Part shown: one piece after another, positions 1-32,513 of the stretch
Layout of the letters: the number at the start of each line of letters is the position of its first letter
Numbering within the stretch: position 1 is the stretch's first letter
DNA from: Neisseria sp. HMSC077D05
Lineage (GTDB): Bacteria; Pseudomonadota; Gammaproteobacteria; Burkholderiales; Neisseriaceae
NCBI GenBank assembly: GCA_001809325.1
Contig: KV796991.1
Location: 5,906-38,418, forward strand
DNA: 32,513 nt
Direction of reading: 5' to 3'
Position numbers and translations under genes: made by a program
The notes under the pieces: model-generated
The model's input: only the letters and a program-made list of their open reading frames with translations
Database searches by the model: none
Told to the model about the DNA's origin: nothing

Positions 1-28
1 CTTGTCCTGATTTAGTTAATCCACTATA
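1..28. repeat. Terminus of a Correia-type repeat (CREE), cut by window edge
   Basis: The first 28 bases end in GTTAATCCACTATA, the complement of the Correia-element terminus TATAGTGGATTAAC, and are preceded by CTTGTCCTGATTT, which matches the usual subterminal part of these Neisseria miniature elements. Only this end is inside the window; the rest lies to the left. It sits 3 bases from the stop codon of the GNAT-like gene, so it may act in the 3' end of that transcript. Identification is from memory of the family consensus. Confidence 0.7.
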
Positions 29-31
29 TGT

Positions 32-1120
32 TTACAGTTTGTATTTAATCAGGATTTTTTTGTAATACCCCTGGCTCAATGCGTGTAACAGCTTCCAAAT
101 AAGCCGGCGCGCAGGTCGGAGATGGGACGTATAGACCGCCATATATTCGATTTCAGGGACTGCGCCGCGTACTCTTTTGAAATCGGGCGCACCCGAACTG
201 AAATTTAAAGGGACACCTGCTTCGATACAGGTTTGCATAGAACGCGTCATGCAGCGACGGTATAGGGCATCACTTTGCGGCTTGGCATCATCGTAGCCAA
301 CGATGGGTGAAGTTGCATTATCGCTGTCGATGACAACGCCTGATACGCCGGCACTTTCACCGGTTTCGCTGTCACGCAGTAGAAATAAATTCAAGATCTT
401 GCGCGATACGGCTTCGCGCATAAATTCAACGGTAAATTGTACGTTTTCTTTGGAATATTTGTGCAGATACAAACGGTTGTACCAATGCACCGCCACTTCA
501 AAATCCGCATCGGGGCTGTCGGCACTCAAGCATTCAAAAACGTAACGCCCGTCGTTAAATATCTTACGGTCGCGCTTGGTATTGGCTTTTGCCATGACTG
601 CCTGCCAATCGTCCATGATATAAACCTGCCGCGTCACAATCATTTTCCAACCGAGTTGCTCCAGACGTTCAATCAAGTCCTTATGCTGGCGCGGATTGAG
701 CGAACGGATGGACAACGCATGTTTCGACCATTTTGCGACGGCGGTTTGGGTCAGTTTCGACATTGAGGTCGTCTGAAAAGTCTCGGAGAAGCTATTGGTA
801 GAGAGGCAATAATTGTTCAACGTCACCATGCGGTCGATTTGATTCAGCCGCAGCATGCCGCTTAACGCCGACAACAAACCGGACGCAAGCATACGCTGCC
901 CGACGGGCAACTTGACCAACTCGTCTTTCGCATAATCCACGATTGCCGAATGCGGCGACGCAGTAAAGCAATTCGGCGTTATCCTGTCGATGACCGTGCA
1001 GGGAATCTCCAAACCGCCAATATTCAAAATCTCGGCGCGGGCGTTCATATTGGCAAACAGGCGTTGCAGCGGGATGTCTCGGAACAATGCCGCAAATTCG
1101 TGGGACAAATCAGTTTTCAT
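32..1120 (-). CDS. GNAT/FemAB-like acyltransferase-fold protein
   Basis: The product has 362 residues. The C-terminal half looks like a FemAB/GNAT-type acyltransferase: a strand pair around LFLLRDSETGESAGVSG, then near residues 300-330 the blocks NFSSGAPDFKRVRG and EIEYMAVYTSHL. In peptidoglycan-type and BioF2-like acetyltransferases, such blocks close the acyl-acceptor site. The substrate cannot be read from the sequence. I chose the ATG at 1120; a TTG five codons upstream (1135) is possible. The ATG overlaps the last 11 bases of the ATP-grasp gene (ATGAAAACTGA), so translation is probably coupled. No signal peptide or clear membrane helix is seen, and the tail is basic. An uptake sequence at 766-778 is inside the gene and encodes FQTTSM. 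The pairing with an ATP-grasp ligase suggests a two-enzyme modification of a small molecule or peptide; that is inference. Confidence 0.75.
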   Translation of the reverse strand: MKTDLSHEFAALFRDIPLQRLFANMNARAEILNIGGLEIPCTVIDRITPNCFTASPHSAIVDYAKDELVKLPVGQRMLASGLLSALSGMLRLNQIDRMVTLNNYCLSTNSFSETFQTTSMSKLTQTAVAKWSKHALSIRSLNPRQHKDLIERLEQLGWKMIVTRQVYIMDDWQAVMAKANTKRDRKIFNDGRYVFECLSADSPDADFEVAVHWYNRLYLHKYSKENVQFTVEFMREAVSRKILNLFLLRDSETGESAGVSGVVIDSDNATSPIVGYDDAKPQSDALYRRCMTRSMQTCIEAGVPLNFSSGAPDFKRVRGAVPEIEYMAVYTSHLRPARRLIWKLLHALSQGYYKKILIKYKL

Positions 1121-2225
1121 CGCCGTCAAACTCAATATCGAAAGTGCTGGCGCTGGTTAAAGGTTTATGGTGTCGAATGCTGCGCCACATCATTTCGCCC
1201 AATGCCAGCCATTGCGCATAGAAAGGCAAATCGGCAATCACATCATCGGCTCGGCGGAAGTCCTGCCAAAGCGACGACCATTTCCCCTCTTTCCAAGCCT
1301 TGTAACCGAAAAGCAGCGGCAAGGTCGCGCCGACCCGTAAAGGCTTGAATGGCGCGTTGTGTTCCCGTTGCTGTAAATCCCCTGCCCCGTCAAATATCAA
1401 ATCCTCGCGTAAAAGATGCAGGCCGCTGGTCGCGCGGGGGTTGCATTCCAACAGCCACAAATCGTTTCCGTCATCAATAAAGTCAAAAGCCGCCTGTCCG
1501 TGATACGCGTTTTGCTCGGCAAATTTCGTCACAAATTCGTCCAAACGCGGGTTGGAAAGCGGCTCGAAATAGGTCGATGCCGAATCATTGAGCAGGTAGC
1601 GCGGGCGGTAGGCGGCATGCGCCAACACTTTGCCGTGTTCGCAAATCACATAATTGCACACCCCCTGCCCCGTAATGAAATCCTGCTGCACCCAAGGATA
1701 ATCCGTACCGATATGGATGTTTTTCAGACGACCTTCCGTTACGCCGCGTATCACGGAACGCCCGAAACGCGAATAAACAGGCTTCAATACCGTTTTCTTT
1801 ACGCTGTCGCATTCGACTTCGCCAACCGACGTGATTCGGCGCGTAGCCGGAAAACGCACCGCCGTATCCTGCGGCATCCGCTCGAAAAAACGGAATTTGT
1901 CATGCAGGGTGAACAGCGTTTCATTATCCGGCATCCAACATTTGGCGCGCTCCGATTCCGGCAAATCCAGCCTCGCCAAATAAAAAATGTCTTCACAAGT
2001 CGGAATCACACAATCCGCCTGCGCCACCAATTCCGTCATAGCTCGCGCATAGCCGGCGAAATCCAAACGCGGCGCAGGAATGCGGCGGTACTCGCCCAAT
2101 CCGGCAAAAATACCGACGGGGAAACGCAGGCTGTCGCAAAACACGGCCTGATGCCCGCCGCGCTTGGCAAACCGCGCCCACTCCAACGCAACGGGCGCAC
2201 GGGGAGAAGTGATGAGGATGTTCAA
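1110..2225 (-). CDS. ATP-grasp superfamily enzyme (TTG start)
   Basis: The product has 371 residues and an ATP-grasp carboxylate-amine ligase layout. An N-terminal Rossmann-like part begins MNILITSPRAPVALEWAR and continues to ADCVIPTCEDIFYLAR (about 70-85). The ATP-binding lysine region is KPVYSRFGRS (148-157). The metal/phosphate motif LLECNPRATSGLHLL (258-272) is the classic ExNPR of the fold. Such enzymes activate a carboxylate as acyl phosphate and couple it to an amine or thiol; the substrate is unknown. The start is TTG at 2225 because AGGAAG lies six bases upstream and the protein aligns from there. An upstream in-frame extension to 2483 exists, but it runs through an uptake-sequence hairpin (2303-2342) and has no family character. 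The gene ends inside the start of the GNAT-like gene, forming a two-gene operon. An uptake sequence at 1732-1744 encodes EGRLKN. Confidence 0.85.
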   Translation of the reverse strand: MNILITSPRAPVALEWARFAKRGGHQAVFCDSLRFPVGIFAGLGEYRRIPAPRLDFAGYARAMTELVAQADCVIPTCEDIFYLARLDLPESERAKCWMPDNETLFTLHDKFRFFERMPQDTAVRFPATRRITSVGEVECDSVKKTVLKPVYSRFGRSVIRGVTEGRLKNIHIGTDYPWVQQDFITGQGVCNYVICEHGKVLAHAAYRPRYLLNDSASTYFEPLSNPRLDEFVTKFAEQNAYHGQAAFDFIDDGNDLWLLECNPRATSGLHLLREDLIFDGAGDLQQREHNAPFKPLRVGATLPLLFGYKAWKEGKWSSLWQDFRRADDVIADLPFYAQWLALGEMMWRSIRHHKPLTSASTFDIEFDGDEN

Positions 2226-2302
2226 TTTTGTCTTCCTGAAACGTTTGACTTTGCATCGATAATTTATGTCGTCAGAATGACAGTGTATCACATTGTCAAA
2301 AA

Positions 2303-2342
2303 AGGTCGTCTGAAAACGGGATGAACCGTTTTCAGACGACCT
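2303..2342. repeat. Inverted pair of DNA uptake sequences (hairpin)
   Basis: AGGTCGTCTGAAA at 2303-2315 and its complement at 2330-2342 form a 17-bp perfect stem (2303-2319 with 2326-2342) around a 6-base loop. Such pairs in Neisseria serve in DNA uptake and often as terminators. Here it lies about 80 bases upstream of the ATP-grasp start, not behind a gene, so a terminator role would serve whatever once lay to its right. Confidence 0.85.
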
Positions 2343-2491
2343 GTATACCCTGCCTCCAAACTCTCTGTCGCATTCCCGATATGCCCTACGGAAAATAGGA
2401 CGAATCAGTAAACAGCTTGCAAGCCGTTTCTTTGCTTCTCCACTCAAACTTTGCGGATAGTCAACTATGGTACTGATAGCCACTTGCCAGC

Positions 2492-2890
2492 ATGTATGTT
2501 TTAAAACATAATGACCCCGCTTATCTATACCAGATGCTTCACAACAACAATACCATCCCTCAGCAAATCGCGCCCACCCTACTCTTCCGACAACATCCCC
2601 TGCGCGTTTTTACTGATGACACGTTACTCAAAACCGTCTGAAAACAAATGTTTGAACGCTACGCTTTCTATCCGTGACAAGCGCGGAAAATGGTTTTATC
2701 CGACTGTTATCCAAGTAAGGACGCCTCCTCTTTAATTGAATTCCTTAAACAATTTCTTGCCGTTTCGCAGCCGGATGTTCTCTCACAAACCGACTTCATC
2801 ATAACGATGATTATGGTTTAACCGCTGCCTGCGTTACCGAAATTGCGCCGATGGGGCTGAATTGCCCGAACTGTTGATTAAAAAATAGCT
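2492..2890 (+). pseudogene. Possible decayed ORF in the 2226-3068 gap
   Basis: The 840-base gap between the ATP-grasp gene and the MFS gene holds no intact gene that I can support. On the plus strand an ATG at 2492 opens 49 codons, stopped at 2641. Coding-like stretches then continue in shifting frames: ERYAFYP near 2652-2672, SLIEFLKQFLAVSQPDVLSQ near 2729-2788, and TEIAPMGLNCPNC near 2838-2876. This could be a small gene broken by several frameshifts and stops. I do not recognise a family, and chance open frames remain possible. Confidence 0.25.
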
Positions 2891-2908
2891 TAGTGTGATG
2901 TGGACATC

Positions 2909-2950
2909 AGGTCGTCTGAAAACGTCTTCTGTCTTCGTTTTCAGACGACC
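2909..2950. repeat. Inverted pair of DNA uptake sequences upstream of the MFS gene
   Basis: AGGTCGTCTGAAA at 2909-2921 pairs with TTTCAGACGACC at 2939-2950. The stem extends through AACG/CGTT with an 11-base loop. It stands about 120 bases before the transporter start and may terminate incoming transcription; no poly-T run follows. Confidence 0.8.
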
Positions 2951-3068
2951 CCTGACCCGCGCAACTCAACATCATGCGCTGTCACAACACGCCCCTTTTA
3001 TCGGTATCCATCGATCGATGATGTTTACCGAAACCGGTTTTATTACAAAAAAACGAAAGGACTACCTC

Positions 3069-4421
3069 ATGTCGGACAATACGCAACCTACGCGGCAGGG
3101 CTTGCCCTCGCTGCCGAAAAGCACGATTTGGATGCTCAGTTTCGGCTTTCTCGGCGTTCAGACGGCCTTTACCCTGCAAAGTTCGCAGATGAGCCGCATC
3201 TTCCAGACGCTCGGCGCCGACCCGCACAGCCTCGGCTGGTTCTTTATCCTGCCGCCGTTGGCGGGGATGCTGGTACAGCCGATTGTCGGTCATTACTCCG
3301 ACCGCACTTGGAAGCCGCACTTGGGCGGCCGCCGTCTGCCGTATCTGCTTTACGGCACGCTGATTGCGGTCATCGTGATGATTTTGATGCCGAACTCGGG
3401 CAGCTTCGGCTTCGGCTATGCGTCTCTGGCGGCTTTGTCGTTCGGCGCGCTGATGATTGCGCTGTTGGACGTGTCGTCGAATATGGCGATGCAGCCGTTT
3501 AAGATGATGGTTGGCGACATGGTCAATGAGGAGCAGAAAAGCTACGCCTACGGGATTCAGAGCTTCTTGGCGAATACGGGCGCGGTTTTGGCGGCGATTC
3601 TGCCGTTTGTGTTTGCGTATATCGGTTTGGCGAACACTGCCGAGAAAGGCGTCGTGCCGCAGACCGTGGTCGTGGCGTTTTATGTGGGTGCGGCGTTGCT
3701 GGTGATTACCAGCGCGTTCACGATTTTCAAAGTGAAGGAATACGATCCGGAGACCTACGCCCGCTACCACGGCATAGATGTGGCGGCGAATCAGGAAAAG
3801 ACCAACTGGATCGAACTCTTGAAAACCGCGCCTAAGGCGTTTTGGACGGTTACTTTGGTGCAGTTTTTCTGCTGGTTCGCCTTCCAATATATGTGGATTT
3901 ATTCCACAGGCGCGATTGCGGAAAACGTCTGGCATGCGACCAATGCGTCTTCCGTAGGCTATCAGGAAGCGGGCAACTGGTATGGTGTATTGGCGGCGGT
4001 GCAGTCGGTTGCGGCAGTGATTTGTTCGTTTGTATTGGCAAAAATCCCCAACCGATACCATAAGGCGGGTTATTTCAGCTGTCTGGCTTTGGGCGCACTC
4101 GGCTTTTTCTCCGTTTGCTACATCAGTAACCAATACGCGCTGGTGTTGTCTTACACCTTAATCGGCATCGCTTGGGCGGGCATCATCACTTATCCGCTGA
4201 CGATTGTGACCAACGCCTTGTCGGGCAAACACATGGGCACTTACTTGGGCTTGTTCAACGGCTCCATCTGTATGCCCCAAATCGTCGCTTCGCTGTCGAC
4301 CGTCAAATTGTTCCCGATGCTGGGCGAGTTGCAGGCCAATATGTTCTTGGTAGGGGGCGTCGCCCTGCTGCTGGGCGCGTTTTCCGTGTTCCTGATTAAA
4401 GAAACACGCGGCGGCGCATAA
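3069..4421 (+). CDS. MFS sugar transporter (probable maltose uptake)
   Basis: The product has 450 residues and about 12 hydrophobic helices, typical of the major facilitator superfamily. The GxxxDR-like loop between helices 2 and 3 is visible as GHYSDRTWKPHLGGRRLPYL, as in the SLC45/sucrose-maltose branch. The start is ATG at 3069 with GAAAGGA seven bases upstream; an open extension to 2895 passes through an uptake-sequence hairpin and is not coding. The next genes encode maltose phosphorylase and beta-phosphoglucomutase, so the substrate is very probably maltose, taken up by proton symport across the inner membrane; this is inferred from context. In meningococcus I recall an aldose 1-epimerase gene between the equivalent genes; here there is none. 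Confidence 0.88.
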   Translation: MSDNTQPTRQGLPSLPKSTIWMLSFGFLGVQTAFTLQSSQMSRIFQTLGADPHSLGWFFILPPLAGMLVQPIVGHYSDRTWKPHLGGRRLPYLLYGTLIAVIVMILMPNSGSFGFGYASLAALSFGALMIALLDVSSNMAMQPFKMMVGDMVNEEQKSYAYGIQSFLANTGAVLAAILPFVFAYIGLANTAEKGVVPQTVVVAFYVGAALLVITSAFTIFKVKEYDPETYARYHGIDVAANQEKTNWIELLKTAPKAFWTVTLVQFFCWFAFQYMWIYSTGAIAENVWHATNASSVGYQEAGNWYGVLAAVQSVAAVICSFVLAKIPNRYHKAGYFSCLALGALGFFSVCYISNQYALVLSYTLIGIAWAGIITYPLTIVTNALSGKHMGTYLGLFNGSICMPQIVASLSTVKLFPMLGELQANMFLVGGVALLLGAFSVFLIKETRGGA

Positions 4422-4434
4422 TTTTCTTCATTTA

Positions 4435-4466
4435 TCGGCAGGAGGGTCGTCTGAAACTTCTGCCGA
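4435..4466 (+). terminator. Hairpin with an uptake sequence in its loop
   Basis: TCGGCAG (4435-4441) and CTGCCGA (4460-4466) form a 7-bp stem. The loop contains GGTCGTCTGAAA (4445-4456), a near-perfect uptake sequence. It lies 13 bases after the transporter stop. There is no T-run, so it is probably an attenuating or processing hairpin between the transporter gene and mapA. Confidence 0.45.
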
Positions 4467-4542
4467 CGCTTTATCCGATTGAATAAGACGAACCGTATTC
4501 CAAAACGGTTTGCCATAAAACCATCAAAACAGGAGCTTTACG

Positions 4543-6801
4543 ATGTATACAAGAATCATGGAAATCAGCCCTTGGACGCTGCGTTCGGCAAAACTGGAAA
4601 AAGAACACAAACGGCTGCAAGAGAGCCTGACCAGCTTGGGCAACGGCTATATGGGTATGCGCGGCAGCTTTGAAGAAACCTATTCCGCCGACAGCCACTT
4701 GGGCACCTACATCGCCGGCGTGTGGTTCCCCGACAAAACCCGCGTCGGCTGGTGGAAAAACGGCTACCCCAAATATTTCGGCAAAGCCATCAACGCGCTC
4801 AATTTCAGCAAAGTCAGAATCTTTGTTGACGGGCAGGAAGTGGATTTGGCGAAAAATGACGTTACCGACTTCTCCGTCGAACTCGATATGCAGCACGGCG
4901 TGTTGCGCCGCTCGTTCACCGTATTCGGCGTGCGTTTCGATGTGTGCAAATTCCTGTCCGTCGCGCAAAAAGAACTGGCGGTTATCCGCTGGGAAGCCGT
5001 ATCCGTTGACGGAAAAACCCACCAAGTCCGCATCGATTCCATCATCGACGCCGACGTGAAAAACGAAGACTCCAACTACGAAGAAAAATTCTGGCAGGTA
5101 TTGGACAAAGGCGTTTCAGACGACCGCTCCTACATTGCCACCCAAACCGTCGCCAATCCCTTCGGCGTGGAACAATTCATCGTCAACGCCGAGCAAACCT
5201 TCGCCGGCAGCTTCAAATCCCTCGGCGGCAGCCAAACCGACTGGCAGGTCTCCAATTCTTTTGAAGCCGAAGTCGGCGGCACGCCCGAAACCTTTGAAAA
5301 ACGCGTGATTGTTACTACCAGCCGCGATTATCAGGGCTTGGAAGCGGTGAAAGCCGCAGGCCGCGCCTTGTCGGAAAAAGTCGCAGGCGTTGCGTTCGAA
5401 ACCTTGTTGGACGCGCACAAAGCGGGCTGGCTGCACCGTTGGGAAATCGCCGACGTGGTCATCGAAGGCAGCGACGAAGCGCAGCAGGGCATCCGCTTCA
5501 ACCTGTTCCAACTGTTCTCCACCTACTACGGCGAAGACGCGCGCCTGAACATCGGCCCCAAAGGCTTTACCGGCGAAAAATACGGCGGCGCGACCTATTG
5601 GGACACCGAAGCCTATGCCGTGCCGCTCTACCTCGCACTGGCGGAACCCGAAGTTACCCGCAACCTGCTGCAATACCGCCGCAACCAACTGCCGCAGGCG
5701 CAACACAACGCACGCGAACAGGGCTTGGCGGGCGCACTCTATCCGATGGTAACGTTTACGGGCATCGAGTGCCACAACGAATGGGAAATCACCTTCGAGG
5801 AAATCCACCGCAACGGCGCGATTCCTTACGCCATCTACAACTACACCAACTACACCGGCGATGAAAGCTATCTTGCCAAAGAAGGCTTGGAAGTCTTGGT
5901 CGAAGTGTCCCGCTTCTGGGCGGACCGCGTCCACTTCTCCAAACGCAACGGCAAATACATGATTCACGGTGTAACCGGCCCGAACGAATACGAAAACAAC
6001 ATCAACAACAACTGGTACACCAACACCCTCGCCGCATGGGTATTGGACTACACCCGCGAAGCCTTGGCGAAATACCCGCGTCCGGATTTGAACGTGAGCG
6101 CCGCCGAGCTGGAAAAATGGGCGGACATCAGCGCGAATATGTACCGTCCGCATGACGAAGAACTCGGCGTATTCGTGCAGCACGATGGCTTCCTCGACAA
6201 AGACATCCGCCCCGTGTCCGCACTTTCGCCCGACGATTTGCCGCTCAACCAGAAATGGTCGTGGGACAAAATCCTGCGTTCGCCCTTCATCAAACAGGCG
6301 GACGTATTGCAAGGCATCTACTTCTTCGGCGACCGTTTCAACATGGACGAAAAACGCCGCAACTTCGACTTCTACGAACCGATGACCGTGCATGAAAGCT
6401 CGTTGTCGCCTTGTATCCACGCCATCCTTGCCGCCGAACTGGGCAAAGAAGAAAAAGCCGTGGAAATGTACCAGCGCACCGCCCGCCTGGACTTGGACAA
6501 CTACAACAACGACACCGAAGACGGCCTGCACATCACCTCCATGACCGGTTCGTGGCTCGCCATCGTCCAAGGTTTCGCCCAAATGAAAACTTGGGGCGGC
6601 AAACTCAGCTTCGCCCCGTTCCTGCCGAGTGCGTGGACAGGCTATGCCTTCCACATCAACTACCGCGGCCGTCTGATTAAAGTCGCCGTCGGCAAAGAAA
6701 ACGTCGTCTTCACCCTGCTCAAAGGCGAGCCGCTCGATTTGCAGGTGTACGGTAAAGACATCACGCTCAACGGCAGCCACACCGTCGCGTTGGAAAAATA
6801 A
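4543..6801 (+). CDS. mapA: Maltose phosphorylase, GH65
   Basis: The 752-residue product splits maltose with phosphate into beta-glucose-1-phosphate and glucose in the cytoplasm. It has full family length: an N-terminal beta-sandwich (about 1-270), a linker, an (alpha/alpha)6 barrel (about 310-680) and a short C-terminal sheet. The barrel shows [16 protein letters not shown] (351-366) and [12 protein letters not shown] (475-486), whose Glu482 matches the catalytic general acid of GH65 phosphorylases; the phosphate-binding [11 protein letters not shown] is also present. Trehalose and kojibiose phosphorylases share the fold, but the transporter/pgmB context favours maltose. ATG at 4543 has AGGAG seven bases upstream. 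pgmB follows after 12 bases. A one-base-short uptake sequence (5114-5125) is inside the gene and encodes VSDDR. Confidence 0.95.
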
Positions 6802-6813
6802 GGAGGGCGCAAA

Positions 6814-7479
6814 ATGACTTTTACCGCAGTCCTCTTTGACCTCGACGGCGTCATCACCGACACCGCCGAATACCACTACCGCGCATGGAAAAAGCTCGCC
6901 GAAGGGCTGGGCATCAGCATCGACCGCAAGTTTAACGAGCAGCTCAAAGGCGTGTCGCGCGACGATTCGCTCAAACGCATCCTCGCGCACGGCGGCAAAA
7001 CCGTCGGCGAAGCCGAGTTCGCCGAACTGACCCGCCGCAAAAACGACAACTACTTGGAGATGATTCAGGCGGTCAAACCCGAAGACGTGTATCCCGGCAT
7101 TTTGCCGCTGCTGGAAGCATTGAAAGCAAACGGCAAAAAAATCGCCCTCGCGTCCGCCAGTAAAAACGGTCCGTTCTTACTGGAACGCATGGGGCTGACC
7201 CACTTCTTCGACGCCGTCGCCGACCCTGCCGCCGTCGCGCATTCCAAACCCGCCCCCGACATCTTCCTCGCCGCCGCCGAGGGCGTGGGCGCAGACATCC
7301 GCCGCTGCATCGGCATCGAAGACGCCGCCGCCGGCGTCGCCGCCATCAAAGCCGCCGGCGCCTTGCCCATCGGCGTAGGCAAAGCCGAAGACTTGGGCAG
7401 CGACATCGCGCTGGTCTCCGGCACCGCCGAGCTGACCTACACCTACCTGCAAAACGTGTGGGCACAGTCGGGCAGGTAA
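6814..7479 (+). CDS. pgmB: Beta-phosphoglucomutase
   Basis: The 221-residue product converts beta-glucose-1-phosphate, made by maltose phosphorylase, into glucose-6-phosphate for glycolysis or the pentose and Entner-Doudoroff routes. It is a HAD-family enzyme with all motifs: [10 protein letters not shown] with nucleophile Asp9 and acid/base Asp11, SASKNG with Ser114, Lys145 in SKPAPD, and GIEDAAAG with Glu169/Asp170 for magnesium. A helical cap follows motif I. Start ATG 6814 has AGGAGG seven bases upstream, and only 12 bases separate it from mapA, so the two are co-translated from one message. The transcript probably ends at the uptake-sequence hairpin 30 bases downstream. Confidence 0.95.
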
Positions 7480-7508
7480 AGCGTGTCAGGTAAAGTGTTA
7501 ATGAAGTA

Positions 7509-7553
7509 AAAAGGTCGTCTGAAAACAGGATTTTGGTTTTCAGACGACCTTTT
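7509..7553 (+). terminator. Uptake-sequence pair acting as terminator of mapA-pgmB
   Basis: Perfect 18-bp stem (7509-7526 with 7536-7553) built from AGGTCGTCTGAAA and its complement, extended by A/T pairs, with a 9-base loop. On the plus strand the second arm ends in TTTT and is followed by G and TTT. It stands 30 bases after pgmB. Confidence 0.85.
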
Positions 7554-7589
7554 GTTTCTCTTACACCCAGACAAAATTTGCCGCAACGG

Positions 7590-7624
7590 TTTCAGAATGT
7601 GCGACCTCTTAGCGGGACGACCTT
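7590..7624 (+). repeat. Dispersed repeat, degenerate copy 1
   Basis: TTTCAGAATGTGCGACCTC (from 7590) followed by TTAGCGGGACGACCTTT is a diverged copy of the element found well preserved at 8017-8069 (opposite orientation), 8651-8700 and 13388-13440. It lacks the GAAACTCG end. With the 8017 copy it frames the tandem repeat block as an inverted pair. Confidence 0.6.
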
Positions 7625-7670
7625 TCAGAAGATTTTTTGCGAAACCTGAATGTAAGCCTGCGGCTTACCG

Positions 7671-7930
7671 CCCTCTCCCTAACCCTCTCCCACAGGGAGA
7701 GGGGACAAAATTGGCTGAAAATCCAAAAATGGCTGGGTTTCGGTATCCTCAATCCCTCTCCTGCGGGGAGAAGATACAAATTGGCTGGAAATCCCAAACA
7801 CGGTTGGGTTTCGGCATCCTCAATCCCCTCCCCCGCGGGGAGAAGGGACAAATTGGCTGGAAATCCCAAACATGGTTGGATTTCGGTATCCTTAATCCCC
7901 TCTCCCCGTGGGAGAGGGCTAGGGAGAGGG
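7671..7930. repeat. 71-bp tandem repeat array with inverted ends
   Basis: Three units lie at 7683-7753 (71), 7754-7824 (71) and 7825-7896 (72), with a truncated fourth at 7897-7930. Each starts with a CCCTCTCC.../GGGAGA hairpin and continues with ACAAATTGGCTGGAAATC and TTTCGGTATCCTCAAT. The outer borders CCCTCTCCCTAACCCTCTCCC (7671-7691) and its near-complement (7910-7930) match at 20 of 21 positions, so the whole array could fold as one large hairpin. Open frames across it on both strands are repeat artefacts. It fills most of the 620-base gap between pgmB and the ClbS-like gene, which holds no gene. Confidence 0.8.
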
Positions 7931-8016
7931 TAGCGAACCGTCAGGTTTGCTTTTTACAATCCTTGGTTTTGCAGAAGCTCTATCCGAAAACTCCTAACTT
8001 GTTCAAGAACGGCAAA

Positions 8017-8069
8017 AGGTCGTCCCGCCAAGAGGCTGCGCACTCTGAAAACGAGCAAAACGAGTTTCG
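8017..8069 (-). repeat. Dispersed repeat, copy 2 (inverted relative to copies 1, 3, 4)
   Basis: Fifty-three bases begin AGGTCGTCCCGCCAAGAGG and run through CTGCGCACTCTGAAAACGAG to GAGTTTCG. The start resembles the first eight bases of an uptake sequence. Its complement recurs at 8651-8700 and 13388-13440. It lies 33 bases beyond the stop of the ClbS-like gene. Confidence 0.75.
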
Positions 8070-8101
8070 ATAAAACAAATAGAGGTAATTTCTCTAAAAA
8101 A

Positions 8102-8626
8102 TCACTCATCCGCCCTATTCCTCACCTCCCTTTTCCACTTCCGAATCTTAGTACGAAAATTGGTGAACGGGGCGACTGTGTTGATATGTATCCACTTCCA
8201 CAACGGCCATTGCGCGGCAGTTTCCGCCCATTTTCTCTGCCCTGCAAGAAACAGCTCATCTTCGCTCAAACTCTTTATCCACTCACACAATTCGGCGGTT
8301 TTCCCGCGCAGCATCGCTTGTTGTTCCGCCAAAGTGTAAACGCTGTAAACTTGATAGAAACGTTGGTATAAACCGCCCAAGTTGTTCCATTTGAAGCCTT
8401 CGGCAGGCGTATGCACCTCTTCGCCCGCCTGTTCACGCCGTTCCCAATCCAGCAGGGAACTGACCCAGCCCAGTTGGTAGGACAAATGTTCCGAAGGGGT
8501 TTTGCCGCCGTCCGCCGTACGGATATTCCGCGCGCTTTCGGGTATATCGGCGAACTCGGCGAGATACTTATCCAAGGCCGTCTGAACGGCATCCAATAAT
8601 GCTTGTTTGTTTGGGTAATTTCTCAC
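8102..8626 (-). CDS. ClbS/DfsB-family four-helix protein
   Basis: The 174-residue protein reads as a DinB-like/ClbS-DfsB (old DUF1706) member. It has an N-terminal KQALLDAVQTALDKYLAEF helix, the SYQLGWVSSLLDWE core helix, KWNNLGGLYQRFY, and the C-terminal WPLWKWIHINTVAPFTNFRTKIRKWKR tail typical of the family. ClbS itself protects against colibactin by hydrolysing its cyclopropane warhead; most relatives have no known substrate. The start is GTG at 8626 with GGGA a few bases upstream (weak). It is a single gene flanked on both sides by inverted copies of a dispersed repeat (8017-8069 and 8651-8700), which suggests it arrived or moves as a small cassette. It is transcribed in the same direction as the ABC permease upstream. 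Confidence 0.8.
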   Translation of the reverse strand: MRNYPNKQALLDAVQTALDKYLAEFADIPESARNIRTADGGKTPSEHLSYQLGWVSSLLDWERREQAGEEVHTPAEGFKWNNLGGLYQRFYQVYSVYTLAEQQAMLRGKTAELCEWIKSLSEDELFLAGQRKWAETAAQWPLWKWIHINTVAPFTNFRTKIRKWKREVRNRADE

Positions 8627-8650
8627 GGAAGTTCCCTCTGCTTGTTTTAG

Positions 8651-8700
8651 CGAAACTCGCTTCGCTCATTTTCAGAGTGCGCAGCCTCTTGGCGGGAAGA
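8651..8700 (+). repeat. Dispersed repeat, copy 3
   Basis: CGAAACTCGCTTCGCTCATT, then TTCAGAGTGCGCAGCCTC and TTGGCGGGA, the complement of the 8017-8069 copy. It fills the short gap between the permease stop (8706) and the ClbS-like start (8626). Together with copy 2 it brackets the ClbS-like gene. Confidence 0.75.
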
Positions 8701-8705
8701 TCTCG

Positions 8706-9818
8706 TCAATTCTGCTTCTCCAACATCCCTTGAAACCGCAACAATGCCAACCATAAGAATCCTACGCCGATACAGCCCATGATCAGCATATGTCCCCACA
8801 CGATTCCAATCCCCGCGCCGCGGAACAGGATGTCTTGTGAAAACTTCACAAACTGCGTCAGCGGCCAATATTCGCTGATCAGTTGTGCCGCGTGCGGCAT
8901 GTTGCTGCGCGGGGATGCGCCGCCGGCAAACAGGTTCATCACGATATACACCGGCAGCATCAGCATACCGAACTGCCCCATCGTCGATGCGAACGTGGCA
9001 ATCATGATGCCCAGCGACGCCACCGAAAACAGGAACAACGCCAGCCCCACCGCATAAAGCGGCACCGAGCCGATGAGCGGTACGCCTATGCCCAAATGTA
9101 CGATAAACCACAGCGACGACAAGGCCGCCACCCAAATCACGGCGGCATTTGCCAGCACTTTGCCCATCATCAGCTCGAACGCATTGACCGGCATCACCAG
9201 CAAATGCTCGATTGTACCGCGCTCGCGTTCGCGGATAACCGCCGCCCCCGTCAATAAAATCAGCAACATACACGACATCGAGCCGATTTGCGAAGTCGGC
9301 ATGAACCACGCGCTTTCGCCGTTGGGATTGTAATAAGTATTGATGACGGGGTTGATTAACTCCGGCCGCGTCACGCCGGTGAATTCGTAAATTTCGCGGT
9401 TGATAATTTGCGAAAGATAAGACGCGCCCACCCCCGCCTGCGTCATCGACGTCGCATCAACCAAAAGCTGCAAATCAGGATTGCGCCCCGCCGCCATGTC
9501 GCGCTGAAAATTGGGCGGCACTTCCAAAATAAAGGTGAACTCGCCCTTATCCATCAATTCGTCCGAATCTTCGCGCCGCACGTCCTCTACCGGTTTGAAA
9601 AACGGATGCTGCACGGCATCGCGGATACGCATGGACAAAACCGAACGGTCTTGGTCGATGATGCCGACAGTGGCATTTTTCAAATCCGCGCCCACCTGCG
9701 CCATCTGATAAATCGTGGCGGTAAAGATATACCCAATCAGCACCATCAGCACCGGATCAGTCAGCACGCTGCGGAACTCTTTGAGCATCAGGGTCAGAAT
9801 GTTTTTCAGGGTACGCAT
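8706..9818 (-). CDS. ABC-2 type transport permease (YhhJ-like)
   Basis: This 370-residue inner-membrane protein has the ABC-2 exporter permease layout. One helix lies near 20-40 (LMVLIGYIFTATIYQMA), followed by a large periplasmic domain (about 45-180, GIIDQDRSVLSMRIRDAV), then five helices from about 185 to 365. Between helices the coupling motif VIRERERGTIEHLLVMPV (about 195-212) contacts an ATPase. In E. coli, yhhJ follows yhiI and rbbA; here the matching RbbA-like ATPase-permease lies 2 kb upstream on the same strand (11875-14976), separated by three unrelated genes. ATG 9818 has AGGAG four to five bases upstream. No ATPase gene is adjacent, so it probably still works with the distant RbbA-like protein. 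Confidence 0.88.
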   Translation of the reverse strand: MRTLKNILTLMLKEFRSVLTDPVLMVLIGYIFTATIYQMAQVGADLKNATVGIIDQDRSVLSMRIRDAVQHPFFKPVEDVRREDSDELMDKGEFTFILEVPPNFQRDMAAGRNPDLQLLVDATSMTQAGVGASYLSQIINREIYEFTGVTRPELINPVINTYYNPNGESAWFMPTSQIGSMSCMLLILLTGAAVIRERERGTIEHLLVMPVNAFELMMGKVLANAAVIWVAALSSLWFIVHLGIGVPLIGSVPLYAVGLALFLFSVASLGIMIATFASTMGQFGMLMLPVYIVMNLFAGGASPRSNMPHAAQLISEYWPLTQFVKFSQDILFRGAGIGIVWGHMLIMGCIGVGFLWLALLRFQGMLEKQN

Positions 9819-9849
9819 GGGGACTCCTGTTGATAGCTTGCCTTCTCAA

Positions 9850-9862
9850 AGGTCGTCTGAAA
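9850..9862 (+). repeat. Single DNA uptake sequence
   Basis: Exact AGGTCGTCTGAAA about 30 bases upstream of the permease gene. No complementary arm within hairpin distance; TTTTTCAGC downstream is only partly complementary. The 9819-10142 gap also holds a reverse copy at 10101-10113; nothing else is recognised there. Confidence 0.9.
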
Positions 9863-10100
9863 AATTGTCCGGCTGTTTTTCAGCTTTACAGCCTCGGTTT
9901 TCCCATTAAAAGTCCGGCAGCAGGTTCGCCGTGTACACACAATAGAGTCTGTTTTTTCCTAAAAAATCCGTCGAAACGCATCGGATAAAGTCAATGCTTA
10001 TGGAATCGGCTACCACGCTGCTTGGTCAATCCAACTCGTTTAGTCAGACCGACGATGTATAATTATGTTTTTCAAATAAGGTCTTTGGGATCAGCTTTGA

Positions 10101-10113
10101 TTTCAGACGACCT
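10101..10113 (-). repeat. Single DNA uptake sequence (reverse)
   Basis: Exact TTTCAGACGACCT 29 bases before the start of the small exported protein gene, in its probable 5' untranslated region. Confidence 0.9.
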
Positions 10114-10142
10114 ATTTTATCAATCCAATCTAAGGAACTATG

Positions 10143-10601
10143 ATGTCCGTCAAACCTTTACTGCTCTGCCTGCTTCTCGCTTCCCCTGCCGCTTTTGCCG
10201 GCAATCTGTCCTGCCATGAAAGCCCGAAATCCACGGGCAACCCCGAACTCGATGCCATCGTGACCCGCTACGAATGCCGTTATACCGGTTCGCTGCAACA
10301 AGCCTACTCCGCCTTTATGAAGCAAGGTTACAACGGCGAAGCGCCCTACCCTAAAACCGTTCCTTCCACCCTGCCGCGCAAAAACCTGACTCTGAACGGT
10401 AAAGAAAAAATGGACTGCGGCAACACGGAAAACGCACAACCCGAAACCTTTGAATGGTCCTTCAAACTGCGCCGTAAAAATCCCAACCATATCAATATGG
10501 AATACCAAAGTTTGGATTGCGCTTCAGGCGCTCATACCGATACGGAATTTAACCGCAACGGAAAAACCGTCAAAATTATTCACAAAGTTTACTCTTCATA
10601 A
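10143..10601 (+). CDS. Small exported protein with four cysteines, unknown function
   Basis: The 152-residue precursor starts MSVKPLLLCLLLASPAAFA, a clear Sec signal peptide with cleavage after AFA, leaving about 133 mature residues. The mature part has four cysteines (SCHES, YECRY, MDCGN, LDCAS), an even number that suits two periplasmic disulfides. It is rich in polar residues, with a beta-looking C-terminus (EYQSLDCASGAHTDTEF). I do not recognise a family. The start is the second ATG of ATGATG, because AAGGA lies six bases before 10143 but only three before 10140. It stands alone between divergent (permease) and convergent (racemase) neighbours. Confidence 0.75.
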   Translation: MSVKPLLLCLLLASPAAFAGNLSCHESPKSTGNPELDAIVTRYECRYTGSLQQAYSAFMKQGYNGEAPYPKTVPSTLPRKNLTLNGKEKMDCGNTENAQPETFEWSFKLRRKNPNHINMEYQSLDCASGAHTDTEFNRNGKTVKIIHKVYSS

Positions 10602-10649
10602 GCGGATAACATCTATATCCTGAAATTTGGCGTTTGCCGCATCATGGGT

Positions 10650-10713
10650 GGGACTACGGATAAACTGATACGAAATGGCAAACCCACTCCGTAGCAGTTT
10701 AATCAGGAGTCCC
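10650..10713. terminator. Long imperfect hairpin between convergent genes
   Basis: GGGACTACGGATAAACTG (10650-10667) pairs with CAGTTTAATCAGGAGTCCC (10695-10713) with about two mismatches and a bulge. It lies between the ends of the exported protein gene (10601) and the racemase (10716), so it can stop transcription from both sides. It is unusual here in not being made of uptake sequences. Confidence 0.55.
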
Positions 10714-10715
10714 AC

Positions 10716-11408
10716 TTATTCCGTCAGCGCTGCATCCACCGCCGCAAACGCATGGATGGCGGTGCTGTCGAACACGGGCAGCGGGCCGTCGGTTTCGTTC
10801 ACAAGCAGGCAGATTTCGGTGCAGCCGAGTATCACGCCCTGCGCGCCTTCCTTTTTCAGACGACCTATCACGTCGTAAAAGTAGCGGGCAGATTCGGGGC
10901 GGATGCGGTTCAGACACAGTTCGTCAAAAATAATGCGGTGGATTTCGTCTTGTTCGGCGGCGGTCGGAGTTATGGTTTGCACGCCCTGCGAACCCATGCG
11001 CTCCGTATAAAAACCGTCGCTCATGGTAAAGCGCGTGCCAAGCAGGCCGACAGCGGACAAGCCCTGACGTTTGATGGCGGCGGCAGTGGCATCGACGACG
11101 TGCAGCAAGGGGATGCCGGCCGCCTGTTCGATGGCGGGGGCGACTTTGTGCATGGTGTTGGTGGCGAGCAGCAAAAAATCCGCACCGCCCGCTTCGAGCT
11201 TCCGCGCGCTTTGCGCCAACACGTTTCCCGCCACCGCCCAATCGCCGCTTTTCTGCAAACGGACGATTTCTTCAAAATCCACGCTGTCGAGTAGGATTTT
11301 GGCACTGCGGTTGCCGCCCAAACGGCGGTTGGTCTCGCGGTTGATGATTTGGTAGTAGAGCACGGTGCTTTCGGGACTCATGCCGCCGATGATACCTATG
11401 GTTTTCAT
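10716..11408 (-). CDS. Aspartate/glutamate racemase family (YgeA-like)
   Basis: The 230-residue product interconverts L- and D-forms of an acidic or other amino acid without cofactor. The N-terminus MKTIGIIGGMSPESTVLYY is typical. The two catalytic positions are Thr83 in LATNTMHK and Cys196 in LGCTEI. This Thr/Cys pair, instead of Cys/Cys, is the atypical active site known for E. coli YgeA (L-Asp/Glu-specific), so similar one-sided specificity is likely. Start ATG 11408 has AAAGGA six bases upstream; an open extension to 11603 overlaps the neighbouring gene and is spurious. An exact uptake sequence (10854-10866) is inside the gene, encoding GRLKK. It lies 38 bases downstream of the YjbR-like gene, probably in one transcript. 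Confidence 0.88.
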   Translation of the reverse strand: MKTIGIIGGMSPESTVLYYQIINRETNRRLGGNRSAKILLDSVDFEEIVRLQKSGDWAVAGNVLAQSARKLEAGGADFLLLATNTMHKVAPAIEQAAGIPLLHVVDATAAAIKRQGLSAVGLLGTRFTMSDGFYTERMGSQGVQTITPTAAEQDEIHRIIFDELCLNRIRPESARYFYDVIGRLKKEGAQGVILGCTEICLLVNETDGPLPVFDSTAIHAFAAVDAALTE

Positions 11409-11446
11409 GTTTTTTCCTTTCGTTTGATGTGTGGAGTTAATCAATC

Positions 11447-11797
11447 CTAACGTGTCAGCACGAAGCTGTCGTCTATCAGCCGCCACACGTTTTCTGCGGG
11501 CGTTTGCGCCAATACGATACTCAACCAGTGTTCTTTGTTCATGTGGTAGGCGGGCAGGATGCCTACCGTCGCGCGCCATGCGCCGATGTGTTCGGGGCGG
11601 CATTTGACGTTGACAATTTCCGTCAGACCGCCCTCGCCCATGCCGAGTTTTTCAGACGGTACGGGCATATAAAGGCAGAACCATTTGCGGTTGCCCGTGT
11701 GGCGGAATACGGCAAAGTCGGGAGATTTCGCCCACGGATATTCCGCCGCCGCGCCGTAGCGTTCGGCCAGTCCGTCAAACAGGGTTGCTCGGTTCAT
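11447..11797 (-). CDS. MmcQ/YjbR-family protein (DUF419)
   Basis: The 116-residue product is a complete YjbR/MmcQ-like protein. Family marks are KWFCLYMPV (38-46), the VNVKCRPE strand (62-69), AYHMNKEHWLSIVL (83-96) and the C-terminal LIDDSFVLTR. The fold is a CyaY-like double-wing; some members bind DNA weakly, but no cellular role is established. ATG 11797 is preceded only by an A/G-rich stretch, a weak ribosome site. It precedes the racemase in the same direction. Together they separate the RbbA-like and YhhJ-like transporter genes, which are normally adjacent. Confidence 0.85.
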   Translation of the reverse strand: MNRATLFDGLAERYGAAAEYPWAKSPDFAVFRHTGNRKWFCLYMPVPSEKLGMGEGGLTEIVNVKCRPEHIGAWRATVGILPAYHMNKEHWLSIVLAQTPAENVWRLIDDSFVLTR

Positions 11798-11860
11798 GGC
11801 GTTTCTTTCTTTAATAGTGGGCTAAGGTTCGGGGTGGACATCCATACCCGCCTGCTGAGT

Positions 11861-11873
11861 TTTCAGACGACCT
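11861..11873 (-). repeat. DNA uptake sequence right after the RbbA-like stop codon
   Basis: Exact TTTCAGACGACCT ends two bases from the stop codon of the ABC gene (11875-11877). No partner arm nearby, so it is not a hairpin terminator. Confidence 0.9.
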
Positions 11874-11874
11874 C

Positions 11875-14800
11875 TCACTTCTCCTGCTTCTTCAACAACA
11901 CACACGCCAGAATCAGGCTGGTGGCGGCAAAGGCGGCGATGGCGGCGTATTCATGCAGCAGGTCGGCGGTGTGCAGCCCTTTGGTGAAGCTGCCGACGCT
12001 GACGGTGTAGTACCACGACGACGGGAAGGTTTTGCCGATAACCAGCGCGCCGCCTTCCATGGTGGACAGCGGGTAGATAAAACCGGAATAGGTTTGCGCG
12101 GGAATCATGGTGATGATGGCGGTGGCGAAAATGGCGGCAAGCTGGGAGCGCACGAAGCAGGAAATCAAAAGCCCCAGCGCGGTGGTGGCGGACACCATCA
12201 AGAGCGTGCCGATGGCGAGTCCGGCAAACGAGCCTTTGAGCGGCACGCCGAACAGGTAAATAATCATCAGCATCATGGCGGCGAAGTTGACCATGCCGAC
12301 GGCGATATAGGGAAGCTGTTTACCGATCAGATATTGCGCCACGGCGGCGGGCGATGCGTAGAAATTGGCGATGGAACCGATTTCGCGTTCGCGCACCACG
12401 CCGACCGCCGACATCATGGCGGGTATCATCATCAACACCAGCATCATCACGCCCGGGGCGATGGCGTTGATGCTGTCGAAATCCTGATTGTACATAAAGC
12501 GCGGTTCGATGCCGGCGGGGGCTTTGAGCGAAACGGGCAGCCCGCTTTCGGCGATGCGGTCTTTGGTGTAGGCGGTGATCAGGCTGCCGATGTAGCCGCG
12601 GATGTTGGTGGCGTTAAACGGCATGGAGCCGTCCACATAAAAACCGACTTCGGGTTTGAGTCCGCGCGCCAAATCGCGCCCGAAACCGCTCGGAATATCG
12701 ATGACCAATATGGCGCCGGAGCTTTTGAGCACGGTGTCGATTTCGGCTTCGGACTGTATCGGCGGCTGTTGGAGGAAATAGCGCGAACCGTCGAAATATT
12801 CGACCAGCTCGCGGCTGGCGGCGGTTTGGTCGCGGTCGTAAACGGCGAATTTCAGATTCCGCACGTCAAACGAAATCCCCCATGATACCGACGCCATAAT
12901 AATCAGCGGGCCGAACACGGCGAAAAACAGGCGGATTTTGTCGCGCAAAAGCTCTTTGGCTTCGCGGCGGGCGAAGGTCCAAATCATGGAAAAACGGTAT
13001 TTGAAGGTGTCGGTGTTTGGGTTGTCTCGTAAGGTATGTGAACTTTGTTCACGCACGCTGTTTTGGGTTTCAGACGACCTCGTATCTTTTTGAAGGTCGT
13101 CTGAAAGTTCAGAATACCTGTCATCCGATTTCCTTTCCGCGTGCGTGGCTTGCGCCACACACCCTACGGTCGGAGTTTCTACTGGTAGGGCGTATGAACT
13201 TTGTTCACGCACGCCGTTTTGGGTTTCAGACGACCCTGTATCTTTTCCTTGAAGGTCGTCTGAAAGTTCAGAATGCCTGTCATCCGATTCCCCTTCCGCA
13301 TGCGTGGCTTGCTCCACACACCCTACGGTCAAAGTTTCCGCCGATAGGGTGTGTGAACTTTGTTCACGCACGCCGTCTACGTCTTGGCGAAACTCGCGCT
13401 GTTCACTTCCAGAGTGCGCAGCCTCCTGGCGGGATGACCTTTCCTCACCTTCCCCGCCTTCCGCTTCAATCAGATACTGTACAAACGCTTCTTCCAAATC
13501 CGGCGCATTCTGCCTTGCCGCCAGTTCGGCGGGCGTGCCCACCGCCAGCACGCGGCCTTTGTGCATAAAGGAAATGCGGTCGCAGCGGGCGGCTTCGTTC
13601 ATAAAGTGGGTGGAAACAAAAATGGTGATTTTGTCTTCGCGGGAGAGTTTCAGAAGATGCCGCCAGAACATATCGCGGGCGGCGGGATCGACCCCCGAAG
13701 TCGGTTCGTCCAAAATCAATACTTCGGGGTGGTGCAGGCAGGCGGCGGCCAGTTGCAGGCGTTGGCGGATGCCCAGCGGCAACGATGCAGGCGCGGTGTC
13801 GGCAACGTCCGCCAAATCAAACTGTTGCAGGGCTTCTTCCACCGCCGCCGCGCCTTTAGCGCCCATCTGGTAGAGTCTGGCGTGCAAATCCAAATTGCGG
13901 CGCACGCTCAGTTCCTCATACAGCGAAAACGCCTGCGACATATAGCCGACACGCATTTTCGTATCCAAGCCGCCCGCGTCTATCGGCTTGCCCAACAGCG
14001 TGGCGTCACCTTCGGTCGCTTCCAACAGACCGGTCAACATTTTCATGGTGGTGGACTTGCCGCAGCCGTTGCTGCCGAGAAAGCCGAAAATCTCGCCTTT
14101 TTGAATGGTGAAGCTGACGTGATCCACGGCGGTAAAATCGCCGAAACGCTTGGTCAGCCCGTGCGCTTCCATCGCGGGCGGCGCATCGTGATCAGGGACG
14201 AACGGCGTAATGTCCAAACCGCCCGAACCCTGCTGTTTTTCCGGCGGCAGCATTTTGACGTAGGCTTCTTCCAATACATCAGTGCCGTAATCCGCCAGCA
14301 CATCGGCGGTGGGCTTGTTTTCCAGCAGCCTACCCGCGTCCATCGCCAGCAGCCGCTCGAAACGCTGCGCTTCTTCAATATAGGCGGTCGCCACAATCAC
14401 GGTCATGCCCGAATGTTCCCGCCGCAAATCGTCCACCAACGCCCAAAACTGGCGGCGCGACAAAGGGTCCACGCCCGTGGTCGGTTCGTCCAAAATCAGC
14501 AAATCCGGGCTGTGCACCAGCGCGCAGCACAAACTTAGCTTCTGCTTCATCCCGCCCGAGAGCTTGCCCGCCGCCCTATCGGAAAACGGCGCAAGGCGGG
14601 TCGCCTCCATCAGCCGCGTAATCTGCCGAGTGCGTTCCTGCCCGTCCAAACCAAACAGCCGCGCATGGAAATCGATATTCTCATACACCGACAAGGTAGG
14701 ATACAGGTTGCGCCCCAAACCCTGCGGCATAAAGGCGATGCGGTGCGACAAGTCCCGCCGCACGTCCTTGTCCGCCATATCGCCGCCCAACACTTCCACC

Positions 14801-14976
14801 CGTCCGTCCTGAATCACCTTCACCCCCGCCATCAACGAGAGCAGCGTCGATTTGCCCACCCCGTCCGGCCCGATCAAACCGACCGTCGCGCCTTTCGGAA
14901 TGTCCAGCGACACATCGTCAAGCGCAAGGGTCTTGCCGTAGCGGTGGGAAAGGTTTTGGATAGAAACGGTGTTCAT
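11875..14976 (-). CDS. rbbA: ABC-ABC-permease fusion exporter, RbbA/YhiH type, with repeat-derived linker
   Basis: The 1033-residue protein has two ATPase domains and an ABC-2 permease in one chain. ABC1 is about 1-245: Walker A GPDGVGKST (36-44), signature LSGGMKQ (139-145), Walker B LLILDEPTTGVD (159-170). ABC2 is about 268-500: Walker A GSNGCGKST (301-309), degenerate signature LPLGIRQ (399-405), Walker B VLILDEPTSGVD (419-430). The permease is about 660-1033, with a periplasmic loop from FAVYDRDQTAASREL and the coupling segment VVREREIGSIANFYASP. E. coli RbbA is about 910 residues; the excess is a hydrophilic linker (about 505-655) encoded by a dispersed repeat and a tandem 52-53-residue repeat carrying four uptake sequences, all kept in frame. 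Its HlyD-type partner is not next to it. Ribosome association is claimed for E. coli RbbA, but export is the sequence-based reading. Confidence 0.9.
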   Translation of the reverse strand: MNTVSIQNLSHRYGKTLALDDVSLDIPKGATVGLIGPDGVGKSTLLSLMAGVKVIQDGRVEVLGGDMADKDVRRDLSHRIAFMPQGLGRNLYPTLSVYENIDFHARLFGLDGQERTRQITRLMEATRLAPFSDRAAGKLSGGMKQKLSLCCALVHSPDLLILDEPTTGVDPLSRRQFWALVDDLRREHSGMTVIVATAYIEEAQRFERLLAMDAGRLLENKPTADVLADYGTDVLEEAYVKMLPPEKQQGSGGLDITPFVPDHDAPPAMEAHGLTKRFGDFTAVDHVSFTIQKGEIFGFLGSNGCGKSTTMKMLTGLLEATEGDATLLGKPIDAGGLDTKMRVGYMSQAFSLYEELSVRRNLDLHARLYQMGAKGAAAVEEALQQFDLADVADTAPASLPLGIRQRLQLAAACLHHPEVLILDEPTSGVDPAARDMFWRHLLKLSREDKITIFVSTHFMNEAARCDRISFMHKGRVLAVGTPAELAARQNAPDLEEAFVQYLIEAEGGEGEERSSRQEAAHSGSEQREFRQDVDGVREQSSHTLSAETLTVGCVEQATHAEGESDDRHSELSDDLQGKDTGSSETQNGVREQSSYALPVETPTVGCVAQATHAERKSDDRYSELSDDLQKDTRSSETQNSVREQSSHTLRDNPNTDTFKYRFSMIWTFARREAKELLRDKIRLFFAVFGPLIIMASVSWGISFDVRNLKFAVYDRDQTAASRELVEYFDGSRYFLQQPPIQSEAEIDTVLKSSGAILVIDIPSGFGRDLARGLKPEVGFYVDGSMPFNATNIRGYIGSLITAYTKDRIAESGLPVSLKAPAGIEPRFMYNQDFDSINAIAPGVMMLVLMMIPAMMSAVGVVREREIGSIANFYASPAAVAQYLIGKQLPYIAVGMVNFAAMMLMIIYLFGVPLKGSFAGLAIGTLLMVSATTALGLLISCFVRSQLAAIFATAIITMIPAQTYSGFIYPLSTMEGGALVIGKTFPSSWYYTVSVGSFTKGLHTADLLHEYAAIAAFAATSLILACVLLKKQEK
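13027..13371 (-). repeat. In-frame tandem repeat with uptake-sequence hairpins, inside rbbA
   Basis: Unit A 13213-13371 (53 codons), unit B 13057-13212 (52 codons) and a partial unit C 13027-13056. The translated unit runs from VREQSS through ETxTVGCVxQATHAE, SDDRxSELSDDLQ and SSETQN. Each full unit contains an inverted uptake-sequence pair: 13068-13080 with 13094-13106, and 13224-13235 with 13253-13265. It also holds a second small palindrome around GCGTGGCTTGCGCCACACAC. These are intergenic-type repeats that have become coding sequence. Confidence 0.85.
13388..13440 (+). repeat. Dispersed repeat, copy 4, inside rbbA
   Basis: CGAAACTCGCGCTGTTCAC, then TTCCAGAGTGCGCAGCCTCC and TGGCGGGATGACCT, match the copies at 8651-8700 and 8017-8069. 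Here it is translated in the linker as RSSRQEAAHSGSEQREFR (residues 513-530), directly before the tandem units. Confidence 0.8.
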
Positions 14977-15004
14977 GATGCAGCCTTTTTTGCAGAAAAC
15001 GGGA

Positions 15005-15017
15005 TTTCAGACGACCT
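15005..15017 (-). repeat. DNA uptake sequence overlapping a stop codon
   Basis: Exact TTTCAGACGACCT; read on the minus strand, TAGGTCGTCTGAAA supplies the TAG stop of the VOC gene. It is a single copy without a hairpin partner. Confidence 0.9.
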
Positions 15018-15396
15018 ATTCGTAACGGCTGATTTCCAAAAGATTGCCGTCAGGGTCGCGCAAATAAACCGACCGTATCGCGCCGACCGCTCCCGTGCGC
15101 GGAACAATCCCGCTGATGGCTTCCACACCGTGCGAAGCCAATTCTTCCAAAACCTGCTCCAACGGCGTCTCCGTCAACAAACACAAATCCGCCGTACCGC
15201 AGGCAGCATTTTCAGCATGAGGCACAGCTTCCGCCCCGCGCATGTGCAGATTGATTTTCTGCCTGCCAAACAACAAAGCCTTGCGCCCCTCGCCAAACGT
15301 GATTTCTTCCATACCCAAAATACGGGTATAAAAATCAATGCTGCGGGAAATATCGGCAACGGTTAAAACCAAATGATCCAGCGAAGTAATCTTCAT
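15016..15396 (-). CDS. VOC (glyoxalase/dioxygenase) superfamily protein
   Basis: The 126-residue protein has two beta-alpha-beta-beta-beta modules. Probable metal ligands are His8 in SLDHLVL, His51 in INLHM and Glu121 in GNLLEIS, the usual VOC triad. The C-terminal YLRDPDGNLLEI is typical of small single-domain VOC proteins. The substrate is unknown. ATG 15396 has AAGGAG eight bases upstream; a longer open frame to 15435 lacks this. The stop codon TAG is formed by the first bases of an uptake sequence (15005-15017). It lies 39 bases upstream of the RbbA-like gene in the same direction and could be co-transcribed with it. Confidence 0.85.
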   Translation of the reverse strand: MKITSLDHLVLTVADISRSIDFYTRILGMEEITFGEGRKALLFGRQKINLHMRGAEAVPHAENAACGTADLCLLTETPLEQVLEELASHGVEAISGIVPRTGAVGAIRSVYLRDPDGNLLEISRYE

Positions 15397-15443
15397 TTTT
15401 TGTATCTCCTTAGTTCCGTTTTGACTTGGTTGCAAGCAACGAA

Positions 15444-15572
15444 TTAATCAGGCTTCCGACTTAAAACTTCTGCCAACGTTTTACCCGCAGGCGTGTATTC
15501 GCCTTCTTTTTCTCCGTAAAAGCCCGAATCCGCCAACAAAATCTGTAAATCGTCGGGAACGTAGTCTGTCAT
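15444..15572 (-). CDS. Small ORF of 42 residues, unknown
   Basis: ATG at 15572 opens a 42-codon frame reading MTDYVPDDLQILLADSGFYG and then EKEGEYTPAGKTLAEVLSRK before a TAA stop. The composition is that of a real soluble acidic peptide, but the ribosome site is poor (CGGA directly before ATG). It begins eight bases beyond an uptake-sequence hairpin and ends 47 bases before the VOC start, so it could be a leader or a small independent gene. It may also be the remnant of a longer gene; I see no family. Confidence 0.4.
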   Translation of the reverse strand: MTDYVPDDLQILLADSGFYGEKEGEYTPAGKTLAEVLSRKPD

Positions 15573-15579
15573 TCCGAAA

Positions 15580-15619
15580 AGGTCGTCTGAAAATCATCCG
15601 CCCTGCTTTCAGACGACCT
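15580..15619 (-). terminator. Uptake-sequence pair after the disrupted gene
   Basis: AGGTCGTCTGAAA (15580-15592) and its complement (15607-15619) form a 13-bp stem with a 14-base loop. It lies 10 bases after the stop at 15630 on the minus strand and is followed there by TTTTC. Likely terminator of the methyltransferase transcript. Confidence 0.8.
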
Positions 15620-15629
15620 CAAACCGACA

Positions 15630-16256
15630 TCATCCCCAAAACGCTTCTTCAAATCCCGCCGCACATTCGAGCGACAGTTCTCGGTACAGCAAATCGTGCA
15701 ATGCCGCACTTAATTCTGCAGCCGTACAACAGCCTTCTTCATCATAAACCGCCCTGCCCTCCGCCTGCCATTTTTGTTCAAAATCAGAAATAGCCAATAA
15801 AGTTTGCATCAACGCAGCCACAGACGGCGCGATAAGGCGGCGGTTTTCCACCGTGCCGTAACCGGTCATCAGCCAATAAACAGGGCTGTCGGGTGCGACG
15901 GTATCGGCAAAAAGAATCGAATCGTCAAACATTACGCCAAACACCGCCCATTCTTCGCGCCAGCCTTCTATCGGCAAATATTGTTTAGCTCTGATGTCCC
16001 AACCAAAAGCCCAATCGTTCCAAATATCCGGCAGCCTTGCATAAGTCAGCCATTGCAAAAACTGGGTTTCCATTTCTAGCCAATAATCAACACTAGGATT
16101 TTTTCCCTGCCACATACCGTCCATATGGCGGTAAAACCCGTCCAACGCGCCCAAATGCAGATGCCGCCCGCCTTCCAACGGCGGCAATTCTTGCCGCGTT
16201 TAAGTGTAGGGAAAGCCGAAGGTTAGGGCGAAAGTTTGGATAAGGGCATCGTTCAT
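15630..16256 (-). pseudogene. Unknown gene interrupted by an in-frame TAA at codon 19
   Basis: ATG at 16256 has GGGAGA in front (about seven bases), 5 bases after the methyltransferase stop, and opens MNDALIQTFALTFGFPYT. A TAA at 16200-16202 then stops it. The same frame continues without further stops for 189 codons (TRQELPPLEGGRHLHLGALD onward) to 15630. So a 208-residue protein is cut by one nonsense codon. The body is Trp-rich and acidic (MDGMWQGKNPSVDYWLEME, GWREEWAVFGVMFDD, PVYWLMTGYG, IAPSVAALMQ). I do not recognise it; there is a loose likeness to SMI1/KNR4-type (SUKH) proteins. Restart at an internal TTG (16187) is possible but has no good ribosome site. Confidence 0.7.
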
Positions 16257-16260
16257 CGGA

Positions 16261-16971
16261 TTATCTCCCACATTCTGACGGTTTGACAGCGGCGAAAACA
16301 ACAAAATTATAATGTTGGAAATACAAATCGGCCTGAAGCCCGGCGTCGCGCAGCCATTGGAACTGGTCGGATAACGTAGCCATGCGGTCGAGTTTGATGC
16401 GTTCGAATGCGGCATTTTTCTCGGCTTCGGTCAGCGCGATGTTATGCATAACATGATGCCGCCATGCTTCGGTATAGGTGCGTTCGGAGGCTGCGGTTTC
16501 GCCCAACACCTGGTCGGCGTTGATAAAGCGGCCGTTTGGCGCAAGTAGGCGGGCAACTTGATGAAACAGCGATTGTTTCTGCCCGTTTTCCAAATGATGG
16601 ATGGCCAAACCGGACACAATCAGGTCGAAATCACCCTCCGGCAGGCCTGCAGCTTCGTCCAACCGCGCCAAATCCTGCGCCATATAACGGAAATTCGGCA
16701 GGCCTTGGAAACGCTGCCGGGCTTGAGCAAGCATCTGCATGGAAATATCGACCAAAGTATATTCGGCATCAGGACAACGTGCGTGTACAAATGCACTCAT
16801 CAAACCCGTACCCGCACCCAAATCAAGTACGCGGCGCACATTAGGCACACCTGCGGCCAAGTCGGCGGCGGTTTGGTAAAACAGGTCAAAGCAGGGTATC
16901 AGGGCGCGGCGTTGACCGTCGTATTGTGCGGATACGGCGTTGAATTGATTTTGTATGGACTGGGTATCCAT
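16261..16971 (-). CDS. Class I SAM-dependent methyltransferase
   Basis: The 236-residue product has the Rossmann methyltransferase fold. Motif I is VLDLGAGTGLMSAF (48-61), an acidic residue ends the second strand (YTLVDISMQML), motif IV is FDLIVSGLAIHHLE, followed by the post-motif RLLAPNGRFINADQ. This pattern is shared by BioC- and UbiE-like enzymes that methylate small molecules; the substrate is not evident. Two starts have ribosome sites: ATG 16971 (AGGA eight bases before) and ATG 17001 (AAGGA six bases before), the latter adding ten residues. I prefer 16971 because the family-like sequence begins there. Its stop overlaps the ribosome site of the disrupted gene downstream, so the two form an operon. 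Confidence 0.85.
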   Translation of the reverse strand: MDTQSIQNQFNAVSAQYDGQRRALIPCFDLFYQTAADLAAGVPNVRRVLDLGAGTGLMSAFVHARCPDAEYTLVDISMQMLAQARQRFQGLPNFRYMAQDLARLDEAAGLPEGDFDLIVSGLAIHHLENGQKQSLFHQVARLLAPNGRFINADQVLGETAASERTYTEAWRHHVMHNIALTEAEKNAAFERIKLDRMATLSDQFQWLRDAGLQADLYFQHYNFVVFAAVKPSECGR

Positions 16972-17014
16972 ATTAATTATCCTTTCTTTCAAATCAAACA
17001 TACGGTTTCCTTGT

Positions 17015-17027
17015 TTTCAGACGACCT
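17015..17027 (-). repeat. Single DNA uptake sequence
   Basis: Exact TTTCAGACGACCT just upstream of the methyltransferase gene. The nearest forward copy is 60 bases away and pairs with another arm. Confidence 0.9.
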
Positions 17028-17087
17028 CAATAGCGTCATATGCAATGACAAATACCGCCTGATTTATCTAAAGGATACAACGAACAA

Positions 17088-17141
17088 AGGTCGTCTGAAA
17101 ACCGTTCCTGAAATTGAGGAAACCGATATTTTCAGACGACC
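17088..17141 (-). terminator. Uptake-sequence pair downstream of pgeF
   Basis: AGGTCGTCTGAAA at 17088-17100 and TTTCAGACGACC at 17130-17141 form a 12-bp stem with a 29-base loop. It follows pgeF on the minus strand by about 75 bases and separates it from the methyltransferase operon. The large loop makes it a weak terminator. Confidence 0.6.
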
Positions 17142-17215
17142 CTAACGATATTGGAACCGATACGCTTAACAACGACTTTTTTCAGTCAAATATCGGATAC
17201 ACGGCTTACCGCGCA

Positions 17216-17986
17216 CTATTCCGCCAACCAAATCAGGCTGACCATGCGGCCGGTTTGTCCGTCGCGGCGGTAAGAGAAGAAAGTGTCGCGTTCCAAGACG
17301 GTGCAATGTGTGCCGCCGTAAATCATGTCTACCCCTTCGCGGCGCAGAACCAAACGTGCCAGTGCGTAGATGTCGGCAAGATATTTACCGCCGCCGATGT
17401 CTTCGAATGCGTCTGCCGCTTCGGGCATAGGCGTACAAAATGCGTCGAACACGTCTTGTCCGACTTCAAATGCGTCCGCGCCGATGGCAGGACCGAGATA
17501 TGCCATGATTTCGACGGGCGCGACATTCATCGCGGCTATGGTGTTTTGCAATACGCCGCCCGCCAAACCGCGCCAGCCCGCGTGTGCGGCAGCGACGACC
17601 GTCCCGGCTTTATCGCAGAACAAGACAGGCAGGCAGTCGGCAGTCATCGCGGCGCAGGCGGCTTCGCCCGTGTTGTCCACCGAAGCGTCTGCGTCGGGCG
17701 TATTGCCCAATGCGTCGGCAGCGTTGACGACGATGGTGCTGTGGATTTGATTGAGGTAGGCAACGGGCAGCCCGACCTGTTCCTGCACGATTTCACGGTT
17801 GCGGTGCACTGCATCGGGATCATCGCCGACGTGCGAACCGAGGTTCAAACTTTGATACACGCCTTGGCTTACGCCGCCATTGCGGGTAGTAATCAGGGTT
17901 TTCACGTTGGCAGGCGCAGGCCAGTCGGCAGTCAGGAAATTTTTACCTTGCGGGGCGAGGTTTAGGGTTTCTGTGATGGTTTTCAT
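17216..17986 (-). CDS. pgeF: Peptidoglycan editing factor / polyphenol oxidase (YfiH family)
   Basis: The 256-residue product is a full-length DUF152/laccase-domain protein. Metal ligands are visible: His82 in NQIHST, Cys118 in TADCLPVLF and His135 in AAAHAGWRG. Also typical are TTRNGGVSQGVYQSLNLG (33-50) and LGPAIGADAFEVG. In E. coli this factor removes wrongly incorporated serine from UDP-MurNAc peptides; relatives are reported as multi-copper oxidase or purine nucleoside enzymes. ATG 17986 has no clear ribosome site. In other Neisseria I recall this gene next to rluD, which here lies 1.5 kb upstream behind three small genes, in the same direction. Confidence 0.92.
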   Translation of the reverse strand: MKTITETLNLAPQGKNFLTADWPAPANVKTLITTRNGGVSQGVYQSLNLGSHVGDDPDAVHRNREIVQEQVGLPVAYLNQIHSTIVVNAADALGNTPDADASVDNTGEAACAAMTADCLPVLFCDKAGTVVAAAHAGWRGLAGGVLQNTIAAMNVAPVEIMAYLGPAIGADAFEVGQDVFDAFCTPMPEAADAFEDIGGGKYLADIYALARLVLRREGVDMIYGGTHCTVLERDTFFSYRRDGQTGRMVSLIWLAE

Positions 17987-18048
17987 GTTTTATCTGAGTA
18001 AGGAAAGGTTTGAAAGGAATGCGTCTATCGGCTTCATATTAACTCATC

Positions 18049-18339
18049 TTAACTCATCTCTACGACTTCCAATAATTCCGTATTTTCCAATCGGTAATAA
18101 AGGTCATAACCCTGACCATGCTTATCTTCTCCTTGATTAGGTAGAAAAGTAATACAGGCAAATTCTTTATTTTCAGAAATATTGAACCAAATGGTATAGT
18201 TCCTCAAATCCGATTGATTCTGCAAATAACGATCAAATTCTTTTTTAGCCTCGACCATTACCAACAATAAACTTCCATCTAATTCAAATAAATAATTAGA
18301 TTTAAAAGCATCTCTCCAAACTTTTTCCTGATGACTCAT
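18049..18339 (-). CDS. Small AT-rich gene, paralogue 1, unknown
   Basis: The 96-residue acidic cytoplasmic protein reads MSHQEKVWRDAF, then FELDGSLLLVMVEAKKEFDR, NYTIWFNISENKEFACITF, and a C-terminal YDLYYRLENTELLEVVEM. It matches the next upstream gene along its whole length (W-RDAF, DG-LL---A-KEFD, IW--ISEN-EF--I-F, YRLE-TELLEV), so the two arose by duplication. No known domain is recognised. Small, AT-rich duplicated genes of this kind are often immunity proteins, but no toxin gene is in the window. ATG 18339 is chosen; TTG 18351 is an alternative. The ribosome site is weak. AT content is well above that of rluD and pgeF, suggesting acquisition. Confidence 0.65.
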   Translation of the reverse strand: MSHQEKVWRDAFKSNYLFELDGSLLLVMVEAKKEFDRYLQNQSDLRNYTIWFNISENKEFACITFLPNQGEDKHGQGYDLYYRLENTELLEVVEMS

Positions 18340-18470
18340 ATCAGCACCCAAATCCTCTACTTTAAATTGACCATTCAGTATGGCAATTAAGCTTTTTCAA
18401 ACGTATCGCCTGAATATTCCCATCTGCCTTAGAAAGTAATCAAGGTTATTAAAAATAATAAAGTTGCGTA

Positions 18471-18803
18471 TTAACGCATCCCCGTTACTTCCAATAATTC
18501 CGTATCTTCCAGTCGATAATAAAATTGATAACCTCGACCATATTTATACAGTCCTCCACAAGGAATTTCAAAAAATATCCCGCCTACCATTTCATCTGTT
18601 TTGGGAATAAAACTGATACTGACAAATTCTCTATTTTCGGAAATTCTTAACCAAATAATATAGTTTTTCAGATCCCATTTACCTTGTGAATAGCCATCAA
18701 ATTCTTTTTTTGCAGCAGCAATTGCCAATAAAAAATTCCCGTCAATTTCAGATAAATCGTCTAATCCAAAAGCATCTCTCCAAATTGTTTCCTTATGATT
18801 CAT
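18471..18803 (-). CDS. Small AT-rich gene, paralogue 2, unknown
   Basis: The 110-residue protein reads MNHKETIWRDAFGLDD, then SEIDGNFLLAIAAAKKEFDG, NYIIWLRISENREFVSISF, and ends YQFYYRLEDTELLEVTGM. It is the longer paralogue of the gene downstream, with an extra loop of about 14 residues (IFFEIPCGGLYKYG) before the last strand pair. The third ATG of ATGATGATG (18803) is best, with TAGGGG six bases upstream. It has no signal peptide or membrane helix. It is probably co-transcribed with its paralogue, separated by about 130 bases in which I see no gene. Confidence 0.7.
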   Translation of the reverse strand: MNHKETIWRDAFGLDDLSEIDGNFLLAIAAAKKEFDGYSQGKWDLKNYIIWLRISENREFVSISFIPKTDEMVGGIFFEIPCGGLYKYGRGYQFYYRLEDTELLEVTGMR

Positions 18804-18882
18804 CATCATCCCCTAAGCTACTCGTTTTAAATCGACTTCTCGATATATTAAATGTGATATTGGTATGAAAAGTCTGATCAGA

Positions 18883-19464
18883 CTAGTTGTACAAGCCGTT
18901 TTCATCCAAGGGCAGATTCATCTGCTTGGCAATATTTTGCGCAGCAGCCGCGAAATCTTTTTTGTCTGACGGCTTGCTATAAATAAAAGTCAAAATTCGA
19001 ACGTATGGTGCGGGGTATGGACGGCGATATTCCAGCGTAAAAAATTCTCCATAGAGATCGCCTCTCCATCTGATTGCCGATAAGTGGTCATTTTCAGAAA
19101 GAGGATATTCCATAACGATTTCGCTGCCTTCCCAATGCGTCAGAACTCGTTTGACAGGGTCGTATTGCCAAGACTTATCCTGTAATTTTTCCAATGCTCT
19201 TTTTTTGGATGATAGAGACACATACGGGAAGGACAAAATCATTATCAAAAGAAATGACAGCATGAAGACACCGGAGCCTATGTTCAGAATCTCCATATCT
19301 TCCATGTTCCGCGTACCCAACCATACGGGCAGCGCAATCATGTAAACGATGGCAGCTTTAGTGGGAAGTCGATATGTTTTTTCAGATGTCAAATTGCCGT
19401 AACCCGCCAGCCACTGCATTTCGCCGTCCATTTGTGCAAGTGTGACCAAATCTGAAGAAGACAT
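18883..19464 (-). CDS. Two-helix membrane protein of unknown function
   Basis: The 193-residue protein has a short cytoplasmic start, two hydrophobic helices (about 36-52, AAIVYMIALPVWLG; about 63-82, GVFMLSFLLIMILSFPYV) and a C-terminal soluble domain of about 110 residues with alternating strands (YDPVKRVLTHWEGSEIVMEY, FTLEYRRPYPAPYVRILTF). That domain ends in a helix (KKDFAAAAQNIAKQMNLP). I do not recognise a named family; the shape recalls PH-like membrane proteins. ATG 19464 has GAGGGA about five to six bases upstream, and that ribosome site lies inside the last codons of rluD; one base separates the rluD stop from this ATG. It is therefore translationally coupled to rluD. Confidence 0.75.
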   Translation of the reverse strand: MSSSDLVTLAQMDGEMQWLAGYGNLTSEKTYRLPTKAAIVYMIALPVWLGTRNMEDMEILNIGSGVFMLSFLLIMILSFPYVSLSSKKRALEKLQDKSWQYDPVKRVLTHWEGSEIVMEYPLSENDHLSAIRWRGDLYGEFFTLEYRRPYPAPYVRILTFIYSKPSDKKDFAAAAQNIAKQMNLPLDENGLYN

Positions 19465-19465
19465 C

Positions 19466-20590
19466 TTAATCCCTCACATAAACCACTTCGACGTCGTAGT
19501 CGTCTTCGTTCCAATCATCATCGTCATCCGTGCCGAGTTTGTCCTGCCATTCTTCTTCGTTGCTCAAAGAAGAATCCAAGCCCGCTTCGAGGCGCAGGAC
19601 GGAGAGCAAGTGATACATATCTTCGGGAATCAGGGCTTCGAAGGAAACGGTTTCGCCGGTTTTCGGATGGACGAAACTCAAGCGGTAGGCGTGCAACGCC
19701 TGACGCGATCCCAGACTTTTGACCGCTTCTTTTACAGGATCGCTGCACGGATGGCGCAGGTTGCCGTAAACGGGGTCGGCGGCAAGCGGATGATTGGCTT
19801 CGCGCATATGGACGCGGATTTGGTGCGTCCTACCGGTTTCGAGCGAGCATTCGATGTAGCTGTGGGCAAGATAGCGTTCCAACACTTTGACGTGGGTAAC
19901 GGCGGGTTTGCCGCCGAATTTGACGACCGCCATTTTCAGGCGGTTGTGCGGATCGCGTCCGATTTGGGTTTCGATTTTTCCGTCAAAGGGAACGATGCCG
20001 TTGGCGACGGCGCGGTAAATGCGTTTGACTGTGCGTTCTTGAAGCTGTTGCACGAGGGAATTTTGCGCAGGCAGTGTTTTGGCGACTACCATCAGACCGC
20101 TGGTTTCTTTGTCTAGCCTGTGGACAATGCCCGCGCGCGGAATCTGGCTCAATTCGGGACAATGCGCCAGCAGGCCGTTGAGCAGCGTCCCCGTCCAGTT
20201 GCCTGCGGCGGGGTGGACGACCAGTCCGGCGGGTTTGTTGACGACGATGACGGTATCGTCTTCGTACACAATATCCAAATCCATCGCTTCAGGTTTGAAC
20301 GCGAGATTCTCTTCGCTCGGACGTACCGTTACGCCGACGGATTCTCCGCCTATCATTTTGTCTTTGGGTTGGGCAGGCTTATCGTTTACAATAACCGCGC
20401 CTTCTTTAATCCACGATGTCAGGCGGCTGCGCGAATAATCAGGCATAAGCTTTGCCAACACAGCATCCAGCCGCCCGCCCGCAAGCTCCAGCGGAACAGT
20501 CAAATTAACACAACTTTCTGCTTCGGGGGCTGACGTAAAGTCTAAATCGTCGCTATAATCGGCTTCATTATCAAAGGAAGTATTCTGCAT
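19466..20590 (-). CDS. rluD: 23S rRNA pseudouridine synthase D
   Basis: The 374-residue enzyme makes the pseudouridines of helix 69 in 23S rRNA. It has an N-terminal S4 RNA-binding domain (about 34-80, GGRLDAVLAKLMPDYSRSRL), then the RluA-type catalytic domain with VHRLDKETSGLM, where Asp160 is the catalytic aspartate. NKPAGLVVHP and GRTHQIRVHM are also diagnostic. The C-terminus is a long acidic tail (EEEWQDKLGTDDDDDWNEDD), unlike E. coli RluD. The start at 20590 is ATG. Its CAT overlaps the ATG of comL, so the two divergent genes share the bases CATG; only a weak A/G-rich ribosome site precedes it. The first 28 codons also carry the probable comL promoter on the other strand. Confidence 0.93.
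   Translation of the reverse strand: MQNTSFDNEADYSDDLDFTSAPEAESCVNLTVPLELAGGRLDAVLAKLMPDYSRSRLTSWIKEGAVIVNDKPAQPKDKMIGGESVGVTVRPSEENLAFKPEAMDLDIVYEDDTVIVVNKPAGLVVHPAAGNWTGTLLNGLLAHCPELSQIPRAGIVHRLDKETSGLMVVAKTLPAQNSLVQQLQERTVKRIYRAVANGIVPFDGKIETQIGRDPHNRLKMAVVKFGGKPAVTHVKVLERYLAHSYIECSLETGRTHQIRVHMREANHPLAADPVYGNLRHPCSDPVKEAVKSLGSRQALHAYRLSFVHPKTGETVSFEALIPEDMYHLLSVLRLEAGLDSSLSNEEEWQDKLGTDDDDDWNEDDYDVEVVYVRD
20531..20559 (+). promoter_or_regulatory. Probable comL promoter inside rluD
   Basis: TGACGT (20531-20536) and a perfect TATAAT (20554-20559) are separated by 17 bases. The predicted start of transcription is about 20 bases before the comL ATG, with AAAGGAAG in between at 20573-20580. 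All of it lies within the first codons of rluD on the opposite strand. Confidence 0.6.
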
Positions 20591-21395
20591 GAAAAAAATT
20601 CTTTTAGTAGTTTCGTTAAGTCTGGCACTCGGTGCCTGTGCAAGCAATAAAGGTACGGTCGATAAAGACGCGCAAATCACACAAGATTGGAACGTGGAAA
20701 AACTCTATGCCGAAGCGCATGACGAGTTGAACAGCAGCAATTATACGCGAGCCATCAAGTTATACGAAATTTTAGAATCCCGCTTCCCCAACGGCCGCTA
20801 CGCGCAACAGGCGCAGCTGGATACCGCATACGCCTATTACAAAGACGACGAGCCTGAAAAAGCCCTCGCCGCCATCGACCGCTTCCAGCGCCATCACCCG
20901 CAACATCCGAATATGGATTACGCGCTTTACCTCAAAGGCTTGGTTTTATTCAATGAAGACCAATCCTTCCTCAACAAACTCGCTTCTCAAGACTGGTCCG
21001 ACCGCGACCCTAAAGCCAACCGCAGCGCATACCAAGCATTTGCCGAATTGGTACAACGCTATCCGGAGAGCAAATACGCTGCCGACGCAACCGAGCGCAT
21101 GGCAAAACTGGTGGACGCATTGGGCGGTAACGAAATCTCCGTCGCCCGCTACTACATGAAACGCGGAGCCTACCTCGCCGCAGTCAACCGCGCACAAAAA
21201 ATCGTCGAGCGTTACCAAAACACCCGCTACGTCGAAGAATCGCTCGCCATGATAGAGCTTGCCTACAAGAAACTGGAAAAACCCCAACTCGCCGCTGACA
21301 CCCGCCGCGTCTTGGAAACCAACTTCCCGCAAAGCCCTTTCCTGCAACACCAATGGCAGCCGAACGACATGCCTTGGTGGCGTTACTGGCGTTAA
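20589..21395 (+). CDS. bamD: Outer-membrane assembly lipoprotein BamD (ComL)
   Basis: The 268-residue lipoprotein is part of the BAM complex that inserts beta-barrels into the outer membrane; in Neisseria it was first described as ComL, a competence factor. The signal MKKILLVVSLSLALGAC has the lipobox LGAC with Cys17. Tetratricopeptide-like helices follow from about 35 to 250 (YAEAHDELNSSNYTRAIKLY, RYAQQAQLDTAYAYYKDDE, YPESKYAADATERM), as in BamD, and the length fits. AAAGGAAG lies eight bases before ATG 20589. It is essential and housekeeping in context. Transcription probably ends at the hairpins between 21408 and 21491. Confidence 0.95.
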   Translation: MKKILLVVSLSLALGACASNKGTVDKDAQITQDWNVEKLYAEAHDELNSSNYTRAIKLYEILESRFPNGRYAQQAQLDTAYAYYKDDEPEKALAAIDRFQRHHPQHPNMDYALYLKGLVLFNEDQSFLNKLASQDWSDRDPKANRSAYQAFAELVQRYPESKYAADATERMAKLVDALGGNEISVARYYMKRGAYLAAVNRAQKIVERYQNTRYVEESLAMIELAYKKLEKPQLAADTRRVLETNFPQSPFLQHQWQPNDMPWWRYWR

Positions 21396-21407
21396 ATTTT
21401 GAAGTCT

Positions 21408-21491
21408 AAAAGTATAGTGATACCGTATCACACTATGCTTTTCTGAAACCAAAGGTCGTCTGAAATTGAAAAATACAGTTTCAGACGACCT
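21408..21491 (+). terminator. Double terminator after comL
   Basis: First an imperfect A/T-rich hairpin, AAAAGTATAGTGATA (21408-21422) with TATCACACTATGCTTTT (21426-21442). Then an uptake-sequence pair AGGTCGTCTGAAA (21453-21465) with TTTCAGACGACCT (21479-21491), followed by TTTT. The second is the stronger terminator. From 21492 to 21714 no further gene is seen. Confidence 0.8.
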
Positions 21492-21714
21492 TTTTATGTT
21501 TCAAACAACTTCTTCGCAGGTAAAGTCCACTCTACCCTTTCCGCCTTACAAGGTGAACTGAATCTGGCATCCTCAATACATCTACTGGTTATGATGGTTT
21601 TTGAATATACGAAAACCAGTTTGCTTTTTGATATCAAAACAAAGCAAAGACGGAGTCCTTCATAGGAATATTGATAATATATACTTTGACATTTAAATGA
21701 AGAGAAAGACAACT

Positions 21715-22080
21715 ATGGAAATCTCAATAGATACAAGCAATCTAGATCAGTTTAAATTTTTGCTCAATACCTTACTCTTGGGGGGAGTAACATCTCTATT
21801 ACAGAAGAAGGCAAATATTGACGATATAGAATATTTGATGTTTGGACCGAAGAGTATTGAACTTCTAAAATTGATTCCTATTGAATCCATATACTCAGAT
21901 ATTATTCACCAAGGTACGGAAATCGAGGATATAGCAAGTTTATTTCCTGAAAAATTAGATGATTATTTGGCATCTATACAAAAAACAATATTAAATAACT
22001 ATCAATCTATATCTCTATCCAAACAAGACCCAATTAACATTACCTTGTTATTTGACAAGACTGAATATTTAATTAAATAA
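21715..22080 (+). CDS. DUF3969-like small protein
   Basis: The 121-residue acidic cytoplasmic protein resembles, from memory, the DUF3969 family: LLLGGVTSLLQKKANIDDIE, YLMFGPKSIELL, then the GTEIEDIASLFPEKL block, which is the family's best conserved stretch. Function is unknown; such genes occur as single accessory genes and near polymorphic toxins, so immunity is possible. ATG 21715 (MEISIDTS) is chosen; ATG 21697 would add six basic residues, and neither has a strong ribosome site. Codon use is strongly AT-rich compared with comL, which suggests acquisition. It is followed by a damaged uptake-sequence hairpin at 22124-22154. Confidence 0.65.
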   Translation: MEISIDTSNLDQFKFLLNTLLLGGVTSLLQKKANIDDIEYLMFGPKSIELLKLIPIESIYSDIIHQGTEIEDIASLFPEKLDDYLASIQKTILNNYQSISLSKQDPINITLLFDKTEYLIK

Positions 22081-22123
22081 ATCATAGTGATCGTATGGTA
22101 GATCAAACCACAACAGTTTAATC

Positions 22124-22154
22124 AGGCCTTCTGAAAAACGTTTTCAGACGACCT
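22124..22154 (+). terminator. Damaged uptake-sequence pair
   Basis: AGGCCTTCTGAAA (22124-22136), two bases off the uptake sequence, pairs with an intact TTTCAGACGACCT (22142-22154) with a short loop, followed by TTTT. It still folds as a terminator after the DUF3969-like gene, although one arm would be poor for uptake. The following stretch to 22293 is AT-rich with no gene seen. Confidence 0.7.
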
Positions 22155-22293
22155 TTTCTCTCCATACCCAGATCAAACTACAATAAAACAGCCAGATTAT
22201 TACCCCATACTAATGAAATATGAAATTACAAATACTTTAAATGAAAACAATCTATAACCTCAAACTGTTGAAATTAAGTATCAGGAGGGCGAG

Positions 22294-22596
22294 ATGATCA
22301 ATGCTGACAATACTGTTAATGTTCAAATTTTTTGGAAGTCCCGAGAAGACGGAGGTTGCAAGATAATTCCCCCTACTGGTCTCTTTTATCCTGTAAGCAA
22401 ATTTGAAGATGGGATTTTTCAAGAAAATTTTCCTAGAAGTATCGTTTTAGATATTTACGAACATATAGCCAATAAAAACATCAGCTATGCGAAGGCTTGG
22501 TTTCTCATAAGGAAAAATGAAAAGATCCCGCAAGGAACAAAATTTAAAATTTTTGATGGGGCAAGATGCATTGCTGATGTTGTTTCAATTTCTTAA
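22294..22596 (+). CDS. Small EF-Tu-barrel-like protein, unknown
   Basis: The 100-residue protein looks like a single small beta-barrel similar to the EF-Tu C-terminal domain. It begins VNVQIFWKSREDGGCKIIPP (compare the usual 'GGRKTP'), continues TGLFYPVSKF, and ends IPQGTKFKIFDGARCIADVV, like EF-Tu's 'G.KF.IREGGRT'. This likeness is by eye. Small proteins of this type are found as accessory genes, sometimes as immunity proteins. ATG 22294 has a near-ideal AGGAGG five bases upstream. It is AT-rich like the DUF3969-like gene upstream, 213 bases away, but separated by a terminator. It converges on hpuB. Confidence 0.7.
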   Translation: MINADNTVNVQIFWKSREDGGCKIIPPTGLFYPVSKFEDGIFQENFPRSIVLDIYEHIANKNISYAKAWFLIRKNEKIPQGTKFKIFDGARCIADVVSIS

Positions 22597-22636
22597 GAAA
22601 GAAATCGTAGATTAGACAAAACCCAACCAAATATTA

Positions 22637-22667
22637 AGGTCGTCTGAAAAACGTTTTCAGACGACCT
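22637..22667. terminator. Uptake-sequence pair between convergent genes
   Basis: AGGTCGTCTGAAA (22637-22649) and TTTCAGACGACCT (22655-22667), a 15-bp stem with extra AA/TT and a tiny loop. It is placed between the end of the small barrel gene (22596) and the end of hpuB (22689), so it can terminate both. Confidence 0.85.
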
Positions 22668-22688
22668 TTCTTGTTACTTCAAACTTTT

Positions 22689-25106
22689 TTAGAACTTGGC
22701 TTCAAGCGTGAAGTTGTAGCTTCTGCCCGGAGAGGTGAAGCGTTCTATACCGGCATGGGTTTTGTTGTCAACGCGGTTGACTGTGCCGAATTCGCGGATG
22801 CTGCGCAGCGATTCCCAAGTATAGTATTTTTTGTTGCCGATGTTGTACGCACCGGCGCGCAGGGTGAAGTATTTGCCCAAGTTGACGTAGCCTGTCAGGT
22901 CGAAAAGCGTATAGGCTTTGCTGTGCTTGGCAAATGGCCATGGGTTGTTCAAATCATCACTGCTGTGAACGGTGTCAGACGGTTTTTTAGCTGCGGTGTG
23001 GGTCAGGTACGCATTGACGCCCCAGCGTTTGGACGGCGCATCGTAGCCCAAATTGTAAACAGCAGACCACGGGGAAAGAGCGTTAATCGGGGTTTCTTGT
23101 CCGTTGGTCTGTTTGGCTTTACCTTTGATATAACTAAGGTTGACACCTGCGTGCGTGCCTTGCGGCAAACCGATGCTGTCAAGGTTCCATGTGCCGTTAA
23201 ATTCCAAACCTTTCGCCCACGCGGAGGAGCGGTTTTGGTTTTGCCAAACGGGTGAGCTGACCAATGCGGTACCGTCGGAAATCGGCGCATAATTAGGGCT
23301 GTTGGGGTTGTCTGAGGACACACCCATGTAGGTCAGTTCGATAAAGTTGCGGTAGCGGGTTTGGAAGCCGGAGAGTTTAAAGTTTCCGGCTTTGCCACTG
23401 CCGGCAAGTCCCAGCTCGAAGTTTTTGGCGGTTTCCGCCTTCAGGTTAGGATTGGCTTTAAGGTAGAAGTCAGGATGCGGGAACAATAGCCAGGTTTCGT
23501 CTGAAGTCGGCGCGCGGAAGCCAGTGCTGTATTTTGCCAAAAGATTCAAATGTGGGGTGAATTTCCAGTCTAATCCTAAACCGTAGCTGAAACCGCTGTG
23601 TTTACGTTCGCTGCCGAGATAAGGAATTTGACCGCGGATGGCAGGGGTATAGTTGGGGTTGTCCTTGGCTTTGCTGCTGCTGTTGTCGTAGCGAACCCCG
23701 GCATTGAGGCGGTATTGGCTGCTGTCGCCGAATTGGAAGGTGTTGTTCCAGTAGGCAAAACGGTTTTTGGAGGAGCTTTCGACCAGCATAGTCAATTCTT
23801 GGTTGTTGGACGTTTGATATTTCGGGTCGTATAGGCGTACCCAATAGCTATGATCTCTATTGCCGTTGTCGTTTTGGGAACCACCCAATCCGTATTGCAT
23901 TGCCCATACCAATTTGGAAAAGTCGATTTGTTTTTCGGCATCGGCACCGAATTGGGTATTTTTTTGACGGATGTTGCGGAACATATGGTACACGTCGCTG
24001 TTAACCCCGTTGCTGGCGTAATCGGTCGGCAAGTCCCAAGTCCAGGTACTCATGTCGATGGTTTGACGGTCGTAACGCAGGTTTAGGCTGTCCCATGGTC
24101 CTTGGTCAAGTTGGTTTTTGTATTCGAAACCGATGCGTTTGCGGTAGGAAATATCTTGACGGGAACGGGTATCGCCCAAAGCCTCACCTTTCCAGTTTGC
24201 CGCCCACATATTGGATAATTCAGTCGTCGTGCGGTCGGTGCGTGAATCCTCGTAAATCCAACCGATACGGTTTTTATCGTTGAAGTTGTAACCCAGTTTG
24301 AATAAGGTGCTTTTGTTTACCCAATCTTGTGGATCGGGTTTGCTGCGGGCTACGCCGCGGCTGCCGTAGTTGGTGCTGCCGGCATTCGGGTTCCAGCTTT
24401 GTTTGTTGTCGGTGATGACGGTATCGGCAGCGTCGCTGTTGTTTTTGGTTTCTTTACCGAAACGGCGGGTATAAACCATCAATGCGTCCAGACCCAGCCA
24501 AGTTCCTGCGGCGGTTATGCTGCTGAATTTCTGGCTGTTGCGTCCGATATAGCCGCCTTTAATGCCCAAATGGTAGGGCTTTTCTTCGGAAACATAGTCG
24601 CTTGCGGATTTGGTTTTATAGTTGACGGCACCGCCCAATGCACCGCTGCCGGATTTGAGCGAGTCCGCGCCTTTGTTGATGGTTACTTCCGAGAAATTTT
24701 CAGGTTCGGAAGTGTTGCGGTTGGCATTGAAGTTGCCGTATGCACCGAACAACTCTTGGAATGCTTCAGACGACCTGCTTTCTGCTTGTGCCAGTCCGTC
24801 CACATTGATGGCGACGCGGTCTTTGTCGACACCGCGTATGGTAAAACCGTTGGAACCGGAGCGCCCGCCTTCGACGACGCTGATGCCCGGATCGTAGCGC
24901 ACCAAGTCGCTTTCGTCAGAGACCATTTGTTTATCCAATGCCTGACGGCGGACTTTCTCTTCACCGAGTTTTTGGACTTTGCGGCCGCCGATGACTTTGA
25001 CTTCATTCAAGTCCTGATGGGCTTGTGGTACGGGGTCGGCAGCGAAGGCAGGAAAAGTTTGGCTGACAATGGCTGCCAGCAGTACGGGTTTAAAGGGGAA
25101 GGACAT
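22689..25106 (-). CDS. hpuB: TonB-dependent haemoglobin-haptoglobin receptor HpuB
   Basis: The 805-residue precursor starts MSFPFKPVLLAAIVSQTFPA with cleavage after AFA. A TonB-box region (DLNEVKVIG) and a plug domain (about 40-175, FTIRGVDKDRVAINVDGLAQ, INKGADSLKSGSGALGG) follow, then the 22-strand barrel (GFRAPTSDETWLLFPHPDFY, NPNLKAETAKNFELG), ending in the outer-membrane signature NFTLEAKF with terminal Phe. Length and sequence fit Neisseria HpuB, which takes haem from haemoglobin and haemoglobin-haptoglobin together with lipoprotein HpuA. AGAGG precedes ATG 25106 by six bases, and 56 bases separate it from hpuA, so the two are one operon. An uptake sequence one base short (24765-24776) lies inside the gene, encoding SRSSE. 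Iron repression through the hpuA promoter is expected. Confidence 0.92.
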   Translation of the reverse strand: MSFPFKPVLLAAIVSQTFPAFAADPVPQAHQDLNEVKVIGGRKVQKLGEEKVRRQALDKQMVSDESDLVRYDPGISVVEGGRSGSNGFTIRGVDKDRVAINVDGLAQAESRSSEAFQELFGAYGNFNANRNTSEPENFSEVTINKGADSLKSGSGALGGAVNYKTKSASDYVSEEKPYHLGIKGGYIGRNSQKFSSITAAGTWLGLDALMVYTRRFGKETKNNSDAADTVITDNKQSWNPNAGSTNYGSRGVARSKPDPQDWVNKSTLFKLGYNFNDKNRIGWIYEDSRTDRTTTELSNMWAANWKGEALGDTRSRQDISYRKRIGFEYKNQLDQGPWDSLNLRYDRQTIDMSTWTWDLPTDYASNGVNSDVYHMFRNIRQKNTQFGADAEKQIDFSKLVWAMQYGLGGSQNDNGNRDHSYWVRLYDPKYQTSNNQELTMLVESSSKNRFAYWNNTFQFGDSSQYRLNAGVRYDNSSSKAKDNPNYTPAIRGQIPYLGSERKHSGFSYGLGLDWKFTPHLNLLAKYSTGFRAPTSDETWLLFPHPDFYLKANPNLKAETAKNFELGLAGSGKAGNFKLSGFQTRYRNFIELTYMGVSSDNPNSPNYAPISDGTALVSSPVWQNQNRSSAWAKGLEFNGTWNLDSIGLPQGTHAGVNLSYIKGKAKQTNGQETPINALSPWSAVYNLGYDAPSKRWGVNAYLTHTAAKKPSDTVHSSDDLNNPWPFAKHSKAYTLFDLTGYVNLGKYFTLRAGAYNIGNKKYYTWESLRSIREFGTVNRVDNKTHAGIERFTSPGRSYNFTLEAKF

Positions 25107-25162
25107 TTTTTGCCTCTTAAAGATGTACTGATTATCGGTTTATTGGGATGTTTGACGTACGG

Positions 25163-26155
25163 TTACTTGCTGACAGGTGTCAAGCTTGTATCCGTCGTAT
25201 TGCGGTCGTCGTCATTCTTCACGCCGCCGAACACGGTATCCAACGATTTATCGGCATCAAAGGTAACTTTACCGCCTATACTGACTTCTGTTTTATCGCC
25301 GTTAAATTGACCAAAGAATTTCCCTTCGACTTTGCCGTTTTTACCATCGGATTCAGCAGTGCCTGAGAAATCAACGCCGTTGATGCCTACATCTTTCATC
25401 ACAACGTCCGGACCGTAATCAGCATTACCTAAAATCGTGCCGCCGAGTTTGTTGGTGTTGAAATTGGCTGTCAGCAGTGAAAGTTTGGGAGCGGTTTTTT
25501 CAGACGCCCCGGAGGATTTGCCCGGATCGTAGGTTGAGGTAACGATATTGCCGTTGCGGACGCGGACAGCCCAAACTTCGTATGTAGTCTTGCCTTTTGC
25601 CACTGTACTGTCTGACGGAGTGTAATAAGACGGTTTCGCCGTTCCGACGGGTTTGCCGCCGACAAACAGGTTGGCCGTGCCGTCTGCATTTATCCATGCG
25701 CCGAATTTGAGGTGGTCATGTTTGGTTGCCGGTGCATAGGTGAATTGTCCGGAATTGCTGCAACAGACAAACAGTTTTCCACCCTCAGACAAAGGCTGGC
25801 CTTCGTGGCGGGTACGCAGGGCATAAGACGGGCTGGAGTAAGAGGGGACAATCGGGTCGGAATATGAGCTGATGTTGTAATAGTTGCCGGAAGGGGTTTG
25901 ATAGACATATTGTTTATCGGTATAGCTGCCCCATGATGCTTTCACTTCGAGTTCCGCTTCATGCAGACTGCCGCCTTTACCGGAAAGGGTGTTGATGGTC
26001 TGTATCGCACTGCTTTCATCACTCAACTTGACATTGGCGATAGGCTGCGCCGTTGGTATGGCAACGGGGACTTTAGGTTCGGATGCTCCTCCTCCAGCGC
26101 AGGCAGTCAGAATAAGGGTCGCTGCCGCAGAAATTGCGGGTACTTTGATTTTCAT
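25163..26155 (-). CDS. hpuA: Surface lipoprotein HpuA, haemoglobin-haptoglobin co-receptor
   Basis: The 330-residue lipoprotein has a signal with lipobox LTAC (Cys19) and then a GGGASEPK anchor. The mature part has an N-terminal beta domain (about 60-215, TPSGNYYNISSYSDP, FVCCSNSGQFTYAP, LKFGAWINADGTANLFVGG) and a C-terminal small barrel of the TbpB type (about 235-330, LLTANFNTNKLGGTILGNA, GTAESDGKNGKVEGKFFGQF). HpuA sits on the cell surface and clamps haemoglobin for HpuB. ATG 26155 has AGAGAG seven bases upstream. In meningococcus and gonococcus the gene switches by a poly-G tract near the lipobox; here that stretch is GGAGGAGGA, so slippage switching is not expected. Slam, its likely exporter, is divergent 560 bases away. 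Confidence 0.9.
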   Translation of the reverse strand: MKIKVPAISAAATLILTACAGGGASEPKVPVAIPTAQPIANVKLSDESSAIQTINTLSGKGGSLHEAELEVKASWGSYTDKQYVYQTPSGNYYNISSYSDPIVPSYSSPSYALRTRHEGQPLSEGGKLFVCCSNSGQFTYAPATKHDHLKFGAWINADGTANLFVGGKPVGTAKPSYYTPSDSTVAKGKTTYEVWAVRVRNGNIVTSTYDPGKSSGASEKTAPKLSLLTANFNTNKLGGTILGNADYGPDVVMKDVGINGVDFSGTAESDGKNGKVEGKFFGQFNGDKTEVSIGGKVTFDADKSLDTVFGGVKNDDDRNTTDTSLTPVSK

Positions 26156-26180
26156 GATGAATCTCTCTTAATATTGATAT

Positions 26181-26208
26181 TTTATAAATTAATGATAAGG
26201 ATTACCAA
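26181..26208 (-). promoter_or_regulatory. hpuAB promoter with Fur-like site
   Basis: On the minus strand TTGGTA (26208-26203) and TATAAA (26186-26181) are spaced 16 bases apart, about 25 bases before the hpuA ATG. The spacer, read on the plus strand, contains AATGATAAGGATTA, close to the GATAATGATAATCATTATC Fur consensus. Binding by Fur-iron between -35 and -10 would repress the operon in iron plenty. Confidence 0.6.
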
Positions 26209-26588
26209 TTTTGTTGTAATATTTTGTAATAATTATGGTGTTTTGGCAATATTCGCGTGGATTTTTTATGATTTCTTAAGTAAATATTAAGAAATAAATC
26301 AATTAAAGACATGGAGTTGAATATTTGTTCTAAATATCTGATTTGATACTGCTATCTATTACTGATGAAGAATATCGGGTTATAGTGTAATCAAACTATT
26401 ACTTTGGATTCGCAAGATATATTGCAGGCGTGTTTAGTGGGTTGGCTTGATTAATCCCATGAATCTACTGATGAATAACATTTGAATAATTTATAAGACC
26501 ATAAAAATAAATCAGTTATGTTTGTTTTGGAAATTTACCTCTATAATGCTGCATCTTAATGCAAATCTGTTGCTTTTACGCAAAACTA

Positions 26589-26616
26589 AGGTCGTCTGAA
26601 AAGTTTCAGACGACCT
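26589..26616. repeat. Uptake-sequence pair in the hpuA-Slam divergent gap
   Basis: AGGTCGTCTGAAA (26589-26601) and TTTCAGACGACCT (26604-26616) are separated by only two bases. It lies between divergent genes, where no terminator is needed, about 100 bases before the Slam start. The rest of the 26156-26719 gap is AT-rich, and no other gene is seen. Confidence 0.85.
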
Positions 26617-26719
26617 TTGATAGCTGTAAATCCATGACTGGGGATTGAATCAGTAGGGCATGACGGTTTGCATTTAGTTACCCCTGTGATATACACACAT
26701 ATATTTCGGATGATTTTGA

Positions 26720-28261
26720 ATGTTAAGAATAAAACAAAAAATGGTTTCGGCATCGTTATGTTGCCTGTTGCCTTCCGCAGTCTTGGCTCAATTGCCCGAA
26801 GGTGGTGTCCGACAGGATGCGCCTTCTCAGGATGCTGCCGTACAAGTGCAGCAAAAACAATGGCTGGATATTTTGTCCGAAGAAGAAAGGTCGTCTGAAA
26901 AGAATGAGAATGTCGGCAAACCGACTGTGGTCGGCGATGATTTTTTAGCGGCAAACCCGCGTATTCTTGAGGACGCGCTGATTCAAGCACTTAACGGCAA
27001 TAGCGCAGATTTGGTTTCTTCGCTTGCCGCCCTTTACCGCAAACAGCCCAACCACAATCCCAAGCTGATTGCGCGTGCCGATGCTTTGCTGGCAAAGTTG
27101 AAAGGACGGACCTCCGAAGCGGTCGAACGTTATCGTACCCTTTATGAATCCGACGTTTCAGATGACCGCATATTGTTGGATTTGGCGGCGGCAGAGTTTC
27201 AGGATTATCGTTTGGGCGAGGCGGCGGCGCATTTCCGCCATGCCGCGCAACGCGATATACCTGCCCCCGTTTTGGAAAACGTCAAACGCTTTCAAGAAGC
27301 CGTCAAGCGGCAGACAGAATGGAAATGGTCTGGTGGAATCAGTCCCATGCATAGCGATAACGCCAACAACGCTGCTCCGCGTTATTGCATCGAAACAAGG
27401 GGGCAAACCGCATGCAACGTTACTTTGCCCGTCAGTGCCAACGGCTTGAATTACGAATTGAACACCGAAAAACTCACCCCGCTGTACGGGCATCACGCCG
27501 TCAAATTCCGCGCCAACCTCAGCGGAACGAGCTATTTTTTCGACCGCCAATCGGCTTACGACGATGCGTTCGGCAGGGCTTATTTGGGCTGGCAGCGCAA
27601 GGACGGCAAACAAACCGTCAGCGTTTTACCGTTTTATCAGGCACAGTTGGCGGGCAGCAGCGAATTTGACAGCAAAAAAGAAAAAAACCGCCGCGCCGCG
27701 CCGTATATGCTGGCACACGGGGTCGGCGTACAGCTTTCGCATATGGTCAATCTCGGCAACGCGACACAACTTTATTACTCGCTGGAACGCTACCGCCAAA
27801 ACTATCGGGAAACCGATCGTGCGCTGCGCAACGACGGTTGGCACGACGGCACCTATCTCTCCCTGGCGCGCCGTTTCGGCAGTACGACCCTGTTCGGCGG
27901 TTGGCAATACAACCGCTTTGTTCCTGAAAACAAAAACATCCGCAATGCCGTCAACAATGCCGCCTACCGCCGCAGTGGGTTCAATATAGGCTGGATACAG
28001 CAGTGGCCGTTTTGGGGCGGGCTGAACAGCCGCCTGACCGCTTCATTTGCCAACCGCCGCTATAAAGGCATTATGGCATTCGGCACGGAGCCGCAACGCA
28101 ACCGCGAGCGCTCCCTCTCCGTCAGCCTCAGCCATGACAAATTGTCCTACAAAGGCATCACGCCGACCTTGAATTACGGATACAGCCGCATCCGCAGCAA
28201 TGCCCCTTATGCACGACGCAGCAGCCATCAATGGTCGTTGGGAGCTGAATGGAATTTTTAA
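26720..28261 (+). CDS. Slam: surface lipoprotein assembly modulator (DUF560), probable HpuA exporter
   Basis: The 513-residue outer-membrane protein has a signal peptide (cleavage after VLA, about residue 23). A periplasmic TPR-like helical domain follows (about 75-195: LAALYRKQPNHNPKLIARAD, AVERYRTLYESDVSDDRIL, YRLGEAAAHFRHAAQ), then a DUF560 beta-barrel (about 198-513: WKWSGGISPMHSDNANNA, FRANLSGTSYFF, GVQLSHMVNLG) ending WSLGAEWNF with terminal Phe. Slam proteins move lipoproteins across the outer membrane; Slam1 handles TbpB, LbpB and fHbp, Slam2 handles HpuA. Adjacency to hpuA suggests the Slam2 type. ATG 26720 has a weak ribosome site. An uptake sequence (26888-26900) is inside the N-terminal linker, encoding RSSEK. 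No clear Fur site was seen on this side. Confidence 0.9.
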   Translation: MLRIKQKMVSASLCCLLPSAVLAQLPEGGVRQDAPSQDAAVQVQQKQWLDILSEEERSSEKNENVGKPTVVGDDFLAANPRILEDALIQALNGNSADLVSSLAALYRKQPNHNPKLIARADALLAKLKGRTSEAVERYRTLYESDVSDDRILLDLAAAEFQDYRLGEAAAHFRHAAQRDIPAPVLENVKRFQEAVKRQTEWKWSGGISPMHSDNANNAAPRYCIETRGQTACNVTLPVSANGLNYELNTEKLTPLYGHHAVKFRANLSGTSYFFDRQSAYDDAFGRAYLGWQRKDGKQTVSVLPFYQAQLAGSSEFDSKKEKNRRAAPYMLAHGVGVQLSHMVNLGNATQLYYSLERYRQNYRETDRALRNDGWHDGTYLSLARRFGSTTLFGGWQYNRFVPENKNIRNAVNNAAYRRSGFNIGWIQQWPFWGGLNSRLTASFANRRYKGIMAFGTEPQRNRERSLSVSLSHDKLSYKGITPTLNYGYSRIRSNAPYARRSSHQWSLGAEWNF

Positions 28262-28307
28262 AAACAGCCGTAAATTCGAATTTGCAAACCTCCGCGTCTT
28301 AATCTAA

Positions 28308-28577
28308 TTACTTCATCGCAACCTTCAACGCAAACGCTGCCAGTAGCGCCCCTAAGCGGAATTTTCGGGGAATGGCGAGTCCTGCCGTTTTATAAAGGAG
28401 GCGTGTGCGGTTCAGCTCGCTGCCTAAGTCCAGCAGTGTCATCAGCTTATCCGACTTGCGATCGTCCTGTTCTTTCCATTTTTGCTGTTTCATATGCGAT
28501 GCTTCGATTCTCAGGCGAACCAACTTGGCTTCCAGTTGCAGCAGTTCGCGTGCTTCATCGCGTTCCGTTTTATTCAT
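28308..28577 (-). CDS. YqjK-like small protein
   Basis: The 89-residue basic protein has a charged N-terminal coiled helix (MNKTERDEARELLQLEAKLV, RLRIEASHMKQQKWKEQDD) and a weakly hydrophobic C-terminal segment (LGALLAAFALKVAMK). ATG 28577 has AAGGAG six bases upstream and overlaps the end of the YqjE-like gene by eight bases, so it is translationally coupled. Order and shape match the third gene of the enterobacterial yqjD-yqjE-yqjK set, whose products are small membrane-associated stress proteins. Identification rests mostly on context. It converges with Slam, 46 bases apart, with no terminator seen between them. Confidence 0.75.
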   Translation of the reverse strand: MNKTERDEARELLQLEAKLVRLRIEASHMKQQKWKEQDDRKSDKLMTLLDLGSELNRTRLLYKTAGLAIPRKFRLGALLAAFALKVAMK

Positions 28578-28968
28578 CGTCCTCTCCTTCCTGCATTTCT
28601 TGTCCGCGCAGGCAGGCGATGTCTGCCTTAATGTCCTGCAAGGTTGCGGCGATTTTGTTGTTTTGGCTGCGCCAGCCTTTCGACACTTTGCCGAACAGGA
28701 CCGCAATGACGATCAGGCAGACGGCAGTAGTCCCGAAAAATACCCATATCGCCGCGGTATCCGACAACACGCGGTTTAGTCCGAAAAGCAGGCTGATGAA
28801 TGCAATCAGCAGCAATATACCCGATACGACCAACCATATGATGATGCGGAACACGTTTTCCGCCTGCTCCGCCAAATCCAGATTCAAAATCTGCAACCGC
28901 AGCAAAAGCAAATCAATACCTTGATTCAGCAGTGTTTTCGCATGTTCAATATTTTGTCTGATACCCAT
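28570..28968 (-). CDS. YqjE-like phage-holin-superfamily membrane protein
   Basis: The 132-residue inner-membrane protein has an N-terminal amphipathic helix (MGIRQNIEHAKTLLNQGIDL), two strong transmembrane helices (about 42-65, RIIIWLVVSGILLLIAFISL; about 74-96, AAIWVFFGTTAVCLIVIAVLF) and an acidic C-terminal helix (TLQDIKADIACLRGQEMQEG). This is the pattern of the YqjE/Phage_holin_3_6 family, which lies next to DUF883 genes in many proteobacteria. The role is unknown; it is likely a partner of the YqjD-like protein in the membrane. ATG 28968 has GGGAAA about seven bases upstream. Confidence 0.85.
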   Translation of the reverse strand: MGIRQNIEHAKTLLNQGIDLLLLRLQILNLDLAEQAENVFRIIIWLVVSGILLLIAFISLLFGLNRVLSDTAAIWVFFGTTAVCLIVIAVLFGKVSKGWRSQNNKIAATLQDIKADIACLRGQEMQEGEDDE

Positions 28969-29016
28969 ATTCCGATTTCCCTGATTGTTCCGAAACGGAC
29001 AATCCGAAGGCTTTGG

Positions 29017-29093
29017 GGTCGTCTGAAACCTTTGCCGACCCGCATAAGCAAACGCCGCCGGAACAAGATTTCGGGAAATCGTGTCCGGACGGC
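29017..29093 (-). other. Gap between yqjD-like and yqjE-like genes: uptake sequence and hairpin
   Basis: The 141-base gap contains GGTCGTCTGAAA (29017-29028) and an imperfect hairpin, 29054-29072 with 29075-29093, matching 15 of 19 positions (loop GG). The hairpin lies just after the yqjD-like stop on the minus strand and could stabilise or attenuate the message before the two downstream genes. Confidence 0.45.
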
Positions 29094-29109
29094 ATTCATG
29101 TTTGACCGA

Positions 29110-29544
29110 TTAACGGCGGTTCAGCAATACACCGACGACCAAGCCCGCCAGTGCAGCAAAGCCCATTGCGTAATAAGGTTTGTCGTGTACGGCTGCATCG
29201 GCTTGGCGTGCGCCGCGTTTGATGCGATCGCCCGCTTCTTCTCCAAACTCGGCAAAGCGTTTTTTACCTTCTTTGAAACGCTCTTCTGCCAATTCTTCAA
29301 ATTCGTCGTATTTTTCGCGCGCGCGGTCAGCGTGGTATTTGATACGGTCACCGGCTTCTTCTTGGAAGTCATGCAAACGATCCTTAGCAGCTTCAAGTTT
29401 CTCCTGCAATTTGGCTTTGGCTTTTTTGCCTTCTTCCGAGCCGACTTCTACGCCTTTGCTGTACAGCTCTTCAACATCGCTCATCACGTCTTGGATGTCT
29501 TTCAACAAAGCTTCTTTGCGGGATTCAAAATCATGCTTTCTCAT
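29110..29544 (-). CDS. YqjD/ElaB-like protein (DUF883)
   Basis: The 144-residue protein is almost entirely charged coiled-coil helix (KEALLKDIQDVMSDVEELYS, AKLQEKLEAAKDRLHDFQEE, two near-identical EEAGDRIK repeats) followed by one C-terminal transmembrane segment (YYAMGFAALAGLVVGVLLNR) ending in NRR. The glycine-rich tail anchor with terminal Arg-Arg is the hallmark of DUF883. E. coli YqjD, ElaB and YgaM are stationary-phase inner-membrane proteins that bind ribosomes. ATG 29544 has AAGGAG six bases before; an earlier ATG (29565) would include that ribosome site in the coding region. The repeated EEAGDRIK block at about 70-77 and 108-115 suggests internal duplication. Confidence 0.88.
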   Translation of the reverse strand: MRKHDFESRKEALLKDIQDVMSDVEELYSKGVEVGSEEGKKAKAKLQEKLEAAKDRLHDFQEEAGDRIKYHADRAREKYDEFEELAEERFKEGKKRFAEFGEEAGDRIKRGARQADAAVHDKPYYAMGFAALAGLVVGVLLNRR

Positions 29545-29683
29545 TACCTTCTCCTTGATGTCCATATGGGTAAAATAACAGATTATTCATCTGTTAACTG
29601 ATTATAACCCCTTTACACTTCTTCTCAAGTCAATTCGGCTAAAGGTGGTTTGAAAACATGTAAAGATTAACGCGGGAGATAAA

Positions 29684-29711
29684 AGGTCGTCTGAAAACTT
29701 TCAGACGACCT
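29684..29711 (-). terminator. Uptake-sequence pair after the siderophore receptor
   Basis: AGGTCGTCTGAAA (29684-29696) and TTTCAGACGACCT (29699-29711) with flanking AA/TT, stem about 15 bp, 2-base gap. On the minus strand it follows the receptor stop by 67 bases and ends in TTTT. A decayed relative, AGGTGGTTTGAAA, stands at 29643-29655. Confidence 0.8.
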
Positions 29712-29778
29712 TTGGGCCTCTTTAAAACTTTTCCGTCATGTAAACTGCTTCTTGGCGGAAGGGCTCCGTCCAAACAGC

Positions 29779-32298
29779 CTACCACTTTATTTTCAAGGCA
29801 ACGGAGGCATTGCGCGGTTTGCCGTAAAAATTGCTGCGGGAGTTGGTGTAATAGCGTTTGTTGGTCAGGTTGCCGACGTTGACCGCCAGTGCGGCGTGTT
29901 TGTTGATTTTATAGCGCGCCATGACGTTCCATATCGAATAGGAAGGCTGCCACAGGGCTTTGGGTTTGTCGGAAACGTAATATTGCCCGTTGGAAAGACC
30001 ATGTCCCCAAGGTTTGGGCTTGGTGCCGCTGACCCAACGCATCCCCACCCCCATCGTCAGCTTGGGCGTAAAGTCGTAGCTGGTGAAGAATTTGAAGGTT
30101 TTATCCGGCGCGGTATAGGTGCCGCCGTACTCCAGATTCATATCGTCCCCCAAGTCGTTGGAGGAGTTGGGCGCGTCGTAAGGTTTGTCTATCTTCAGTT
30201 TGACAAAGCCTGCCTGCATCCGCCATTTCGGGGTAATCTGTCCGGCAAGGTTGATATCGAAACCCCTGCTGGTATAGCCCTTGCCTGTGCCGTATTCCCA
30301 ATCGCCTTGGAAGCACCACGGTTCGTTGCCGTTTTCCCCACCGTATTTCCATTCGTAACAGCGCGAGCCTGTAGGTTCGAGCGTGGGGTAATTTTTCTGG
30401 GTCATGGTGAAGTAAGACAGGGCGAAATTCAGCCTGTCGTTCCACAAGCCGCCTTTGATGCCGACTTCTTTGGAATTGCCGGTAATCGGCGGCAGCCATC
30501 CGCCGCCTTCGCCATAGGCCGGCCTGTTCCTTAAGACATTGTTGGTTTTCAGGATGCCGGTATAGCTGGCGTAAGCATTGATAGTCGGCGTCAGCTCTAC
30601 AATCACGCCACCGTACGGGACGAATTTGCGCACCGTATCGTGATACATACTGCTTTTATTGTGATCGGGGGCGTACCCTTCGTCGGGCATTTCAACCGTA
30701 TCGTCTGTTATCACGTTGTTTTTGTTTTTGTAAAACGACCATTTCCCGCCCCCTTTGTCCCGCCATGTCAGCCAACGCCCACCTACCACCGCCGTCAGCC
30801 ACCTGGCCGGCTTGAGTTTCAGGGCAAAATAGGGACCATATTGCTCCGAAGCCAAATGATCGCGGGAAATCAACCCGTCCGGTCCCAATTTTTTCTCCCA
30901 AGCCCGGTTGTACCCCAGCATGGGATAGCTGCCATTATTCCAGTAATCAAGCGGAATCGCCTGCCATAAATAGAAATTACGGTCTATCGGTTCTCCCGTC
31001 ATGGCCGCAATACCTGTCGGTTTGGCATCATCGACATTCAATTCGCCGCTACTGCTGAAATTATAATCGTCCCTCGTCTGGGTATGGCGGATGCCGCTAA
31101 AACCGACAATAAACTGCTGGTCCTGGTCAAAAAGTTTGAAACGGCTGTCCAGATGGATATCGAACGCCTTGTCGTCGTATTTGTCGCGTTCGCGGCCGAA
31201 ATCATAAGTTGCTGCGTTAAATTGCGGCGCGTAGCCGTTTACCCCCATATCGCCGTAACGCAGATCGCTTTTGGTGTGGCTGCGGGTATAGGCAGTTTGC
31301 AGCTTGATATGGTCGTTGAAATGATGTTTGTATTCGGCAAACATATTGTCGCTGGTGGCTTTGTTAAACGTCCATTCCGCCCCGTTGTTGAAGCTCGGCG
31401 GAACGTCGCGGGCATCTATCCAATGTGTCGGAGAATCCCCTAATTCGAAATCATAATCCTGGGTAACCTTTGAATAACGCATCAACCCCTTGGTCGGCGC
31501 ACCGGTGATGTTACGGTGCTGACGGCTGAAGCCAAACGTAAAGCCGTCTTTGTCAGTTGGCGTCCAATCGAATACAGTGTAGAAGGCATGGGATTTGCGT
31601 TTGATTCTGTCCATAAAGCTGTCGCCGTCCTCCCATGTTCCGACGATGCGGCCGCGCAGGGTTTGGGATTTGTTCAACGCACCGCCGTAATCGAATTCGA
31701 CACGTTTGTTGTTCCAAGAACCGTATTTCAGGTTCAATTCCCCCGCACTTTTCGCCATTGGACGTTTGCGCACAAAATTGACGCTGGCCGCCGGATCGCC
31801 TACTCCGGTGCTCAACCCGTTCGAACCACGGATGATTTCTACCCTGTCGTAAAGATAGCTGTCCTGCGCGGCAATAAAGCGCGGTCCGCCAAGCAGGTAT
31901 TTATTGGCCAGCACACCGTCAAGCTGGTAATTATCGACGGGGAAGCCGCGCGAATAATACTGTGCTTCGCCCATGCCGGTAACGGAGTCCTGCAAGACGG
32001 TAATACCCGGCGTTTCTTCCAGCACCTGATCAAGGTTCTGCAAATTCTGATCCTGCATCTGCTGCTGGGTGAAAACGGTTACACTTTGCGGGGTTTCTTT
32101 GAGTTTTAAGTCAAGCTTGGTGGCCGAGGTGCTGCCTTTGACGGTGTAGTTGCCATTACTCTGGGCGGGTGTATTTCTTGCCCCCTTTACGGTAATTTCG
32201 TTCAGATTGACTTTATCGGGTACAGTTTGAGCATATGCGGATGAAAATGCAAAAGCGATGACGATACTCAAACAGTTAGACTGCCACAGGCTGTTCAT
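29779..32298 (-). CDS. TonB-dependent siderophore receptor (FhuE/FpvA-like)
   Basis: The 839-residue precursor starts MNSLWQSNCLSIVIAFAFSS with cleavage after AYA. A TonB-box region follows (LNEITVKGA), then a plug with KLKETPQSVTVFTQQQMQDQ and VEIIRGSNGLSTGVGDPAA (about 55-185), then a 22-strand barrel ending SVALKIKW with terminal Trp. The plug pattern (ETPQSV, RGSNGL, GDPAASVN) is that of the ferric-siderophore class (FhuE, FpvA, FoxA), not haem or transferrin receptors. Neisseria make few siderophores, so the ligand is probably produced by other bacteria. A disulfide is likely in the loop RCYEWKYGGENGNEPWCF. ATG 32298 has AAGGAG five bases upstream. No periplasmic or inner-membrane transporter gene adjoins it in the window. 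Upstream sites suggest Fur and possibly AraC-type control. Confidence 0.92.
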   Translation of the reverse strand: MNSLWQSNCLSIVIAFAFSSAYAQTVPDKVNLNEITVKGARNTPAQSNGNYTVKGSTSATKLDLKLKETPQSVTVFTQQQMQDQNLQNLDQVLEETPGITVLQDSVTGMGEAQYYSRGFPVDNYQLDGVLANKYLLGGPRFIAAQDSYLYDRVEIIRGSNGLSTGVGDPAASVNFVRKRPMAKSAGELNLKYGSWNNKRVEFDYGGALNKSQTLRGRIVGTWEDGDSFMDRIKRKSHAFYTVFDWTPTDKDGFTFGFSRQHRNITGAPTKGLMRYSKVTQDYDFELGDSPTHWIDARDVPPSFNNGAEWTFNKATSDNMFAEYKHHFNDHIKLQTAYTRSHTKSDLRYGDMGVNGYAPQFNAATYDFGRERDKYDDKAFDIHLDSRFKLFDQDQQFIVGFSGIRHTQTRDDYNFSSSGELNVDDAKPTGIAAMTGEPIDRNFYLWQAIPLDYWNNGSYPMLGYNRAWEKKLGPDGLISRDHLASEQYGPYFALKLKPARWLTAVVGGRWLTWRDKGGGKWSFYKNKNNVITDDTVEMPDEGYAPDHNKSSMYHDTVRKFVPYGGVIVELTPTINAYASYTGILKTNNVLRNRPAYGEGGGWLPPITGNSKEVGIKGGLWNDRLNFALSYFTMTQKNYPTLEPTGSRCYEWKYGGENGNEPWCFQGDWEYGTGKGYTSRGFDINLAGQITPKWRMQAGFVKLKIDKPYDAPNSSNDLGDDMNLEYGGTYTAPDKTFKFFTSYDFTPKLTMGVGMRWVSGTKPKPWGHGLSNGQYYVSDKPKALWQPSYSIWNVMARYKINKHAALAVNVGNLTNKRYYTNSRSNFYGKPRNASVALKIKW

Positions 32299-32336
32299 AA
32301 CTGCTCCTTAATGGGAAATGAATTCAGATATGAGTA

Positions 32337-32349
32337 AGGTCGTCTGAAA
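32337..32349 (+). repeat. Single DNA uptake sequence in the receptor leader
   Basis: Exact AGGTCGTCTGAAA 39 bases upstream of the receptor ATG, within the expected untranslated leader. Confidence 0.9.
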
Positions 32350-32388
32350 AAGTAAGATAGGAAGATGTTGATATGATTGATTTGTTTT

Positions 32389-32407
32389 TGAGAATGATTA
32401 TATATTG
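32389..32407 (-). promoter_or_regulatory. Fur-like site and -10 of the siderophore receptor
   Basis: TGAGAATGATTATATATTG (plus strand) closely resembles half of the Fur consensus (GATAATGATAAT) and the common GAGAATGATTAT form. On the minus strand the same bases give a perfect -10, TATAAT (32402-32397). No convincing -35 lies 16-18 bases further up, consistent with a promoter that needs an activator. Confidence 0.6.
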
Positions 32408-32446
32408 AATAAAAATTAAAGATAACACTGCAAAGTATAGAATATC

Positions 32447-32478
32447 CGACAATTTATGTAGCTTATGCGACAATCTGT
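32447..32478. promoter_or_regulatory. Direct repeat CGACAATYTRT, 21-bp spacing
   Basis: CGACAATTTAT (32447-32457) and CGACAATCTGT (32468-32478) start exactly 21 bases apart, two helical turns, upstream of the -10/Fur site of the siderophore receptor. AraC/PchR-type regulators of siderophore receptors bind such phased direct repeats. No regulator gene is in the window. Confidence 0.4.
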
Positions 32479-32482
32479 ACGA

Positions 32483-32513
32483 TATAGTGGATTATAGTGG
32501 ATTAACTTTAAAC
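32483..32513. repeat. Terminus of a second Correia-type element, cut by window edge
   Basis: TATAGTGGAT (32483-32492) is followed directly by TATAGTGGATTAAC (32493-32506) and TTTAAAC, the usual start of a Correia element. The 10-bp terminus is doubled in tandem. The body of the element lies to the right of the window. Confidence 0.7.

Follow-up and report, generated by a model that had tools for sequence, protein, structure and literature searches.

The joint between the second ATPase domain and the permease domain of RbbA in Neisseria is probably a permissive domain boundary that serves as a sink for uptake sequences (DUS) and REP-type palindromes, filtered for reading frame and against transcription termination. 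The window, i.e. the whole stretch of DNA that was analysed, comprises 32,513 nucleotides of Neisseria sp. HMSC077D05 (G000, a draft genome of 182 contigs) and contains at 11875-14976 on the minus strand a single open frame of 1033 aa. The product scores 1380.9 bits against NF033858, the RbbA equivalog model (909 positions, cut-off 1050), and carries PF00005 in two stretches (NBD1 and NBD2) followed by an ABC2 permease domain, PF12698, at residues 683-1025. Judging from the curated score and the domain order the gene is classed as rbbA, and a ribosome-stimulated ATPase activity is predicted for its product. E. coli RbbA is about 910 aa long. Both NBDs and the permease domain of the E. coli protein and of NF033858 are present here (1381 bits), while the difference lies in a linker of 155 aa; the best 80 of 454 candidate stretches represent 79 loci, four of them without a full ORF, and in 65 of the 68 full ORFs from outside the Neisseriaceae the linker measures 31-57 aa. 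The original prediction took the spacer to be absent from the E. coli protein, but a spacer at this place is no novelty. One paper on E. coli RbbA is listed as retracted (PMC12169533).

The linker comprises residues 504-658 (13003-13467, minus strand) and is delimited by the conserved NBD2 end LEEAFVQYLI on one side and the permease start KYRFSMIW, which continues from 13002 downwards, on the other. From the N-terminal side it consists of a short lead, a dispersed repeat (13381-13440), a first repeat unit of 53 codons (13216-13374), a second of 52 codons (13060-13215), the stub of a third, SVREQSSHTL (13030-13059), and a nine-residue tail, RDNPNTDTF (13003-13029), all on the minus strand. An in-frame spacer of about 150 residues with two full units of 52-53 codons and a stub had been proposed for this place and is borne out, without a stop codon; the dispersed repeat, earlier placed at 13388-13440, is indeed read in frame and is 82% identical over 60 nt to a copy at 8644-8703 that lies between called genes. 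The two units are identical at 141 of 156 positions and spaced by 156 and 159 bp, and the linker can also be described as a 128-nt pair (90% identical) and a 65-nt family of three copies, the third at 60%. The lengths of 159 and 156 bases are multiples of three as claimed, but no significance attaches to this since it is forced by the intact frame. Nor is an open frame remarkable by itself, an idea that was rejected because two of the six frames have no stops (0, 5 and 11 stops in the gene-strand frames; 9, 2 and 0 in the opposite-strand frames). The peptide is acidic, with 35 D+E against 15 K+R in the 156-aa stretch counted. It falls on the disordered side of a charge-hydropathy plot, as do all 21 linkers measured among 24 from intact Neisseria RbbA ORFs (G003, G011 and G029 were missed by the motif used), whereas NBD1 and NBD2 of this protein do not; by this rule the linker is probably disordered.

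Each unit carries two opposed palindromes with TAGGG-type ends, followed by an inverted pair of the uptake core GTCGTCTGAA. The palindromes, anticipated by the original prediction, resemble GTAG-tagged REPs. In unit 1 the palindrome at 13345-13371 reads ATAGGGTGTGTG... on the plus strand with the tag ATAG, and the one at 13296-13328, in the opposite orientation, reads CCGTAGGGTGTGTG...CACGCA on the gene strand with the tag GTAG. In unit 2 the palindrome at 13186-13212 (plus strand, GTAGGGCGTATG...) has an intact tag and a changed stem, and its partner at 13137-13169 has the tag GTAG on the gene strand and folds into a hairpin of -19.5 kcal/mol (z -4.6), while in the stub the palindrome at 13030-13056 (plus strand, GTAAGGTATGTG...) has a changed tag and a weak hairpin (z -1.5). 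GTAG is exact in three of the five, namely both forward copies and the reverse copy of unit 2, the others having ATAG and GTAA. A strict REP pattern finds six copies in this genome and 11 in its relative G019; five of these 17 are in rbbA, and the REPs are otherwise dispersed and mostly intergenic, with 11 of the other 12 outside called genes and one in an hrpA-like ORF. In the window all three matches to TAGGGTGYGTG (at most one mismatch) lie in the linker, and the claim that the same elements are intergenic elsewhere in the window therefore holds for the DUS pairs and the repeat at 8644 but not for the REP palindromes; that normally intergenic elements are here read in frame is supported. 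No full 159-bp unit was found elsewhere in the genome among 40 scored of 1558 candidates, and partial matches extend over 29-37 bp.

In-frame REPs are not new. According to a survey of GTAG REPs, these are palindromes of 20-40 bp with a GTAG end that form opposed dimers; intragenic GTAG/CGTC REPs, often as dimers, are read in frame within ORFs, many of their hosts are DNA synthesis and repair genes, and REP clusters encode 43-82 aa in Thauera and R. conorii (BMC Genomics 2013, PMC3733652). The likeness to the linker lies in REP palindromes, often dimers, that are read in frame; the difference is that here the REPs are joined to DUS pairs in tandem units, and that a single linker is hit in many species by unrelated repeats. 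RbbA is not mentioned as a host in the sections cited. The palindromic elements of Rickettsia are likewise palindromic repeats read in frame, inserted in many proteins (PMC3733652 and PMC10969869, describing Ogata et al. 2000, 2002); they insert in unrelated genes, whereas here one linker grows recurrently, and uptake tags, present here, go unmentioned in these accounts.

In the window the core GYCGTCTGAA occurs 39 times against 0.15 expected, the exact mucDUS core GTCGTCTGAA being strongly over-represented, and GGYCGTCTGAAA is found 3246 times in the genome; mucDUS-dependent transformation of its own group is described as not yet shown (Frye 2013, PMC3630211, section cited). As predicted, four cores form two inverted pairs in the linker. 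In unit 1 the core at 13255-13264 (plus strand) is a reverse complement in the gene and read SDDL, and the core at 13225-13234 (minus strand) is forward and read GSSE; in unit 2 the corresponding cores are at 13096-13105 (plus strand, reverse complement, SDDL) and 13069-13078 (minus strand, forward, RSSE). Counted on both strands of the 24 intact Neisseria genes, the core occurs 102 times in 10,299 bp of linker (9.9/kb) and 11 times in the remaining 63,465 bp, nine of these 11 at one site, LPSEK around residue 247, between NBD1 and NBD2. At least two cores are present in 23 of the 24 linkers; the exception, G029, has none of this core but two wadDUS. The background was a sample of the G019 genome (20 stretches of 20 kb, one of them, L180, fully masked; 380 kb unmasked; 333 genes called with a home-made gene caller), in which DUS occur at 0.48/kb in called genes and 4.98/kb outside, with 143 of 555 inside called genes. 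At these rates the pooled linkers are expected to hold five cores as coding DNA and 51 as non-coding DNA, against the 102 seen. Measured against the same two rates, the linker of this strain resembles intergenic DNA: its 465 bp contain four DUS, where 0.22 would be expected of coding DNA (p 9e-5) and 2.3 of non-coding DNA (p 0.20). The whole set is richer still.

The tags are also used in a single frame. The 69 forward DUS of the linkers all fall in frame 2, where TCT-GAA forms two codons (RPSE, RSSE, MPSE and similar readings); the 33 reverse ones likewise all fall in frame 2 and are translated as SDG/SDD (SDGL/SDDL). Among forward coding DUS in the G019 sample 59 are in frame 1, 11 in frame 2 and none in frame 0, which gives a stop, so that the linker uses what is elsewhere the rarer frame; reverse coding DUS are distributed as 45 in frame 2, 23 in frame 1 and five in frame 0. 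Species are not independent, and with one vote per lineage (12 lineages, counted by eye) the forward frame is 12:0 in linkers against 11:59 (p 1.6e-8). DUS columns are variable at 3 of 50 positions against 95 of 442 (p 0.008, hand counts), a weak test because the sites were picked for holding DUS. The sections cited of four papers (Treangen 2008, PMC2397512; Frye 2013, PMC3630211; PMC1939737; van Passel 2008, PMC2346458) report that DUS are conserved while their surroundings drift and are common within genes, describe dialects and peregrine DUS, and propose that molecular drive brings DUS into non-coding DNA and into coding DNA that is free of constraint. What is shared with the present case is DUS in permissive coding DNA, there in permissive parts of core genes; the difference is that these papers deal mostly in genome-wide averages. 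A linker of such density, single-frame use and reversed pair order was not found in the sections cited of these four papers. The 'unusual fate for uptake sequences' suggested at the outset is therefore too strong, DUS in permissive coding DNA being known; unusual are their density, their single frame and the reversed order of their pairs. A study of uptake sequences and proteomes was reportedly carried out by Findlay and Redfield in 2009. A literature search, limited mostly to openly available main texts, found no report of an RbbA linker built from DUS or REPs. Each of the two, in-frame REPs and DUS in permissive coding DNA, is thus known by itself, and their combination appears to be new.

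Relatives differ in the length and the make-up of the linker. When 45 Neisseria genomes, each from a different species, were searched with the protein, 24 had an intact RbbA ORF; the other 21 comprise 18 in which the scored candidates were no more than distant ABC matches, one with a paralogue (G028), one with a broken gene (G012) and one cut by a contig end (G031). The linker of the 24 is 38-278 aa long (median about 154), and in six species with near-identical cores it measures 155 (G000), 153, 151, 145, 253 and 62 aa. The 253-aa linker (G024) is built from three 58-60-codon units plus an incomplete fourth and has a different GTAG-type palindrome, GTAGGTTGGGTC..., of which four of the eight genomic copies are in rbbA; G038 has four 43-codon units and part of a fifth and G044 two 83-codon units, and the tandem repeats of these three genomes and G000 are mutually unrelated. 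In the core tree, where these forks are modestly supported, G024 falls with G000 and G022 falls with G007, and linker type therefore does not follow the core. Fifteen species pairs were compared: dN/dS of the core lies at 0.02-0.17, that of the linker at 0.35-1.11, with an uncertain alignment where repeats differ. The linker is under weak sequence constraint, yet kept open and hydrophilic. Aligning the relatives and comparing their units showed open linkers in close relatives, with unit number and length differing between species as foreseen, and close relatives without the linker combined with frameshifts in this copy were not seen.

The reading first put forward was a tunable tether, in which recombination varies the number of units and the spacer length adjusts how the ATPase is coupled to the membrane part. 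The unit lengths of 159 and 156 bp, the range of 62-253 aa among near-identical cores and the disordered side on which all 21 linkers fall speak for it. It is nevertheless improbable: constraint on the linker is weak, sister species make do with unrelated sequences, 31-57 aa are enough for most species that lack DUS, and the variation is between species, at one genome each. Paralogous clusters point to a permissive boundary. In these (G034:C31, G028:C38, G070, G071, G077) the double ATPase (590-619 aa) has an ORF of its own, apart from the permeases, with stops in G028; the joint is therefore a natural border between modules, where spacers of many kinds should be tolerated.

The tags in the linker extend to other dialects. 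Nine genomes of other Neisseriaceae genera have tags in or near the gene, and in six of them the linker is tagged: G047 has three eikDUS (2708 genome-wide), G080 two simDUS, and G053, G056, G063 and G081 simDUS or kingDUS. In G057, G058 and G062 the gene is tagged but the 32-aa linker is not. Twelve of 17 other-dialect linker tags are in the equivalent frame; the five that are not (G053, G056, G081) mostly overlap partners. Where none of seven cores is found at the locus (17 Neisseriaceae rows; g4, g6, g10), linkers are 35-46 aa long. The commonest 10-mer is the wadDUS-type CCTGTCTGAA in G006 (111 in 100 kb, against eight of GCCGTCTGAA), G039 (36 in 40 kb) and G026 (35 in 40 kb), and yet the linkers of these three contain four or five perfect AG-DUS as well as two wadDUS, one forward (residue 514) and the other reverse (627/628), by which strict dialect tracking is rejected. 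The wadDUS at 514 recurs in G002, G027 and G044, of which G002 and G027 are AG-DUS genomes, and the site at 627-631 is an AG-DUS in G006, G027 and G044, an eikDUS in G039 and G026 and nearly an eikDUS in G002. Such mixing is consistent with the transfer of rbbA segments between species. Outside the family the three longer linkers are those of L054 (93 aa), L051 (117 aa) and Cardiobacterium valvarum L055 (247 aa). The last consists of copies of a unit with GTAGGGTGGGCTTCAGCCCACC, a GTAG-type palindrome with 17 exact copies in that genome (rbbA has four, ten lie outside called genes and the other three fall in small ORFs with weak scores), and none of the DUS cores scanned occurs in it. Since the Cardiobacteriaceae RbbA branches inside Neisseria in a core tree with long branches and some weak forks, Cardiobacterium is doubtful as an independent lineage; its rbbA may be a transferred gene in which DUS were lost and local repeats took their place.

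These patterns could also be taken to mean that the linker DUS are an adaptive uptake cassette that helps a patchy gene to move between strains and species, across dialects. The mixture of AG-DUS and wadDUS in G002, G039, G006, G027, G026 and G044, with eikDUS in G039 and G026, would agree with this, as would the lack of an intact gene in 21 of 45 genomes (G031 being cut by a contig end) and the position of the Cardiobacteriaceae. We regard it as unlikely because HrpA-like, Mfd-like and LigA-like proteins also have DUS in linkers, which are therefore not special to a patchy gene; Cardiobacterium retains none of the cores, and a single DUS is enough for uptake by the account cited (Treangen 2008, PMC2397512).

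The order within inverted pairs sets the linker apart from intergenic DNA. Close pairs (at most 60 nt) run reverse complement first, then DUS, in 27 of 28 cases, spread over 13 of the 24 linkers; the sole pair in terminator order is that of G041, and 11 linkers have no close pair. In the G019 sample intergenic pairs are DUS-first in 99 and reversed in 29 of 128 (five mixed pairs excluded), and pairs inside called genes are reversed in four of five. Counted by eye and by lineage the ratio is 8:1 against 29:99 (p 1e-4). All nine other pairs in the window are DUS-first, including 2305/2331 and 2911/2940, which lie inside called ORFs near their starts; these starts are possibly over-extended. Inverted DUS pairs are described as terminators (PMC2397512, PMC3630211, sections cited). 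Both pairs in the linker of this strain have the reversed order, and not the DUS-first order with a T-run of a DUS-pair intrinsic terminator; their hairpins (-20.4 and -19.4 kcal/mol; z -5.9 and -4.1) are followed by CCCAAAAC, without a U-run on the gene strand. A scan of the linker found no terminator-like site on the gene strand and one on the opposite strand, at 13221-13236. The linker frame leaves both pair orders open and therefore does not force the one observed; we infer that selection against intragenic termination is the likely reason. That 29 of 128 intergenic pairs are also reversed, and that the linker pair of G041 is in terminator order, sets limits on reading the linker as a filtered sink, as do the loose dialect tracking, the five other-dialect tags in other frames, the tag-free 32-aa linkers and a DUS content in this strain no higher than that of intergenic DNA. 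The two DUS hairpins and the REP hairpin of -19.5 kcal/mol might instead act at the RNA level, by slowing ribosomes at the domain boundary and aiding membrane insertion, and the missing U-run would suit such a role; with 11 of 24 linkers without a close inverted core pair and a stub palindrome that folds no better than chance, this is very unlikely. Chance, misassembly or a frameshifted pseudogene, which the draft state of the genome might suggest, is rejected by the open linkers in relatives, among them single-contig G019 and G007, and by the strong constraint on the core.

A filtered sink at a permissive boundary would work as follows. At the joint between NBD2 and permease, which would be permissive and is probably disordered, DUS would arise by point mutation or enter with recombined DNA, and would be retained because tagged DNA is preferentially taken up and recombined (transformation drive). 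Blocks of REP and DUS would duplicate in tandem by ordinary recombination, as the repeat structure suggests. Two filters would then act on this material. The frame would have to yield a hydrophilic, acidic peptide (RPSE/RSSE, SDGL/SDDL), and the order of reverse complement then DUS, with a hairpin lacking a U-run, would spare transcription inside the gene. Length and sequence would drift while the frame is kept because the protein needs only some flexible spacer.

RbbA is not the only protein of this kind. The hrpA-like ORF of this genome (L241:2020-5982, 1320 aa; HA2_C, OB_NTP_bind, DUF3418) contains at residues ~414-826 translated repeats, a similar REP (VREPSSHTL) and SDDL/SDDP, and between the repeats a GNAT acetyltransferase domain (PF13673, 2e-15). 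Its insert also holds a domain-like stretch of ~75 aa, without a Pfam name, that is 40% identical (E 6e-15) to one in the RbbA linker of G081, from another Neisseriaceae genus. The best-matching open frame ranges from 949 to 1544 aa in the 13 genomes searched, with only a short insert in G003, and the Mfd-like and LigA-like ORFs, both identified by eye, have GEGWGEG-type repeats or SDDL in frame. Intergenic DNA, small genes and permissive linkers are lined with the same tags and palindromes, so that transformation with tag-to-tag recombination could drop whole domains into a linker in frame; a more speculative and less probable reading is that linkers lined with DUS and REPs are landing pads for the in-frame capture of foreign coding DNA. 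If this were true, natural transformation would be a route to new protein architectures, and the RbbA and HrpA-like linkers point to such a possible route of domain capture.

The RbbA linker is a clean site for separating the effects of molecular drive from those of selection on frame and of selection against intragenic termination, since it comes with replicate lineages, more than one dialect and outgroups free of DUS. It also cautions that such proteins can be polymorphic in length without being functionally tuned. Overall, it indicates that a DNA-level preference for uptake tags can determine, throughout a genus, the amino-acid sequence of a segment of a protein.

Translated repeat elements are found in the source genome (G000) outside RbbA, the ABC protein whose linker is rich in DNA uptake sequences (DUS) and palindromes. 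An hrpA-like ORF (extracted stretch L241, 2020-5982, from contig C165) carries an insert of about 400 aa that comprises translated repeats, DUS and a REP-type palindrome, and it also houses an acetyltransferase domain of the GNAT type (PF13673) as well as a domain-like stretch of 75 aa; across 13 genomes the best-matching open frames of this ORF span 949 to 1544 aa. The 137-aa RbbA linker of G081, a genome from another genus of the Neisseriaceae (L171, 3066-3476), includes a domain-like stretch that is kin to one in the hrpA-like insert and had no match in a Pfam search at E values up to 1. In an Mfd-like ORF of the source genome, recognised by eye (L260, 1372-5250, from contig C107), PSPVGEGWGEG-type repeats and SDDL, the reverse DUS as read in frame, both lie in frame in mid-protein. 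Three tandem repeats of 72 nt at window positions 7683-7897, which contain CCCTCTCC...GGGAGA palindromes, look like putative intergenic kin of the GEGWGEG repeats that are translated elsewhere.

The uptake tags themselves vary between close relatives. In G006, G039 and G026, near relatives of genomes that use AG-DUS, the commonest tag in the sampled stretches (L263-L271) is ATGCCTGTCTGAA, of the wadDUS type, a dialect switch inside a tight group.

Window positions 8706-9818 (minus strand) hold a gene for an ABC2 permease that is kin to the permease part of RbbA, but this gene does not adjoin rbbA. In G012 (C72, 63114-64506) rbbA appears broken: the pieces matching residues 3-122 and 349-744 sit in separate ORFs. 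Finally, the RbbA proteins of two Cardiobacteriaceae (L055, Cardiobacterium valvarum, and L051) are placed inside Neisseria in the tree, and this nesting suggests that RbbA may have been transferred between families.
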